DNA of 64,000 bases from the NCBI GenBank assembly GCA_029060305.1, contig JAIDUG010000004.1, positions 1 through 64,000 on the forward strand, in the 5' to 3' direction. Under the pieces are notes generated by a model. That model searched no databases and had not been told where the DNA came from. It worked only from the letters and a program-made list of their open reading frames with translations. The position numbers and the translations under genes were made by a program. Origin of the DNA: Ruminococcus sp. Its GTDB lineage: Bacteria; Bacillota; Clostridia; Oscillospirales; Ruminococcaceae. Below, piece after piece: positions 1-64,000 of the stretch (its first letter is position 1; every line of letters starts with the position of its first letter).

Positions 1-51
1 ACGGATTCGTTCTCCGATAATGCCTGATATGGTTTCACGGTTTTCTTTCAT
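1..51 (-). CDS. N-terminal fragment of a divergent gene, possibly a regulator
   Basis: Only the first 17 codons are inside the window; the gene runs off the left edge on the minus strand. The ATG at 51 is preceded by an AAGAGG ribosome site six bases upstream. An in-frame ATG at 72 is possible but has no good ribosome site. The visible peptide starts MKENRETISGIIGERIR, which resembles the first helix of many Cro/CI-type regulators, but 17 residues cannot settle that. The gene is divergent from the small-protein operon starting at 245, an arrangement common for a local repressor and its target. Function is therefore a guess. Confidence 0.4.
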   Translation of the reverse strand, partial: MKENRETISGIIGERIR

Positions 52-90
52 AGTATGCCTCTTTTCTGCCATAAAGGTAGTATTTACTCC

Positions 91-119
91 ATTGTATCGT
101 TTATTCTATGTTTCTTCAA
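91..119 (-). promoter_or_regulatory. Predicted promoter of the left-edge gene
   Basis: On the minus strand TTGAAG (119-114) and TACAAT (96-91) are separated by 17 bases. It drives the partial gene at 51-1 and lies back to back with the plus-strand promoter at 155-183. Confidence 0.5.
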
Positions 120-154
120 ATATATTTAGGGTATAAAAAATATTGTCTAAAGGG

Positions 155-183
155 TTGACAAACAGAAATTTAAGTGTTATAAT
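155..183 (+). promoter_or_regulatory. Consensus promoter of the small-protein operon
   Basis: TTGACA (155-160), 17-base spacer, TATAAT (178-183). Both hexamers match the vegetative sigma consensus exactly. Transcription should begin near 190, immediately at the palindrome described separately. Confidence 0.8.
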
Positions 184-189
184 ATAGAA

Positions 190-210
190 AAAAGTACTTT
201 AAGTACTTTT
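190..210 (+). promoter_or_regulatory. Perfect 21-base palindrome, candidate operator
   Basis: Two 10-base arms, AAAAGTACTT and AAGTACTTTT, are exact reverse complements around a single central T. The element starts 7 bases after the -10 box, so a dimeric repressor bound here would block the start of transcription. An RNA hairpin role is less likely because the structure is AU-rich and no U-run follows directly. The cognate protein is unknown; the divergent left-edge gene is a candidate. Confidence 0.6.
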
Positions 211-244
211 ATAAAATTTATTTAATTGAAAGGAAGTAATAATT

Positions 245-496
245 ATGGCAAAAACTTGTGGAGATTGCGTATACTGTGGAGCTAAGTGGAGATGGGAAAA
301 TGCAGAACATTGTCAGAAAATGAATAGAGATGTTGAGTATGATACTCCTGCTTGTGCATATTTTAAAGATGATTCAAGTGGCTGTTGCTATGACTGCGAC
401 TACTTCAAAGACGGTATTTTCGGAGGAAAGTGTACATACAACAACAAAAGTATCAGTGCACCAGGAAGCTATACTTGTTCTCATAATACATATTGA
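245..496 (+). CDS. Small Cys-rich protein (83 aa), unknown function
   Basis: First gene of the operon driven from 155-183, with an AAAGGAAG ribosome site. The 83-residue product has 12 cysteines arranged as two repeats of a C-x2-C-x-Y-[C/F] knuckle (CGDCVYC near residue 5 and CYDCDYF near residue 48). Each repeat is followed by further spaced Cys residues, which suggests paired zinc-binding modules. There is no signal peptide or membrane segment. The next gene carries one copy of the same module. I do not recognise the family; DNA, RNA or protein binding are all possible. Confidence 0.7.
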   Translation: MAKTCGDCVYCGAKWRWENAEHCQKMNRDVEYDTPACAYFKDDSSGCCYDCDYFKDGIFGGKCTYNNKSISAPGSYTCSHNTY

Positions 497-516
497 TTGA
501 ACAGGAGGTGAGTTGA

Positions 517-729
517 ATGGGATTTTTTACTGACCTTATGGGTGGACCTAAAGACAGAGGTGCAAGCAGAAGCAGATATGATGAAAAAAGCTGCGTTGAA
601 TGTCTGTATTTTAAATGTCAATATGAAGATAGTTTCGGAAATTTCCATAACTATGGTTACTGTACAAAACGTAATCTCAAGACAGACAGCAGTGATTCAG
701 TCTGTTCACAGTTTGTTGAAGACCACTAA
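517..729 (+). CDS. Small Cys-containing protein with MGFF start (70 aa)
   Basis: Second gene of the operon, 20 bases after the first, with a strong AGGAGGTGA ribosome site. Its N-terminus, MGFFTDLMGGP, closely resembles that of the next gene (MGFFNDIFGSN), while its body (CVECLYFKC, then two further Cys) matches the zinc-knuckle repeat of the previous gene. It therefore looks like a link between the two: an N-terminal targeting or docking peptide joined to one Cys module. No known domain is recognised. Confidence 0.7.
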   Translation: MGFFTDLMGGPKDRGASRSRYDEKSCVECLYFKCQYEDSFGNFHNYGYCTKRNLKTDSSDSVCSQFVEDH

Positions 730-746
730 TATATGGAGGTAAAACA

Positions 747-1520
747 ATGGGATTTTTTAATGATATATTCGGTAGCAACAATCCTATAAGCAGAGCTGAA
801 GACAATTATGAAAAACGTCAGCAGATTGCTGACTGGAATTACAGAGCAAGAGAGTATGTAAGTGACGGTCAGCGTATCTATGAAGAAGCATATGGAGACC
901 TTGTTTATGAATGTTCTAAAGTCGGCGATAAAGTCAGAAATTTTGTAAACTACAAACAACAGGTACTCAGAGAAATCAATGATACTCTCAAAAGCATAAA
1001 TCAGTCCTCAATTGATGTTAATATATCATCAATAGATTTTGCAAGTCTTGACAGATGTGCAGTTACACAATCTGAACAGCTTACCTGTGTGGACAAGGCT
1101 CTTGATACATGGGTAGTACCTGAAATTTCAGACTGGTTCAGAGATGTTTCATATGAGGATTATTACGGTGCAAAGTCCAATATGAACAAGGCAAAGGCAT
1201 TTAAAGAACAGATGAAGACAAAAAGGGAAATGCTGAGAAACGCAAAATATGCTCTGAGGTCAATTCCTGATTTTCTCAGTGACGAAAAAAATCAGATTGA
1301 ACAGCTTATGGATAAATTCCGCAAAGCTGCAAAAGGTGTAACTTCTTCTGAAAAAGAACGTGTTGAAAGCCTCTGCACAATTGCAAAACTTATTGCTGAC
1401 TCTCTTACAACACAGCTTCTTGACAATAATTATCAGATTACTCAGCAGTATCAGGAAATTCACAATCGTATTTCTTACACAAACAGCTCGCTTGCTGACA
1501 GTGCGTGGCTTATAGAATGA
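747..1520 (+). CDS. Helical protein with MGFF start (257 aa), unknown function
   Basis: Starts at ATG 747 behind a TGGAGG ribosome site. After the MGFFNDIFGS start the protein is predicted almost wholly helical, with heptad-like stretches around residues 15-95 and 140-257. Cys is rare (3 residues), unlike its neighbours. There is no transmembrane segment or nucleotide-binding motif. The shared first 7-8 residues with the 70-aa protein upstream suggest both bind the same partner or assemble together. The next gene begins 1 base after its stop, indicating translational coupling. Confidence 0.75.
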   Translation: MGFFNDIFGSNNPISRAEDNYEKRQQIADWNYRAREYVSDGQRIYEEAYGDLVYECSKVGDKVRNFVNYKQQVLREINDTLKSINQSSIDVNISSIDFASLDRCAVTQSEQLTCVDKALDTWVVPEISDWFRDVSYEDYYGAKSNMNKAKAFKEQMKTKREMLRNAKYALRSIPDFLSDEKNQIEQLMDKFRKAAKGVTSSEKERVESLCTIAKLIADSLTTQLLDNNYQITQQYQEIHNRISYTNSSLADSAWLIE

Positions 1521-1521
1521 T

Positions 1522-1851
1522 ATGGATTTTTTTGATATAACAAAAAGGACTGTTTCTGACAGCGAAGCAGTCCTGAATAGTATAAATGATATTGTCGCTT
1601 GTAAAACATACTGTGCTCAGGCTGAAATATACCGTACATATTTAATACAGAATCGTGAAAAGGCTGAATTATTCAGGCAGAATTTTCGTGAGAATAATGA
1701 TAAGATTTTTTCAATGTCAATAAAAATTCTTGAAACTGCAATAAATGTAGCTAATACCGAACTTGCTGAAGGTGCATTGAAAACACTCGAAACAATGAGA
1801 AAAACATATCCTGATTTTTATAAGGCTTATTACAGACAGCTTTTATGGTGA
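1522..1851 (+). CDS. Small helical protein (109 aa), unknown function
   Basis: The ATG at 1522 follows the preceding stop by one base, so translation is probably coupled. The product is short, charged and predicted all-helical, without Cys clusters, membrane segments or recognised motifs; its middle (residues 45-90) looks like a helical hairpin. Its place inside the operon argues for a role in the same complex or process as the 257-aa and 180-aa proteins. Confidence 0.65.
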   Translation: MDFFDITKRTVSDSEAVLNSINDIVACKTYCAQAEIYRTYLIQNREKAELFRQNFRENNDKIFSMSIKILETAINVANTELAEGALKTLETMRKTYPDFYKAYYRQLLW

Positions 1852-1866
1852 GAGGAGACTGTGCAT

Positions 1867-2406
1867 ATGCAGAAAGAAATTATTGATGTTGACTATGTAG
1901 AAGTTGACAATGCTGCTGATGGTAAAAAAGAACCTGTGGACATTACTGTAAATGCAGACCCGTTTTCTGCTTTATTTTCGGGCATAGCAAGTGTTGTGAA
2001 TAATGTCACAAATTCAGTCAAAGAGTATAATATGTGTCGTCAGCAGGAAGAAACCAAACGTGCTGCAATAAAAGCTCAGCTTAAAGCCGAACTCGCTCAG
2101 ATAAATGCACAGAAAGAAGTATTTCTGCAAGTACTTGAAAATAAGCACGAAATTGATAAAATGCTTATAAATAATGAACATCAGTATACCATAAAACTCC
2201 TTGACAGTGCGGTGTCTGCTGTTGACGGTGCAGTTGAACAGGCTAAGAAAAACAACGATTTTACAGCAGTAATTGATTTATTGAAAGCTTCATGTGAATT
2301 AATTGATATGCGTTCAAAAATTAATTTGCAGATTATGGATAAAGTATATTCAAGTAAGCCTGTTGATGCTATTGATTGTAAATCTCCTAAAGGATATTTA
2401 GAGTAA
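1867..2406 (+). CDS. Coiled-coil protein (about 179 aa), unknown function
   Basis: I place the start at ATG 1867, nine bases after a GAGGAG ribosome site; a GTG at 1861 is in frame but too close to it. Residues 1-25 are acidic (EIIDVDYVEVDN). A small hydrophobic Gly/Ala/Val patch (about residues 32-45) could be an amphipathic or membrane-touching helix. Residues 55-110 are a strongly predicted Lys/Glu/Gln coiled coil. It is the last gene of the operon and is followed by a terminator. No family is recognised. Confidence 0.7.
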   Translation: MQKEIIDVDYVEVDNAADGKKEPVDITVNADPFSALFSGIASVVNNVTNSVKEYNMCRQQEETKRAAIKAQLKAELAQINAQKEVFLQVLENKHEIDKMLINNEHQYTIKLLDSAVSAVDGAVEQAKKNNDFTAVIDLLKASCELIDMRSKINLQIMDKVYSSKPVDAIDCKSPKGYLE

Positions 2407-2455
2407 ATTAAGTTTAAAAAATGAACTTGAAATTTCATAATAAAAAATCAGAAAT

Positions 2456-2489
2456 CCCTGCAATACGGACAGTATTTCAGGGATTTTTT
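2456..2489 (+). terminator. Intrinsic terminator of the small-protein operon
   Basis: An 11-base stem with one mismatch (CCCTGCAATAC, 2456-2466, with GTATTTCAGGG, 2472-2482) is followed by six T. Confidence 0.85.
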
Positions 2490-2493
2490 GTTG

Positions 2494-2522
2494 TTGCTTT
2501 TTTCTGTCAGATGTGTTATAAT
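2494..2522 (+). promoter_or_regulatory. Predicted promoter of the DUF4869 gene
   Basis: TTGCTT (2494-2499), 17-base spacer, TATAAT (2517-2522), lying directly after the preceding terminator. Confidence 0.6.
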
Positions 2523-2574
2523 ATGCATAAACATTACTAAAACCAGTGATACTAAACTGAAAGGAGATGTTAAG

Positions 2575-3036
2575 ATGCTCAGAATTTTTTTCGGTAGTCA
2601 CAAAGACGAAATATATAATACTGATGTATACTATCAGAATCAGTATGATAAAGCATGGATAACAAGCGAATTTGCAAAAAAAATAATAGCTGATATTGAT
2701 GATTCAGAAGTTATAGGGGAAGATGCTATCAGAAACGATGTTTTCGGAAATTTCAGCTCAACGGAACTTTCTACAGGAGTAAAAACTCTTTTATTGATAT
2801 ATAATCAGCCTAAACAGATGTTTAATATATCGAACTGCGGTGACAACTGTGCAAAGTATCTGCTTGAAATTGCCGAAGACAGAGATATAACAGTATGTCT
2901 ACATCACGCTATGAATTTCGGTGATGATTTTGCTGTCAAGGTTATTAATGACAGAAAAAGAAAGATTATAACAGACCCTAAAGAATTTTTATTGCTTGCA
3001 CATCACTATTTAAGAGTTGAAGCAAGTGAAAGGTAA
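2575..3036 (+). CDS. DUF4869-family protein (153 aa)
   Basis: The start is set at ATG 2575, where an AAAGGAGATG ribosome site precedes MLRIFFGS; upstream in-frame codons lack a site. The pattern MLRIFFG near the start, the ASTELSTGVKTLLL-like centre and ISNCGDNCAKYLLEIAE match what I remember of DUF4869, a Clostridia family of unknown function. These genes usually sit next to a small ATP-binding protein; here the partner survives only as a remnant overlapping the 3' end. The protein is soluble with no membrane segments. Confidence 0.7.
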   Translation: MLRIFFGSHKDEIYNTDVYYQNQYDKAWITSEFAKKIIADIDDSEVIGEDAIRNDVFGNFSSTELSTGVKTLLLIYNQPKQMFNISNCGDNCAKYLLEIAEDRDITVCLHHAMNFGDDFAVKVINDRKRKIITDPKEFLLLAHHYLRVEASER

Positions 3037-3142
3037 AATAAAAATCCATGTGAAGAACAGGCATATAACATTCAGCTTTACACTTGAAAGAAATGTTACT
3101 GGTGCAAATATCGAAAGTATAATTAATGCTATGAAAAAATAA
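3026..3142 (+). pseudogene. Remnant of the ATPase-like partner of DUF4869
   Basis: A GTG at 3026, overlapping the end of the DUF4869 frame, opens a 38-codon frame reading MKGKIKIHVKNRHITFSFTL and ending in NAMKK. From memory, the first 25 residues resemble the beginning of the small P-loop proteins encoded beside DUF4869 genes, where the ERNIT-like strand leads into a GDSGTGKTTL-type loop. Here the P-loop is missing: the frame passes straight from ERNVT to a short unrelated tail. This is best read as an internal deletion of a partner gene; a genuine 38-residue peptide is the alternative. Confidence 0.45.
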
Positions 3143-3180
3143 GGCAACGTTAATAATAAAACGTTGCCCTGTTTTTTATT
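3143..3180. terminator. Bidirectional terminator between convergent genes
   Basis: The stem GGCAACGTT / AACGTTGCC (3143-3168) is flanked by a T-run on the right and an A-run on the left, so it can end transcription from both the DUF4869 side and the minus-strand ATPase gene. Confidence 0.8.
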
Positions 3181-4504
3181 TCTTCAAGTATCGTTTCAGC
3201 AAAAAAGCACAGAAATACGGGAATGTGTATATATCCTCGCTGTAGCCTATATTTCCACCAGTGAACTTTATTCCGTAATTAATATCGGGATAGCGTTCAG
3301 AACTTATAAGCGTTCTGAGTGACTTAGCCCTTCCGTTTGTAGCTTTGACTTCAACAGGTATCAGGTTATTGGCAGTGCGTACAAAGAAATCCTGCTCCAG
3401 TACAGAGTCATCTCTTTTATAGTAGTATAAGCCATAACCGCTTTTCGCAAGTGCCTCAGCGACAATATTTTCATACAATGCTCCTTTATATACACCAAGA
3501 TTTTTATTAGCTCTCAAATCGTCCTGCGATTCGTCATCAAGCATTGACACAAGAAGTCCCGTATCGGCAAAGTACAGCTTATACTTATCTTCAATATAGT
3601 TGCCTTTCAACGGAAGTTCAGGGAAATTCATACAGTAGCACACATTTACCATACCTGCATCGATAAGCCATTCAATACAGCCACGATAGTCCTTGAATCT
3701 TGCTCCCGATGCAACTTTGGAAATCTGAAACTTCTTATTTTCCTTTGCAAGCTGTGGGGCAATATGATTGAAAACGTTCAAAATACGTGTCTGGTCAAGT
3801 CCCTCCGCATACTTGCGAATATCCTCTTTGTAGTCCGCAATAAGCTGTCGCTGCGTTTCGAGTGAACCCTCAAACGTTCCCTTTTCGATATAGTCACGCA
3901 CAACGGCAGGCATTCCGCCAAGCACACAGTAATCAAGGAACATAGAATGCCCGATATTCAGCTCCAAATCGTTAAATGGTTTCATCTCTTTCATGTGAAT
4001 TAAAAGATTATCCACAAAAGAATTATCATATCCCTTTGCCCAGATAAATTCCTCAAAATCCATAGAATACATAGTAAAATCAGTCTTATAGCCTACACTG
4101 TTGCTCTCGATTTTTTGGTAGTTGATACCAAGCATTGAGCCACTACAAATAACATCGAACCGCCCGTCTTCCTTGAAAAATTTCAGGGAAGTTGCAATAT
4201 CGGGGAACTTCTGAATCTCATCGAAAAATATCAATGTTTCGCTCTCTATGAATCGCTTTGATGGGTCTATAAGTGATATATTCTTGATAATGTCAGAAGT
4301 CTTGTAGCCATCAGAAATAATCATCTCGTATTTTGGTTCTTCGACAAAATTTATCTCAATCACGCTTGTATAGTTTTTCTCTGCAAACTTGCGTATAGAT
4401 GCAGTTTTACCGACTTGCCGTGAACCTTTGACAATAAGCGGTTTGCGGTCTGCACTCGCTTTCCATTCAGTAAGAAAACCGTCAATCTTACGTTTCAGAT
4501 ACAT
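3176..4504 (-). CDS. AAA ATPase with C-terminal DUF4143 domain
   Basis: The start is placed at ATG 4504 (MYLKRKIDGFL), which has an AGAGGTGA ribosome site; an upstream in-frame ATG lacks one. Near residue 25 a Walker A (GSRQVGKTAS) and near residue 95 a Walker B (LIFFDEIQ) define the AAA_14 ATPase. The C-terminal third carries the DUF4143 pattern with a restriction-nuclease-like stretch (EQDFFVR...PVEVKA). Product 442 aa, usual for the family. Such proteins are common, highly variable accessory genes in gut Firmicutes; their substrate is unknown. It has no operon partners here. Confidence 0.85.
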   Translation of the reverse strand: MYLKRKIDGFLTEWKASADRKPLIVKGSRQVGKTASIRKFAEKNYTSVIEINFVEEPKYEMIISDGYKTSDIIKNISLIDPSKRFIESETLIFFDEIQKFPDIATSLKFFKEDGRFDVICSGSMLGINYQKIESNSVGYKTDFTMYSMDFEEFIWAKGYDNSFVDNLLIHMKEMKPFNDLELNIGHSMFLDYCVLGGMPAVVRDYIEKGTFEGSLETQRQLIADYKEDIRKYAEGLDQTRILNVFNHIAPQLAKENKKFQISKVASGARFKDYRGCIEWLIDAGMVNVCYCMNFPELPLKGNYIEDKYKLYFADTGLLVSMLDDESQDDLRANKNLGVYKGALYENIVAEALAKSGYGLYYYKRDDSVLEQDFFVRTANNLIPVEVKATNGRAKSLRTLISSERYPDINYGIKFTGGNIGYSEDIYTFPYFCAFLLKRYLKK

Positions 4505-4797
4505 AAAGCAATCACCTCTTACTCTTATTATACAATAATTGCAACGAAAAATCAATAGCAAATCACATTTTTACTAATGAATTTCTGATATTGATTTACA
4601 ATTTTTGCTACGAATGAGATAAAGCACAATAAATATTGACAGTTCGTTCGATACCTTGTCCAATTTGTTTGGGCTTATCGGTATAGCTGTATTTATTATT
4701 TTTGCCATATCTTACAGGCTTGTCCGCTGTTTTTATTGCATCGACAACAAGTCCAATAAATTCCGATTTACAGCCGTTTTCAGCACTACGGAACATT

Positions 4798-5244
4798 ACC
4801 CTAACCGATGTAGGTACGGAAGAACTTGCACACGTCGAAATGATTTCCGCAATAATATATCAGCTTACACGTAACCTTACTATTGACCAGATTAAAGAAA
4901 GCGGTTTTGACACGTATTTTGTAGACCATACAACAGGCGTATATCCAATAGCTGCTTCCGGCACACCGTTTACAGCGGCTTATTTCCAGTGCAAAGGTGA
5001 CGTGATTACAGACCTCCACGAAAATATGGCAGCTGAACAGAAAGCCCGTACAACTTATGACAACATTCTCCGTATGGCTGACGACCCTGATGTGCGTGAC
5101 CCGATACGTTTTCTGAGACAAAGGGAAGTCGTTCATTACCAGCGTTTCGGAGAGGCACTCCGCATAACTCAGGATAATCTCAATCCTAAAAACTTCTATG
5201 CCTGCAACCCCGCATTTGACGCAAACTGCGGAAGAAGAAGATAA
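4798..5244 (+). pseudogene. cotJC: 5'-truncated relic of coat-type manganese catalase
   Basis: From LTDVGTEELAHVEMI onward the frame is a good match to CotJC, a di-manganese catalase of the spore coat: it keeps the metal-ligand helix EELAHVEM, the DHTTGVYPIAASGTPF loop, DLHENMAAEQKA and the REVVHYQRFGE helix. The N-terminal part (about 50-70 residues, including the first ligand helix) is missing. The frame upstream to 4702 encodes unrelated sequence and has no ribosome site. The break lies beside the inserted-looking ATPase gene. The interval 4505-4797 holds no convincing gene, only debris: a weak minus-strand frame at 4608-4796. The relic hints at a spore-forming ancestor. Confidence 0.75.
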
Positions 5245-5271
5245 TAAGGAAATTAAAAATCAATAATATTT

Positions 5272-5296
5272 CGGGGGATATAATTCGTATCCCCCG
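5272..5296 (+). terminator. Hairpin after the cotJC relic
   Basis: Perfect 9-base stem CGGGGGATA / TATCCCCCG with a 7-base loop; the following ATTTAT is a weak U-tract. Confidence 0.6.
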
Positions 5297-5342
5297 ATTT
5301 ATGAATTTATAGTGAAAGTTTGGAGAATATAACCATTTTTTG

Positions 5343-5371
5343 TTGACATAACACATTTTAAGGGATATAAT
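5343..5371 (+). promoter_or_regulatory. Consensus promoter of the PBP gene
   Basis: TTGACA (5343-5348), 17-base spacer, TATAAT (5366-5371), 31 bases before the start codon. Confidence 0.75.
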
Positions 5372-5402
5372 TTAAATAAAAGAAAAAAGAAAGGAAATAC
5401 AT

Positions 5403-6875
5403 ATGACTGTCAACAAAAAAATAATTATACTTATGCTTTCGTTTATGACATTGGTTTCTTGTTCTGATAGTACAGAAAACAATATACCTGCTTTCAATCC
5501 TGTAAACACTGTTACGGAAACAACAACCGTTACGGAAGAAACAACTACTTCTGTAACTGAACCCCCTACCGAAACAACTACAGAAGAAGAAACCGTTCCG
5601 ACTACTGAACCTCCTCCGCCGGTTGTAAAAGGAAATATTTACGATACTAACGGCAATCTGCTTGTATATTCTGAACCTGTCACCGAAAAAATCAGTAAAA
5701 GAATTTACAGTGAAGAATATGCAGTACCTTTTGCAAACATAATAACTGAAATGTCTGCCGGTTACGACCTTTGCTTTGAAGATATACTCAGCGACCCTGT
5801 TGATAATTCCGATACCGGAAAATCAATTCAGATTACTATTGACTCCGACGTGCAGAATGCTCTCTACAGTTATATGGCTGACAATAATCTGATAGGGTCT
5901 GTAGTCGTAATGCGAACAGACGGCTCTATACTCTCACAGGTTTCATATCCGTCATATGACCCGTCGGCAATAACAGAAACTGAATATGATGAGGAACTTG
6001 CCTGGGGATTATGCGGAAACAAGGCTTTTCAGAATGCTGAACCTGGCTCGTGTTTCAAGATTATGTCGGAAGTTATTTCAGACAAACACGGTATATATTC
6101 GTTATGGGACGAGGGTGAATGGACTGATTCCGGTGCTACTATTGTGAACTGGGACCACGACAGAAGTTACAATTATCCTGTAGAAAGAAGTCTGTATTCG
6201 GCGTTCATAAATTCGAGTAATATATTTTTCGCAAAAGCTTTTGACGAAATAGGTAAAGACGACGTTCTGAAAGACCTTGACGAAATATTCCACTTTGTCA
6301 CGGATATTCAGTGCGATTTCGGCAATATCGAAAACAATATAGAAATAAACTGCAACGACGACCTAAGAAGAAGTGCTTTCGGACAGTCATATATACTGAC
6401 CTGCCCTGTGTACCTTGCTACTCTCGGGCGTGAAGCAGTTTTCGGCGATATGGTGAGACCTTTTGTACTTGAAAAAGTCGTTGATACAAACAATCCCGAT
6501 AAAATACTTGAAAGCGGTTCTGAGCCGAATGAAGTGATAGCAACTATTCCGGAAGAATACAGACAGAATCTTCTTGACGGTATGAAAGGCGTTGCTTCCG
6601 GTCTCGGAGTGTACGTTCCGGAAAACTTCTCTTTCTATGCAAAAACAGGTACAGCGGAAACGTGGACAGGAGATTTCCTTTACATAACAGGTTGTCTCAG
6701 AAACATGAATGACAACGCTGACGGAAATTACGACTATACAAATTATTCTCAGAATGGTTCATACATAGTAGTAATGCAGATTCAGAATCCGTCAGACCAT
6801 GGTTTTAATTTTGCAAGTGAATCAGCGTACTTCTATCAGGGCATTATAAATACTATATTCGCAAATCAGAACTGA
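5403..6875 (+). CDS. Lipoprotein penicillin-binding transpeptidase
   Basis: Residues 1-19 are a lipoprotein signal (hydrophobic stretch ending LVSC), so the protein should be lipid-anchored outside the membrane. Residues 25-75 are a Thr/Glu/Pro-rich linker. The rest is a transpeptidase domain with all three catalytic motifs: S216-C-F-K219 (SxxK), S271-S-N273 (SxN) and K414-T-G (KTG). A cross-linking role in the cell wall is expected. It lacks the membrane anchor and dimerisation domain typical of FtsI or PBP2, so it is smaller (490 aa) than usual class B enzymes. Lipid anchoring of such a domain is uncommon. The CDF gene follows 21 bases later, probably in one transcript. Confidence 0.85.
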   Translation: MTVNKKIIILMLSFMTLVSCSDSTENNIPAFNPVNTVTETTTVTEETTTSVTEPPTETTTEEETVPTTEPPPPVVKGNIYDTNGNLLVYSEPVTEKISKRIYSEEYAVPFANIITEMSAGYDLCFEDILSDPVDNSDTGKSIQITIDSDVQNALYSYMADNNLIGSVVVMRTDGSILSQVSYPSYDPSAITETEYDEELAWGLCGNKAFQNAEPGSCFKIMSEVISDKHGIYSLWDEGEWTDSGATIVNWDHDRSYNYPVERSLYSAFINSSNIFFAKAFDEIGKDDVLKDLDEIFHFVTDIQCDFGNIENNIEINCNDDLRRSAFGQSYILTCPVYLATLGREAVFGDMVRPFVLEKVVDTNNPDKILESGSEPNEVIATIPEEYRQNLLDGMKGVASGLGVYVPENFSFYAKTGTAETWTGDFLYITGCLRNMNDNADGNYDYTNYSQNGSYIVVMQIQNPSDHGFNFASESAYFYQGIINTIFANQN

Positions 6876-6896
6876 TTAAATTTATCAGGGGGCTTT

Positions 6897-7775
6897 ATGG
6901 AACATTTTGAAAAAACTGCTGTAAAGGTTTCAGCAGTAAGCATTGCCGGAAACCTTATACTTTCGGTATTCAAACTTTTTGCAGGAATAACTGCACATTC
7001 CGGTGCTATGGTAAGTGACGCCGTACATTCTGCTTCCGACGTATTCAGCAGTATAATAGTAATAATCGGAATAAGGATTTCCGCAAAAGCTGAGGATAAA
7101 GAACACCCATACGGTCATGAACGTCTGGAATGTGTATCTGCAATAGTGCTTGCGGTAATACTTCTGATTACAGGGCTTTTCATAGGTGCTGACGCTATCA
7201 GGAATATATCGGCAGGAAACGTTGAAAATCTTGAAATCCCTGAAACTCTCGCACTTGTTTCCGCCGGAATATCAATAATTGCAAAAGAAGCTATGTTCTG
7301 GTACACACGCCATTACGCAAAATCCCTGAAATCAGATGCACTTATGGCAGATGCGTGGCATCACAGAAGTGACGCACTTTCTTCAGTAGGTGCATTGATT
7401 GGTATTGCAGGGGCAAGAATGGGTTTTTCGGTACTCGACCCCGTAGCAAGTCTTGTGATATGCGTTTTTATTGCAAAAGCCTCCATTGAGATTTTCAGTG
7501 ATGCTATAAACAAAATGGTTGACCGTTCATGCGACGAAAAAACCGAAAACAATATCCGTGAATGTGTTATGAGACAGAACGGCGTTGAAAATATAGACCT
7601 GCTCCGGACGAGAGTTTTCGGGAGCAGGATTTATGCCGATATTGAGATTTCCGTCAACGGTAATATTTCACTCAGTGAAGCACATTCAATAGCAGAAAAC
7701 GTACATTCAGCAGTCGAAAATCTTTTCCCCGATATAAAACATATAATGGTACACGTCAACCCCGAAAACTCCTGA
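6897..7775 (+). CDS. Cation diffusion facilitator metal exporter
   Basis: The 292-residue protein has the CDF architecture: six predicted transmembrane helices in residues 10-210, then a cytoplasmic metal-binding domain. The transport-site motifs are visible: SDAVHSASD in helix 2 and DAWHHRSDA in helix 5, each supplying the His/Asp ligands for divalent metal/proton exchange. The C-terminal domain retains His-containing ends (SLSEAHSIAENVH, HIMVHVN). The cargo may be Zn, Mn or Fe; the DxxxD/HxxxD ligand set does not decide. It starts 21 bases after the PBP gene with a GGGGG ribosome site. Confidence 0.9.
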   Translation: MEHFEKTAVKVSAVSIAGNLILSVFKLFAGITAHSGAMVSDAVHSASDVFSSIIVIIGIRISAKAEDKEHPYGHERLECVSAIVLAVILLITGLFIGADAIRNISAGNVENLEIPETLALVSAGISIIAKEAMFWYTRHYAKSLKSDALMADAWHHRSDALSSVGALIGIAGARMGFSVLDPVASLVICVFIAKASIEIFSDAINKMVDRSCDEKTENNIRECVMRQNGVENIDLLRTRVFGSRIYADIEISVNGNISLSEAHSIAENVHSAVENLFPDIKHIMVHVNPENS

Positions 7776-7786
7776 CTGATGAAAAA

Positions 7787-7820
7787 TCCCCCTGTTCGCT
7801 GAACAAGGGGATATATTTTT
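7787..7820. terminator. Bidirectional terminator between the CDF gene and pheT
   Basis: A 10-pair stem with one mismatch (7787-7797 with 7801-7811) is flanked by T-rich sequence on the right and AAAAA on the left, serving both convergent units. Confidence 0.85.
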
Positions 7821-10183
7821 CACGCTTTAAGGTTGATTCCTTTTTCTTTGAGGTCTGAAATAATTCTGTCGGTTACTGCTGAAACTTCCTCACGTGTAAG
7901 AGTACGGCTCTTGTCGGAGAAGAGTATTCTCACAGTGATTGATTTTCCTGAATTGTCGGTATAAGCTCCGGCGAGACTTACTTTCTTTACAAGCGGAGAA
8001 TCTACATTTTTGATTGTCTGTCCTATTGTCTCAAACTTATCAGCCATGAATGTGAGGTCTATTTCCATTTCGGGATATTTTGAAGGCTCGTCATATACAA
8101 TGCTGTCTGAAACTACTTCCGCAAAATCTGCAACGTCAATTTCAGCGTATACTATTGAAGCCTTTTTGTCAATCTTCTTTGAAATTGTCGGATAAACGAT
8201 ACCTATTTCACCGATTTCCTTTTCACCGCAAATGACAGCGTTAAGGTTGCGAGGGTGCTGGTAAGAATGAACGGCTTCCATTTTTCTGAAACTTATTCCG
8301 GTATGCTTTATATCGTCGGCAATGACTGCAATAATGTCACGGAGTTGCATATATACTTCCTCAACGCTCCTGCTCTTGCTGAAAAGCGTTATACAAAGTT
8401 TCTTGTGTTCGTTGCAGAGGTTTGTTTCAGGATTAACTCCGTCGGCAGTTCTTCCGATTTCAAAAATTCCGAAATCTGTCGCAAAATCAGTGTTATACTT
8501 AACCTGACAAAGTTGTGTGGGTACTATTGAACGACGTATTATTTCAATATTCGGATTGGTAGCGTTGACGAGACGAACATTATCCTCAATCTCTATTCCC
8601 AGAGCCTTGTACTCGTCATTGTACACCCATACGTAAGAATGTACTTCGTGCAGATTGTACTTCTGTACAAGCAAATCCTTTATTCTGTCCTCAACGCTTT
8701 TTTCAACCTCAGTACGTACAGGATATAAAGGTGCCGTGGCTGTATTAATGTCGAAATTGTCATAACCGTAAATACGTGTGATTTCCTCGATAATATCGGC
8801 TTTCATTGTGATGTCCTTTGTTGCACGCCATGACGGTATTTTTACCGAAAATACATTGTCTTTTTCAGATATTCCGAAACCGAGTGAATCAAGGGTTTTA
8901 ATGATAGTATCGTTTGAAATCTCTATTCCCGTGTACCTGTCAACAAAAGCCTTTGTAAAATCGAAAGATATTTCAGGATATTTATAGGCGTACTCGTCAG
9001 TGAGTGAAGATATTACTTTGGAATCAGGGTCTGAATCAAGCATGAGTTTCACGAAACGTCCGATAGCTGTAACCGTCATTTCAGGGTCAAGGCACTTTTC
9101 ATATCTCATTGAAGCGTCTGTACGGTGTGCAAGTCTCACGCTTGACTTTCTGATTGAAACAGCATCAAAAGTTGCTGATTCAAGAGTGAGTGCTGTTGTA
9201 TCTTCGACTATCTCAGAATCAAGTCCTCCCATAATTCCCGCAATCGCAACAGGATTGTCACCGTTGCAAATCATAAGAGTGTTTTCGTCGATATTTCTTT
9301 CAACTTTGTCAAGAGTCTGGAAAACAAAAGGCTTATCAAAACGTCTTATTCTTATACTGCTCACTTTTCTTGAATCGAATGCGTGCATAGGCTGACCCAT
9401 TTCAAGCATAAGGTAGTTAGTAAGGTCTGCGAGGAAATTTATCGCTCTCATTCCGCAGTAGTAAAGACGTACACGCATATTTACCGGACTTACATTCCTC
9501 TTGATATTATCAACCTGCAAGCAAGAATAACGCTGACAGAGAGGGTCTAAAATCTTCATGTCAATCTGCGGTAAACTATCAAACTGACTTAAATCAACGG
9601 TTTCAAGAGGTCTGAGAGGTCTGCCTGTAAGTGCGGAAAATTCCCTTGCTATACCATAATGTCCCCATAAGTCAGGACGGTTTGTCAGTGACTTGTTGTC
9701 AACCTCAAATACAATATCTTCAATCTGATATGCTTCCTTAAGGTCTGTACCATTCGGAATATCGTCAGTGATTTCCATAATACCGCTGTTGTCGTCACTG
9801 AGACCTATTTCAGCTTCTGAACAGCACATACCATATGAAGTATATCCTGCAAGTTTACGTGGTGAAATAGTTATATCGCCGATTTTTGCCCCTACCTGTG
9901 CAAACGCTGTTTTCATACCGACCTTTACATTAGGTGCACCGCACACAACGTCAACAAGTTCTTCCCTGCCTGCATCTACTTTCAGAAGATGAAGTTTCTT
10001 TGAATCGGGGTGTTCATCTACTGACTTTATTTCAGCAACTATTATTCCGGAAATGTCACTGCCTTTCATAAAAATTTCGTTTTCCACTTCTGCGGTCGAC
10101 AGTGAAAACTGGTGTATAAGTGCAAGTTTGTCAAGTCCGCTGAAATCAACAAATTCCGAAATCCAGTTCATTGATAAAAACAT
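7820..10183 (-). CDS. pheT: Phenylalanine-tRNA ligase beta subunit
   Basis: The 787-residue protein has the full PheT order: N-terminal fold, tRNA-binding (EMAP-like) domain around residues 40-150 with DSKKLHLLKVD and VVCGAPNV, B3/B4 editing domain (about 210-390), B5 domain, the catalytic-like core and the C-terminal anticodon-binding domain. It pairs with PheS to charge tRNA-Phe. The start MFLSMNWISEFVDFSGL is standard for the family. It lies 19 bases downstream of pheS and is controlled by the same T-box. Confidence 0.97.
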   Translation of the reverse strand: MFLSMNWISEFVDFSGLDKLALIHQFSLSTAEVENEIFMKGSDISGIIVAEIKSVDEHPDSKKLHLLKVDAGREELVDVVCGAPNVKVGMKTAFAQVGAKIGDITISPRKLAGYTSYGMCCSEAEIGLSDDNSGIMEITDDIPNGTDLKEAYQIEDIVFEVDNKSLTNRPDLWGHYGIAREFSALTGRPLRPLETVDLSQFDSLPQIDMKILDPLCQRYSCLQVDNIKRNVSPVNMRVRLYYCGMRAINFLADLTNYLMLEMGQPMHAFDSRKVSSIRIRRFDKPFVFQTLDKVERNIDENTLMICNGDNPVAIAGIMGGLDSEIVEDTTALTLESATFDAVSIRKSSVRLAHRTDASMRYEKCLDPEMTVTAIGRFVKLMLDSDPDSKVISSLTDEYAYKYPEISFDFTKAFVDRYTGIEISNDTIIKTLDSLGFGISEKDNVFSVKIPSWRATKDITMKADIIEEITRIYGYDNFDINTATAPLYPVRTEVEKSVEDRIKDLLVQKYNLHEVHSYVWVYNDEYKALGIEIEDNVRLVNATNPNIEIIRRSIVPTQLCQVKYNTDFATDFGIFEIGRTADGVNPETNLCNEHKKLCITLFSKSRSVEEVYMQLRDIIAVIADDIKHTGISFRKMEAVHSYQHPRNLNAVICGEKEIGEIGIVYPTISKKIDKKASIVYAEIDVADFAEVVSDSIVYDEPSKYPEMEIDLTFMADKFETIGQTIKNVDSPLVKKVSLAGAYTDNSGKSITVRILFSDKSRTLTREEVSAVTDRIISDLKEKGINLKA

Positions 10184-10202
10184 TTTATTAACTCTCCTTT
10201 CT

Positions 10203-11252
10203 TCATTCTGCCGTGAACTGCGACAGGCTCTTTAAATTACCGCTGTTGAGGTCACGGATATCCTTGATACCATACTTCATCATTGCAAGACGTGTCATTC
10301 CGAGACCGAAAGCAAAACCGGTATATTCTTCGGGGTCAATACCGCCTGCTCTGAGTACTTCAGGGTGAATCATTCCGCAAGGACAGAGTTCCAACCAACC
10401 GCTTTGCTTACACGACGGACAGCCCTCTCCTCCGCATATCAGACAGCTTATATCAAGCTCGAATCCAGGTTCTACAAACGGGAAAAATCCTGGTCTTAAT
10501 CTTACTTTTATATCTTTCTGAAAAACTTCTGAAAGCATAGTCTTCATAAAGAAGATGAGGTTAGAAATCGAAATGTTTCTGTCAACCATAACGCCTTCCA
10601 TCTGGAAAAAGGTATTTTCGTGGCAAGCGTCAGTAGCCTCGTTTCTGAAACAACGTCCGGGGAAAATAGCTTTAATAGGTTTGCCCTCTTCAACAAGTGC
10701 CTTACGGTACTTTCTGTATATAGCGTTCTGAGCGGCGGAAGTATGAGATTTCAGGAGCTGACCGTTAGTCAGATAATAGGTATCCTGCATATCTCTTGCT
10801 GGGTGATGTTTCGGAATGTTCACAGCCTCAAAACATTCATAATCGGTAACAATTTCGCTGTAGTCTTCAATATTGAATCCCATTGAGCTGAATATTCTTT
10901 CGCACTCTCTCTGTACAAGAGTAATCGGGTGATATGAACCTCTTTCAAGTACCGGTGGTGCTGATACGTCAAATTCCGGCATTGAGTTGATTTCGATTTC
11001 AAGTTCTTTCTGTTTAATCTGTTCAACTTTCTTTGCGATAGCTTCTGTTATTTCGTTTTTCAGGACGTTCACCTGCTGACCGAAAGATTTCTTTTCTTCA
11101 TTGGAAAGGTCTTTCATAGTCTTCATAAGTCCTGTGACAGCCCCTTTTTTTCCGAGGTACTCAATACGGATTTCCTCAAGTGCCTGAGCATTCAAAGCGT
11201 TCCTGAGTTTTTCGGAAAAAGCCTGTCTGATTTCGTTCATTTTTTCTGACAT
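10203..11252 (-). CDS. pheS: Phenylalanine-tRNA ligase alpha subunit
   Basis: The 349-residue product has an N-terminal coiled coil (residues 1-90, tRNA contact) and the class II catalytic core. The core shows motif 2 (GRCFRNEATDACHENTFFQ) and motif 3 (GFAFGLGMTRLAMMKYGI), plus the E-G-V and F-P-F-V-E-P-G segments of the phenylalanine pocket. A Cys cluster (CLICGGEGCPSCKQSGW) is the usual PheS insert. First gene of the pheST operon behind the T-box leader. Confidence 0.97.
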   Translation of the reverse strand: MSEKMNEIRQAFSEKLRNALNAQALEEIRIEYLGKKGAVTGLMKTMKDLSNEEKKSFGQQVNVLKNEITEAIAKKVEQIKQKELEIEINSMPEFDVSAPPVLERGSYHPITLVQRECERIFSSMGFNIEDYSEIVTDYECFEAVNIPKHHPARDMQDTYYLTNGQLLKSHTSAAQNAIYRKYRKALVEEGKPIKAIFPGRCFRNEATDACHENTFFQMEGVMVDRNISISNLIFFMKTMLSEVFQKDIKVRLRPGFFPFVEPGFELDISCLICGGEGCPSCKQSGWLELCPCGMIHPEVLRAGGIDPEEYTGFAFGLGMTRLAMMKYGIKDIRDLNSGNLKSLSQFTAE

Positions 11253-11284
11253 TTTGTTACTTTCCTTTCGTATTATTTCGGAGA

Positions 11285-11553
11285 CAAAAAAACACCCGTC
11301 CCCGATAAAATGGGACGAGTATTATATAAACCCGTGGTACCACCCATATTCAGAAGAAATATAAAATTCCCCTGCACTCTTTGCGTTTGGACGTGAACGC
11401 TGACACTTCTGCTTAGTCCTTAAAAGGTTTCCGCAGAAATACTCCTATGCTGAAATTCACCAGTAAAAACGTTGTACGTTCTCACAGCCGACGGAACAGT
11501 ACTCTCTGAATACGTCTTTTTTACTGACTACTTACACATATTCACTGTATGCA
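11285..11553 (-). ncRNA. T-box riboswitch for phenylalanine
   Basis: The leader of pheST carries the hallmark T-box core GGGTGGTACCACGGG (minus strand, about 11347-11333), which pairs with the tRNA acceptor end. A terminator follows (CTCGTCCC, six-base loop, GGGGACGGG, then seven T at about 11318-11285). Stem I contains the AGAGAGT and GAACGTAC elements. A specifier-loop candidate reads GAATTTCAGC, giving the Phe codon TTC. Uncharged tRNA-Phe would favour the antiterminator and expression of pheST. Confidence 0.93.
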
Positions 11554-11559
11554 ATTTAT

Positions 11560-11588
11560 ATTATAGCACCCGATTTTGAAAATGTCAA
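11560..11588 (-). promoter_or_regulatory. Consensus promoter of pheST
   Basis: On the minus strand TTGACA (11588-11583), 17 bases, TATAAT (11565-11560), immediately upstream of the T-box. Confidence 0.85.
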
Positions 11589-11609
11589 GAAAAAATTTCA
11601 AAAAATTTC

Positions 11610-11638
11610 TTGTATTTTCTGTGGAAATATGATAAAAT
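11610..11638 (+). promoter_or_regulatory. Predicted promoter of the dockerin protein gene
   Basis: TTGTAT (11610-11615), 17-base spacer, TAAAAT (11633-11638); about 35 bases then lead to an AAGGAGG ribosome site. It is divergent from the pheST promoter. Confidence 0.5.
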
Positions 11639-11679
11639 TATATTGAAATTATTTTATATCAACAAGGAGGTTTTTTATT

Positions 11680-14085
11680 ATGAAAACATTCAGCAAAATC
11701 ATTTCTGCTGTAAGCGTTCCGGTAATGATTGCCGGAATGGCAAGCGTTCCTGCAAGTGCGGAAATAACCCTCAAAGACAGCGGAATTTCCTATACGGAAA
11801 AAGTCGGCACTATTAACAATCCTGCTATGGGTTACACTACAACCTGCTGGGCTAACTGCAAACCAAACAATACTCCTACCTACAGCCCTACAGGAAGTCT
11901 TGTATTATTCTTTATAGATATAGGAGCGTTTTCTTGCGGTGTGAACGGTACTACAAATGACGATGGCACTTATATTGACGGCGTGGACTACGACCTTGAC
12001 GAGACTTTTTTCAGTGCGTGGCGTACTACACTTGAAAACTGCCGTAAAAACGGTTGTATGGTTGCACTGAGATTCCGTTACGATGCAAACGGCAAGGACA
12101 AACCTGAACCGGCAACTTTCGATAAGGTGCTTGACCACATACAGCAGATTAAAGACAGCGGTATTCTTGAGGATTACAAGGATATTATAGCTTACGTGGA
12201 AAGCGGTTTTGTAGGCAAGTGGGGCGAACAGCATGGCGGTAAATATACTTCAGTTGAGGACAAGGCAAAAGTCCTTGACGCTATGCTTGAATGTGTACCG
12301 TCTCCGATTCCTGTAACCGTGCGTACTCCTGACATCTTTGCAAAATGGGTAGGAATTGAACGTAAAGACCTTGCTGACTATGAATCTTCCGGAGAGGAAC
12401 TCCGTGTAGGTCTCTATAATGACGGATATATGGGAAGCGATTCAGATTTAGGCACTTTCGCAAACCGTCCCATTGAAATCGAATGGCTTGCAAAACAGAC
12501 TCTCACTTCATATTACGGCGGTGAATTTTCGGGCAATCTCGACTGGGCGAAAAAATATGACACTTATCTTCCTGAAAACGCCGTCCCCGAAATGTACAAA
12601 ACACACCTAAGTTATATAAACGGAAATATATTCCAGTTGTACAAAGACTATACTTTCGGCAAACAATATGACGTTGAAAACGTTGACAATTCAGCATATT
12701 ACGGTCAGAACGTTTTCCAGTTTATAAGAGACCATATAGGTTACAGATTTGTTCTCAGAAAATCGGAAATTTCGGAAACAGTCGAACAGGGCGGAACTCT
12801 TGACCTGCACTTCAATATTGAAAATACAGGTTTTGCAAATCCGATTCCCGAACAGAAAGTAGAAATAATTCTCGAACAGAACGGAAATTTTGTCCGTACT
12901 CCTGTAAACGTAAACTCAAACGAATGGTATTCATGTACAACGTCGGAAGAATTACTGGAGCTTAATCTTCCTGACAGTCTGCCCACTGGTGACTGGAATG
13001 CTTATCTGAAAATCACTTGCGGAAACAATACCGTTGAACAGTTGAATTTAAGGTCGGTGCAGTTTGCAAACGAAGATGTATGGAACGCCTCACTCGGTGC
13101 TAACTATATTGGAAGTTTCACGGTTACTGAAAGCGATACTCACAGCTCGGACAACGGATTCTATCAGACGGGAAATCAGCCTGACGAAGATTCCGGCAGA
13201 ATGTACAGCATAAACGGACACACTACTGCTGACGGTCTTATAACTTCCCCTTACGAATGGACGGAAGATATGTTGATAGCGGAAGACGGTGACAAAAAAC
13301 TCTATCTTACAGCAGATGATAAGTATATGTATATAATGGCAGATATTCCGAATAACGCTGAAAAACCTGTATGGAATATCCGTGTTGAAAACGAAGATAC
13401 AGAAACTTCATACTGGTACTACAAACAGTCGGCAGGCTGGATTTATTACAATCAGGGTAATCATGATGGTATAACGCTTACTGTAAACGGCAATATTGCA
13501 GAATTCAAAATAGCTTTCGGTGACGTTATGGGAGTAAATGCAGGTACTAAACTGAAATCTGTCCGTGTATTCGTACAGGACGAAGCTCACGAATGGGTAA
13601 ATTCAGGTGACTTAAAAAGCGGTGAATGTATTGTACCGTCGAACTTCCCTGTATACTCCGCACCATATGAAATAAGACTTTCCAAAGGAGACAGTTATAC
13701 AGTACGTCCTGAAGTTTCTGTATCAGATGCTAAGTATCAGTGGTATCTTGACGGAAAGGAAATCAAAGGTGCTGACGGTGCTGAATATCAGATTTCCAAT
13801 GCTGACGAAAATTCAACAGGTAAATATTCAGTAAAGGTTACTGCAAACGGCGTGACTTCTGAAATACCTGTACTTACAGTTTCAGAAATAGTGGGTGCTG
13901 ACGAAATAAAAGGCGACATTAATTCAGACGGTAAAGTAAACGTTGCAGACCTTGTACTCATGGAAAAATATATACTCGGTTCGCAGACTTTCACAGAAAA
14001 ACAATTCAGAGTTGCAGACCTCTCCGGAGACAGTGCGGTTGATTCTTTCGATATGGTTATGATTAGAAAAATTCTTGTAAAATAA
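11680..14085 (+). CDS. Secreted DUF4874/DUF4832 protein with dockerin
   Basis: Residues 1-27 are a classical signal peptide ending PASA. Residues about 40-330 match the DUF4874 fold (a TIM-barrel-like glycosidase-related domain; note the acidic YVESGFVGKWGEQH segment). Residues about 335-465 match DUF4832, a beta domain. A further beta region (about 475-655) looks like a carbohydrate-binding or sugar-enzyme ancillary domain, followed by an Ig-like module (about 665-735). The last 60 residues are a type I dockerin with two calcium-loop repeats: GDINSDGKVNVADLVLMEKY and ADLSGDSAVDSFDMVMIRKI. It should be exported and plugged into a cohesin scaffold. The enzymatic activity is unknown. Confidence 0.85.
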   Translation: MKTFSKIISAVSVPVMIAGMASVPASAEITLKDSGISYTEKVGTINNPAMGYTTTCWANCKPNNTPTYSPTGSLVLFFIDIGAFSCGVNGTTNDDGTYIDGVDYDLDETFFSAWRTTLENCRKNGCMVALRFRYDANGKDKPEPATFDKVLDHIQQIKDSGILEDYKDIIAYVESGFVGKWGEQHGGKYTSVEDKAKVLDAMLECVPSPIPVTVRTPDIFAKWVGIERKDLADYESSGEELRVGLYNDGYMGSDSDLGTFANRPIEIEWLAKQTLTSYYGGEFSGNLDWAKKYDTYLPENAVPEMYKTHLSYINGNIFQLYKDYTFGKQYDVENVDNSAYYGQNVFQFIRDHIGYRFVLRKSEISETVEQGGTLDLHFNIENTGFANPIPEQKVEIILEQNGNFVRTPVNVNSNEWYSCTTSEELLELNLPDSLPTGDWNAYLKITCGNNTVEQLNLRSVQFANEDVWNASLGANYIGSFTVTESDTHSSDNGFYQTGNQPDEDSGRMYSINGHTTADGLITSPYEWTEDMLIAEDGDKKLYLTADDKYMYIMADIPNNAEKPVWNIRVENEDTETSYWYYKQSAGWIYYNQGNHDGITLTVNGNIAEFKIAFGDVMGVNAGTKLKSVRVFVQDEAHEWVNSGDLKSGECIVPSNFPVYSAPYEIRLSKGDSYTVRPEVSVSDAKYQWYLDGKEIKGADGAEYQISNADENSTGKYSVKVTANGVTSEIPVLTVSEIVGADEIKGDINSDGKVNVADLVLMEKYILGSQTFTEKQFRVADLSGDSAVDSFDMVMIRKILVK

Positions 14086-14086
14086 C

Positions 14087-14115
14087 TTGACATCTTCAGG
14101 AAGATATGGTATAAT
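14087..14115 (+). promoter_or_regulatory. Consensus promoter before the 142-aa gene
   Basis: TTGACA (14087-14092), 17 bases, TATAAT (14110-14115). It may drive both the 142-aa gene and thrH. Confidence 0.8.
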
Positions 14116-14151
14116 AGATTCGTAAATTTTTCAGAAAGAAGTATTTTTTAA

Positions 14152-14580
14152 ATGTCTGAAATACTGATTAAACAAAACCGTCTGTACAAAGGAATTTTTT
14201 GGATAACTGATATTGATAATGTTTATAGTTCTGATTTATACTTCCTGATACCTTGCGACATAAACGGCAATATCAATGATTCTGATTTTGAAATTCTATC
14301 CACTATGTCAGCAGAACATTCAGATAACTATAACCATAAAAAAGTATGGAACACTCTTCCTAAAAAAACAACTCACGGTAAATCTTTTGACTATTATCCC
14401 AGAGGAAGAACGGAAATAAAAAATGGTATTGCTGTTATATATCATTCGCCATATATTCCTCAGGACGATTTGAAAAACTGGCTTATTGAAAAGTTTAATC
14501 TTACTTCTTCCAACGGAATTAAAAAAATCCGACTTGTTGCCGACGGTTCAAATCATTACAAATGCTGGCTTGATTATTAA
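14152..14580 (+). CDS. Hypothetical protein (142 aa)
   Basis: A soluble mixed alpha/beta protein of 142 residues with no signal or membrane segment. The centre, KTTHGKSFDYYPRGRTEIKN, is basic and Tyr-rich; the end, KKIRLVADGSNHYKCWLDY, looks like two terminal strands. The ribosome site is weak (GAAAGAAG, 14 bases from ATG). I do not recognise the family; size and composition resemble immunity or phage-derived proteins. It precedes thrH by 32 bases. Confidence 0.65.
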   Translation: MSEILIKQNRLYKGIFWITDIDNVYSSDLYFLIPCDINGNINDSDFEILSTMSAEHSDNYNHKKVWNTLPKKTTHGKSFDYYPRGRTEIKNGIAVIYHSPYIPQDDLKNWLIEKFNLTSSNGIKKIRLVADGSNHYKCWLDY

Positions 14581-14612
14581 AATATTCAATAATAAAGGAG
14601 ATTAAAAAAACA

Positions 14613-15215
14613 ATGTATATTACTTGTCTTGATTTAGAGGGCGTACTTGTTCCTGAAATATGGATTGCATTCGCAGAAGCAAGCGGTATTCCCGAACTCA
14701 AAAAAACTACTCGTGACGAACCTGATTACGACAAACTTATGAACTGGCGTTTAGGCGTTCTTAAAGAACACGGTCTCGGTCTCAGGGAAATTCAGGAAAC
14801 TATCGCAAAAATTGACCCTATGGAAGGGGCTAAGGAATTTCTTGACGAACTCCGTTCACTCTGTCAGGTAATCATTATCAGTGATACATTTAGCGAATTT
14901 GCTTCTCCCCTTATGAAAAAACTCGGTATGCCGACTATCTTCTGCAACTCCCTTGAGGTAGCCGAAAACGGCGAAATTACGGGTTTCAAGATGCGTTGCG
15001 AAAAGTCAAAACTTACAACTGTAAAAGCACTTCAGTCAATCGGTTACGAAACTATCGCAAGCGGTGACAGTTACAACGATTTGGGAATGATTCTCAACAG
15101 CAAGGCAGGTTTCCTTTTCAGAAGTACCGAAAAAATCAAGGCTGACTATCCTCAGCTCCCTGCTTTCGAGACTTACGAAGAACTCCTCGACGCTATCAAA
15201 AAAGCTATGAAATAA
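14613..15215 (+). CDS. thrH: ThrH: phosphoserine phosphatase / homoserine kinase
   Basis: A 200-residue HAD hydrolase. The nucleophile motif is unusual: DLEGVLVPEIW rather than DxDxT, which is the signature of ThrH, an enzyme that dephosphorylates phosphoserine and can pass the phosphate to homoserine. Motif II (IISDTF), motif III Lys and motif IV (GDSYNDLGM) are intact. It can supply serine, and threonine by way of phosphohomoserine. An AAAGGAG ribosome site precedes the ATG at 14613. Confidence 0.92.
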   Translation: MYITCLDLEGVLVPEIWIAFAEASGIPELKKTTRDEPDYDKLMNWRLGVLKEHGLGLREIQETIAKIDPMEGAKEFLDELRSLCQVIIISDTFSEFASPLMKKLGMPTIFCNSLEVAENGEITGFKMRCEKSKLTTVKALQSIGYETIASGDSYNDLGMILNSKAGFLFRSTEKIKADYPQLPAFETYEELLDAIKKAMK

Positions 15216-15222
15216 AAAATTT

Positions 15223-15256
15223 TCCGACAGATGTAAAAAGTCTGCCGGATTTTTTT
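15223..15256 (+). terminator. Intrinsic terminator of thrH
   Basis: TCCGACAGA (15223-15231) pairs with TCTGCCGGA (15241-15249) with one mismatch, followed by seven T. Confidence 0.85.
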
Positions 15257-15261
15257 GTAGA

Positions 15262-15753
15262 CTAATCCTGAATTATATAAACGATATTGAACAGAATTTT
15301 GTCGTTTTCAAGAAGTTCAAAAAACTTGTCAAGCGTTATAACTCCGCATACGTTATTGTGTTCACCTCCTTGCAACCGTGGCAGAAACATTATTCTTTTT
15401 TTCGGCGAGGAGGTCTGTAAATGTTTCATTACGCTTTTAAAAGAATGTTCGTATTCGGGACGGATATTCAGTACATACATACCATCTCTGTCATCTTCCC
15501 AGAAAGGATAATTTATTTTTGATTTGTCAATAATTTTTATTTTGGCAATATTGTACGCACTGAAACACCTGTTATTTAAGTCTGTTTCAAAAAGACTGCA
15601 CCACGAACCACGTCTTTCTGTCATATATACGAAAGTGCTTCCATAACGATTTCTACCACCATACTGTGAGTTTACTTCAATTCTTATATTTTCTATTACT
15701 GACGTTTTAAGATGTTTTCTTCCCTCAACAAGAATTTCCAAATCAAATGACAT
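15262..15753 (-). CDS. Hypothetical protein (163 aa)
   Basis: A soluble protein of 163 residues, mainly predicted beta strands in the first 70 residues (LEILVEGRKHL, IRIEVNS) followed by helices. It has no signal, membrane segment or catalytic motif that I recognise. It lies 10 bases downstream of the patatin gene on the same strand, so both probably share a transcript. Base composition is like that of its neighbours. A small immunity or adaptor role would be a guess. Confidence 0.65.
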   Translation of the reverse strand: MSFDLEILVEGRKHLKTSVIENIRIEVNSQYGGRNRYGSTFVYMTERRGSWCSLFETDLNNRCFSAYNIAKIKIIDKSKINYPFWEDDRDGMYVLNIRPEYEHSFKSVMKHLQTSSPKKRIMFLPRLQGGEHNNVCGVITLDKFFELLENDKILFNIVYIIQD

Positions 15754-15763
15754 ATTACGTTCC

Positions 15764-16612
15764 TCATTCAGATATAAAAGTTTTTACTTTATCAATATAT
15801 TTGTTTGCAGTATTCCTGCCGATACGGTACACTTCACGGAGTACATCGGGATTATGTTCGATATGACCCACCGGCAACTTTTCAGGCGGTGCAATAACCA
15901 ACGCTTTTCCTGCCTGCTCCTCACATCGAATATATTTCAATTCAGCGTTGTACATCTTGTGACGGTTATTCATAGCGTTTATGAGATTAGGGTACTTACG
16001 TAGCAACGGTCTGAATCGACGTGCCATACTGCTCGGCGGTTTAACAAAACCTCTCGGCTGAGTGAGTATAACAATATTTCTGTCGTAACCTGCTTTTTTC
16101 ATAAATTTCAGCGGTATTGAATCGGAAATCCCACCGTCAAGAAGTTTCTTTCCGCCTACTTCCACAATCCTTGAAACCACCGGCATTGAAGCAGATGCCC
16201 TCATCCATTCAAGTTCATCATAGTCAACTTTCATCATTCTGTGATATACAGGTTTGCCTGTCTCAACGTCCGTACATACCACATAAAATTCCATAGGTGA
16301 ATTTCTGAAAGTTTCAGTATCAAAAATATCCAGTTTTTCTGGAATTTCGTGGTAACAGAAATTCGCTCCGAAAATATCCCCTGTTTTCAAAAATGACCAC
16401 ATACTACAATAACGTTTATCACGGCAGAACCTCGTATTATAACGTATAACACGTCGTGGCTGGTGTGATTTATAGTTGCAACCGAAAGCCCCTCCTGCCG
16501 ACACTCCGACAGCTCCGTCCGGTTCTATACCGTTTTCCATAAAAACATCTATCACGCCTGCGGTGAACATTCCACGCATTGCACCGCCCTCCATAACAAG
16601 TCCGTACTTCAT
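15764..16612 (-). CDS. Patatin-like phospholipase
   Basis: The start is set at ATG 16612, behind a GGAGG site; the upstream extension is untranslated leader. The 282-residue protein opens with the oxyanion motif EGGAMRGMFTAG, then the nucleophile elbow GVSAGG (Ser near residue 40) and the catalytic Asp in DGGISDSIPL (near residue 158). That is the Ser-Asp dyad of bacterial patatins. It should hydrolyse acyl esters of lipids in the cytoplasm. The bacterial YjjU-type subgroup fits its length and C-terminal Arg-rich end. Confidence 0.9.
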   Translation of the reverse strand: MKYGLVMEGGAMRGMFTAGVIDVFMENGIEPDGAVGVSAGGAFGCNYKSHQPRRVIRYNTRFCRDKRYCSMWSFLKTGDIFGANFCYHEIPEKLDIFDTETFRNSPMEFYVVCTDVETGKPVYHRMMKVDYDELEWMRASASMPVVSRIVEVGGKKLLDGGISDSIPLKFMKKAGYDRNIVILTQPRGFVKPPSSMARRFRPLLRKYPNLINAMNNRHKMYNAELKYIRCEEQAGKALVIAPPEKLPVGHIEHNPDVLREVYRIGRNTANKYIDKVKTFISE

Positions 16613-16649
16613 ATTTACCTCCGATTTACAGTTTAGATTTATAAAATTT

Positions 16650-16678
16650 ATTATATTATTTTTCACAGAAAAAGTCAA
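16650..16678 (-). promoter_or_regulatory. Predicted promoter of the patatin gene
   Basis: Minus strand TTGACT (16678-16673), 17 bases, TATAAT (16655-16650). Confidence 0.75.
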
Positions 16679-16684
16679 TATGTA

Positions 16685-16720
16685 AAAAAATCCCCCACCT
16701 GAAAAAATGAGGGATTTTTT
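16685..16720 (-). terminator. Terminator at the end of the amt-pyrG-glnN operon
   Basis: AAAAAATCCC and GGGATTTTTT form an inverted repeat around a 16-base loop; on the minus strand the right arm is followed by a run of T. It separates the operon from the patatin promoter. Confidence 0.75.
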
Positions 16721-16745
16721 GTCTACAGAGTAAACAGTTTATTTA

Positions 16746-18830
16746 TTATCTCATACCGAAAAGAAGTTTGTCGTAAGTGGGGAAAGGCCAGTATTCTTCA
16801 GCAGTAATCTGTTCAGCATTGTCAACAGGTTTACGGAGTGCGTCCATTTTCGGAAGAACTTCATCTCTCACGAATGAGGAAGCCTCGATAGCACTGTTAA
16901 TATCTTCAAGGTCTTCAACAGCAGTTTCAAGCTCACCTACAGCCTCGCAGATGTCGTCCATAAGACCCGAAAGTCTTTCAACTATGCACTTTTCATATTT
17001 TGATTTTCCGAAACCTTCCTTTGCCTTTGCATTTGCGGAAACATCACCCGTAAACTTCGAGAGTGCCGGAAGTATCTGTTTTCTTGCCATATCAATCATA
17101 GTCAGTGCTTCTATATTTACGGTCTTTGTGTAGTTTTCAAGCATGATTTCACATCTTGAATGTAATTCGCTTTCCGTGAAAATACCGTGAGATGTAAGCA
17201 TTTTTACGTTCTTTTCGTCAAGAAGTTTCGGCATAGCGTCAGCGGTTGTCTTGAGATTTGAAAGACCTCTCTTTTCAGCTTCTGCAACCCAGCTGTCGTC
17301 GTAGCCGTTTCCGTTGAAAATAATTCTCTTGTGTGCTTTTATAGTATCTCTTACAAGGTCGTAGAGTGCGGAATTGAAGTCGTCAGCTTTTTCAAGAATG
17401 TCTGCAAACTGTTTCAAAACTTCTGCAACACTTGCGTTAAGGTGAATGTTTGCACATGAAATACTGTTGGAAGAGCCGAGCATTCTGAATTCAAATTTAT
17501 TTCCTGTAAACGCAAAAGGTGAAGTTCTGTTGCGGTCTGTAGTATCCTTGCTGAATTCAGGCAGAACGCTTACGCCAAACTGCATAGTCTGTTTTTGTCC
17601 GCCGTCGTAAGGAGTATCGTTTTCGATAGCATCAAGAACGCCGGAAAGTTCGTCGCCAAGGAAGATTGAAATAATTGCCGGAGGTGCTTCATTTGCTCCG
17701 AGACGGTGGTCGTTTCCTGCTGTTGCAACGGAAAGACGGAGTAAATCCTGATAGTCGTCAACAGCCTTGATTACTGCTGAAAGGAAAAGCAAAAACTGTG
17801 CGTTTTCGTAAGGAGTTTCACCGGGGGTAAGAAGATTCACGCCTGTATCTGTAGAAATAGACCAGTTGTTATGTTTACCTGAACCGTTTACGCCGTCAAA
17901 AGGCTTTTCGTGAAGCAGACAAACAAGTCCGTGTTTCTGAGCGACTTTCTGCATTACTTCCATAGTAAGCTGATTGTTGTCGGCAGCGATATTTGTAGTT
18001 CTGTAAATAGGAGCAAGTTCGTGCTGTGCCGGTGCAACCTCGTTGTGTTTAGTCTTTGCAAGAATACCCAGTTTCCAGAGTTCTTTGTCAAGGTCTGCCA
18101 TGTATTCCGCAACTCTCGGCTTTATTGAGCCGAAATAATGGTCTTCCATTTCCTGACCTTTCGGAGGCATTGCACCGAAAAGCGTTCTGCCCGTCATAAT
18201 GAGGTCTTTTCTTTTTTCGTAAAGTTCCTTAGGAATGAGGAAATATTCCTGCTCCGGACCTACGGAAGTCTTTACGCAACGGACATCATTATTTCCGAAA
18301 AGTTTCAGAATCCTGAGAGCCTGAACATTGAGAGCGTCCATTGAACGCAACAATGGCACTTTCTTGTCGAGAGCTTCACCTGTATATGAACAGAAAGCAG
18401 TAGGGATATAAAGTGTACCGTCCTTGATAAATGCGTAAGAAGTCGGGTCCCAAGCTGTGTAACCTCTTGCCTCGAAAGTAGCTCTCAGACCACCTGACGG
18501 AAATGATGATGCATCGGGCTCACCCTTGACGAGTTCCTTTCCTGAAAACTCCATAATAACACGACCGTCGGGAGCAGGATTTATGAAGCTGTCGTGCTTT
18601 TCAGCAGTTACGCCGGTCTCAGGCTGAAACCAATGTGTGTAATGTGTAGCCCCCTTTTCAACTGCCCAGTCTTTCATTGCAGAAGCTACGGCATTAGCTA
18701 CAGTGATGTCAAGCGGTACTCCTCTGTCTATAGTTCTTTTAAGTGACTTATAGACCTTTTCGGAAAGAACACCTTTCATTACTCTTTCGTCAAAGACCAT
18801 ACTTCCGAAATAATCCTGTACCTTTTCCAT
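16746..18830 (-). CDS. glnN: Glutamine synthetase type III
   Basis: At 694 residues, and with the start [15 protein letters not shown], this is GSIII, the long dodecameric form common in Bacteroides and ruminococci. It joins ammonia to glutamate with ATP. The catalytic part includes [11 protein letters not shown] (metal Glu pair), [11 protein letters not shown] (second metal pair), [10 protein letters not shown] (His ligand), and [21 protein letters not shown] near residue 460. All are intact, in contrast to the GS-like protein encoded at 28692-29969. Third gene of the amt operon, 16 bases after pyrG with a GGAGG site. Confidence 0.96.
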
Positions 18831-18846
18831 AATTAAATACCTCCGT

Positions 18847-22232
<3,386 letters not shown>

Positions 22233-22250
22233 TGTTATCAACCTCCGGTA

Positions 22251-22313
22251 AAAATTACAAAAGGGTGTAAGATACCCCGATATTTCGGAACATCATACAC
22301 CCCTTTGTGTATG
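22251..22313 (-). promoter_or_regulatory. Second ANTAR-type hairpin and terminator in amt leader
   Basis: Minus-strand RNA can form CATACAC-AAAGGG-GTGTATG (22313-22294), a perfect 7-base stem with a hexaloop having A1 and G4 and a C-G closing pair. The 3' arm is also the beginning of a 17-pair terminator with one mismatch: 22302-22286 pairs with 22279-22263, with a six-base loop (AAATAT), followed by TTTTGTAATTTTT. The two structures cannot coexist. Binding of an ANTAR protein to the hexaloop hairpin would allow read-through into amt. The stem energies were judged by eye only. Confidence 0.75.
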
Positions 22314-22331
22314 GAATTTAGCAAACAACAG

Positions 22332-22373
22332 AAAAAGAGGGCTAAAGACCTAACGTCCTCAGCCCCCTTGCTG
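22332..22373 (-). promoter_or_regulatory. First ANTAR-type hairpin and terminator in amt leader
   Basis: About 5 bases after the predicted RNA start, CAGC-AAGGGG-GCTG (22373-22360) forms a 4-base stem with an A1/G4 hexaloop closed by C-G. Its loop end and 3' arm belong to an 11-pair terminator: GGGCTGAGGAC (22365-22355), loop GTTAG, GTCTTTAGCCC (22349-22339), then TCTTTTT. Hairpin and terminator are mutually exclusive. The weak 4-base stem would need protein to win, as expected for an antitermination target. Confidence 0.75.
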
Positions 22374-22384
22374 TTTACAATGAC

Positions 22385-22413
22385 AGTATATACCCAAAAA
22401 ACATTTTTGTCAA
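22385..22413 (-). promoter_or_regulatory. Consensus promoter of amt-pyrG-glnN
   Basis: Minus strand TTGACA (22413-22408), 17 bases, TATACT (22390-22385). Start of transcription near 22378, only about 5 bases ahead of the first hexaloop hairpin. Confidence 0.85.
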
Positions 22414-22514
22414 TAGGTTTTCCTCACTTTCGGCAGATTAACCACTTTTTCATATATCATTCAGGAAACAAAAAGATGTTTTTAACAAAACTGAAATATT
22501 TCAGAAAATCCCTC

Positions 22515-22543
22515 TTGACTTTTTAATCTTTACGTGCTACTAT
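22515..22543 (+). promoter_or_regulatory. Predicted promoter of the gltB operon
   Basis: TTGACT (22515-22520), 17 bases, TACTAT (22538-22543). Start near 22550, about 3 bases ahead of the first hexaloop hairpin. It is divergent from the amt promoter; the roughly 100 bases between them (22414-22514) contain no feature I can support. Confidence 0.8.
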
Positions 22544-22552
22544 ATTATTCAA

Positions 22553-22605
22553 GAACAAGGACGTTCATTACAGGTTAACTATGCCTGTATGGACGTTCTT
22601 TTTTA
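22553..22605 (+). promoter_or_regulatory. ANTAR-type hairpin overlapping terminator, gltB leader
   Basis: GAAC-AAGGAC-GTTC (22553-22566) is a 4-base stem with an A1/G4 hexaloop closed by C-G. Loop and 3' arm are also the left arm of a 17-pair terminator with one bulge: 22557-22574 pairs with 22584-22600, with loop TTAACTATG, followed by a T-run to 22605. This is the same arrangement as the first element of the amt leader. By default the transcript should stop here; protein binding to the hexaloop would permit read-through. Confidence 0.75.
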
Positions 22606-22615
22606 TTTTTAGGTC

Positions 22616-22631
22616 GGTTCAATGGCGAACC
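22616..22631 (+). promoter_or_regulatory. Second ANTAR-type hairpin in gltB leader
   Basis: GGTTC-AATGGC-GAACC is a perfect 5-base stem with an A1/G4 hexaloop and C-G closing pair, 49 bases after the first (46 bases in the amt leader). No second terminator follows. Instead the loop contains an in-frame ATG (22622) and the stem lies just before a GGAAAGG ribosome site, so it might act on translation of gltB. Confidence 0.65.
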
Positions 22632-22654
22632 CTCCGGAAAGGCGTGAAACATTT

Positions 22655-25600
22655 ATGGATAACTTCAGAACAGAAGCTCCGTTCAGACAGCAGGGACTTT
22701 ACAACCCGAAATTTGAACACGACAACTGCGGTATCGGTGCGGTTGTGAACATAAAGGGTATAAAGTCAAGGAATGTTGTTGAGAACGCTCTTGAAATCGT
22801 GGAAAAACTTGAACACCGTGCAGGCAAGGACGCAGAGGGTAAAACCGGCGACGGTGTAGGAATACTTGTGCAGATACCTCATAAATTTTTTAAAAAAGAA
22901 ACTGAAACACTCGGTTTTGACATAGGTGGAGAGGGAGATTCCGGCGTGGGAATGTTCTTCTTTCCTCAGAACGAACTCAAACGCAATCAGGCTAAAAAAA
23001 TGTTTGAGATTATCGTGAAAAGAAACGGAATGGATTTTCTGGGCTGGAGAGAAGTCCCGTCTGTGCCGTCTGTTCTCGGACAGAAAGCCGTTGACAGTAT
23101 GCCATACATAATGCAGGGTTTTGTGAAACGTCCTGACGACTGTGCAAAGGGTCTTGATTTTGACAGGAAACTTTTTATTGCAAGACGTATCTTTGAACAG
23201 TCCAATGAAAATACTTACGTTGTATCGCTTTCAAGCCGTACAGTCGTATATAAAGGAATGTTCCTCGTTGACGAACTCCGCAAATTCTACAAAGACTTAC
23301 AGGACGATAATTTTATTTCCGCTATTGCAATGGTTCACTCACGTTTTTCAACAAACACAAATCCGAGCTGGCAGAAAGCACACCCTAACCGCTTTATCGT
23401 ACACAACGGCGAAATAAACACAATTACCGGCAATGCTGACAAAATGCTTGCACGTGAGGAAACTATGTCGTGTGAAGCACTCAAGGAAGATATGCACAAA
23501 ATTCTTCCTGCTATCAATATTGAGGGGTCGGATTCAGCAAGACTTGACAATGCACTTGAATTTATGGTGATGTCCGGTATGCCGTTACCGCTTGCTGTGA
23601 TGATTACGATTCCTGAGCCGTGGAAAAACAACCGTACTATTTCCAAAGAAAAATACGACTTCTATCAGTACTATGCAACAATGATGGAACCTTGGGACGG
23701 TCCTGCATCTATACTGTTTTCAGACGGCGACATCATGGGAGCTGTTCTCGACAGAAACGGTCTCCGTCCGTCAAGATACGTCATCACAAACGACGATTTC
23801 CTCATACTCTCATCTGAAACAGGTTGTATAGAAATTCCGCCGGAAAAAATCATAAAAAAAGACCGTCTCCGTCCTGGGAAGATGTTGCTTGCTGATACAA
23901 AACAGGGCAGACTGATTGACGACAATGAAATAAAAAGTTATTATGCTTCTCAGAAACCTTACGGCGAATGGCTTGATTCAAATCTTGTGAGACTTTACGA
24001 TTTGCATATTCCAAACAGAAACGTCCGTAAGTACACCCATGAAGAACTTGTAAAATTACAGAAAGCCTTCGGTTACTCATACGAAAATATCAGGACAAGT
24101 ATTCTTCCAATGGCTGAAAACGGTTCAGAGCCTATTGCTTCTATGGGTTCGGACGTTCCGCTCCCACCGCTTGACAGCGAAAATATTCCGCTTTTCAACT
24201 ATTTCAGACAGCTTTTCGCACAAGTTACAAACCCACCTTTTGACGCTATCCGTGAAGAAATAGTTACTGATACAAGCGTTTACATAGGCGAGGACGGAAA
24301 TATTCTTGAGGAAAAACCTGAAAACTGCCACGTACTCAAAATAGAAAATCCGATACTTACAAGTACAGATATGCTTAAAATAAAGAGTATGAAAGTAAAG
24401 GGACTTAAAACTGCTGTTATTCCGATTACCTACTACATGGGTACTCCGCTTGAAAGGGCTATCGAAAGACTTTTCATTGAAGCTGACAAGGCTTACCGTG
24501 ACGGTGCAAATATCCTTATACTTTCTGACAGGGACGTTGACGAATATCATACTCCCATACCGTCATTGCTTGCGGTATCTGCACTTCAACAGCACCTCGT
24601 CTCAACAAAGAAACGTACAGCGGTTGCAATGATTCTTGAAAGTGCTGAACCGTGTGAAGTACATCATTTCGCAACGCTCCTCGGATATGGTGCTTGTGCT
24701 GTAAATCCTTATCTCGCTCAGGAAACTATACGTGACCTTATTAATACAGGTATGCTTGACAAAGATTTCTATGCAGCAGAAACAGATTACAATAACGCTG
24801 TACTGCACGGAATTGTCAAAATAGCTTCAAAAATGGGTATCTCAACAATACAGTCGTATCAGGGTTCAAAACTCTTTGAGGCTGTCGGAATCTCGCACGA
24901 AGTAACTGAAAAATATTTCAAAGGTACTGTAAGCCGTATCGGCGGAATAACTCTCGACGATATAAGTCACCAGATTGAATCACGCCACAACTCCGCATTT
25001 GACCCTCTCGGACTTTCCGTCAACAACAGTATTGAAAGTGCAGGAAGTCACAAACTCAGAAGCGGAAAAAGCAATCACCTTTATACTCCGGAAACAATAC
25101 ATCTTTTACAGGAAGCCTCACGAACAGGTGACTACAATATCTACAAAAAGTATTCCGAATGTCTTAACCGTGAGGACAATAATCTCACGCTCAGAAGTCT
25201 GCTTGAATTTAATTTTGACGAAAACGGCGGTATTCCGATTGAAGAAGTCGAAAGCGTTGAGAGTATTTGCAGACGTTTCAAGACCGGTGCTATGTCATAC
25301 GGTTCTATATCTCAGGAAGCTCACGAATGTATGGCGGTTGCAATGAATCGCATAGGCGGTAAATCTAACTCCGGTGAGGGCGGTGAAAGTCCGGAACGTC
25401 TCAAATCGAATAAGTGTTCAGCTATAAAACAGGTAGCGTCGGGACGTTTCGGCGTAACAAGCGAATATCTTGTTTCCGCAAAAGAAATTCAGATAAAAAT
25501 GGCTCAGGGTGCTAAACCAGGTGAGGGCGGACATCTGCCGTCAGGAAAAGTATATCCGTGGATTGCAAAAACACGTCATTCAACTGCCGGTGTGGGACTT

Positions 25601-27190
25601 ATTTCACCACCTCCGCACCATGATATATATTCTATTGAAGACCTTGCACAACTTATATACGACCTCAAAAATGCTAACGAAAATGCACGTATTTCCGTTA
25701 AACTCGTTTCGGAAGCAGGTGTGGGTACAGTTTCAGCAGGCGTTGCAAAAGCAGGCGCACAAGTAATACTCATTTCAGGATATGACGGCGGTACAGGTGC
25801 AGCTCCGAAAAGTTCAATATACAATGCAGGACTTCCGTGGGAATTGGGACTTGCAGAGGCTCATCAGACACTTATTATGAACGGTCTGCGTTCACGTGTA
25901 GTAATAGAAACAGACGGCAAATTAATGACAGGTCGTGATGTACTTGTTGCTTGTCTGCTCGGTGCTGAGGAATTCGGATTTGCCACTGCTCCCCTTGTAA
26001 CTATGGGTTGCGTAATGATGCGTGTATGTAACCTTGATACCTGTCCTATGGGAATCGCTACTCAGAATCCCGAATTAAGAAAACGTTTTCAGGGCAAACC
26101 GGAGTATATTATCAATTTTATGCATTTCGTTGCACAGGAACTCCGTGAGTATATGGCAAAACTCGGTATACGCACTATTGACGAACTCGTCGGACGTACA
26201 GACCTGCTCCGCAAGAAAGACGTTCCGGAAAATCAGAAAATAGACTTTTCAAAAATCCTTTGCGGTATTGAAACAGACGGTAAACAGTCATTTAATCCTG
26301 CTGATATATACGATTTCAGACTTGCAGAAACAGTTGACAAAAAAGTCCTTATGAAAAAACTCGGCTCTGCATTGAAGAACAAAACCAAAAAAACAATTGA
26401 TATTGACATCGTAAATACCGATCGTGCATTAGGTACTCTTTTCGGTGCTGAAATAACACGCCGTTATGGTGACAACGTTCTTGAAGATGATACTTTCACT
26501 GTAAGATGTCACGGAAGTGGCGGACAAAGTTTCGGTGCATTCATTCCGAAAGGTCTCACACTTGAACTTCACGGAGACAGTAACGACTATTTCGGAAAAG
26601 GTCTCTCAGGCGGTAAACTTGTACTCTGTCCACCGGAAAAATCAGGTTTCAGGGCTGAGGAAAATATTATTGTCGGGAACGTTGCACTCTATGGTGCTAC
26701 CTCAGGAAAAGCGTTCATTAACGGTATTGCCGGAGAGCGTTTCTGTGTAAGAAATTCAGGTGCTGTTGCAGTCTGTGAGGGTACAGGCGACCACGCCTGT
26801 GAATATATGACCGGCGGTCGTGCTGTAATTCTCGGCAAAACAGGAAAAAATTTCGCTGCCGGAATGTCAGGCGGTATCGCTTACGTCCTCGACGAAAACA
26901 GAGACTTATATATGAATCTGAACAAGTCCCTTGTATCACTTGAGGGTGTTACTGAAAAGTACGATATTATCGAACTCAGAAGTATTATTGAAGAACACGC
27001 AAACGCTACGGGTTCTGAAAAAGCAAAACGCATACTTGCGGACTTTGACAAATATATCCCGAATTTCAAAAAGATTATTCCGCACGATTACGCTAAAATC
27101 AAAAGTGCTGTCGTAACTCTTGAGGAAAAGGGTATGAACAGCGAACAGGCTGAAATTGAAGCGTTCTATCTTATTACTAAGGAGGCATAA
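22655..27190 (+). CDS. gltB: Glutamate synthase large subunit
   Basis: Converts glutamine plus 2-oxoglutarate to two glutamates. I prefer ATG 22655 (MDNFRTEAPF), which leaves a 24-residue propeptide before the catalytic Cys of HDNCGIG; ATG 22622 would add 11 residues. From this start (1511 aa): class II amidotransferase (about 25-420), central domain (about 465-740), FMN/synthase domain (about 800-1180) with the GEGGESPERLKS and QGAKPGEGGHLPSGK segments and the 3Fe-4S Cys (VCNLDTCPMGIATQ), and the GXGXG beta-helix domain (about 1250-1450). First gene of a six-gene operon. Confidence 0.96.
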   Translation: MDNFRTEAPFRQQGLYNPKFEHDNCGIGAVVNIKGIKSRNVVENALEIVEKLEHRAGKDAEGKTGDGVGILVQIPHKFFKKETETLGFDIGGEGDSGVGMFFFPQNELKRNQAKKMFEIIVKRNGMDFLGWREVPSVPSVLGQKAVDSMPYIMQGFVKRPDDCAKGLDFDRKLFIARRIFEQSNENTYVVSLSSRTVVYKGMFLVDELRKFYKDLQDDNFISAIAMVHSRFSTNTNPSWQKAHPNRFIVHNGEINTITGNADKMLAREETMSCEALKEDMHKILPAINIEGSDSARLDNALEFMVMSGMPLPLAVMITIPEPWKNNRTISKEKYDFYQYYATMMEPWDGPASILFSDGDIMGAVLDRNGLRPSRYVITNDDFLILSSETGCIEIPPEKIIKKDRLRPGKMLLADTKQGRLIDDNEIKSYYASQKPYGEWLDSNLVRLYDLHIPNRNVRKYTHEELVKLQKAFGYSYENIRTSILPMAENGSEPIASMGSDVPLPPLDSENIPLFNYFRQLFAQVTNPPFDAIREEIVTDTSVYIGEDGNILEEKPENCHVLKIENPILTSTDMLKIKSMKVKGLKTAVIPITYYMGTPLERAIERLFIEADKAYRDGANILILSDRDVDEYHTPIPSLLAVSALQQHLVSTKKRTAVAMILESAEPCEVHHFATLLGYGACAVNPYLAQETIRDLINTGMLDKDFYAAETDYNNAVLHGIVKIASKMGISTIQSYQGSKLFEAVGISHEVTEKYFKGTVSRIGGITLDDISHQIESRHNSAFDPLGLSVNNSIESAGSHKLRSGKSNHLYTPETIHLLQEASRTGDYNIYKKYSECLNREDNNLTLRSLLEFNFDENGGIPIEEVESVESICRRFKTGAMSYGSISQEAHECMAVAMNRIGGKSNSGEGGESPERLKSNKCSAIKQVASGRFGVTSEYLVSAKEIQIKMAQGAKPGEGGHLPSGKVYPWIAKTRHSTAGVGLISPPPHHDIYSIEDLAQLIYDLKNANENARISVKLVSEAGVGTVSAGVAKAGAQVILISGYDGGTGAAPKSSIYNAGLPWELGLAEAHQTLIMNGLRSRVVIETDGKLMTGRDVLVACLLGAEEFGFATAPLVTMGCVMMRVCNLDTCPMGIATQNPELRKRFQGKPEYIINFMHFVAQELREYMAKLGIRTIDELVGRTDLLRKKDVPENQKIDFSKILCGIETDGKQSFNPADIYDFRLAETVDKKVLMKKLGSALKNKTKKTIDIDIVNTDRALGTLFGAEITRRYGDNVLEDDTFTVRCHGSGGQSFGAFIPKGLTLELHGDSNDYFGKGLSGGKLVLCPPEKSGFRAEENIIVGNVALYGATSGKAFINGIAGERFCVRNSGAVAVCEGTGDHACEYMTGGRAVILGKTGKNFAAGMSGGIAYVLDENRDLYMNLNKSLVSLEGVTEKYDIIELRSIIEEHANATGSEKAKRILADFDKYIPNFKKIIPHDYAKIKSAVVTLEEKGMNSEQAEIEAFYLITKEA

Positions 27191-27193
27191 GTT

Positions 27194-28678
27194 ATGGGAA
27201 AGCCTACCGGATTTCTTGAATACAACAGGGTGGACAGCAATGCTGTCTCACCTCTCGAAAGAATAAAAAATTACAATGAGTTTCACACTCCGCTGAGTAA
27301 CGAACAAAGACGTTTACAGGCATCAAGATGTATGGACTGTGGTGTACCATTCTGTCAGAACGGAAAAATTTTAAACGGTATGGTTTCGGGCTGTCCGCTG
27401 AATAATCTTGTACCCGAATGGAACGATTTACTTTACCATGACCAAAAAGAACAGGCACTTGAACGTCTGATTATGACAAATAACTTTCCGGAATTTACGT
27501 CAAGAGTATGTCCGGCACTCTGCGAAAAGGCTTGTACGTGCGGTCTTCACGGCGACCCTGTTTCCGTAAGGGACAACGAAAACGCTATTATTGAAAACGG
27601 CTTTTCAGAGGGTCTTGTAAAACCTCAGATTCCGAAAATAAGAAGCGGTAAAAAAATAGCTGTTATCGGTTCAGGACCGTCAGGACTTGCGACTGCTGAT
27701 ACTTTAAATAAGCGTGGACACATGGTTACTGTCTTTGAACGTTCCGACAGGGCAGGCGGTCTTCTGATGTACGGTATTCCAAATATGAAACTTGAAAAAA
27801 ACATCATTGAACGCCGTATCAGACTTATGAAAACTGAGGGAGTAGAGTTTGTGACAAATGCAGATGTAGGAAAAAACACTTCTGCTGAAGAAATAATGGA
27901 AAATTACGACGCTGTTGTACTTGCGTGTGGCTCGTCAAATCCCCGTGACATAAAGGCAAACGGTCGTGATGCTGACGGAATTTATTTCGCTGTTGACTTC
28001 CTGAAAGCTACTACAAAAAGTTTACTCGACAGCGGACTTTCCGACGGAAATTACATCTCCGCCAAAGACAAGAACGTCGTAATAATAGGCGGTGGAGATA
28101 CCGGAAATGATTGTGTGGGTACTTCCGTGAGACATGGTTGTAAATCAGTCACACAACTTGAGATGATGCCGAAACTTCCCGACGACCGTGCAGAAAATAA
28201 TCCATGGCCTGAATATCCACGAGTATGCAAGACCGATTACGGACAGGAAGAAGCTATTGCAGTTTTCGGTCACGACCCACGTATTTATGAAACTACTGTA
28301 AAGGAATTTATAAAGGACGAAAACAACAGACTTACGGCTATAAAGACAGTCAGATTGAAGTCCGTCACCGACCCCGAAACAAAAAGACGTTCAATGCAGG
28401 AGGTTGAAAACAGCGAAAATATTATTCCTTGTGAATTATGCCTGATTGCTGTGGGATTCCTTGGCTGTCAGAAGTACGTTGCTGAGGCTTTCGGCGTTGA
28501 ACTCAATGAACGCACAAACGTTAAAACAGATTCAGGAAGTTTCGCAACAAACATTGAAAAAGTCTTTACAGCAGGAGATATGCATATAGGACAGTCACTT
28601 GTTGTACGTGCAATCCGTGAGGGTCGTGACGTAGCTTCAGAAGTTGACCGCTATTTAATGGGTTACACGAACATCTGA
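27194..28678 (+). CDS. gltD: Glutamate synthase small subunit
   Basis: The 494-residue flavoprotein supplies electrons from NAD(P)H to GltB. The N-terminal Cys-rich segment (CMDCGVPFC, SGCPLNN, RVCPALCEKACTCG) binds two 4Fe-4S clusters. FAD- and NAD(P)H-binding GxGxxG motifs follow: AVIGSGPSGLATA near residue 155 and VVIIGGGDTGNDC near residue 296. The C-terminal FAD contact (VFTAGDMHIGQSLVVRAI) is present. It starts 3 bases after gltB. Confidence 0.96.
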   Translation: MGKPTGFLEYNRVDSNAVSPLERIKNYNEFHTPLSNEQRRLQASRCMDCGVPFCQNGKILNGMVSGCPLNNLVPEWNDLLYHDQKEQALERLIMTNNFPEFTSRVCPALCEKACTCGLHGDPVSVRDNENAIIENGFSEGLVKPQIPKIRSGKKIAVIGSGPSGLATADTLNKRGHMVTVFERSDRAGGLLMYGIPNMKLEKNIIERRIRLMKTEGVEFVTNADVGKNTSAEEIMENYDAVVLACGSSNPRDIKANGRDADGIYFAVDFLKATTKSLLDSGLSDGNYISAKDKNVVIIGGGDTGNDCVGTSVRHGCKSVTQLEMMPKLPDDRAENNPWPEYPRVCKTDYGQEEAIAVFGHDPRIYETTVKEFIKDENNRLTAIKTVRLKSVTDPETKRRSMQEVENSENIIPCELCLIAVGFLGCQKYVAEAFGVELNERTNVKTDSGSFATNIEKVFTAGDMHIGQSLVVRAIREGRDVASEVDRYLMGYTNI

Positions 28679-28691
28679 CGGAGGGTTTGAA

Positions 28692-29969
28692 ATGGTTTAC
28701 ACAAAGAACGAAATTCTTCAATATATTGAGGAAAACGACGTAAAATTCGTAAAGCTCACTTTCTGCGACATAAACGGCAAACTTAAAAATATATCTGTTC
28801 TTTCTTCTGAACTCTCCGCCGTATTTGAACACGGTACAAGAATTACTGCAAAGAAGATTCAGGGATTTTCGACAGCGGACGGAAAAGACTTGTTTCTGTT
28901 TCCCGACCCTAATACCATGACCGTACTTCCGTGGAGACCTCAGCAGGGGCGTGTTATCAGAATGTTCTGTTATATAAAGTACGCTGACGGTACGAATTTC
29001 GAGGGGGACGGAAGATATTTTCTGAAAAATGCCGTCAAGACTGCACTTTCAAAAGGTTACTGTTTCCGTTTCGGAACGTCATGCGAGTTCTGCATTTTCA
29101 GAACAGACGAAAACGGTATTCCTACTAAAGTCCCCCACGATTACGCCGGTTACTGCGATATAGCCCCCGACGATAAAGGCGAAAATATCCGTCGTGATGT
29201 ATGTCTCACACTTGAACAAATGGGCATACACCCAATATCTTCACGTCATGAAAGCGGTAACGGTCAGCACGAAATAGACTTCAATCCGGCATCTGCACTC
29301 AAATCAGCCGATACTTTTCTGAGTTTCAAGTCTGCTGTAAAGTCCGTTGCAAGACAGCACGGTGTACACGCAAGTTTTATGCCAAAACCTTTACGAAACG
29401 ACTGCGGAAACGGTATGCATATAAGTTTCAGCATATTCAGGGACAGTGAATCATTCAGCAGTGGTATTCCCGAAAACAATTCCCTGCTTCACGAAAACGT
29501 TGCTTCAGGTATTATGAAACATATCCGTGAATTTACGATTTTCACAAATTCCACCGTCAACTCATACAGCCGTCTCGGAGAGTTTTCCGCACCACGCAAC
29601 ATAGTATGGTCTAAAAATGAAAATGACCAGTTAATCAGAATGGACGACAGTGAATCTCCTGTTGTTCTGAGAGTTGCCGACTGTGCGTGCAATCCCTATT
29701 ACGTGTTCGGACTCATTATATATTCTGCCCTTGACGGTATCGAAAATGACCTCAGACTTCCTGCTGAGAATTACTGTTCCGGCGAAAAGCTTCCCTCTGA
29801 TATTTCGGAAGCCATAAAACTTTCAGAAAACTCAGAATTTCTGAAAAAGTATATTCCTGAAAAAATTCTTTCAACTATACTTGCTGAACGCCGTGCGGAA
29901 TGGAAAGAATATTCATCAGCATATGACAAGGAAGCGTTTGAAGATAAAAAATATTTCTACAGTCTGTAA
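28692..29969 (+). CDS. Degenerate GlnA-like protein (probable pseudo-GS)
   Basis: A 425-residue protein with the type I glutamine synthetase fold. It keeps one metal site (E132, E187, E194), the His of GNGMH (H243), R294, R316 and R327. Aligned by eye to Salmonella GS, it has lost metal ligands E129 (S130) and E357 (V325), the flap Glu E327 (S299, with a one-residue deletion), and the nucleotide/substrate residues R337, R339 and R355 (N309, N311, P323). Normal catalysis looks unlikely. It sits 13 bases after gltD and 13 before the ANTAR regulator, suggesting a sensing or regulatory job. A gamma-glutamyl ligase with a different substrate is the alternative. Confidence 0.8.
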   Translation: MVYTKNEILQYIEENDVKFVKLTFCDINGKLKNISVLSSELSAVFEHGTRITAKKIQGFSTADGKDLFLFPDPNTMTVLPWRPQQGRVIRMFCYIKYADGTNFEGDGRYFLKNAVKTALSKGYCFRFGTSCEFCIFRTDENGIPTKVPHDYAGYCDIAPDDKGENIRRDVCLTLEQMGIHPISSRHESGNGQHEIDFNPASALKSADTFLSFKSAVKSVARQHGVHASFMPKPLRNDCGNGMHISFSIFRDSESFSSGIPENNSLLHENVASGIMKHIREFTIFTNSTVNSYSRLGEFSAPRNIVWSKNENDQLIRMDDSESPVVLRVADCACNPYYVFGLIIYSALDGIENDLRLPAENYCSGEKLPSDISEAIKLSENSEFLKKYIPEKILSTILAERRAEWKEYSSAYDKEAFEDKKYFYSL

Positions 29970-29982
29970 CGGGGGTCTGCTT

Positions 29983-30564
29983 TTGGAAAACGTTATTATA
30001 ATTTCAAGCAGTAAAAGTGCAGGCGATACGCTGTCAAACTTTATACGTGAAGATTTCCGCTGTAATGTAAGAAACGCTGAATCCGCACAGATTGCCAAAG
30101 ATATTTTCAATACAAATGCACTTTGTGACCTTGCTATGATATACTCACCACTGTCAGACGACAGCGGTCTTTCACTTGCCGAATATATTGTTGAAAATAC
30201 TGCTTCTAACTGTATTCTGATTTCAAAATCCGAAAATATCGAAAAATTCCGTGAACGTGCCGAAAATATCGGTATTATCACTATCGGCAGACCATTCAAT
30301 AAAAGTTTCCTGTATCAGACGGTCAAGACAATTGAAATAGCTATGAACCGTTCATACAAGCTGTATGAGGAAACAGTGAGACTTGAACGGAAAATCGACG
30401 AAATACGCACCATTGACAAAGCAAAATTTATGCTTATGGAATACAGGCATATGACAGAAAACGAGGCTCACACTTATCTTGAACAGTATGCTATGAACAG
30501 ACGAAAGAAAAAAGTTATATCAGCATCTGAGATAATTGATAAAATCAATGAACAATATTTATAA
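29983..30564 (+). CDS. ANTAR-domain RNA-binding antitermination regulator
   Basis: The start is taken as TTG 29983 (MENVIIISSSKSAG) behind GGGGG, just after the GS-like gene; earlier in-frame codons lie inside that gene. Residues 1-115 are a receiver-like fold, but the phosphoacceptor Asp position reads Tyr (DLAMIYSPLSDD), so phosphorylation control is unlikely. Residues about 130-193 are an ANTAR domain (ERKIDEIRTIDKAKFMLMEY, then MTENEAHTYLEQYAMNRRKK). ANTAR proteins bind RNA hexaloop hairpins and prevent termination. Two leaders with such hairpins flank this block, making it the obvious binder. Confidence 0.88.
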   Translation: MENVIIISSSKSAGDTLSNFIREDFRCNVRNAESAQIAKDIFNTNALCDLAMIYSPLSDDSGLSLAEYIVENTASNCILISKSENIEKFRERAENIGIITIGRPFNKSFLYQTVKTIEIAMNRSYKLYEETVRLERKIDEIRTIDKAKFMLMEYRHMTENEAHTYLEQYAMNRRKKKVISASEIIDKINEQYL

Positions 30565-30579
30565 AAGGCGGTAATATTT

Positions 30580-31998
30580 ATGTTTGACGAACTGCACGAA
30601 GAATGTGGAGTGTTCGGAATATACGAAAAAAAGACAGCTGACGTTGCTTCATCGGTATATTTCGGACTGTACGCACTACAGCACAGAGGTCAGGAAAGTT
30701 GTGGTATTGCAGTATGTGACGACGGAGTTTTCAGTCACAAAAAAGCTGACGGTCTTGTATCGGAAGTTTTCAGCAGAGAAGAACTCGACAGACTGGGAAA
30801 AGGTAATATAGCAGTCGGTCACGTAAGGTACTCAACAACAGGCGGTAAAAATCATAACAATATACAGCCGTTGGTAATACGTCACGTAAAGGGCAACCTT
30901 GCACTTGCACACAACGGAAACCTTATAAACGCTGAGGAAATACGTAGGGACTTTGAGTTATCGGGAGCTATATTCCACGGAACTTCTGATACAGAATCTA
31001 TCGCATACTCAATCGTCCGTGAACGTCTTTCGTGCGGTTCAACTGAAGAAGCTGTTGAACGTGCGATACCACATATCAGAGGTGCTTATTCGTGCATACT
31101 TATGACCGCAACAAAACTTATTGCATTCCGTGACCCCGACGGTTTCAGACCGTTGTGCATAGGTGAAACTTCTGACAGTGCTTATGTGGTTGCTTCAGAA
31201 TCGTGTGCGTTGGACAGCGTAGGTGCAAAATTTGTACGTGATGTCAAGGCAGGTGAAATAGTTGTAATAAGTGAAAACGGCATACAGTCAATCACTACAC
31301 ACTGCGGTAAAAAACAGAATATCTGTATATTTGAGTATATATATTTTGCACGTCCGGATTCTGTGATTGAGAGAAAATCCGTTCACCGTGCAAGAGTAAC
31401 CGCCGGAAAAATCCTTGCTGAAACAAGTCCGGTTGATGCGGATATAGTAATAGGCGTACCCGATTCGGGACTTGATGCCGGAATGGGTTATGCTCAGGCA
31501 AGCGGTATACCTTACGGAACAGGTTTTATAAAAAACAAGTATATCGGAAGAAGTTTCATACAGCCGTCGCAGAATCAGCGTGAAAGTGCAGTCCGCATAA
31601 AACTTAACGTGATACGTGAGACAGTTCAGGGAAAACGTGTTGTAATGATTGACGACTCAATAGTCCGTGGTACTACCTGTGCGAGAATAGTAAATCTTTT
31701 GCGTGAAGCAGGTGCGAAAGAAGTCCACGTGCGAATATCATCACCGCCGTTTCTGCATACGTGCCATTTCGGAACAGACATAGATTCAGAAGAAAACCTC
31801 ATCGCCTGCAAATACAGAAATATCAACGAAATAGCAAATTTCATAGGTGCTGACAGTCTGGCATATCTTCCTGTCGAAAAACTCGGCAGACTTATTGACA
31901 GCAAGAATTTCTGTAAAGGCTGTTTTACAGGAAACTATCCGCTTGACATTTCGGGAGCAGGCAGTAAAAACAAATTCGACGAAAAAATTCATAAGTAA
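30580..31998 (+). CDS. purF: Amidophosphoribosyltransferase
   Basis: First committed step of purine synthesis: PRPP plus glutamine to phosphoribosylamine. The N-terminal class II amidotransferase domain starts after a short propeptide at the Cys of HEECGVFGIYE (C9). The phosphoribosyltransferase domain has the PRPP loop VVMIDDSIVRGTTC near residue 355. Cys residues suited to the 4Fe-4S cluster of Bacillus-type PurF are present (HTCHFGTD, FCKGCFTG). It is 472 aa. Its position in the GOGAT operon rather than with other pur genes links purine synthesis to nitrogen supply. Confidence 0.93.
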   Translation: MFDELHEECGVFGIYEKKTADVASSVYFGLYALQHRGQESCGIAVCDDGVFSHKKADGLVSEVFSREELDRLGKGNIAVGHVRYSTTGGKNHNNIQPLVIRHVKGNLALAHNGNLINAEEIRRDFELSGAIFHGTSDTESIAYSIVRERLSCGSTEEAVERAIPHIRGAYSCILMTATKLIAFRDPDGFRPLCIGETSDSAYVVASESCALDSVGAKFVRDVKAGEIVVISENGIQSITTHCGKKQNICIFEYIYFARPDSVIERKSVHRARVTAGKILAETSPVDADIVIGVPDSGLDAGMGYAQASGIPYGTGFIKNKYIGRSFIQPSQNQRESAVRIKLNVIRETVQGKRVVMIDDSIVRGTTCARIVNLLREAGAKEVHVRISSPPFLHTCHFGTDIDSEENLIACKYRNINEIANFIGADSLAYLPVEKLGRLIDSKNFCKGCFTGNYPLDISGAGSKNKFDEKIHK

Positions 31999-32016
31999 AA
32001 AGAGAGGGATATTTTT

Positions 32017-33594
32017 ATGTGTACAATTATGGGTTACTGCGGTAACGGCGACGGTATGAAGAAAGTTACAAGAGGACTTGAAGCTACCGTTTCAAGAGGT
32101 CCTGACGACTGCCGTATTATTGATTTGAAAGACGGTGTACTCGGTTTTCAGCGACTTTCGATTATGGGACTTACTCCCGAGGGTATGCAACCTTTTGAAC
32201 TTGACGGAAACTATGCAGTATGCAACGGTGAAATATATGGTTTTCTTCCTGTAAGGGAAAAGCTGATACAAAAAGGCTATAAATTCAGAAGTGACAGTGA
32301 CTGCGAAGTCCTTTTACCGCTTTACAGGGAAATGGGCGTTGATATGTTCGCAACCCTTGACGCTGAGTTTGCGTGCATAATATACGACAGTAAAGAACAC
32401 GAATTTATTGTCGCACGTGACCCTATCGGAATACGTCCGCTTTACTACGGTTACGACAACGGAAATATAGTCTTTGCAAGTGAACCGAAAAATCTTGTAG
32501 GAATTGTTGACGGAATAAAACCTTTCCCGACAGGTCATTACTACAAAAACGGCGAATTTATTTGTTACTGCGACGTTACGGAAGTAAAGGAAGTTATACA
32601 CGATGACCTTGAAACAGTATGCAGAAACATTCACGACAAACTCATTGCAGGTATTGAAAAGAGACTTTCCGCTGATGCGAATGTAGGCTTTCTGCTTTCC
32701 GGCGGACTTGATTCCTCGCTTGTATGTGCAGTCGCTCAGCAGAAAAGCAACAAGCCTATAAGGACTTTCGCAATAGGTATGAATACCGATGCTATAGATT
32801 TACGTTATGCAAAACAGGTTGCTGACTACATTCACAGTGACCACACGGAAGTTATCATAACAAAAGATGATGTTCTTGAATCTCTTGATACAGTAATAAA
32901 AATACTTGCGACTTACGATATAACCACTATTCGTGCAAGTATGGGAATGTATCTACTTTGTAAAGCTATCCACGAACAGACAGATATACGTGTACTTCTG
33001 ACAGGCGAAATCTCAGACGAACTTTTCGGATATAAGTATACAGACTTTGCACCAGATGCTGAAGAATTTCAGAAAGAATCCGTAAAGAGAGTTAAAGAGT
33101 TACATATGTATGACGTTCTGAGGGCTGACAGATGTATTTCCGTGAACTCCCTTGAAGCAAGAGTACCTTTCGGCGATTTGGATTTTGTAAAATATGTAAT
33201 GTCAATCGACCCTGAAATGAAACTCAACAAGTACAACAAGGGAAAATACCTGCTCCGTCATGCTTTCGAGGGAGACTATCTGCCACACGATATTCTTTAC
33301 CGTGAAAAAGCTGCATTTTCTGACGCTGTAGGTCATTCAATGGTTGACTACCTCAAAGAGTATGCAGAAAACTACTATTCAGATGAAGAATTTAAAACAT
33401 TGTCCGTAAAATATTCACACGCCACACCGTTCACAAAAGAATCGCTGTTATACCGTGAAATCTTTGAGAAGTACTATCCTAATCAAAGTGAAATGATAGT
33501 TGACTTCTGGATGCCTAACAAAAACTGGAACGGCTGTAATGTAAATGACCCCTCTGCAAGAGTTCTCTCAAACTACGGTGACAGCGGAGTTTGA
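32017..33594 (+). CDS. asnB: Asparagine synthetase B (glutamine hydrolysing)
   Basis: Makes asparagine from aspartate, ATP and glutamine. Cys2 right after the initiator Met (MCTIMGYCGNG) is the amidotransferase nucleophile, followed by ATVSRGPDDC, LGFQRLSIMG and the VCNGEIYG segment. The synthetase domain carries the PP-loop LLSGGLDSSLV near residue 228 and LTGEISDELFGYKY near residue 328. At 525 aa it is close to E. coli AsnB. Last gene of the gltB operon, 18 bases after purF. Confidence 0.95.
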   Translation: MCTIMGYCGNGDGMKKVTRGLEATVSRGPDDCRIIDLKDGVLGFQRLSIMGLTPEGMQPFELDGNYAVCNGEIYGFLPVREKLIQKGYKFRSDSDCEVLLPLYREMGVDMFATLDAEFACIIYDSKEHEFIVARDPIGIRPLYYGYDNGNIVFASEPKNLVGIVDGIKPFPTGHYYKNGEFICYCDVTEVKEVIHDDLETVCRNIHDKLIAGIEKRLSADANVGFLLSGGLDSSLVCAVAQQKSNKPIRTFAIGMNTDAIDLRYAKQVADYIHSDHTEVIITKDDVLESLDTVIKILATYDITTIRASMGMYLLCKAIHEQTDIRVLLTGEISDELFGYKYTDFAPDAEEFQKESVKRVKELHMYDVLRADRCISVNSLEARVPFGDLDFVKYVMSIDPEMKLNKYNKGKYLLRHAFEGDYLPHDILYREKAAFSDAVGHSMVDYLKEYAENYYSDEEFKTLSVKYSHATPFTKESLLYREIFEKYYPNQSEMIVDFWMPNKNWNGCNVNDPSARVLSNYGDSGV

Positions 33595-33622
33595 TTATTA
33601 TATAATTATTTTTTATAAGCCC

Positions 33623-33652
33623 TTGACAAGTACGTTGCATATATGATATAAT
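33623..33652 (+). promoter_or_regulatory. Consensus promoter of the znu operon
   Basis: TTGACA (33623-33628), 18-base spacer, TATAAT (33647-33652). Confidence 0.8.
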
Positions 33653-33706
33653 CTGAATTTGAGAATGGTTTTCATTTTCGGTTGTATCATGCAACGTACT
33701 TTTTTT
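33628..33706 (+). terminator. Terminator whose loop contains the next promoter
   Basis: AAGTACGTTGCAT (33628-33640) and ATGCAACGTACTT (33689-33701) form a perfect 13-pair stem, with a T-run at 33700-33706. The 48-base loop holds the -10 box and start site of the znu promoter, and the left arm lies in the promoter spacer. Read-through RNA from asnB carries both arms and should terminate; RNA started at the znu promoter lacks the left arm and should not. Confidence 0.7.
33661..33679 (+). promoter_or_regulatory. Candidate metal-repressor operator
   Basis: GAGAATG-GTTTT-CATTTTC is an inverted repeat (6 of 7 positions) at the predicted start of transcription. Its AATG/CATT core resembles Fur/Zur-family boxes, which fits a metal-uptake operon. 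Which metalloregulator binds is not shown by the sequence. Confidence 0.45.
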
Positions 33707-33725
33707 CTGAGGAGGAATTTTTATT

Positions 33726-34667
33726 ATTTACAAAATCTTTGCAATCATATGCTGTATGGTTCTGCTGTGCGGTTGCGGAAAAGTTCCCGAAAAAAGCGAC
33801 AAAATAAATATAGTATGTACGGTTTTTTCCGAATACGACTGGGTACGTCAGATTCTCGGAAGTCATGAAAATGACTTTGAAATAACATACTTGCTTTCAA
33901 ACGGTTCTGATATGCATAGTTACCAGCCTACAATTGACGACATTATAAAAATTTCATCTTGTGACCTTTTTATATATATCGGCGGTGAATCGGACAAATG
34001 GACGGAAGAAGCTGTAAGTCAGTCCCAAAACAAGAACATAAAAACAATCAGTCTGCTTGAAAGTCTCGGAAGTTCGGCAAAAGAAGAAGAAATAAAAGAG
34101 GGTATGCAAGGTGACATTGAGGAAGAAGCAGAATACGACGAACATATATGGCTGTCTCTCGGAAACGCTGAAACTCTCTGTACAGCAATTGCAGAGGAAA
34201 TATATTCCCTCGACCCCGAAAACAAATCCGACTATCAGAATAACTTGTCGGCATACTGTGAAAAACTTGAAACGTTAAATACTGAATATAAAGAAAGTCT
34301 TTCGGCAGTGACAAATAAAACGCTTATTTTCGGAGACAGATTCCCTTTCCGCTATCTCGTTGACGATTATGGTCTTGACTATTATGCAGTATTTTCCGGT
34401 TGCAGTGCGGAAACAGAAGCAAGTTTTGAAACGATAACTTTCCTTGCCGACAAAATCGACGAATTGAATGTTGATACAGTTTTCACTATAGACGGTTCTG
34501 ACGACAAAATAGCAAAAGCTATTATTTCGGGTACTGACGGAAAAAATCAGAAAATTTCACGTCTTGACTCAATACAGTCAGTGACGGAAAAACAGGTACA
34601 AAACGGCGTGACGTACATTTCGATAATGAAATCAAACCTTGATATTCTGAAAGAGGCTTTATTATGA
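33726..34667 (+). CDS. Metal ABC transporter substrate-binding lipoprotein
   Basis: ZnuA-type (cluster A-I) solute-binding protein. The first plain ATG (33756, MVLLCGCGK) would cut the signal peptide short and has no ribosome site. In the same frame the upstream codons encode IYKIFAIICCMVLLCGC, a full lipoprotein signal, and a strong GAGGAGG site (33709-33715) lies 7-10 bases before ATT codons at 33723 and 33726. An ATT start is therefore proposed. Metal-ligand His residues are in DMHSYQP and DEHIWLS. The usual His-rich loop is replaced by an acidic one (about residues 118-135). Zn or Mn uptake is expected. Confidence 0.85.
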   Translation: MYKIFAIICCMVLLCGCGKVPEKSDKINIVCTVFSEYDWVRQILGSHENDFEITYLLSNGSDMHSYQPTIDDIIKISSCDLFIYIGGESDKWTEEAVSQSQNKNIKTISLLESLGSSAKEEEIKEGMQGDIEEEAEYDEHIWLSLGNAETLCTAIAEEIYSLDPENKSDYQNNLSAYCEKLETLNTEYKESLSAVTNKTLIFGDRFPFRYLVDDYGLDYYAVFSGCSAETEASFETITFLADKIDELNVDTVFTIDGSDDKIAKAIISGTDGKNQKISRLDSIQSVTEKQVQNGVTYISIMKSNLDILKEALL

Positions 34668-35377
34668 GTAAAAGAATTATCTGTAAAAACGCTTCTCTCG
34701 GCTACGAGGACGGCGTTGTAACCGAAAACCTGAATTTCACGGTAAATTCCGGTGACTATCTGTGTATTCTCGGTGAAAACGGTTCGGGAAAAAGTACGCT
34801 GATTAAGGCACTCTTAGGACTTCGCCCCCCTGTAAGCGGTGAAATAAAATGGGAAGAATTTTCCGCACGTGAAATAGGTTACCTGCCACAACAAACTCCT
34901 GTACAAAGAGACTTCCCTGCCTCAGTACGTGAAATAGTGCTTTCGGGCTGTCTTGCAAGGTGCGGTCTGCGACCTTTCTACAACAAAGCTGACAGGAAAC
35001 TTGCGGAAGACAATATGAAACAGTTGCACATTGAAAACCTTGCGGACAGATGTTACAGAGAACTTTCGGGCGGTCAGCAACAGAGGGTGCTTCTTGCACG
35101 TGCATTGTGTGCGACAAGCGAAATGTTACTGCTTGACGAGCCGGTCACCGGACTTGACCCGAAAGCTCAGAACGATTTATATGAACTGATAGCAAGTCTT
35201 AACCGAAAAGGTATTACAATTATAATGGTTTCGCACGATATAGGGTCGTCACTGAAATACGCCTCGCACATACTCCACATAGCAAAAAAACAACTGTTTT
35301 TCGGCACTGTCAATGAATACATAAACAGCAAGACGGGACGGGATTTTATTGAAACGGAGGGTGGTTTTAATGTTTGA
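34664..35377 (+). CDS. Metal ABC transporter ATP-binding protein
   Basis: A 237-residue ABC ATPase of the ZnuC/MntB type. Walker A (GENGSGKSTL, near residue 38), Q-loop (YLPQQTP), signature (LSGGQQQRV), Walker B (LLLDEPVTGLD) and switch His (MVSHD) are all present. It overlaps the binding-protein gene by 4 bases (ATGA), showing translational coupling, and energises the permease encoded next. Confidence 0.95.
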   Translation: MSKRIICKNASLGYEDGVVTENLNFTVNSGDYLCILGENGSGKSTLIKALLGLRPPVSGEIKWEEFSAREIGYLPQQTPVQRDFPASVREIVLSGCLARCGLRPFYNKADRKLAEDNMKQLHIENLADRCYRELSGGQQQRVLLARALCATSEMLLLDEPVTGLDPKAQNDLYELIASLNRKGITIIMVSHDIGSSLKYASHILHIAKKQLFFGTVNEYINSKTGRDFIETEGGFNV

Positions 35378-36212
35378 AAAATTGCAGTATTACTTTGAAT
35401 TTCCTATAGTAAGGTATGCCCTTATAGTCGGACTGCTTGTTTCGCTGTGTGCCTCACTGCTCGGAGTAACTCTTGTACTGAAAAGATTTTCTTTCATAGG
35501 AGACGGACTTTCACACGTTGCTTTCGGTGCAATGGCTGTTGCGACGGTCACAAGCATATCAAATCAGATGTTTATTATTCTGCCTGTTACCGTACTGTCG
35601 GCTGTGCTTATACTCCGGACAGGAAGAAACACTAAAATCCGTGGAGATGCGTCAACCGCTATGATTTCCGTAGGAGCGTTGGCAATGGGATATATGCTTA
35701 TAAATATGTTCTCAAAGTCCGCAAACGTCGCCGGTGATGTATGTAGTACGCTTTTCGGTTCAACTTCAATCCTCACTCTTGACAAAAAAGAAGTATGGTT
35801 ATGTATAGGACTTTCCGCTGTAGTATTGTGTGTTTTCGTACTTTTCTACAATAAACTTTTCGCAGTTACTTTCGACGAAAATTTTTCAAAGGCTACCGGA
35901 ATAAACGCAGACCTTTACAATCTGATTATCGCTGTTATAACCGCCCTTATAATCGTACTTGCAATGAGCCTTGTCGGGTCTCTGCTTATTTCCGCACTGA
36001 TAATTTTTCCCTCAATTACTGCAATGCGTATTTTCAAGAGTTTCAGAAGTGTAATAATCTGTTCAGCCGTGATTTCCGTAGTATGTGCCGGAAGTGGTTT
36101 TATAGTATCGTTGCTTTGCGGAACGCCTGTCGGTGCTACAATAGTTTCTGCAAATATAGTTGTTTTCTTTGTTTTCAACGCAATATCATGTTTTTCCGGC
36201 AAAAATAAATGA
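35370..36212 (+). CDS. Metal ABC transporter permease
   Basis: The start is taken at ATG 35370 (MFEKLQYYFEF), after GGAGGGTGG; an upstream in-frame ATG lacks a site. The 280-residue protein has about eight predicted transmembrane helices with the family pattern GDGLSHVAFGAM near residue 43 and the SLVGSLLISALIIFPS helix. It overlaps the ATPase gene by 8 bases. ZnuB/MntC-type channel; Zn versus Mn cannot be told from sequence. Confidence 0.93.
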   Translation: MFEKLQYYFEFPIVRYALIVGLLVSLCASLLGVTLVLKRFSFIGDGLSHVAFGAMAVATVTSISNQMFIILPVTVLSAVLILRTGRNTKIRGDASTAMISVGALAMGYMLINMFSKSANVAGDVCSTLFGSTSILTLDKKEVWLCIGLSAVVLCVFVLFYNKLFAVTFDENFSKATGINADLYNLIIAVITALIIVLAMSLVGSLLISALIIFPSITAMRIFKSFRSVIICSAVISVVCAGSGFIVSLLCGTPVGATIVSANIVVFFVFNAISCFSGKNK

Positions 36213-36233
36213 CCCCTGCAAAAGAGGTCATTT
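36207..36233. terminator. Bidirectional terminator between znu operon and relQ
   Basis: AAATGACC / GGTCATTT stem (36207-36214, 36226-36233), with T-rich flank on one side and A-rich on the other. Confidence 0.75.
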
Positions 36234-36239
36234 TACCTG

Positions 36240-36935
36240 TCAACCTAAATCGTTTATTTCCATAAAGATTCTCTGCATCTGCAAATCGGTTTCCGCAATT
36301 CTTTCCGCACAGTCTTTGAGTTGTTCGGAGATTTCCGGAGTAATTGAAGCTGACGGTTTATATTTGAGCTGATGTTCAAGACTTGCCCAGAAGTCCATAG
36401 CAATGGTTCTGATTTGAATTTCAACAGGTGCATAGTTTTTCTTTGTTGAAAGATACACCGGAACGTTGACAATGAGATGATAACTCCTGTAACCGCTCGG
36501 CTTGGGCTTTTTTATGTAGTCTTTCTGTTTTATCACTGTAAAGTCGTCTCTGCGACAAAGCATTTCAACTATTGCATAAATATCACTTATGTAACAGCAG
36601 GTAACACGTATTCCGGCAATATCAAGCAGATTTTTACGTGCAGAATTTGCAGTCAGCGGAAGGTCTTTTTTCTGAAGTTTTCCTATTATCGACTGCGGAG
36701 ATTTCAGACGGCTTTCTATATTGTGGATAGGATTACGCTGAAACTTCACGCTAAACTCGCTGTCAAGAATATTGAGGTAGGTTTTTACAACCTCTATCGC
36801 AGAATCGTAAAGGTGAGAGAGCTCAAGAAAATCAAGAAACAACTCAGAAACTCTTTCTTTCACAGAATCGGGATTCTGATTGGCAAGCACAGGGAGATTG
36901 TCGAAAACTTCGTCTAACATTCCTATTTCACTCAT
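36240..36935 (-). CDS. Small alarmone synthetase (RelQ type)
   Basis: A 231-residue GTP pyrophosphokinase without hydrolase or TGS domains. Recognisable synthetase motifs: IESRLKSPQSIIGKLQKK near residue 70, DIAGIRVTCCYISDIY near residue 105, KPSGYRSYHLIV near residue 144 and VEIQIRTIAMDFWASLEHQL near residue 175. It transfers pyrophosphate from ATP to GTP/GDP to make (p)ppGpp. A C-terminal helix may drive tetramer formation, as in RelQ of Bacillus. Confidence 0.92.
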   Translation of the reverse strand: MSEIGMLDEVFDNLPVLANQNPDSVKERVSELFLDFLELSHLYDSAIEVVKTYLNILDSEFSVKFQRNPIHNIESRLKSPQSIIGKLQKKDLPLTANSARKNLLDIAGIRVTCCYISDIYAIVEMLCRRDDFTVIKQKDYIKKPKPSGYRSYHLIVNVPVYLSTKKNYAPVEIQIRTIAMDFWASLEHQLKYKPSASITPEISEQLKDCAERIAETDLQMQRIFMEINDLG

Positions 36936-36974
36936 GAATAATCAATCCTTTCCGCAAGAAAATATATTAATAAT

Positions 36975-37003
36975 ATTTTAGTACAATCTTACAGAAAAAT
37001 CAA
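36975..37003 (-). promoter_or_regulatory. Predicted promoter of the small alarmone synthetase
   Basis: Minus strand TTGATT (37003-36998), 17 bases, TAAAAT (36980-36975). Confidence 0.65.
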
Positions 37004-37050
37004 GTCTTTTCTGTATATTTTCACCTGAATTTCATATAAGGAGCAATATT

Positions 37051-37839
37051 ATGGACTATTCTGTCAAAAGCAATAACATTATCGTTTTTGAAAAGGATTT
37101 CGACCTTGACGAAACACTCGACTGCGGACAGGCTTTCCGCTGGAAAAAAATATCTTCTGACACCTATGAGGGACGTTTTCTTAACACTCCACTGAGGATT
37201 TCGCAGAAAGACAAAACTTTCACCTTTCACGATACCACAGAAGAAGATTTCCTCAATATATGGTATGAATACTTTGATTTCGGAACTGACTACTCCGAAC
37301 TTAAAAAACAGTTTTCTGAGGACGAAACACTCGCAAAAGCGTGTGAGTTTGCAGGAGGAATAAGACTGTTAAAACAAGATGCGTGGGAATGTCTCATCTC
37401 TTTCATAATATCACAAAATAACAACATTCCACGTATCAAAGGTATTATTGACCGCTTATGCGAACACTACAATATGTTTCCGACTGCTGAAATGCTTTCC
37501 GCTGAAACTCCCGAAAGTCTCGGTTACCTGAGAAGCGGTTTCCGTGCAAAGTACATCTGCGATGCTGTACAGAAAGTTTCCGACGGCACAACAGACCTTG
37601 AAAAAATAAAGTCAATGCCGATTGAGGAAGCGAGACAGGCTTTACAGAAGATAAAGGGAGTAGGTGCTAAAGTAAGTGAATGTGTACTTCTTTTTGGTAT
37701 GTACAGGACAGAAGCATTCCCGATAGACGTATGGATTAAAAGGGTACTCGAAAAGTATTATCCGAATGGTTTTCCGGACTTCACCGATAAGGGTATAGCA
37801 CAGCAATATCTTTTCCACTATATCAGAAACCTTGAATAA
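37051..37839 (+). CDS. 8-oxoguanine DNA glycosylase (OGG1 type)
   Basis: A 262-residue HhH-GPD glycosylase that removes oxidised guanine. The N-terminal TBP-like domain contains CGQAFRW near residue 27, as in OGG1. The catalytic core has ISQNNNIPRI near residue 125, then helix-hairpin-helix GVGAKVSECVLLFG with the Schiff-base Lys, and the catalytic Asp in AFPIDVWIKR. Both residues are intact, so glycosylase/lyase activity is expected. An AAGGAG site lies before the ATG. Confidence 0.93.
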   Translation: MDYSVKSNNIIVFEKDFDLDETLDCGQAFRWKKISSDTYEGRFLNTPLRISQKDKTFTFHDTTEEDFLNIWYEYFDFGTDYSELKKQFSEDETLAKACEFAGGIRLLKQDAWECLISFIISQNNNIPRIKGIIDRLCEHYNMFPTAEMLSAETPESLGYLRSGFRAKYICDAVQKVSDGTTDLEKIKSMPIEEARQALQKIKGVGAKVSECVLLFGMYRTEAFPIDVWIKRVLEKYYPNGFPDFTDKGIAQQYLFHYIRNLE

Positions 37840-37892
37840 AACAAAAATATTCTCCCATAATATTCCATGAAAACATTACGGGAGGAAATACA

Positions 37893-38144
37893 ATGATTAA
37901 AGGCGTAAACAGAAAAATTATAGAAGTCAACCGTACTGACAGCATTTACTTTGAAAAAGCGGTTTTCTATCTTCGTCCGGAAGTGAGGGAGCTTCCTATG
38001 GAAGTTTCACGTGCAGAAGCTGAAAAATACATTTCGCAGATTATTCCGGAACTCCGCAGAAGAAAGAGATTTTCAGTAAAGATGATTATTCCGGTTGCAG
38101 TAATTGCAACAGCAGTTGCAGTATTTATGATTCATATTTTATGA
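37893..38144 (+). CDS. Small tail-anchored membrane protein (83 aa)
   Basis: Begins at ATG 37893 behind GGGAGG. Residues 1-60 are hydrophilic and charged, with a basic RRRKR cluster just before a single hydrophobic helix (about 63-82, IPVAVIATAVAVFMIHI), so the bulk should be cytoplasmic with the C-terminus in the membrane. No known family is recognised. A terminator follows at once. Confidence 0.7.
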   Translation: MIKGVNRKIIEVNRTDSIYFEKAVFYLRPEVRELPMEVSRAEAEKYISQIIPELRRRKRFSVKMIIPVAVIATAVAVFMIHIL

Positions 38145-38145
38145 C

Positions 38146-38179
38146 AAAAAAAGCTCCGTACAGAATACGGAGTTTTTTT
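38146..38179. terminator. Bidirectional terminator (83-aa gene and rnpB)
   Basis: CTCCGTA / TACGGAG stem (38154-38172) with seven T on the right and an A-run on the left. Confidence 0.85.
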
Positions 38180-38181
38180 GT

Positions 38182-38528
38182 GTGACCAGACCGATAAGCC
38201 GGGTTCTGTCGAGTACAGCAATTTATCTAGACCTGTCGTCACCGACAGGCTCAAGCCGTCATAATTTCAGTATCCGTCGGGCAGACGTTAATGATACGAA
38301 ATTCCAAATAGACGTTGCATCAGGTAAAGTTTGCATAGCAGTACAGTTACCTGTACTCTGGTACGCTCTTACCGCACCTTTCCACCATCACCTCACGAAT
38401 GAGGCAGTTTATTTCTGTTGCACTATTTCGGGAGTCGCCTCCGGCTGTCGTTAGCAGTTACCCTGCCCTGTGATGCCCGGACTTTCCTCATAAACTAAAA
38501 CGTTTCCGCTGCTGTATAGCCTGCTCAC
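38182..38528 (-). ncRNA. rnpB: RNase P RNA, bacterial class A
   Basis: The catalytic RNA that trims the 5' leader from pre-tRNAs. On the minus strand the conserved 5' core GAGGAAAGTCCGGGC (about 38488-38474) and the 3' core ACAGAACCCGGCTTAT (about 38210-38195) are present, together with the CR segments around GGTAACTGCTAACG and GGTGGAAAGGTGCGG. The length of about 347 bases fits. The 5' end is set 7 bases after its promoter, the 3' end at the pairing partner of the P1 stem just before the terminator. Confidence 0.95.
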
Positions 38529-38534
38529 AAGTTT

Positions 38535-38563
38535 ATTGTAACATATTTTTTGAAATCTGTCAA
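38535..38563 (-). promoter_or_regulatory. Promoter of rnpB
   Basis: Minus strand TTGACA (38563-38558), 17 bases, TACAAT (38540-38535). Confidence 0.85.
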
Positions 38564-38585
38564 GAGGATTTTAAAAAATCCGGAA

Positions 38586-40043
38586 TTATATTCTTCCTGC
38601 TGTCTCATAACCGAGCATTCGGGAAATCTTCTTCACGTCCTCAACACGAAGAGCTTTCACCTTGAAATGAGACCTTTCCTCACCGCCAAACCACATTACA
38701 ACACTGCATTTACAGCCTATCTTCTGAAAAATAGGTTGTTGTATCTCAAACTTCACGAGTTTACGTCTTTCAGCAACAACAGTATGGAATCCGGTCATCC
38801 GTGAACATCTCACCATGATTTTGTCATCATAGACTGATATTCCACTTGTGAAAAATGCTGTAAGTTTCACGGCAGTCAGCCACACGAGAGGTATTTCAAG
38901 CATTACTGCAAAGAAAAACGACAACTCAGAAAATTCAGGAACAAATCTCTTTATCAACATATGCAAAGGAAACACAAGAAGTGATGCTACAAACGGTTGC
39001 CATATATACTGCCACCAGCCGTTTGACTTCGGACGGAAATCATTATGAACTCCGCTGAAAACCCCTATTTTTTCAAGGGCGTTTCCTAAATTTTCCTCTT
39101 TCTTTACGGGAAGCAGTACGGGAAGATGATTCTTTGCTGAACCGTATCCGGCACAGCTTACATTTACTGCAACAGCTCCTGCAAACTTCATTATAAGATT
39201 CTGTCGCAAATCAGTATAGTTTATATGTGCCGGAGTTATTCTGTACTCACGGCGGTTTACAAGTCCGCAAAAGATTTTCAGGCAATTTTCGTCAACGTCT
39301 ACTTCAAAACCTGCATACCTCAGGAAGTTGACGACAAACGAAAGCAACCACGCCACTATGAAAAACACTCCGACAAATATTGCAACTGACGGTATGTGTA
39401 TGAGAAGTTTGTCTGTAAGTTTTTCAGTAGTCTGAGTTATTCTGTCAAGCGAAATATTTATTATATCCCTTGCAATGTCTCCGCCTTTCATGAAAAAAGT
39501 CGCTATATAGACAGTCCCCGACAGTCCGCTTGAAAAGAAAAGCGAAAACAACAATACTGATAAAGGCGTTGTTTCCGGAACGTCCTGCAACTTGTTTTTC
39601 TGATTCACGTCAGGAACTCTTGACAGAAAGTCTTCACAGAATTTTCTGTTTACCATAACCTGCATATCTGCTGAACGATACATTCCGGCACTCGTATCAC
39701 AACTGAATTTCACAGCCCTCAAAGGCATAAGATAAACAGGTCTTTCGATAGTCACGGAACTCACACTTTCATATGGTATAGTGGTTTTTATTTTTGCGGT
39801 AATACCTTCCCATCGGACTATACCTGAATCCGTCAGCTCTATTCCGGAAAAATGCCACCTTACATATCCGAAAATAATAATTATTCCGATTACCGCTATA
39901 TCAAACCATGCACCTCTTACCCACTGATAAAAACGGTCAGCGTCAAGCCTTATTGTTCTTACACCACGCAACAGCGGAAATATCAACAGCCATATATTCT
40001 TTGCGGAATATCTTAAAATTCTCAGGGGATGTTCGTGATACAA
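38586..40043 (-). CDS. Membrane protein with PH domains (YdbT-like)
   Basis: The 485-residue product has about six predicted transmembrane helices in three pairs, alternating with bacterial PH (bPH2/YdbT-like) domains: YESVSSVTIERPVYLMPLRA near residue 95 and RREYRITPAHINYTDLRQNL near residue 265. It pairs with the shorter PH protein encoded just upstream, as ydbS-ydbT do in Bacillus. In that genus the pair is linked to resistance against exported antimicrobial peptides; the function here is inferred only from the family. Confidence 0.8.
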   Translation of the reverse strand: MYHEHPLRILRYSAKNIWLLIFPLLRGVRTIRLDADRFYQWVRGAWFDIAVIGIIIIFGYVRWHFSGIELTDSGIVRWEGITAKIKTTIPYESVSSVTIERPVYLMPLRAVKFSCDTSAGMYRSADMQVMVNRKFCEDFLSRVPDVNQKNKLQDVPETTPLSVLLFSLFFSSGLSGTVYIATFFMKGGDIARDIINISLDRITQTTEKLTDKLLIHIPSVAIFVGVFFIVAWLLSFVVNFLRYAGFEVDVDENCLKIFCGLVNRREYRITPAHINYTDLRQNLIMKFAGAVAVNVSCAGYGSAKNHLPVLLPVKKEENLGNALEKIGVFSGVHNDFRPKSNGWWQYIWQPFVASLLVFPLHMLIKRFVPEFSELSFFFAVMLEIPLVWLTAVKLTAFFTSGISVYDDKIMVRCSRMTGFHTVVAERRKLVKFEIQQPIFQKIGCKCSVVMWFGGEERSHFKVKALRVEDVKKISRMLGYETAGRI

Positions 40044-40480
40044 TTTTTCGAATCTCCTTTCTGTTCAACCTTGTTTAAAATTTCCCTTGCGTCCGTGTGG
40101 TTAAGAAACAAAAGCCGTAGCTGTCCGCCGTAAACAAAGCATATTATAAAGTTAAGTCCGGTATACTGCGAAAAAGGCGTTGTGATAACATTGACATACT
40201 GTATTGACGAATACTGCACGGACTGGTGAAGTTTTATTACAACACCACTTGACTTGATTATTTCCGTATCGGTGACAGTGTAATGTATTGATTTCAGGAA
40301 TAAAGGCAGATATGCAAACATAAGAAAAAACGCTCCTGCTCCTATAATGACACCTATAAGTATAACAAGCAATCTGACAGTAATGAAATAATTCACTGCC
40401 ATAACAAGTATCAATGATACACAAACTATTAATATTCTCAAAGTCATCAGACAACTTCTGTCCGGTAAATAATTTTTCAT
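40022..40480 (-). CDS. Small PH-domain membrane protein (YdbS-like)
   Basis: A 152-residue protein with two transmembrane helices (about residues 13-60) followed by one bPH domain (HYTVTDTEIIKSSGVV, then VQYSSIQYVNVITTPFSQYT). The ATG at 40480 follows a GAGGAGGGGA ribosome site. Its 3' end overlaps the longer partner gene by 22 bases, indicating coupled translation. An extended -10 (TGGTATAAT, minus strand near 40512) lies upstream, without a clear -35. Confidence 0.8.
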   Translation of the reverse strand: MKNYLPDRSCLMTLRILIVCVSLILVMAVNYFITVRLLVILIGVIIGAGAFFLMFAYLPLFLKSIHYTVTDTEIIKSSGVVIKLHQSVQYSSIQYVNVITTPFSQYTGLNFIICFVYGGQLRLLFLNHTDAREILNKVEQKGDSKNCITNIP

Positions 40481-40587
40481 ATATCCCCTCCTCAGACGGT
40501 CATATTTCTATTATACCATAAATATCCTTTAATGTATACCGTTTTTTATAAATTTATATGTTGAATATTTTCAGGAGGCAGATTATT

Positions 40588-41823
40588 ATGACGGATTTTC
40601 TTGAAAAAATAAACTCTTGTGTATGGGGAAAAGGTCTTATATTTCTGCTGATAGTTACCGGAATAATCTATACTGTAAAACTCAGATTCATACAGTTCAG
40701 GATAGTACCTTTTTTTCTGAAAAATCCCCCCGACAAAAAACAATTCCGGACTGTCTGTATGTCGCTGGGTACAGCTATGGGTACAGGCAATATAACCGGA
40801 GTTGCTTCTGCTGTAGCAGTCGGCGGTGCAGGTGCTGTATTCTGGATGTGGGTATCCGCATTTTTCGGAATGGCTCTCGTATACGCTGAAAACAGTCTTT
40901 CAGTAACCTACAGTAAAGAAGATGTAAAAGGCTCTATGGCGTATCTTGCAAAAGGTCTCGGAAGTCCGGTACTTGCGGGAATATTTGCAGTATTCTGTAT
41001 AACTGCCTGCATAGGTATGGGGGGAATGGTTCAGGTTAATACTTTTGCAGAAAGTCTTGAATCGTGTGTAAATATCAGTAAATATATTCTTGCTGTGAGC
41101 GTTTTTATAATGATTTTCCTTGTCACAAGCGGTGGTGCTGAACGTATCGGAAAAACTGCACAGTTTCTTTTACCGTTGGTGTCCGTACTGTATATGACAG
41201 GCTGTATTATTGTACTGTTCGTTTTCAGAAAAAATATTCCTCACGCTTTCGGTGAAATTTTCGGTCAGGCACTGGGAATAAGACAGTTTGCAGGTGGAAT
41301 TTCCGGATATACTGTTTCAAAGGCTGTTTCAACCGGTATACGTCGTGGAATATTCTCAAATGAAGCCGGTCTCGGAAGTTCACCGATTCTGCATAGTTCA
41401 GCGGACAGCGACAATCCAAAGTTGCAGGGTATGTGGAGCATGACGGAAGTTTTTTTCGATACTATGATATGTTGTACACTTACCGCACTTACGATAATAT
41501 GTACCTCTTGCGACAACATACAGACCGCTTTTTCTGCTGTAATGGGTAAATATTCATTACCATTCTTGGCGGTGGCAATGGCAGTATTTGCTTTCTGTAC
41601 TGTAATAGGGTGGTACTATTGCGGTGAAACAGCTTTCAAATATCTTTCGGGAGGTCGCCACGGAAAAATCTTCTGTATAATGTTTTCGGTTGTTGTATCA
41701 CTGGGGGCTGTGATGACTATGAAAACAGTATGGACACTTTCAGATATTTTCAACGGTCTTATGGCTTTCCCGAATCTCGTGGGACTTATTCTCCTCATAA
41801 ACAAAGTAAAAGTCAATCCATAA
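40588..41823 (+). CDS. Alanine/glycine:cation symporter (AGCS)
   Basis: The start is taken at ATG 40588 (MTDFLEKINSCVWGKG), preceded by CAGGAGG. The 411-residue protein has about 10-11 predicted helices and the AGCS signatures SLGTAMGTGNITGVASAVAV near residue 65, AVFWMWVSAFFGMALVYAE near residue 90 and the GIRRGIFSNEAGLGSSPILH region near residue 260. It should import alanine or glycine with sodium. It is somewhat shorter than typical members (about 450 aa). Confidence 0.92.
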   Translation: MTDFLEKINSCVWGKGLIFLLIVTGIIYTVKLRFIQFRIVPFFLKNPPDKKQFRTVCMSLGTAMGTGNITGVASAVAVGGAGAVFWMWVSAFFGMALVYAENSLSVTYSKEDVKGSMAYLAKGLGSPVLAGIFAVFCITACIGMGGMVQVNTFAESLESCVNISKYILAVSVFIMIFLVTSGGAERIGKTAQFLLPLVSVLYMTGCIIVLFVFRKNIPHAFGEIFGQALGIRQFAGGISGYTVSKAVSTGIRRGIFSNEAGLGSSPILHSSADSDNPKLQGMWSMTEVFFDTMICCTLTALTIICTSCDNIQTAFSAVMGKYSLPFLAVAMAVFAFCTVIGWYYCGETAFKYLSGGRHGKIFCIMFSVVVSLGAVMTMKTVWTLSDIFNGLMAFPNLVGLILLINKVKVNP

Positions 41824-41924
41824 CCACGAATTGAAGAAACAGGAATAATCTATATATTTTACGTCAATAAATAATATTGACCCTTTTACAGAAAAGGAAT
41901 TTTTTCAAAGGAGCGATATTATTT

Positions 41925-43028
41925 ATGTGTTATTCAGGTGAAAATAAATATTTCAGTTTCCGTGACGGCTACTGCGAATCATTACCCGATGTAATAATAG
42001 GTTCAGCAGAGGCGACGGAGTTCGGAAGAACAGTTTCACGTTTTTTCAAGAGATTCAGTGTGGGTTGTAACTGTTTCAGAAATATGCACATTCTCTATGC
42101 GTTGTGCTGTGGACTTTCGGAATGTGGCAGGGACGTTTATGTGTGCGAAAATACTGACTTGCCGTCATTCAGATTCGGACTTCCTCTGCTGTCTGCCGAT
42201 TGCGGAATATTCATCAGCGGTGACGACTGTCTGAAAATATCTTTTTTCAATACAAACGGTTTTCCGGTAGCTCCGGACGTACTGACGGCAATCACGAAAG
42301 CCTCTCCTGCTCCTGTTGCCGAAAAATGCGGAAAAATGATTTCTGCAACATCTTTCAGAAGTATATATATAAATAACCTTGCGGACACTTTCAGCGGTAC
42401 AGGATATTCGATACCGGCAGGAATAAGTTGCGGAAACCGTTCCGTGCGTTCATTGTGGCTTGAATTTTTTTCCGGTGAAGACGATACACTTGTATTTCAG
42501 ATTTCAGATGACGGACAGAGGGTCAATGCTTATTCCTCACGGGTAGGCTTTATCTCATACGAAAAACTTATACTTGCATATTCGCTGAAACTTTCCGAAA
42601 GAGGACAGGCAGTATATCTTCCTGACAACTTTCACTATGTAGCAGACTTCCTTAATACAGACAGTCCGCTGAAACTGAAACGCTTTTCACCTGACGGAAA
42701 AATACCGTCTGAAGTTTCCGCACAACGTTTTCTTACAGACCCTTTATATATGTGTATACACCTTGCCGATAACAGAGAGGATTTCATACACACTGTAAAG
42801 TCACTTCCGCAACTTGCATCTGCAAAACGTGAAATAACAATCGACAGTATAGAGAATATCCCGTGCGGAAAAACCATTCTTGAAAATGACGGCAGAGTTA
42901 TAATTTCAAGGAGCGGAAGAAACCGTGTAACGTTGCTTGCACAGGCGTATTCATCTGAGACAGCTTCCGAACTCTGTTCAGACTGGAGTGAAAAACTCCG
43001 CCGTATCGGTATGCACAACAACGCATAA
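41925..43028 (+). CDS. Degenerate phosphohexomutase (GlmM-like), probably inactive
   Basis: The start is set at ATG 41925 (MCYSGENKYF) behind AAAGGAG. Residues 55-110 follow the domain I pattern of phosphoglucosamine/phosphomannomutases (ALCCGLSECGRDVYVCENTD, then GIFISGDD), but the catalytic phosphoserine of the usual ASHNP loop is replaced by Asp100 with no HNP. The DGDxDR metal loop expected in the middle reads FQISDDGQRVN, and the phosphate-binding RSGTEP near the C-terminus reads RSGRNR. The fold seems preserved while the active site is gone. At 367 aa it is shorter than GlmM (about 445). It sits two genes upstream of gdpP. Confidence 0.65.
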   Translation: MCYSGENKYFSFRDGYCESLPDVIIGSAEATEFGRTVSRFFKRFSVGCNCFRNMHILYALCCGLSECGRDVYVCENTDLPSFRFGLPLLSADCGIFISGDDCLKISFFNTNGFPVAPDVLTAITKASPAPVAEKCGKMISATSFRSIYINNLADTFSGTGYSIPAGISCGNRSVRSLWLEFFSGEDDTLVFQISDDGQRVNAYSSRVGFISYEKLILAYSLKLSERGQAVYLPDNFHYVADFLNTDSPLKLKRFSPDGKIPSEVSAQRFLTDPLYMCIHLADNREDFIHTVKSLPQLASAKREITIDSIENIPCGKTILENDGRVIISRSGRNRVTLLAQAYSSETASELCSDWSEKLRRIGMHNNA

Positions 43029-43088
43029 TAATTTTTTGTTTCCGTTTCAAAAAATATTAGTCAATCTGCAAAACTTTGTCTTTTACTA

Positions 43089-43117
43089 TTGACATCATAG
43101 ACATATTTTTGTATAAT
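43089..43117 (+). promoter_or_regulatory. Consensus promoter of rnjA
   Basis: TTGACA (43089-43094), 17 bases, TATAAT (43112-43117). The start codon is about 245 bases downstream, so the leader is long. Confidence 0.8.
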
Positions 43118-43123
43118 TATAAG

Positions 43124-43368
43124 TATATCAATATGCTTCCGGCTGGTGTCCGGAAGTTCTTACTTAAAGAATTTACCGGCTGACTTAATGCCGTTAAAAT
43201 ATTTTTTCCGGAATATATGTCATTGTAAGCGTTCAGACCCTGTTGATACACTCAGAATTATTTTATTAACATAAATTTTTTAAACTGCCTGATATTTTCG
43301 GGTATTCGTCTTATCATCGTCCGGAAAAACAAACACTCACCCTATTCACCAGAAAGAGAGGTTATATA
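43124..43368 (+). promoter_or_regulatory. Long structured 5' leader of rnjA
   Basis: About 245 bases between the predicted RNA start and the GTG of rnjA. It contains a perfect hairpin, CTTCCGG-CTGGTGT-CCGGAAG (about 43136-43156), and a small CGGC/GCCG hairpin (about 43181-43195) followed by a T-rich stretch (TTAAAATATTTTTT). No coding frame of note. RNase genes often control their own mRNA through the leader; whether that happens here cannot be told. No known riboswitch motif is recognised. Confidence 0.45.
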
Positions 43369-45189
43369 GTGAACGAAAAAGAAAAAGCACCAAAGTCCAG
43401 ACAGTCATTACCCCGTGGAACGTATCAGAAACGTTACTACAAAAAAAGAACTCCTGTTCAGGAATATTCGGGAACTTTACCCGAAAGACGCATGAGAAGT
43501 TACGTACCACAACAGCAGAAAGAAAACAAAAGAGCTTCCGTCAAAATCATTCCGCTTGGTGGTCTCAACGAAATAGGCAAGAATATGACAGTCTTTGAAT
43601 GTTCAAACGATATGTTTATTCTTGATTGTGGTCTGTCTTTTCCCGATTCTGAAATGCTGGGAGTTGACATTGTGATTCCTGATTTCGCATATGTTGAAAG
43701 AAACAGAGACAAAATCAGAGGTATTGTAATTACACACGGTCACGAAGACCATATCGGCGGTCTTGTATATCTTCTCAAAAAAGTAAACGTCCCCGTATAT
43801 GCGACAAAACTTACAATAGGACTGATTGAAGGCAAACTCAAAGAACAGGGACTTTACGGAACAGTAAAACTCAATGTAGTTGAACCAAGAAAAACAGTCA
43901 AAATGGGTTGTATGGCTGTAGAATTCATAAAGGTAAACCATTCTATTCCTGATGCTGTAGGAATGGCTATCCATACACCTGCCGGAGTAATAATTCACAC
44001 CGGTGACTTCAAAATCGACTACACACCCATTGACGGAAAAATCATTGACCTTGCACGTTTCGGCGAACTCGGCAACAAGGGCGTTCTCGCACTTATGTCA
44101 GAATCGACAAACGCTGAACGTTCAGGATATACGCACTCTGAAAAAACGGTCGGAGAATCTTTCGACAAGTTATTTCAGCAGGCTGAGGGAAAACGTATCA
44201 TTATTGCAACTTTTTCCTCAAATATCCACAGAGTACAGCAGATTATAAACAGTGCTGTAAAATATAACCGTAAAGTCGTGACTTTCGGAAGAAGTATGGT
44301 AAACGTTATAAATATCGCCACTGAACTCGGTTACCTGAATATCCCCGACGGTACACTGATTGACATTGAATTAATGGACAATTATAACAGTGAAGATATA
44401 GTTTTGATTACAACAGGAAGTCAGGGCGAGCCGATGTCCGCACTTACCCGAATGGCTATGAATGACCACCACAAAGTCGTTATAACACCCATGGACTTTA
44501 TTATTATTTCTGCAAAGCCTATCCCTGGTAACGAAAAATACGTCACGAAGGTTGTAAACGAACTTATGAAATCCGGTGCGGAAGTGATTTATGAAGATAT
44601 GTACGAAGTACACGTTTCGGGTCACGCCTGTCAGGAAGAACTGAAACTCATGATTGCACTTACTAAACCGAAATTTTTCATTCCTGTACACGGCGAATAC
44701 AAACATCTCAAAAAACACAGTGAACTTGCTTTACAGATGGGTATTCCGGAAGAAAATATCATAATCGCTGAAATAGGAAACGTTATCGAAACAGATGGTA
44801 ATAAAATGAGCATTGTCTCACAAGTACCGGCAGGGCGTACCCTTGTTGACGGTCTCGGAGTTGGCGACGTTGGCTCTATAGTCCTCCGTGACAGAAAACA
44901 TCTCGCTCAGGACGGTATTATTATAGTGGTAATCGGTCTTAACCGCAATTCCAACAGGATTTCCGCAGGACCTGACATCATTTCAAGAGGTTTTGTATAT
45001 GTGAGAGAATCGGAAGAACTTATGAAAGACGCTAAAAAATGCCTTGCGGATATACTGAGCAGGTGTACCGTTGCTGAACTCAGGGAATGGAATTTCCTTA
45101 AAAACAAAATGCGTGACGACTTATCAGACTTCTTTTATGAAAAAACCAAACGCAGTCCGATGATACTTCCGATTATTATGGAAATCTGA
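43369..45189 (+). CDS. rnj: Ribonuclease J
   Basis: A beta-CASP metallo-beta-lactamase RNase with endonuclease and 5'-exonuclease activity, central to mRNA decay and rRNA maturation. The start is GTG 43369 after AGAGAGG. Residues 1-45 are a basic, disordered extension not found in Bacillus RNase J1. Then IPLGGLNEIGKNMTVFE, the zinc motif THGHEDHIGG near residue 123, the beta-CASP motifs (ESTNAERSG, IIATFSSNIHRVQQI) and HVSGHACQEE with FIPVHGEYKHLKKH follow. Total 606 aa. The basic arm may bind RNA. Confidence 0.95.
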   Translation: MNEKEKAPKSRQSLPRGTYQKRYYKKRTPVQEYSGTLPERRMRSYVPQQQKENKRASVKIIPLGGLNEIGKNMTVFECSNDMFILDCGLSFPDSEMLGVDIVIPDFAYVERNRDKIRGIVITHGHEDHIGGLVYLLKKVNVPVYATKLTIGLIEGKLKEQGLYGTVKLNVVEPRKTVKMGCMAVEFIKVNHSIPDAVGMAIHTPAGVIIHTGDFKIDYTPIDGKIIDLARFGELGNKGVLALMSESTNAERSGYTHSEKTVGESFDKLFQQAEGKRIIIATFSSNIHRVQQIINSAVKYNRKVVTFGRSMVNVINIATELGYLNIPDGTLIDIELMDNYNSEDIVLITTGSQGEPMSALTRMAMNDHHKVVITPMDFIIISAKPIPGNEKYVTKVVNELMKSGAEVIYEDMYEVHVSGHACQEELKLMIALTKPKFFIPVHGEYKHLKKHSELALQMGIPEENIIIAEIGNVIETDGNKMSIVSQVPAGRTLVDGLGVGDVGSIVLRDRKHLAQDGIIIVVIGLNRNSNRISAGPDIISRGFVYVRESEELMKDAKKCLADILSRCTVAELREWNFLKNKMRDDLSDFFYEKTKRSPMILPIIMEI

Positions 45190-45215
45190 TTTCTTTTCCG
45201 AAAGGAGCTGTAATT

Positions 45216-47192
45216 TTGAAAAAGAAATTTCCGACAGTTTCATTAATCGTGCTTATACTTCTTGCGACAAATACACTGATTTCCGCATCAATTTTAAGCA
45301 GTCATGAATCTGTCATGGGAATAATCTGTATTATTCTGTCTGTCCTGACGGCTTCAATGAGTATCGCCGAAATACTTTTCTTTGCAGAAAAAAACGTCCG
45401 GCACGTTTCAAAAATGAATGAACATCTCGAAAATTCCGTATCTGAATATATAAATTCAATGCCTGAGCCTGTCGCTGTTGTTGACAGTGGTAAACTCCTT
45501 ATATGGTGCAACGAATCCTTTACCCGAAACATAAGCGACAGCCCGAAACTTTACGGCACGGATATAAGCAGTCTGGCAGACATAAATTTTGACAACATCA
45601 TTTCAACCGGCACGGGTGTGTGTACTCTTAACGGCAGTACATACAAAGTGACTTCTGATAAGTCTGTAAATAACGATATAACGCTTTATATCCTCTACTT
45701 TCACGACGAAACAGACTATACCTCACTTAAAAGACGTTTTGACGAAACACACCCTAACGTCGTTATAATAACTGTAGACAATTACGACGAAATCCTGAAA
45801 AATGCAAAGGAAAGCGAAAAGTCGCAGGCTTCCGTCGAAGTTGAAAAACTCATAGAAAACTTTATGAGCAATACAAACGGTTTTGTCCGGAAAAGCGGTT
45901 CAAATATGTTCTATGCAGTAATCGAAAACAAACACCTGAACGAAATAATAGCAGGAAAATTCAGCATACTTGATTCTGCAAGAAATATAAAGATTGCCGG
46001 AAAATATCCGCTTACTTTTTCAATAGGAGTGGGAAAAGGTGCGGAATCTCTCGACAAAAGTGAACACATAGCAAAACAATGTCTTGATATGGCTTTGGGA
46101 CGTGGTGGCGACCAAGCCGTTCTGAAAACCGAAAGCGGTTATCAGTTTTTCGGCGGAGTATCGCAGGGAATGGAAAAAAAATCACGTGCAAAAACCCGTA
46201 TACTTTCCAATGCTTTACAGGATATGATATTAAATTCGGACAAGATATTCGTTATGGGACACCGTTTCGGCGACCTCGATTCTGTAGGTTCTTCATGTGG
46301 TATGGCAGGAGCAATAAGACTTCTGAAAAAGGAAGTACATATTGCAGTTGACAGAAACAAAAATCTTGCTTCAAATCTGATTGACCTAACGGAAGACCGT
46401 ACCGACAATGAACTGTTTATATCGCCGGAAAATGCCCTCGCACTTATAACAGACCGTGACTTGCTTATAATAGTAGATACACACAACCCTGATGTCCTTG
46501 AATGTAAGGAACTCTACAGAAAAGCAAAATCTGTAGTTGTAATAGACCATCACAGAAAAAGTGCGAATTTCATTGACAATGCGGTTATTTTCCACCATGA
46601 ACCCTATGCGTCATCTGCTTCCGAAATGGTAACGGAAGTAATCCAGTATTTCAGTTTTCCACCTGACGAAACTTTGCAGGCTTGTTATGCGGACGCTCTT
46701 CTTGCCGGAATAATGCTTGATACAAAAAACTTTGTCATGAAAACAGGTGCAAGGACTTTTGAGGCGGCGGCATACCTGAAAAAAATCGGAGCTGATACTG
46801 TTGCAGTAAAACTTCTGTTTTCCGGTACGATAGACCTTTACAGAAGAAAGTCGCAGATTGTTGCTTCTGCTGAAATATACAACCGTTTCGCAATTGCGAC
46901 GGCAGACTTTGAGTCGGACGACATCAGACTTGCTTCTCCACAGGCGGCGGACGAATTACTGAGTATCGCTGGAGTAGATGCTTCTTTTGTAATATACAAG
47001 ACAGGAAATACAATGAATATTTCCGCACGTTCATTCGGAGCTGTAAACGTACAGGTGATTATGGAAAAACTTGGCGGTGGCGGTCATCAGACAATGGCAG
47101 CCACACAGATTCCCGATATCTCTGCCGACGAGGCAAAACAGAAACTGAAGTCGGCTATTGACGATACTGATTATTCCGGAAAAGATACATAA
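45216..47192 (+). CDS. gdpP: Cyclic-di-AMP phosphodiesterase (GdpP/YybT)
   Basis: The start is TTG 45216 behind AAAGGAG. Two transmembrane helices (residues 1-55), a PAS-like domain (about 80-150), a degenerate GGDEF domain (about 170-300; no GGDEF motif) and a DHH/DHHA1 phosphoesterase (about 335-650) give the GdpP order. Metal residues are present in GHRFGDLDSVGS, IIVDTHNP and VVIDHHRKS, and the DHHA1 motif GGGGHQTMAAT closes it. It degrades c-di-AMP. At 658 aa it fits the family. rnjA lies 27 bases upstream and rplI follows, probably in one transcript. Confidence 0.94.
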   Translation: MKKKFPTVSLIVLILLATNTLISASILSSHESVMGIICIILSVLTASMSIAEILFFAEKNVRHVSKMNEHLENSVSEYINSMPEPVAVVDSGKLLIWCNESFTRNISDSPKLYGTDISSLADINFDNIISTGTGVCTLNGSTYKVTSDKSVNNDITLYILYFHDETDYTSLKRRFDETHPNVVIITVDNYDEILKNAKESEKSQASVEVEKLIENFMSNTNGFVRKSGSNMFYAVIENKHLNEIIAGKFSILDSARNIKIAGKYPLTFSIGVGKGAESLDKSEHIAKQCLDMALGRGGDQAVLKTESGYQFFGGVSQGMEKKSRAKTRILSNALQDMILNSDKIFVMGHRFGDLDSVGSSCGMAGAIRLLKKEVHIAVDRNKNLASNLIDLTEDRTDNELFISPENALALITDRDLLIIVDTHNPDVLECKELYRKAKSVVVIDHHRKSANFIDNAVIFHHEPYASSASEMVTEVIQYFSFPPDETLQACYADALLAGIMLDTKNFVMKTGARTFEAAAYLKKIGADTVAVKLLFSGTIDLYRRKSQIVASAEIYNRFAIATADFESDDIRLASPQAADELLSIAGVDASFVIYKTGNTMNISARSFGAVNVQVIMEKLGGGGHQTMAATQIPDISADEAKQKLKSAIDDTDYSGKDT

Positions 47193-47247
47193 TTCAGAAT
47201 TTTTTCCGGTATATATTTTTTAAGAAAAAGAAAGGCGGTTTTATCAA

Positions 47248-47694
47248 ATGAAAGTTATTTTTTTAAAGGACGTAAAAGGCTCAGGCAAAAAAGGCGAGGT
47301 GAAGAACGTCGCTGACGGATACGCACGCAATATGCTTATTCCAAAGGGAATGGCTATCGAGGCAAACAACAAGAATATGGCTGAACTTGCAGGACAGCAG
47401 GCTTCCGCACAGCACAAGGTTGATATGGAAATCAAGTCAGCTAAGGAATCTGCCGAAAAACTCAAGGGAAAGAAAGTCACCATTACTGCAAAGGCTGGCT
47501 CTAACGGCAAGCTGTTCGGCTCTGTAACCGCCGGAAACGTTGCTGACGCTATCAGAAATCAGATTGGCGTTGAAGTTGACAAGAAAAAAATATCACTCAG
47601 CACAGATATCAAGAATTTCGGTTCTTACAATGCTGTAATAAAACTTTATAACGGCATTTCTGAAAAGATTGATATTGAAGTTGACGAAGGCTGA
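47248..47694 (+). CDS. rplI: Ribosomal protein L9
   Basis: [20 protein letters not shown] is the canonical L9 N-terminus that binds 23S r[19 protein letters not shown] follows. The long connecting helix and the C-terminal domain ([16 protein letters not shown]) make up the 148-residue standard length. An AAAGGCGG site precedes the ATG. The order gdpP-rplI-dnaB is conserved in many Firmicutes. Confidence 0.98.
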
Positions 47695-47698
47695 TTGT

Positions 47699-49051
47699 AT
47701 GGAAGAAAATAATTTAAATCTTTCTTCCCGTGACCTTCCGCACAGTACAGAAGCTGAACAGTCTGTTATAGGCTCAATTATTGCGAATCCGTCTGTTATT
47801 CCCGATGTTATGGAACTTGTAAAACCCGAATATTTCTACAATGAACAACACAAGAAAATATATTCGTTAATCGTGAGAATGTACACCGGCGGAAAGCCTG
47901 CTGACATTGTTACAATTCTTGATGAAACCGTAAGACTTAATATATTTGAAACTCCGGCAGAGGGCAAACGTTATCTTGCTCAAATTGCGGAAACTCTTCC
48001 GTCAACTTCCAACGTCTCAAGCTACTGCCGGATAGTTTCAGAAAAATATCTGATAAGAAGTCTTGCAAACGTTGCAGAAAATATTCTTGAAAGTATACGC
48101 TCCGGCGAAAACAATTCGCAGATACTTCTTGATTCTGCTGAACAGCAGATTTATGATATACGTCAGGGGCGTGATATCAAAGGGCTTGTACCGCTTTCCG
48201 ATGCTATAATGGAGGCTTATGACCGTCTCGGAAAAATTTCAGGTCCTGACAAAGAAAAATATATCGGTGCAAGAACAGGCTATACATTGCTTGACAGTAT
48301 AATATCCGGTCTGAATAAATCCGACCTTATTATAATTGCGGCACGTCCGGCTATGGGTAAAACGGCTTTTGCTTTGAATATCGCCGTAAACGTTGCAAAA
48401 CGTACTGACAAAGACGTTGTTACATTCAATCTTGAAATGTCAAGGGAACAGCTTGCAATGCGTATGATTTCTACTGAATCGCTTGTCGATTCTAACCGTC
48501 TGCGTAACGGTCGTATAAGCAGTGACGAATGGGTGAAACTTGCAACAGGTGCGGGATATTTAAGTACGCTGAATATGTATATAGACGATACAGCAGGACT
48601 GACCGTTCAGAATATAAAATCAAGACTCAGGAAAGTCCGGAATTTAGGTCTCGTGATTATTGACTATCTTCAGCTTATAACATCATCTTCACGTTACGAC
48701 AACAGGGCAATTGAAGTTTCAGAAATCACCCGTCAGTTAAAAATTATGGCAAAAGAACTCAATGTACCTATAATATTACTGTCGCAATTGTCAAGAGGAG
48801 TGGAAAGTCGTAGCGATAAACGTCCTATGCTTTCTGACCTGCGTGAATCAGGTTCTATTGAACAAGACGCCGATATTGTGCTTTTCCTTTACCGTGATGC
48901 TTACTACAACAAGGAAAGTACAAAACAGAATATTTCCGAATGTATAGTGGCTAAAAACAGGCACGGTGAAACAGGCACAATTGAGTTGATATGGGACGGA
49001 AAATACACACGCTTCTCAAACATTGACTACAGCAATCCTGCGGAGAGATAA
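47699..49051 (+). CDS. dnaB: Replicative DNA helicase
   Basis: The start is taken at ATG 47699 (MEENNLNLSSRDLPHS), 4 bases after rplI. The N-terminal primase/loader-binding domain (AEQSVIGSII through residue 150) is followed by the RecA-like helicase: Walker A ARPAMGKTAFALN near residue 220, Walker B LVIIDYLQLI near residue 320 and the arginine-finger region near ADIVLFLYRD. At 450 aa it is a complete hexameric fork helicase. Confidence 0.97.
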   Translation: MEENNLNLSSRDLPHSTEAEQSVIGSIIANPSVIPDVMELVKPEYFYNEQHKKIYSLIVRMYTGGKPADIVTILDETVRLNIFETPAEGKRYLAQIAETLPSTSNVSSYCRIVSEKYLIRSLANVAENILESIRSGENNSQILLDSAEQQIYDIRQGRDIKGLVPLSDAIMEAYDRLGKISGPDKEKYIGARTGYTLLDSIISGLNKSDLIIIAARPAMGKTAFALNIAVNVAKRTDKDVVTFNLEMSREQLAMRMISTESLVDSNRLRNGRISSDEWVKLATGAGYLSTLNMYIDDTAGLTVQNIKSRLRKVRNLGLVIIDYLQLITSSSRYDNRAIEVSEITRQLKIMAKELNVPIILLSQLSRGVESRSDKRPMLSDLRESGSIEQDADIVLFLYRDAYYNKESTKQNISECIVAKNRHGETGTIELIWDGKYTRFSNIDYSNPAER

Positions 49052-49052
49052 A

Positions 49053-50390
49053 ATGACAGATAAAATTTTTTCTTTTGTAAAAAAACATAATATGATTAAT
49101 AAAGGCGATACTGTTATATGCGGACTTTCTGGTGGTGCAGACAGTGTCTGCCTTCTTATTGTGCTGTATGAAATAAGCAGTAAAATAGGTTTTACAGTAA
49201 AGGCACTGCACGTCAATCACTGTCTGCGTGGTGCGGAAAGCGACCGTGACGAAAATTTCTGTCGTGAACTGTGTGAAAAACTCGGCATACCATTTAAAGC
49301 AGTTTCGTGCAATGTGACGGCTTTTGCGGAGGAAAAACAGCTTTCTGTCGAGGAATCGGCAAGAATACTGAGATACGGAATTTTTGCGGAAAACTCAGGC
49401 GGTGCAAAGATAGCAACGGCTCACAACGCAAACGACAATCTTGAAACGGTTATTTTCAATCTTGCAAGAGGTTCGGCATTAAAGGGAGTTTCCGGTATAC
49501 CGCCGGTGAGGGATAATATAATCCGTCCACTGCTTGCGGTAAGCCGTAATGAAATCGAAAACCATCTCAAAACATTGAATCAAGAATATGTCACGGATAG
49601 CACAAATCTTTCCGACGACTATACAAGAAACAAAATCCGTCATCAGATACTGCCGGTTTTGTGCGGAATAAATCCGTCTCTTGTGGAAACTTCTGTAAAC
49701 TCCATTGAAACTCTCAGGGAGGAAAACAGTCTGATAGAAGAAATGACGGAAAAAGCGTTGAAAGACTGCAAAGACGGAAACAGACTGCACGGACTTGAAA
49801 ATTTCCACGAAGTAGTACGCAGAAGATGTATTGCAAGACTGCTGACTGAAAACTCTCTCCCCTACTCTCACGACCGTCTCGAAAATATGGACGATATTCT
49901 GGTCAAAGGCGGTAAAGTGAATGTTTCCGGTGATATTTTTTTCATTTCTGACGGTCACAATGCTGAACTGACAAAAATCTGTCCTGTTTCTGAACCGGAA
50001 GTTATTTCGGAAGAACTTAAAACAGGTGAAAACAGTATTTTTCCGGACAGGATTCTTGAATGTAAAATCATTATGTGTGAAGATTTCCGGAAAATTTACG
50101 GTGTTCATAAAAAATTAACATTTTATCTATTAGATTATGATAAAATAAAAGGCAGAGTTATTCTGCGTAACCGCCGTTTCGGAGACAGAATAAAACTTCA
50201 GGGAAAGAATTTCACATCTTCTGTAAAAAAACTTATCAATTCGGAAGTCCCTGCTGAACAACGTGCGGAACTCCATTTCCTTGAAGATGAAAACGGTACG
50301 ATTTTCGCTGAAAAACTCGGCATTGCGGAACGTGTTGCTCCCGATGACAAAACCGTGAGATTGCTGAAAATCTCAATAAGAAACAAATAA
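49053..50390 (+). CDS. tilS: tRNA(Ile)-lysidine synthetase
   Basis: The start is ATG 49053 ([13 protein letters not shown]), 1 base after dnaB. The PP-loop ATP motif [12 protein letters not shown] near residue 28 and the [15 protein letters not shown] segment mark TilS, which attaches lysine to C34 of the AUA-reading tRNA-Ile. The linker domain and the C-terminal domain with [11 protein letters not shown] complete its 445 residues. It directly precedes ftsH, as in Bacillus. Confidence 0.95.
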
Positions 50391-50410
50391 AAAAGATTGG
50401 AGTGGATATT

Positions 50411-52291
50411 TTGACACCAAAAAAGAACAGAGGCATTTTCACTTATCTGCTTATTGTGCTGATTGCAATAGGTTGTATTTTCTTTATCAGCTCAAAGTTG
50501 TCTGATACGGCAAATAAAAACGATTACACAAGCATAATAAGCCATTTTGACAAATATGAAGTCTCATACTATAAGCTTGATTTGGGTACGGGCGAACTTA
50601 CTTATCAGCTAAGGGGCGAAGATGTCAAGAAAAGATATGAAGTCCCTAACGTCAGTATCTTTCTTGACGATACAGAAAATTATCGTCAGGAGTACAACAA
50701 AAGACACCCGAATGAACCTCTCAAACAGGACTATATCAAAATTACTGACAGAACGTGGCTTTACTCACTGATACCTGTCATTCTCACTGTATTACTCGGA
50801 ATCGCTATTCTTTACTTTATGATGAAACAAAGCAGTGGCGGAGGTAAATATTCGTCATTCGGAAAAGCTAACCTTAAAAATCAGGCAGGTGCAAGAAAAG
50901 CAACTTTCGCAGACGTTGCCGGTGCTGATGAGGAAAAACAGGAACTTGAAGAAATCGTTGATTATCTGAAGAATCCTAAAAAGTACAGCGAAATCGGTGC
51001 TAAAATTCCGAAAGGCGTATTGCTTTTAGGACCTCCGGGTACTGGTAAAACTCTTCTTGCAAGAGCTGTTGCCGGTGAGGCAGGCTGTCCGTTCTTCCCT
51101 ATTTCAGGCTCGGACTTTGTGGAAATGTTCGTCGGCGTAGGTGCTTCACGTGTGCGTGACCTCTTTGAACAGGCTAAAAAACACGCTCCGGCGATAATCT
51201 TCATAGACGAAATCGATGCAGTAGGTCGTCACAGGGGAGCAGGTCTCGGCGGTGGTCACGATGAACGTGAACAGACCCTCAACCAGTTGCTTGTAGAAAT
51301 GGACGGTTTCACAGGAAACGAAAGCGTTATCGTAATCGCTGCGACAAACAGACGTGATATTCTTGACCCCGCACTTCTCAGACCCGGACGTTTTGACAGA
51401 CAGATTGTTGTAGGTTATCCCGACGTAAAAGGTCGTGAGGAAGTATTGAAAGTTCACGCAAAAAACAAACCTCTTGCACCTGACGTTGACCTGAAAGTAA
51501 TCGCACAAACAACACAGGGATTTACAGGAGCAGACCTCGAAAATCTCCTCAATGAATCCGCATTGCTCGCCGCACGTGCAGGAAGACTTTCAATTACTGA
51601 AAAAGATATTGAAGACGCTACTATGAAAGTAATCGCAGGTCCTGAAAAGAAGTCAAGGATTGTTTCAGAACACGACAGACGTGTTACTGCCTATCACGAA
51701 GCAGGTCACGCAATCGCCGCCTATAATCTTCCCACACAGGATAAAGTACATCAGGTTACAATAATTCAGCGTGGTATGGCAGCAGGTCTTACTGTAACAC
51801 GTCCCGACAACGACGACCAGCACGTTTCAAGAAATCAGATGCGTGAAAGCATTATAATGTTGCTCGGCGGTCGTGTGGCTGAGGAAATCGTACTTGACGA
51901 TATATGCACAGGAGCTTCAAACGATATAGAACGTGCTACTTCAACGGCTCGTAATATGGTTACAAGATACGGATTTTCCAAAAAACTCGGTACAGTGGTT
52001 TATGGTTCTGACAATGACGAAGTATTTCTCGGCAAGGATTACGGACATACAAGAAATTACAGTGAAGCTGTTGCCTCACAGATTGACAGCGAAGTTTACT
52101 CAATCATTCAGAAAGCATACAGCGACTGTACTGACATTCTCAACGCAAATATTGACAAACTTCATCTGCTTGCAAGGTATCTTCTTAAATTTGAAAAGAT
52201 TGACGGCGAAGACTTTGAAAAACTGATGAGGGGAGAAATTACTGAGGATGTTCTCATTGACCCTTCCGGCAGTGACGAAATTTCAGAATAA
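50411..52291 (+). CDS. ftsH: ATP-dependent zinc metalloprotease FtsH
   Basis: Start chosen at TTG 50411, eight bases after the GGAG site; GTG 50402 overlaps that site. Two transmembrane helices (about residues 9-30 and 116-138) flank an extracytoplasmic domain. The AAA module follows (Walker A GPPGTGKT, Walker [12 protein letters not shown], second region of homology [20 protein letters not shown]), then the zinc site HEAGH near residue 430. It degrades membrane and short-lived regulatory proteins. Complete at 626 aa. Confidence 0.97.
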
Positions 52292-52298
52292 ACACTTT

Positions 52299-52337
52299 CC
52301 GGACTGCTGTAAATATGTACCAGTAGTCCGGATTTTT
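52299..52337 (+). terminator. Intrinsic terminator of the ftsH transcript
   Basis: An 11-pair stem CCGGACTGCTG / CAGTAGTCCGG (52299-52309, 52321-52331) followed by ATTTTTT. Confidence 0.9.
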
Positions 52338-52368
52338 TAAGAATTATATATAAACAGGAGATAATAAA

Positions 52369-53319
52369 ATGGACAAAAAATACTATTCAAATCAGATAAA
52401 CGCTATTCTCAGCGAAGTAAAAAAAGCGGTAATCGGAAAAGACCAGATTATAATAAAAGTTCTGCTGGCTATCCTCTGCAAAGGACACGTACTTATTGAA
52501 GATATTCCGGGGGTGGGAAAAACTACTCTTGCACTTGCATTTTCAAAAGCACTTTCGCTTGAACATAACCGTATGCAGTTTACGCCGGACGTTCTGCCGT
52601 CTGACGTTACAGGATTTTCAATATACAACAAAAATACAAATAATTTTGAGTTCAGAAAAGGTGTTGCGTTCTGTAATCTTTTTCTCGCCGACGAAATAAA
52701 TCGTACTTCCAGTAAAACGCAGTCGGCACTTCTTGAGCTTATGGAAGAAAAAAGCATAACAGTTGACGGTATGACGTACAGACTTCCTGAACCTTACACG
52801 GTAATAGCTACTCAGAACCCGATAGGCTCGGCAGGCACTCACAATCTTCCTGATTCTCAGCTTGACAGATTTATGATTAAATTAAGTATGGGCTATCCGG
52901 ATTTCAACGGTGAGGTCTCCATTCTCAAATCAAAAGCAAACGACAATCCCCTTGCAAACGTAAACCCTGTCGCAAACGAAAACGTTATTTTAGCATTACA
53001 GGAATATATTTCAAACATATACATTGACGACAGAATCTATGAATATATAGTATCACTTTCTTCCGCTACCCGAAATCACCCTATGCTGAAACTCGGAATA
53101 AGCCCAAGAGGTACGCTTGCACTTATGAATATTTCAAGAGGAATAGCGGTTGCAATGGGTCGTGATTATGTCATTCCTGACGATATTTCCTATATCTGTA
53201 AGGACGTTTTTGAACACCGTGTTATGCTCAGCTCAAAGGCTAAACTGTCGGAAGTCACTGCCGGAGATGTTATAAATGAAATCATAAAGTCCGTACCCGT
53301 TCCGAGAATAAAAGGGTGA
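52369..53319 (+). CDS. MoxR-family AAA ATPase
   Basis: A 316-residue chaperone-like ATPase. Walker A is DIPGVGKTTLAL near residue 45, Walker B FLADEINRTSSKTQSALLE near residue 105, sensor 1 VIATQNPIGSAGTHNLPDSQ near residue 145. MoxR proteins mature partner proteins; the partners here are the DUF58 protein and the transglutaminase-like protein encoded right after. It begins with an AACAGGAG site after the ftsH terminator. Confidence 0.93.
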   Translation: MDKKYYSNQINAILSEVKKAVIGKDQIIIKVLLAILCKGHVLIEDIPGVGKTTLALAFSKALSLEHNRMQFTPDVLPSDVTGFSIYNKNTNNFEFRKGVAFCNLFLADEINRTSSKTQSALLELMEEKSITVDGMTYRLPEPYTVIATQNPIGSAGTHNLPDSQLDRFMIKLSMGYPDFNGEVSILKSKANDNPLANVNPVANENVILALQEYISNIYIDDRIYEYIVSLSSATRNHPMLKLGISPRGTLALMNISRGIAVAMGRDYVIPDDISYICKDVFEHRVMLSSKAKLSEVTAGDVINEIIKSVPVPRIKG

Positions 53320-53325
53320 CTGCCT

Positions 53326-54519
53326 ATGCTGATTGTTAAGATACTTTTTCTTCTTCTGATAGTAATATGCGTATTTTTCTATATACTGTATATGTGGAAT
53401 TTTTCACTTGTACTGATGATAATTTTTCTTGTACTGCCTGTAGTGATGTTCGTGACAACGCTGATAACAAAACTTTCAATAAAGACGGAATTTGCGGTAC
53501 AGTCGAAAGCCACTCCGAAAAATAAGTCTTTTCCTGTACAGCTTTGTGTTACTAACAAAAGTATTTTTCCTGTCGGAAAGGCAGAAGCACACATTGAATA
53601 CTACAATATATTCAATAATCAGATTAACGAATTTGAGTTGCTTTTTCCGTTGCAGGCACTCAACTCCCACCGTGTAACGTTTCAGCTCAGTTCAAAATAC
53701 TGCGGTATTCTGAAAATCCGTTCAGCATACATCAGTATATACGACCCTCTCAGAATATTCCGTTTCAAGACCGGAAAAAACATAACAGCAGAAATTGCAG
53801 TAATGCCGGAAATCCACGAAGTAAACGGTGCTATAAGTTTCACTGACCGTGAAAGTGAAGAAAGTTCGGTATTTTCTGAGAACAATGCCGGTGATGACCC
53901 GTCGGAAGTTTTTGACTTACGTGAATATGCAGTAGGCGACAAAATCAACCGTATTCACTGGAAACTTTCCTCAAAAAAAGACGAGCTTATTGTAAAAGAA
54001 TACAGTATGCCGGTTGACGTACCGTGCATGATTTTTCTGAATCTGAAATGCTATGAAGATTCTGAGTATACACTGCCTGTTTTCGATACCCTCGTGGAAA
54101 CTCTTATGTCGGTCTCGCAGTTTCTGATTGAAAATGAACGTATTCACAAAGTTGTTTATTATAACGCCTCAATGCGTGAGTTTTGCGAAACTGATATAAC
54201 AAGTCCGGAAGTACTTGCGGAAACAGTAAGAAATATGATATTTTCAGTAAACGACAACCTTTATTGTGAACCGCCGGAGAAGTATTTTCAGATAAACCCG
54301 AATATTTCGCTGTCGTCATTTACTTTTATAACTTCTGCTCCCGATACTTCAGTACTGCACTATATAGAGGAAAATATCGACGCTGATATTCGCAATGCTG
54401 TAGTGATAGTGAAGTCTCCGGAAAATGTTTCTGAAGTCTGTGCAGGAATTACCGAACTCAACACAATACCGGTTGTAATAGGCAGAATAACTTCGTCCGT
54501 CAGGGACATTGAACTCTGA
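53326..54519 (+). CDS. DUF58 membrane-associated protein
   Basis: Two N-terminal transmembrane helices (about residues 4-50), then a beta domain and the DUF58 core with the marker DLREYAVGDKINRIHWKLSS near residue 205, preceding a VWA-like fold. DUF58 proteins go with MoxR and TgpA proteins in a conserved set thought to act at the cell envelope. It starts 6 bases after moxR. Product of 397 aa, about normal for the family. Confidence 0.9.
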   Translation: MLIVKILFLLLIVICVFFYILYMWNFSLVLMIIFLVLPVVMFVTTLITKLSIKTEFAVQSKATPKNKSFPVQLCVTNKSIFPVGKAEAHIEYYNIFNNQINEFELLFPLQALNSHRVTFQLSSKYCGILKIRSAYISIYDPLRIFRFKTGKNITAEIAVMPEIHEVNGAISFTDRESEESSVFSENNAGDDPSEVFDLREYAVGDKINRIHWKLSSKKDELIVKEYSMPVDVPCMIFLNLKCYEDSEYTLPVFDTLVETLMSVSQFLIENERIHKVVYYNASMREFCETDITSPEVLAETVRNMIFSVNDNLYCEPPEKYFQINPNISLSSFTFITSAPDTSVLHYIEENIDADIRNAVVIVKSPENVSEVCAGITELNTIPVVIGRITSSVRDIEL

Positions 54520-54533
54520 GGGGGATTCTGAAC

Positions 54534-57212
54534 ATGAAAAAAAAAGTTACACAAAACAATAACGGCGTTGTAATATGCGACAGCATTGTAATGTCAGTAA
54601 AACAAAAACGTCCGGATATCCGCAAAGCTGAAGCAGTAATTATTGCGGTAATAGGTTTTGTATCGGTTATAATGTCATTCCTCGGAATGTTTCATTTCAA
54701 TTTCAACGAAAACAAGTTTATTATAATGGCTGTTTCACTGTCAGTATTTTATATAACTGTTGCACTTATCGGAAAACGTGCATTGTGGGTAATGTTCGTA
54801 TCAGTAATCGCCTTTGTATTTATGGCGTATCAGAAAATAAATACAATTGCCGAGGGTTTCAAATTCATATACAACGTTATTTACAGTGATTCATACCACA
54901 CGCCAATCCACTACTATAAATCACTTAATCCGATTATGGAAGAAGAATCAATCACACTGTTCTTTATATTTTGCCTGTGGTTGCTTTCAATGATTATATA
55001 TTTCTTCACGATATATCACCCTAACCCTATATTACCATTACTTGCTACATTTCCTATTCTCGAAACAGGTCTTTACAACGGAATAGAAATCCCGATTATA
55101 TGGGGAGTTATGACGGTTGCTTACTGGCTTGCACTCCTTGCAATGTCTACAATAGATACCGGCGAAATCAACGGAGGTAAAAGCGGTTTCGTGAGGAAAG
55201 AAAATACTTTTTTCCCGAAAAGACAGATGAGACTGAAAGTTACTGAAAAATGCGGAATATTCATAATCTTAACTGTTATCGCAATAACAATAATTTCCGT
55301 TCTGTTTATAAACATTTCCGGCTATCAGAGAAGCGACGAACTCAACCGCAAACGTGTTGAAATCCGTGACGCTTTCAACTCTTTTTCAATTGAAAACCTT
55401 GCAGAAAGCGTTTCCCGAATAACAAGCGTATTCGGATTTGACTTCAAATACGAAAATCACAAGTTAGGTACTACCGACCACCTTAAATTCAAGAATACTA
55501 CCGACCTTATCGTAACATTTGATGTGCCACAGCTAAATGCCGTTTATCTGAAAGACTATACCGGCTCGGTGTATGGCGACAACGAATGGACAGACCTGAA
55601 AGCCGAAAAATATACCGACCAGTTGTTTTCAGATTTCAAAAGATATGAAGTCTATCCGCAGGATTTTGCTTCCCTGTTCTCACGTAACGTTATGCCTGAT
55701 ATTGTCACAAACACTATATGGATAAAGTCAAAACTTCGTGACGACAAGAGTTTCGCACCATACGGAACAGATAATTTCGGAAATCTTATCTATGATGAGG
55801 ACAAAGGGGTTTCTTCAAAACGCAAGAACGAAAGCGAATTTTCGTATAAATTCGTTGCAGTAAACAATGATACTATAGCTTCATTCCTCGGAGACACTAT
55901 GCAAAATATCTATTCGGCAAGTCTTGTTGAAAACGAATATATAAGAAACAATTTAATCCAGTACTGTACAGAAAACGGTATCTTTTCATATGACGATGTT
56001 TTCTATACGGAAAGCGAAATGCCTTTTAACAACGACTACTACTCATATTCTAACGGAAACGTTCTGATTGCACAGCTTATGCAGGAAAAATACAGGGACT
56101 TTGTTTATGAAAACTATCTCACAGTTCCAAACAATCAGAATATGCAGGAAATCCGTGAGGCTTACAGCGATATTCTGAGTTATGACACCACTTATGCAAC
56201 AGATAAACTTGATGTACTGAAAGCTATTCGCAACCGAATGGACGAACAGAACACGTATTCTTTAAGCCCTGGAAAAACTCCTGCAAACCGTGATTTTGTG
56301 AATTACTTCCTGCTTGAAAACCACGAAGGTTACTGTATACATTATGCAACTTCCGGTGTTATTCTTGCAAGAATGGCAGGTATTCCGGCAAGATATGCAA
56401 CAGGTTATGTAGTAGTAGGTGAAGACTTCAACAATGAAAACTATAACGGCGACGGTTCATACACAATTGAAGTAAAGGACAGCAGAAGTCACGCATGGGC
56501 GGAAGTTTATCTCGACGGTTACGGCTGGGTTCCTTTTGAATTTACAGCAGGATATTCCGACAACTCCGCACCTGACGGAATAAATGATGAACAGGACACA
56601 ACTCCCGAAACTTCTACAGAAACTACTACAGAATCTCCCGAAAGAAAAAGCAACGCCACTTCACGCAGACAGACAATTCAGCAGACAACTACTACTCAGA
56701 CAACTACAACAGCAGTTTCAGGAATAGGAGTAGTTACAGTTCCGAACGGCAACACACCGAAAACATTTACTTTACCAAAAGCTCTCAAAAATGTATTTCT
56801 TGCTGTATTTTCGGCAGGAATTGTTGTATTTGCAGTATGGGCAAGACGACGTATTATTCTGAACGCACGTACAAGAAAATTCAGTACAGGCAGTAATTCC
56901 GCAAAGATAAAATATATGTACGATTATGCAGAAAAACTTCTTGCAACTCAGAAACTGAAACAGGAAGACCTCAATTTCAAGGAGTTCACGGAAAAGGTCG
57001 AAAGAATTTCCGGCGGTAAGATATTCGGTAACGGCGATTTCATTAACTTTATGGAAATATCATTGAGAGCAAGTTTCAGCAACATTTCACCTACTGACGA
57101 AAACGTTAATTTCTGTAACATTCTTGTCAACAGTATGTCCGACAAAATATATGAACAGTCCAATTTTATACAAAAGTTTATAATGAAGTTCCTGACTGTT
57201 CTGACTAAATAA
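54534..57212 (+). CDS. Transglutaminase-like membrane protein (TgpA type)
   Basis: An 892-residue protein. About five to six transmembrane helices lie in residues 35-265. An extracytoplasmic transglutaminase-like domain has its catalytic Cys in NHEGYCIHYATSGVILARMA (about residue 603), His in SRSHAWAEVYLDGYGW and Asp shortly after. A Thr/Glu/Gln-rich linker (about 690-735) leads to a last transmembrane helix (about 755-772) and a cytoplasmic DUF4129-like tail. The intact triad suggests peptide cross-linking or proteolysis outside the cell. The Thr-rich linker resembles that of the PBP lipoprotein at 5403. Confidence 0.9.
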   Translation: MKKKVTQNNNGVVICDSIVMSVKQKRPDIRKAEAVIIAVIGFVSVIMSFLGMFHFNFNENKFIIMAVSLSVFYITVALIGKRALWVMFVSVIAFVFMAYQKINTIAEGFKFIYNVIYSDSYHTPIHYYKSLNPIMEEESITLFFIFCLWLLSMIIYFFTIYHPNPILPLLATFPILETGLYNGIEIPIIWGVMTVAYWLALLAMSTIDTGEINGGKSGFVRKENTFFPKRQMRLKVTEKCGIFIILTVIAITIISVLFINISGYQRSDELNRKRVEIRDAFNSFSIENLAESVSRITSVFGFDFKYENHKLGTTDHLKFKNTTDLIVTFDVPQLNAVYLKDYTGSVYGDNEWTDLKAEKYTDQLFSDFKRYEVYPQDFASLFSRNVMPDIVTNTIWIKSKLRDDKSFAPYGTDNFGNLIYDEDKGVSSKRKNESEFSYKFVAVNNDTIASFLGDTMQNIYSASLVENEYIRNNLIQYCTENGIFSYDDVFYTESEMPFNNDYYSYSNGNVLIAQLMQEKYRDFVYENYLTVPNNQNMQEIREAYSDILSYDTTYATDKLDVLKAIRNRMDEQNTYSLSPGKTPANRDFVNYFLLENHEGYCIHYATSGVILARMAGIPARYATGYVVVGEDFNNENYNGDGSYTIEVKDSRSHAWAEVYLDGYGWVPFEFTAGYSDNSAPDGINDEQDTTPETSTETTTESPERKSNATSRRQTIQQTTTTQTTTTAVSGIGVVTVPNGNTPKTFTLPKALKNVFLAVFSAGIVVFAVWARRRIILNARTRKFSTGSNSAKIKYMYDYAEKLLATQKLKQEDLNFKEFTEKVERISGGKIFGNGDFINFMEISLRASFSNISPTDENVNFCNILVNSMSDKIYEQSNFIQKFIMKFLTVLTK

Positions 57213-57227
57213 AGGAGGTATTTTTTT

Positions 57228-57770
57228 ATGAAAACCAATATGGCAAAAGGTACAATAATGATAGTTTCGGGAATAATAGTAACATTTTTCCCGAGCATAA
57301 TATCCAAACTTTTCTATCTTATAGGAATGACTGTAATAATCTTCTGTGTGATAAACATTATAAAATCGCTTGTTTCCGGTAATCCTGTATCTGTTATTTC
57401 AAACGTTATCGGAATATGCGTTGGCAGTGCAATAACATCACTTCCGTATTTTATGAAGACTATAATTCCGCTTACTGTGGGAATAATCCTCGCAGTCAAC
57501 GGTATCGACTATATCGGAAAAGCCATTTCAAATACAGGCTCACGTATACTGAATATCATTCTTGCTGTTGTAGCTCTCGGACTGGGCTGTATGTTGCTTT
57601 TCAATCTCGTAAAAGCAGGCAACATCACACGTATAATTGCAGGTCTCGTAATGATTGCTACTGGTGCATATGACTTTTTTATAGGTCGCAATTCCGATAA
57701 TGGCAATGGTTCTGGAATAGTAGACGTTGACAGCTACACGGTACACGACGACAACAGATTCCTCAAATAA
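57228..57770 (+). CDS. Small integral membrane protein (DUF308-like)
   Basis: The 180-residue product is made of about six short hydrophobic helices in three similar pairs, with Gly-rich turns (MIVSGIIVTFFPS, LIGMTVIIFCVINIIKSL, GLVMIATGAYDFFIG). This matches the DUF308/HdeD pattern of short membrane repeats. The last 25 residues are polar and acidic. It starts 15 bases after the transglutaminase gene behind AAAGGAGG and ends the operon. Function unknown. Confidence 0.8.
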   Translation: MKTNMAKGTIMIVSGIIVTFFPSIISKLFYLIGMTVIIFCVINIIKSLVSGNPVSVISNVIGICVGSAITSLPYFMKTIIPLTVGIILAVNGIDYIGKAISNTGSRILNIILAVVALGLGCMLLFNLVKAGNITRIIAGLVMIATGAYDFFIGRNSDNGNGSGIVDVDSYTVHDDNRFLK

Positions 57771-57777
57771 TTCAAGA

Positions 57778-57809
57778 AAGCCTGAGTAATTCAATGCTCA
57801 GGCTTTTTT
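57778..57809 (+). terminator. Terminator of the moxR operon
   Basis: AAGCCTGAG / CTCAGGCTT stem (57778-57805) followed by TTTTTC; a new promoter begins two bases later. Confidence 0.9.
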
Positions 57810-57810
57810 C

Positions 57811-57839
57811 TTGACTTTTTTCAACTGATATGGTATAAT
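57811..57839 (+). promoter_or_regulatory. Promoter of the immunity-like island
   Basis: TTGACT (57811-57816), 17 bases, TATAAT (57834-57839), back to back with the preceding terminator. It probably drives the four following genes. Confidence 0.8.
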
Positions 57840-57862
57840 CATTTTATAAATTATGAAAGAAT

Positions 57863-58309
57863 GTGACCAAATTGGACAATGAACTGAAAGAACTATTAAA
57901 CCACAAACTCGCCGAAAATAAACGTCGTCTCAAAGAAATCCGCATAGATAAAACAAAATTTCAGATTATGCAGGAAATCGAAAATTTTTCGGAAAAATAC
58001 CGTTTCGCCGACGATACCGAAAAGAAACGCATTGAAACTTTTATGGAAAAAATACCGTTTCACTGGGGAATCGATTTTTCACGACTGCCGGAAAGTCCCA
58101 TAACTCAACACGGAAAATGTTATATGTGTTTTCTTGAGGGTAGCGAGGAAATTTTTGATATTTACATTTACGGAAATTTCAGCGATTTCATAAGAGATTA
58201 TGACGACTTTTTCTTTTTCAGTGCATATCTGCTTATCATTGATGAGGACTTCCGGCGATTCGTTTATATTGATGATGAGTTTAATAAAAAAGAATCGTAC
58301 ATAGATTAA
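57863..58309 (+). CDS. Hypothetical small protein (148 aa), island gene 1
   Basis: GTG start at 57863 with a modest GAAAG site; a TTG nine bases on is an alternative. The first 60 residues are a charged coiled coil; the rest is rich in Phe, Tyr and acidic residues (DFIRDYDDFFFFSAYLLIID). It is acidic overall, soluble and has no catalytic motif, which fits toxin-binding immunity proteins, though I do not recognise the family. The next gene follows after 14 bases. Confidence 0.6.
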   Translation: MTKLDNELKELLNHKLAENKRRLKEIRIDKTKFQIMQEIENFSEKYRFADDTEKKRIETFMEKIPFHWGIDFSRLPESPITQHGKCYMCFLEGSEEIFDIYIYGNFSDFIRDYDDFFFFSAYLLIIDEDFRRFVYIDDEFNKKESYID

Positions 58310-58323
58310 GGAGCAGTTATAAC

Positions 58324-58725
58324 ATGAAAAACATAGATAAATCTATTGAAGAACTTGAAAACGATTACTGGAGTGAAACTGATTTCAGCTCCTATGTATC
58401 TGAAACCTGTCACAATGCAAGGAAAAAACCAATAGCTAAACTTTCACATGAGGAAATAAGGCTTATGACTGGTCAAAAAATCGGTCTGAAATATCTTTTA
58501 CCCATTGTCGTTTCCATATTAGAAAAAAATCCGCTTATTGAAGTTACTTTTTTCAAGGGAGATTTATTAATACAATTACTGCGTCTGGATATTATTGACT
58601 GGAAAGATAATAAAACGGATTTAGCAAAATTCAGAACAATAATACTTGATAATTATTCATTAATCGAATCCTGTGAGGAAATCCCCATAAAAATGACTGA
58701 AAAATATTTTTTGAAAATGAGGTGA
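58324..58725 (+). CDS. CdiI-like contact-dependent inhibition immunity protein
   Basis: The 133-residue sequence begins SIEELENDYWSETDFSSYV, followed by CHNARKKPIAKLSHEEIRLM and GQKIGLKYLLPIVVSILEKN. This order matches the CdiI_2 immunity family, small cytoplasmic proteins that neutralise the toxin tip of contact-dependent inhibition proteins. No toxin gene is in the window, so it would be an orphan immunity gene. It has an AAGGAG site and tight spacing on both sides. Confidence 0.75.
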   Translation: MKNIDKSIEELENDYWSETDFSSYVSETCHNARKKPIAKLSHEEIRLMTGQKIGLKYLLPIVVSILEKNPLIEVTFFKGDLLIQLLRLDIIDWKDNKTDLAKFRTIILDNYSLIESCEEIPIKMTEKYFLKMR

Positions 58726-58729
58726 AACT

Positions 58730-59074
58730 ATGATTTTATACAGACCCGTCGGCACTGCCGAACTTGACTTGATATCCGAAAGCGATTACGAAAAATTTCC
58801 GCCACGACTTCCCGAACAGCCTATTTTTTATCCCGTACTCAACCGTGAGTACGCTTGCGAAATCGCTGAAAAATGGAATACAAAAACTGCTGATGGAAAA
58901 GGTTACGTAACGGAGTTTGAAGTTGACGACGAATATATTAAAAATTTTGAAGTGCATACAGTAGGTGCAAAACATCATCAGGAGTTATGGATTCCTGCTG
59001 AAGAACTGGAAAATTTCAACCGTCATATTACAGGAAAAATTAAAATAACCGCCACATTTGATGTAAATATATGA
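58730..59074 (+). CDS. Small protein of the 'ADP-ribosylation/crystallin J1' type
   Basis: A 114-residue protein starting MILYRPVGTAELDLI, then PPRLPEQPIFYPVLN and HHQELWIPAEELENFNRHI. I recognise this pattern from small proteins annotated, somewhat loosely, as ADP-ribosylation/crystallin J1. The true biochemical role is not established; many members sit beside toxins or immunity genes. It starts 4 bases after the CdiI-like gene (GAGGTG site) and overlaps the next by 4. Confidence 0.65.
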   Translation: MILYRPVGTAELDLISESDYEKFPPRLPEQPIFYPVLNREYACEIAEKWNTKTADGKGYVTEFEVDDEYIKNFEVHTVGAKHHQELWIPAEELENFNRHITGKIKITATFDVNI

Positions 59075-59472
59075 GCCGTTCATTTCAGGTAAGAACAGAA
59101 AAAAATCCGGACTTTACAGCGGAAGATATTCTGAATACTATTAAAACTCTCAGAAACTCCGACAAGGAAATAAATTTAAAAAATATACGTATAATAAATA
59201 ATTCGGAAACTTATTATACTTTTGTTACTGAAGATTGTATTGTACATATAACATTCCATAGTACAGAATGGGACGGAAAATTTCGTCAGTGGTGGAGTGT
59301 AGAAAGCCGTGCGATTGACGGTATGGGAAAAAATCTTTTTGTAGCGTGTGCAAGTGCGATGGCGATTCTGTCGGACGGTTATGCAAGTTCCGGCGACGGT
59401 GCTTTTACTCCCGACATTGATTTTATGGGTAATGAATTATGGGAAAATTACCTTAAAACCATTAAAATATAA
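59071..59472 (+). CDS. Hypothetical small protein (133 aa), island gene 4
   Basis: It begins inside the end of the preceding gene (ATGA overlap), so the two are translationally coupled. It is predicted alpha/beta, with a Trp-rich middle (FHSTEWDGKFRQWWSVES) and a helix with ACASAMAILSDGYASSGDGA. It is acidic and soluble. I do not recognise a family; context suggests immunity or a partner of the 114-aa protein. Confidence 0.6.
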   Translation: MSRSFQVRTEKNPDFTAEDILNTIKTLRNSDKEINLKNIRIINNSETYYTFVTEDCIVHITFHSTEWDGKFRQWWSVESRAIDGMGKNLFVACASAMAILSDGYASSGDGAFTPDIDFMGNELWENYLKTIKI

Positions 59473-59481
59473 CAAAAAACA

Positions 59482-59506
59482 AGCCTGAGAATTACTCTCA
59501 GGCTGT
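59482..59506 (-). terminator. Terminator of the DUF951-prfA-pepM18 operon
   Basis: A perfect 9-base stem AGCCTGAGA / TCTCAGGCT; on the minus strand it is followed by TGTTTTTTG. Weak in the plus direction. Confidence 0.85.
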
Positions 59507-59511
59507 TGTAA

Positions 59512-60903
59512 TCAGTCGTTTATGAAAACTGAAAAGGCTTTGTAAGCCATATAGGTATCAATTTTTGAAACGATTTCAAAAGGTGCGTGCATTGAAAGAA
59601 CAGGTACACCCATATCAATTGTATCAACGTTGAGATTTGCGATATACGCTGCGACAGTACCGCCACCACCTGCATCAACTTTACCGAGTTCACCGGTCTG
59701 CCATATAACGTTGTGACTGTCCATAAGTCTGCGGATTCTGCCGGTAAACTCTGCGGAAGCATCAGAAGTACCCGATTTACCTCTTGCACCTGTATATTTT
59801 GTAATACATACGCCCTTGTTGATATACGCACAGTTGTTTCTTTCGTTTACTTCGGGGAAAGTAGGGTCAAATGCGGCGTTCACGTCAGCGGAGAGACATT
59901 CAGAAGCTGAAAGAACAGTTCTACCGTCTGAACCTAAAGTTTCGGCAATATCTTCAATGAAGTATTTAAGGTATGCTGAACAAAGTCCGGTGTTGCCGTC
60001 TGAACCTGTTTCCTCTTTGTCCGTAAGAACGGTTACAACAGTATGAAGCGGATTGTTGCAGTCAACTGTTGCCATAAGTGCGGTATAAGCACAAACCTTA
60101 TCGTCGTGACCGTATGCACCAATCATACTTCTGTCAAATCCAACGTCTTTAGTCTTAAAAGCCGGTACAGCCTCCAACTCAGAAGAAATGAAATCAGCTT
60201 CTGTAATACCGTACTTCTCAAAAAGAATGTTCATAATATTGAGTTTAACGGCTTCGCTTGCCTCGTCGTCCTTGAAAGGTCTCGACCCAATAATCAGATT
60301 AAGCTGTTCACCTGTAATAGCCTTTGCAACCGTTCTTGTCATCTGTTCAGTAGCAAGATGTGGGAGCAGGTCGGTTACGCAGAATACAGGGTCGTTTTCG
60401 TCCTCACCTATGTTTACTTTCACTTTAGTACCGTCCGCTCTGATTATAACGCCGTGCAGTGCAAGCGGAATTGTAGTCCACTGATACTTTTTGATACCGC
60501 CGTAATAGTGAGTTTTGAAAAGTGCTATTTCATTATCTTCGTAAAGCGGATTCTGTTTCAGGTCAAGACGTGGAGAATCAATATGTGCGGCACAAAGTTT
60601 CACACCGTCCTCAATGGGTGCAGTGCCGATTATTGCCATAATAACAGCTTTTCCCCTGTTGTTACGGTAAATCTTGTCACCGGCATTGAGAGGCATTCCG
60701 GACTTGTATTCAACATAACCGTTATTCTTCAGAAGTTCAACAGTGTAGTCTACTGCCTCACGTTCAATTTTAGCGGTATCCATAAAGTCCTTGTAGCTTT
60801 CGCAGAAACTGTCACATTCAGCAAGTTCTGCATCGCTCATTCTGAAAACGCCGTTTTTACGTTTCATAAACAGCTTTTCTTTGAGTTCCTTAGATGTTTC
60901 CAT
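59512..60903 (-). CDS. M18 family aspartyl aminopeptidase
   Basis: A 463-residue zinc exopeptidase that removes N-terminal (often acidic) residues. Recognisable are AAHIDSPRLDLKQNPLYED near residue 105 (metal His/Asp), DKEETGSDGNTG near residue 295 (catalytic Glu pair) and the C-terminal VPVLSMHAPFEI with a metal His. It is a dodecameric cytosolic enzyme in relatives. Last gene of the operon, 23 bases after coaE, with AAGGAGAG before the ATG. Confidence 0.94.
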   Translation of the reverse strand: METSKELKEKLFMKRKNGVFRMSDAELAECDSFCESYKDFMDTAKIEREAVDYTVELLKNNGYVEYKSGMPLNAGDKIYRNNRGKAVIMAIIGTAPIEDGVKLCAAHIDSPRLDLKQNPLYEDNEIALFKTHYYGGIKKYQWTTIPLALHGVIIRADGTKVKVNIGEDENDPVFCVTDLLPHLATEQMTRTVAKAITGEQLNLIIGSRPFKDDEASEAVKLNIMNILFEKYGITEADFISSELEAVPAFKTKDVGFDRSMIGAYGHDDKVCAYTALMATVDCNNPLHTVVTVLTDKEETGSDGNTGLCSAYLKYFIEDIAETLGSDGRTVLSASECLSADVNAAFDPTFPEVNERNNCAYINKGVCITKYTGARGKSGTSDASAEFTGRIRRLMDSHNVIWQTGELGKVDAGGGGTVAAYIANLNVDTIDMGVPVLSMHAPFEIVSKIDTYMAYKAFSVFIND

Positions 60904-60926
60904 TAAAAAACACTCTCCTTTTAAGT

Positions 60927-61538
60927 TTATTTATTCTGATAATAGCAACGGATTTTGTCCGCAAGCTCCTGTGCAATCGTGCAGACGTTTTCCGTAGTGC
61001 CATTATTATTTATTGTATAATCGGAATGACTGATAAAATATTCCTCGTCAAGCTGTGAGTTCATACGGTTCTGAGCCTGCTCCGGAGTAATATTGTCACG
61101 GTTTATTATTCTTTGTTTTCGGATTTTTGAATCCGCAAGAACTGAAATTATTATCTCGCAGAAGTCATCAGTCCTGCTTTCAAAAAGCGTGGGAGCGTCA
61201 AGCAGTATGAAGTCTTTTCCCATACCTGAAAGGGCGTTTATCTGACAAAGAATTTCACTCGTAATATACGGATAAGTTATAGTATTCAGAATTTCAAGTT
61301 TTGACCTGTTGCAGAAAACTATTCCTGCCAGTTTCTTTCTGTCAAGACTTCCATCAGCTTTCAGAATATCGTTTCCGAACATCTCAGCAACTTCTGCAAG
61401 GCACGGCGAACCTTTTTCCATAACCTGACGTGCTACAATATCAGCGTTGATAATACCGAAATCGTTTTCAGCAAATATCCGTGATACAGTGCTTTTACCT
61501 GCACCGGTCTGTCCGGTAAGTCCAACAACAATACTCAT
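60927..61538 (-). CDS. coaE: Dephospho-CoA kinase
   Basis: Last step of coenzyme A synthesis. The P-loop GLTGQTGAGKSTVSRIF starts at residue 6; NADIVARQV and FILLDAPTLFES, then the lid RKQRIINRDNITPEQAQNRM, match CoaE. Length 203 aa is normal. It overlaps tsaC by 4 bases. Confidence 0.95.
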   Translation of the reverse strand: MSIVVGLTGQTGAGKSTVSRIFAENDFGIINADIVARQVMEKGSPCLAEVAEMFGNDILKADGSLDRKKLAGIVFCNRSKLEILNTITYPYITSEILCQINALSGMGKDFILLDAPTLFESRTDDFCEIIISVLADSKIRKQRIINRDNITPEQAQNRMNSQLDEEYFISHSDYTINNNGTTENVCTIAQELADKIRCYYQNK

Positions 61539-62542
61539 AGTCTTATCACCTCGAATCCTGCCGACCTGATAAGCCTGTTATATACCGCAAGTCCTACTCC
61601 TATCGGTTCAGGTGAACGCACGTAAACTTTTCGGGCATTTATATCGTCAAGCTCCCTGAGTTTCTGAAAGACCTGATGTGCCTGTTGCAGACTGTCAGCA
61701 CCGTAAGTCATATAACGATATGGGAAATTCTCAGTATCTCCGTCAAAAATCAGTGAGTAAACACCGTCCCCGTAATTTTCGCCGACGTATTTTATAAAAC
61801 CGTCCAAATCCGACTCAATCATAATTATGTCAGCTTTCGGGGAATAATGCTTGTATTTCATTCCGGGGGAAGACGCTTTTTCGTCTTTTTCAAGTCCGCT
61901 TAAAACCGCCTTATCGACAATGACGTTTCCGCAGACAGTCATCAGCATTTTTTCTGTAACGCAACCCGGACGTAAAATTCTTACAGTGTTTTCGTTTTCA
62001 AATGAAATGACGGTTGATTCAACACCAAACTCCGACTGTCCACCGTCAATAACCGCTGAAATCCTGCCGTTCATATCACGCATTACGTGCTGTGCAGTCG
62101 TCGGACTTGGATAACCTGAAATGTTTGCGGACGGTGCAGAAATCGGTTTTCCGGAAAGTTCTATAATCCTGTGCATTACAGGGTGAGCAGGTACTCTTAT
62201 TGCGACGGTATCAAGTCCGCCGGAAGTAACTGACGGTATTCTGTCATTTTTCGGCAACACCATTGTCAACGCCCCCGGACAGAATTTTTCCGCCAGTCTG
62301 TAAGCAAGTTCGGGAATATACGTAGTATATCTGACAGCTTCCGAAAAATCCGCAAGGTGTACTATCAGAGGATTGTCCGCCGGACGACCTTTTGCAGAAA
62401 AAATTTTCCTGACAGCGTTTTCATTAGAAGCGTCAGCACCCAGTCCGTAAACAGTTTCAGTTGGTATTCCAACAACTTCGCCGTCAATAATCAGTTGTGA
62501 AGCTATATCAATCTGACCTTCATTAAGAAGTAAAGTTTCCAT
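61535..62542 (-). CDS. tsaC: L-threonylcarbamoyladenylate synthase (Sua5 type)
   Basis: Start at ATG 62542 (METLLLNEGQIDIA), with a GGAGTGA site. The YrdC domain includes GIPTETVYGLGADASN near residue 28, KGRPADNPLIVHL near residue 55 and SAPSANISGYPSPT near residue 135, followed by the C-terminal Sua5 domain after PGMKYKHYSP. It makes the adenylate for t6A37 on ANN-reading tRNAs. At 335 aa it is the long Sua5 form. Confidence 0.95.
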   Translation of the reverse strand: METLLLNEGQIDIASQLIIDGEVVGIPTETVYGLGADASNENAVRKIFSAKGRPADNPLIVHLADFSEAVRYTTYIPELAYRLAEKFCPGALTMVLPKNDRIPSVTSGGLDTVAIRVPAHPVMHRIIELSGKPISAPSANISGYPSPTTAQHVMRDMNGRISAVIDGGQSEFGVESTVISFENENTVRILRPGCVTEKMLMTVCGNVIVDKAVLSGLEKDEKASSPGMKYKHYSPKADIIMIESDLDGFIKYVGENYGDGVYSLIFDGDTENFPYRYMTYGADSLQQAHQVFQKLRELDDINARKVYVRSPEPIGVGLAVYNRLIRSAGFEVIRL

Positions 62543-62549
62543 AAAAAAA

Positions 62550-63620
62550 TCACTCCTGTCCCGCAAGTTTAGCAGTCTGGTCGGCTGTGGCGAGAGCGTC
62601 TATAACTTCGTCAAGATTGCCGTTCATAATATCTTCGAGACGGTAAATTGTAAGATTTATTCTGTGGTCGGTTAGTCTGCCCTGTGGAAAGTTATAAGTC
62701 CTTATACGCTCAGAACGGTCTCCCGTACCGACCTGCATTTTTCTTTCTGAAGCTATTTTCTGATTCTGTTCCTGTTGCATAGTCTCGTAAATCCTTGAAC
62801 GCAGAATTTTCATAGCCTTGTCCTTGTTCTTGTACTGACTTCTTTCGTCCTGACATTCTACTACAACGTTAGTCGGAAGATAAGTTATTCTAACTGCTGA
62901 TTCAGTCTTGTTGACTTTCTGACCGCCTGCTCCGCTTGAACGGAAAACGTCAATTTTAAGGTCTGTCGGATTGATTTCAAGCTCCACCTCGTCAGCCTCA
63001 ACGAGTACAGCAACGGTAACCGTACTTGTGTGAATACGTCCCTGAGATTCTGTTTCCGGCACTCTCTGAACACGGTGTACACCGCTTTCATATTTAAGAC
63101 GTGAATAAGCACCGTCGCCCTCTATTGAAAAGCTGATTTCCTTGTAACCTCCTAATTCTGTCGGATTGGCGTTGAGAATTTCCTGTTTCCAGCCACGAGC
63201 CTCAGCGTACATTGTATACATTCTGTAAAGGGAGTTTGCAAACAACGAGGCTTCTTCACCGCCTGCACCGCCACGGATTTCTATAATAACGTTCTTGTCG
63301 TCGTCGGGGTCTTTCGGCAACAACAATACTTTGAGTTCCTGAGTAGTGATTTCCATAGTTTCCTTTGCTTCTTCATACTGAGACTGTGCCATTTCCCTGA
63401 ATTCCTTTTCAAGACCGCTTTCCGAAAGAAGTTCCTGAGCTTCTTCAAAAGATTCAAGGGCTTTTTTGTATTCCCTGTATTTTTCTATAATAGGGGTCAT
63501 ATTCTTGAAATCTTTCATAAGCTGAGTATAGAGTTTATTGTCACTGACAATATCGGGTTGTGACAATTTTTCGCTTATTTCGATATACTTTTGTTCAAGA
63601 GTTTTGAGCTTTTCAAACAT
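62550..63620 (-). CDS. prfA: Peptide chain release factor 1
   Basis: Recognises UAA/UAG stops. Domain I is a coiled coil (residues 1-100). The GGQ peptidyl-hydrolysis motif lies in [19 protein letters not shown] near residue 230, and [20 protein letters not shown] near residue 298 separates RF1 from RF2. Being 356 aa with no internal stop, it is not the frameshifted RF2. It overlaps the DUF951 gene by 8 bases and tsaC follows after 7. Confidence 0.97.
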
Positions 63621-63807
63621 CTGTTTTTTCCTCTCTTCTGACTTTTCTGATATTTTTTTCTATTTTGTTACGTGCAACCATAAATTCCCTGCCACAGCCC
63701 ACGCACCTTAAGCGGAAGTCCATTCCCGACCTTAAAACGAACATTTCATTACTACCGCAAGGGTGATTTTTTTTCATTGTGAGAATATCACCTGTCCGAA
63801 TGTCCAT
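63613..63807 (-). CDS. DUF951-family small zinc-ribbon-like protein
   Basis: The 64-residue product reads [20 protein letters not shown] then [19 protein letters not shown], the typical DUF951 pattern with an HPCGSN turn and a CxxC pair that may bind zinc. Members are basic, tied to translation genes in Firmicutes and of unknown function. First gene of the prfA operon; GGAGAG ribosome site. Confidence 0.88.
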
Positions 63808-63837
63808 AATATAAAATCTCTCCTTTTTTCAAACGGC

Positions 63838-63894
63838 AAAAAGCCCGTACAACCATAAAGGCTTACAGGCTGACATTGACCCTGCAAATCGGGC
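63838..63894 (-). promoter_or_regulatory. Branched terminator-like leader structure before DUF951-prfA
   Basis: On the minus strand GCCCG (63894-63890) can pair with CGGGC (63847-63843), enclosing two smaller hairpins (CAGG/CCTG and AAGCC/GGTT), followed directly by TTTTTGCC. A further stem CAGCC/GGCTG lies upstream (about 63945-63914). With a promoter at 63995-63967 this looks like a regulated attenuator in a roughly 150-base leader. It does not match any riboswitch I know. Confidence 0.5.
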
Positions 63895-63966
63895 AAAACT
63901 AAAAAGTCCTTTAATACAGCCTTTGCGGAAAAAATTCACTACTGGCTGATAAGTATTACCATATGA

Positions 63967-63995
63967 ATTATAACATACTTTTCAGTATTTGTCAA
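63967..63995 (-). promoter_or_regulatory. Consensus promoter of DUF951-prfA operon
   Basis: Minus strand TTGACA (63995-63990), 17 bases, TATAAT (63972-63967). Confidence 0.85.
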
Positions 63996-64000
63996 GAATT

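Follow-up and report, generated by a model that had tools for sequence, protein, structure and literature searches.

Introduction

Antitermination by ANTAR proteins has been described for EutV, NasR and AmiR, whose target RNA carries two hexaloop hairpins (Ramesh et al. 2012, PMC3369931; Walshe et al. 2022, PMC8934654). In the published class the two hairpins are adjacent, with a linker of 5-12 nt in the eut genes of E. faecalis, and the second alone overlaps the terminator. Ramesh et al. took the target to be a dual hairpin and based their search on that definition (PMC3369931); Walshe et al. identified a single hexaloop as the minimal binding motif and left the role of single ones open (PMC8934654). 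Both hairpins and the short linker are required in E. faecalis: induction fell drastically with a 14-nt linker, and no antitermination was seen with a 20-nt extension (PMC3369931, PMC8934654). According to the model proposed for EutV, the hexaloops are contacted successively (PMC8934654). Published work already describes ANTAR control over nitrogen genes as well as over clostridial GS/GOGAT genes (PMC3369931, PMC6316151).

An ANTAR protein of Clostridium saccharobutylicum, NitR, was reportedly studied by Stutz et al. in 2007. NitR is said to induce GS/GOGAT by antitermination on nitrogen limitation (PMC6316151). ANTAR RNAs of actinobacteria overlap ribosome-binding sites and are dual hairpins with linkers of 2-25 nt (PMC8164766).

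We followed up a sequence-only reading of a 64,000-nucleotide stretch of Ruminococcus DNA (the window), in which the divergent leaders of amt and gltB had been proposed to share a two-hairpin, ANTAR-type antitermination design. In our judgment, both divergent operons quite probably start with an antiterminator built on a single hexaloop (AANGNN), with an ANTAR protein gripping the first hairpin, P1.

The amt-gltB Locus and Its Hexaloop Hairpins

amt (minus strand) and gltB (plus strand) are transcribed divergently across an intergenic gap of 422 bases, and gltB is followed by gltD, a glutamine synthetase (GS)-like gene, the ANTAR gene, purF and asnB (gltD, purF and asnB were named by eye).

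20442..22232, minus strand: amt, ammonium transporter with C-terminal P-II domain (Pfam PF00909 and PF00543; ATG start chosen by eye)
22360..22373, minus strand: amt P1 hairpin, CAGC[AAGGGG]GCTG, loop 22369-22364
22385..22413, minus strand: amt promoter, TTGACA-17-TATACT (consensus scan)
22515..22543, plus strand: gltB promoter, TTGACT-17-TACTAT (consensus scan; position relative to the hexaloop similar in same-genus leaders)
22553..22566, plus strand: gltB P1 hairpin, GAAC[AAGGAC]GTTC, an ANTAR-type hexaloop at the RNA 5' end, loop 22557-22562
22636..22642, plus strand: gltB ribosome-binding site, GGAAAGG (sequence, by eye; alike in most relatives)
22655..27190, plus strand: gltB, glutamate synthase large subunit (Pfam; relatives)

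The transporter at 20442-22232 is fused to the P-II domain at its C-terminus. Elsewhere in the window, an RNase P RNA of bacterial class A lies at 38179-38527 on the minus strand, and 11680-14085 encodes a probably secreted protein with a dockerin-like C-terminus (by eye).

The four hexaloop hairpins named earlier, a P1 and a second hairpin (P2) in each leader, are all present. Each has a six-base loop with A1, A2 and G4, and each stem has 4 to 7 pairs and closes with C-G, which agrees with the A1/G4 loops, the stems of at least 3 pairs and the conserved C-G closing of the dual-hexaloop class. Hairpins of this kind (A1, G4, C-G closing, at least 4 pairs) number 31 over the 64 kb and both strands, 4 of them within these 431 bp; 500 dinucleotide shuffles gave a mean of 0.108 hairpins and a maximum of 2, so that none gave four. 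P1 starts 9 nt (gltB) or 11 nt (amt) past the -10 box, about 2-4 nt from the expected RNA start in both leaders. Because P1 lies within a few bases of that start, there is no room for a hexaloop upstream.

Conservation of P1 in the Genus

Orthologous leaders were taken from related genomes; the promoter was placed by its own score, and the loop was then sought after the promoter. Leaders cut by contig ends (L034, L060, L086, L090) and lower-ranked relatives without loci were left out. The P1 motif C-A-A-N-G-N-N-G was found in 24 of 25 gltB leaders of the genus, with A1 10-13 nt past the -10 box, and in all 22 amt leaders with a readable promoter, with A1 exactly 15 nt past that box; the 23rd amt leader has the loop, and its bases are masked at the expected promoter. 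Only the gltB leader of G016 lacks it; this genome has no close relative of the ANTAR protein encoded in this block. P1 therefore keeps its A1/G4 hexaloop in homologous leaders, the point on which the sequence-only reading had staked its proposal beforehand.

Covariation was assessed on an alignment (A1) of 40 of the 50 extracted P1-type modules, ten similar ones being left out; two gltB modules with stem GGAC (G002, G026) and the amt P2 modules are not part of it, and most modules were selected with patterns in which loop letters and inner stem are fixed. Pairing holds in 96.9% of P1 stem cells, and the covariation of the stem (0.570 vs 0.245, with 0/500 shuffles as high) largely reflects the contrast between gltB and amt leaders. 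Double-sided changes of P1 pairs did not exceed those in shuffles (67/500 as high), nor did further pair types (218/500). The closing C-G is invariant in the aligned rows, which were mostly selected by patterns fixing that very pair. In the terminator, 12 of 15 pairs show changes on both sides. G occupies loop position 4 in 40/40 modules, opposite a terminator partner that is C in 23 of them and U in 17. The left arm of the terminator is thus kept while its partners drift, as though the arm might be read by something else. A single hairpin at the very 5' end of the RNA forms the conserved core, and its loop and 3' arm double as the left arm of the terminator.

An ordinary constitutive terminator, or another kind of attenuation (leader peptide, riboswitch), would account for the loop as a mere terminator arm, and the loop and 3' arm are indeed paired in the terminator. 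We consider this very improbable: the left arm is kept as its partners drift, the upstream half of P1 falls outside the aligned terminator helix and yet is paired at the frequency given above, and the modules co-occur with ANTAR proteins (see below). No Rfam family reached the gathering score in the window leaders, where two weak hits fell far below it; a known riboswitch or leader was rejected for both leaders on this ground.

Terminators and Folding

R1 denotes a covariance model of the P1-terminator module; both window sequences are part of it, and the E values below are to be read accordingly.

22552..22609, plus strand: gltB P1-terminator module including the U-tract (R1 match 22552-22603, E 2.6e-8, window sequence in the model; folding; covariation)
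22325..22374, minus strand: amt P1-terminator module including the U-tract (R1 match 22332-22374, E 1.6e-7, window sequence in the model; terminator scan; folding)
22257..22308, minus strand: amt terminator-like stem 2, overlapping P2, U-tract interrupted (folding of 21 leaders; short stem only in a simple scan)

In both leaders the left arm of the terminator consists of the loop and 3' arm of P1, in line with the earlier claim that the first hairpin overlaps it. This differs from the dual-hexaloop class, in which the second hairpin overlaps the terminator and the first does not; here P1 itself overlaps terminator 1. Both leaders were folded with and without a P1 constraint, as had been suggested. 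Without constraint the terminator formed with probability 1.0 in 24/24 gltB and 23/23 amt leaders; forcing P1 made the fold less stable at equilibrium, by about 5-15 kcal/mol in the 24 gltB leaders and 3-18 kcal/mol in the 23 amt leaders. Since a forced P1 loses to the terminator at equilibrium, its capture must be kinetic, during RNA synthesis.

The gltB terminator is absent from a simple terminator scan and scored 25 against a cut-off of 26 in a hairpin scan; it rests on folding and covariation. The simple scan listed amt terminator 1, and amt terminator 2 appeared there only as a short weak stem. Stem 2 is strong when folded, and its U-tract is interrupted (window tail TTTTGTAATTTTT), with fewer T in many relatives. 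The idea that amt has one terminator per hairpin is accordingly less sure for P2. Sequestration of the ribosome-binding site by the freed U-tract was considered and rejected: it occurs in some gltB folds, such as L051, where forcing P1 lets the freed right arm and U-tract pair with the gltB ribosome-binding site, and is inconsistent over the 24 leaders.

The ANTAR Protein and Its Glutamine Synthetase-like Neighbor

28692..29969, plus strand: glutamine synthetase-like gene, several catalytic positions changed, 13 nt upstream of the ANTAR gene
29983..30564, plus strand: ANTAR protein with pseudo-receiver, candidate antiterminator

An ANTAR gene is present in the same block, as had been stated. 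The only Pfam match of its product above cut-off is PF03861 (54 bits vs a cut-off of 27.3), GSHPx staying below. The predicted fold has a mean pLDDT of 94.4, and its best structural match is 6ww6, EutV bound to RNA, followed by free EutV, Rv1626 and AmiR. The protein thus has the ANTAR domain and EutV-like fold of ANTAR response regulators, and lacks their phosphorylatable Asp, which is Tyr, Asn or His in 26/26 aligned sequences. As the phospho-acceptor is absent, kinase control is unlikely, judging by sequence. The RNA contacts of EutV were taken from PMC8934654 and transferred by alignment with an inferred residue offset of two: E160, K149, M172 and R175 are invariant in the 26 sequences, R177 has become Lys, Y164 an invariant His and R168 Glu, R142 is often Gln or Lys, and K143 is lost. 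The block protein therefore appears to keep most EutV contacts, and it is predicted to bind RNA. Its closest counterparts on named contigs are mostly from R. flavefaciens and Ruminococcus metagenome-assembled genomes (MAGs), which places the window in the R. flavefaciens group. A second ANTAR protein is encoded in the same genome (L170:4241-4789, contig C56).

This second ANTAR gene, too, is paired with a GS-like gene 13 nt away (L170:2938-4789), and there was no R1 match on contig C56. Among relatives, 21/21 further loci of more distant ANTAR genes have a GS homologue immediately before the ANTAR gene; at the class level, GS was found within about 2.3 kb upstream of ANTAR in 19/20 genomes with an R1 match and in 15/20 without. 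The GS-like protein of the window differs from solved enzymes at three positions, which we take to be the Glu of the first metal site, the Glu of the flap and the NRS-motif Arg. All 25 readable copies of the 26 block-type GS of the genus have a changed flap Glu (the copy of L017 is only partly readable). In 22 other copies it is kept in two (L174, L178), changed in 19 and unread by the pattern in one. These comparisons use the flap and metal-site positions; the RER column is misassigned for L009, L171 and L175, and the NRS column is empty. An apparent GS-ANTAR fusion in G044 (a 745-aa open frame) proved to consist of two neighboring genes.

The glutamine synthetase of Bacillus is itself a binding partner of a nitrogen regulator (PMC6316151), and a signal passing from GS to ANTAR is therefore plausible.

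Distribution of the Module in Other Genomes

In its own genome, R1 matched only the two P1 modules at the E values listed above. The next matches (E 0.69 and 1.1, on contig C11) were judged to be chance, lying in protein-coding stretches by eye and without leader context. Searches of more than 40 genomes ran with stricter filters, at which weak matches are lost. R1 matched at E 0.01 in 51 of the 60 genomes searched as relatives, the own genome included. The divergent module pair was present in 20 of 22 named contigs searched (of 26), including Ruminococcus flavefaciens FD-1 (L101), several of these contigs being from the same genomes as in the relatives set; the other two end before the region. 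Among the relatives, 28 matches in 20 regions were inspected; apart from the gltB and amt leaders treated above, modules stand before asnB, a GS-ANTAR operon and GSIII, as well as a glutamate synthase-type amidotransferase, Amt, P-II, AsnA and an ornithine cyclodeaminase-family gene (some by eye).

At the class level, 38 of 196 genomes had an R1 match at 1e-4 and 99 had an ANTAR domain. The domain was found in 35/38 genomes with a match vs 64/158 without (Fisher p 3e-9, kinship ignored), and in 15 of those 35 genomes, the own included, the match lies at most 20 kb from an ANTAR gene. The remaining 3/38 showed no ANTAR match; one of them, G138, has an R1 match without a hexaloop (L207). Downstream reading frames, present at 26 of the 28 loci inspected from 46 listed places, comprised 9 GSIII, 6 AsnA, 2 Amt, 1 P-II and 8 others or unknown. 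Ammonium-assimilation genes thus make up 18/26. The assignment of the design to nitrogen operons is supported.

The layout was checked in 56 matches, 28 from the class level and 28 from relatives (one of the latter, G030 amt, is a training sequence). A hexaloop was found in 48; in 39 of these a promoter is present, with 11-26 nt between the end of its -10 box and A1. The eight without one were rejected (L151, L152, L155, L157, L165 twice, L207, L216), and two with a loop and no promoter (L161 and the first L166 match) are probably chance. An upstream hexaloop at canonical spacing accompanied 1/48 modules, that before amt in L203 (G062). Since L203 was found, the published layout exists and can be told apart by the same scan; the ANTAR gene of this genome (L220) has no GS gene within 2.2 kb upstream. 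The departure from the published layout that had been noted for the window is supported.

Outside the 56-match set, the gltB leader of G048 (L057) has two close hexaloops. The ANTAR gene of G048 (L239) has a GS gene upstream despite these close hexaloops, so there is no strict link between leader layout and GS pairing. In L164 there may be a second loop 15 nt downstream (AGAGAT, three pairs). Modules in other families mostly consist of one hexaloop with a terminator and are sometimes arranged in tandem. Three precede amt in G042 (L084), and at least three occur in G117 (L212). Divergent module pairs were also seen at L156, L160, L163, L167 and L168, between GSIII, AsnA or amt and a glutamate synthase-type amidotransferase gene; four of these five loci belong to other families (some genes named by eye).

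The Second Hairpin

22294..22313, minus strand: amt P2 hairpin, CATACAC[AAAGGG]GTGTATG, loop 22306-22301 (in 21/23 same-genus amt leaders)
22616..22631, plus strand: gltB P2 hairpin, GGTTC[AATGGC]GAACC, loop 22621-22626 (covariation over 20 leaders)

P2 follows P1 after 46 nt (amt) or 49 nt (gltB), as had been correctly counted, with a terminator in between, where the E. faecalis eut genes have 5-12 nt. The gltB P2 is a genuine, covarying hexaloop hairpin. In an alignment (A3) of 20 distinct sequences from 21 gltB P2 segments, its covariation was 0.703 vs 0.199 in shuffles, with 0/500 as high; double changes occur in 9/10 pairs, a count also reached by 35/500 shuffles. The stem varies freely, and the loop and closing pair are kept. 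No terminator overlapping the gltB P2 was found; it stands directly before the ribosome-binding site, and its end is close to that site in most leaders. The amt P2 of G019 has G at loop position 1. A similar P2 was seen by eye in one asnB leader (L150).

The two hairpins had been read as one antiterminator, which would require a single ANTAR dimer to bind P1 and P2 across 46-49 nt. The reality of the gltB P2 speaks for this, as does the rather constant distance between the loops (58-72 nt across 21 gltB leaders; 59-68 nt for 19/21 amt leaders), which could mean joint action. The close hexaloops of G048 count against our own reading. In gltB the variation in total distance is smaller than that of its components added together; in amt this is so only without two long leaders. 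The spacings give a rank correlation of -0.13 in gltB and -0.22 in amt (n 21 for each, neither significant); leaving out the two long leaders brings the amt value to -0.52 (n 19, p 0.02). Misplacement of the U-tract alone would push these values negative, and we rest nothing on them. However, P2 is transcribed only past the U-tract of the P1 terminator, it is missing from 3/24 gltB leaders (G027, G028, G029) and 2/23 amt leaders (G016, G030) in which P1 and its terminator are retained, and a single hexaloop is usual in other families. For these reasons the two-hairpin claim is not supported. Long linkers moreover fail in E. faecalis in the experiments described in the Introduction, and we regard joint binding as improbable.

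The losses also bear on which ANTAR protein acts. The protein encoded on contig C56, alone or together with the block protein, could act on the leaders instead. It likewise has an ANTAR domain, and G016 and G030 have no close relative of the block protein and yet keep amt P1 and its terminator. Exactly these two genomes lack the amt P2, the block ANTAR gene appears, from gene order, to lie in the operon that the gltB leader starts, and elsewhere the module is often near an ANTAR gene, so that we think the substitution unlikely, if by no means negligible. The correlation of P2 with the block protein is not clean: G022 (64% complete) has an amt P2, and no close block protein was found there.

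P2 may instead serve after the decision at P1: P1 alone would settle terminator 1, and the protein would then move to P2 and guard amt stem 2 or gltB translation. Successive contact with hexaloops is the published EutV model. A strong stem is overlapped by the amt P2, the gltB P2 ends near the ribosome-binding site in most leaders, and in some gltB leaders a forced P1 makes that site less accessible. The interrupted U-tract of amt stem 2 and the inconsistent ribosome-site pairing over the 24 folded gltB leaders weigh the other way, and we consider such a transfer possible while leaning against it.

Possible Mechanism and Implications

From the sequence, the conserved structure and the co-occurrence with ANTAR proteins we infer a course of binding, antitermination, signaling and P2 action in which P1 decides. 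Without protein, the terminator would form and transcription would end after about 50 nt. When nitrogen is short, an ANTAR protein, most likely that encoded at 29983-30564, would grip the P1 loop as it leaves the polymerase; P1 so gripped would stay folded and block the terminator. One hexaloop per terminator should be enough, because nothing lies upstream of P1 and P2 is unmade when termination is decided. P2, usual in the genus about 60 nt further on, would face the weaker terminator-like stem 2 in amt, and in gltB, before the ribosome-binding site, it could retain the protein, hand it on or influence translation.

More broadly, antitermination of this kind may be class-wide in Clostridia, with one 5'-terminal hexaloop as the whole target, the ANTAR protein switched by the GS homologue upstream rather than by phosphorylation, and this homologue being a catalytically degenerate glutamine sensor in some lineages, including this genus. 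The generalization is tentative, and we think it somewhat more apt to fail than to hold.

The published rule, derived from E. faecalis, is two adjacent hexaloops, and searches built on it are expected to miss sites such as these. One hexaloop at the 5' end seems to be in use before ammonium-assimilation genes of many Clostridia. The modules are minimal, portable test objects for asking why EutV needs two loops; they also point to a probable nitrogen-control regulon in fiber-degrading gut ruminococci, with glutamine synthetase homologues as a possible signal input.

Comparison with Known ANTAR Systems

The locus shares with NitR an ANTAR gene beside GS/GOGAT genes (in the window, gltB-gltD-GS-like-ANTAR), which is the arrangement we take the NitR cluster to have. 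Neither an RNA target of NitR nor a single 5'-terminal hexaloop is described in the accessible text of PMC6316151. Terminators with a single 5'-terminal hexaloop were likewise the subject of no report that we found in the open literature.

The gltB P2 resembles the actinobacterial ANTAR RNAs in being a hexaloop near a ribosome-binding site; unlike them (PMC8164766), it stands alone and ends before the site.

With the target RNA of EutV, NasR and AmiR, the leaders have in common the six-base A1/G4 loops, the conserved closing pair and the mutual exclusion of a loop hairpin and an intrinsic terminator, and the regulated genes are again nitrogen genes, including ammonium transporters and glutamate synthase. 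Here, unlike in that class, the sole hairpin before the terminator is 5'-terminal and itself overlaps the terminator, and P2, where present, lies beyond it.
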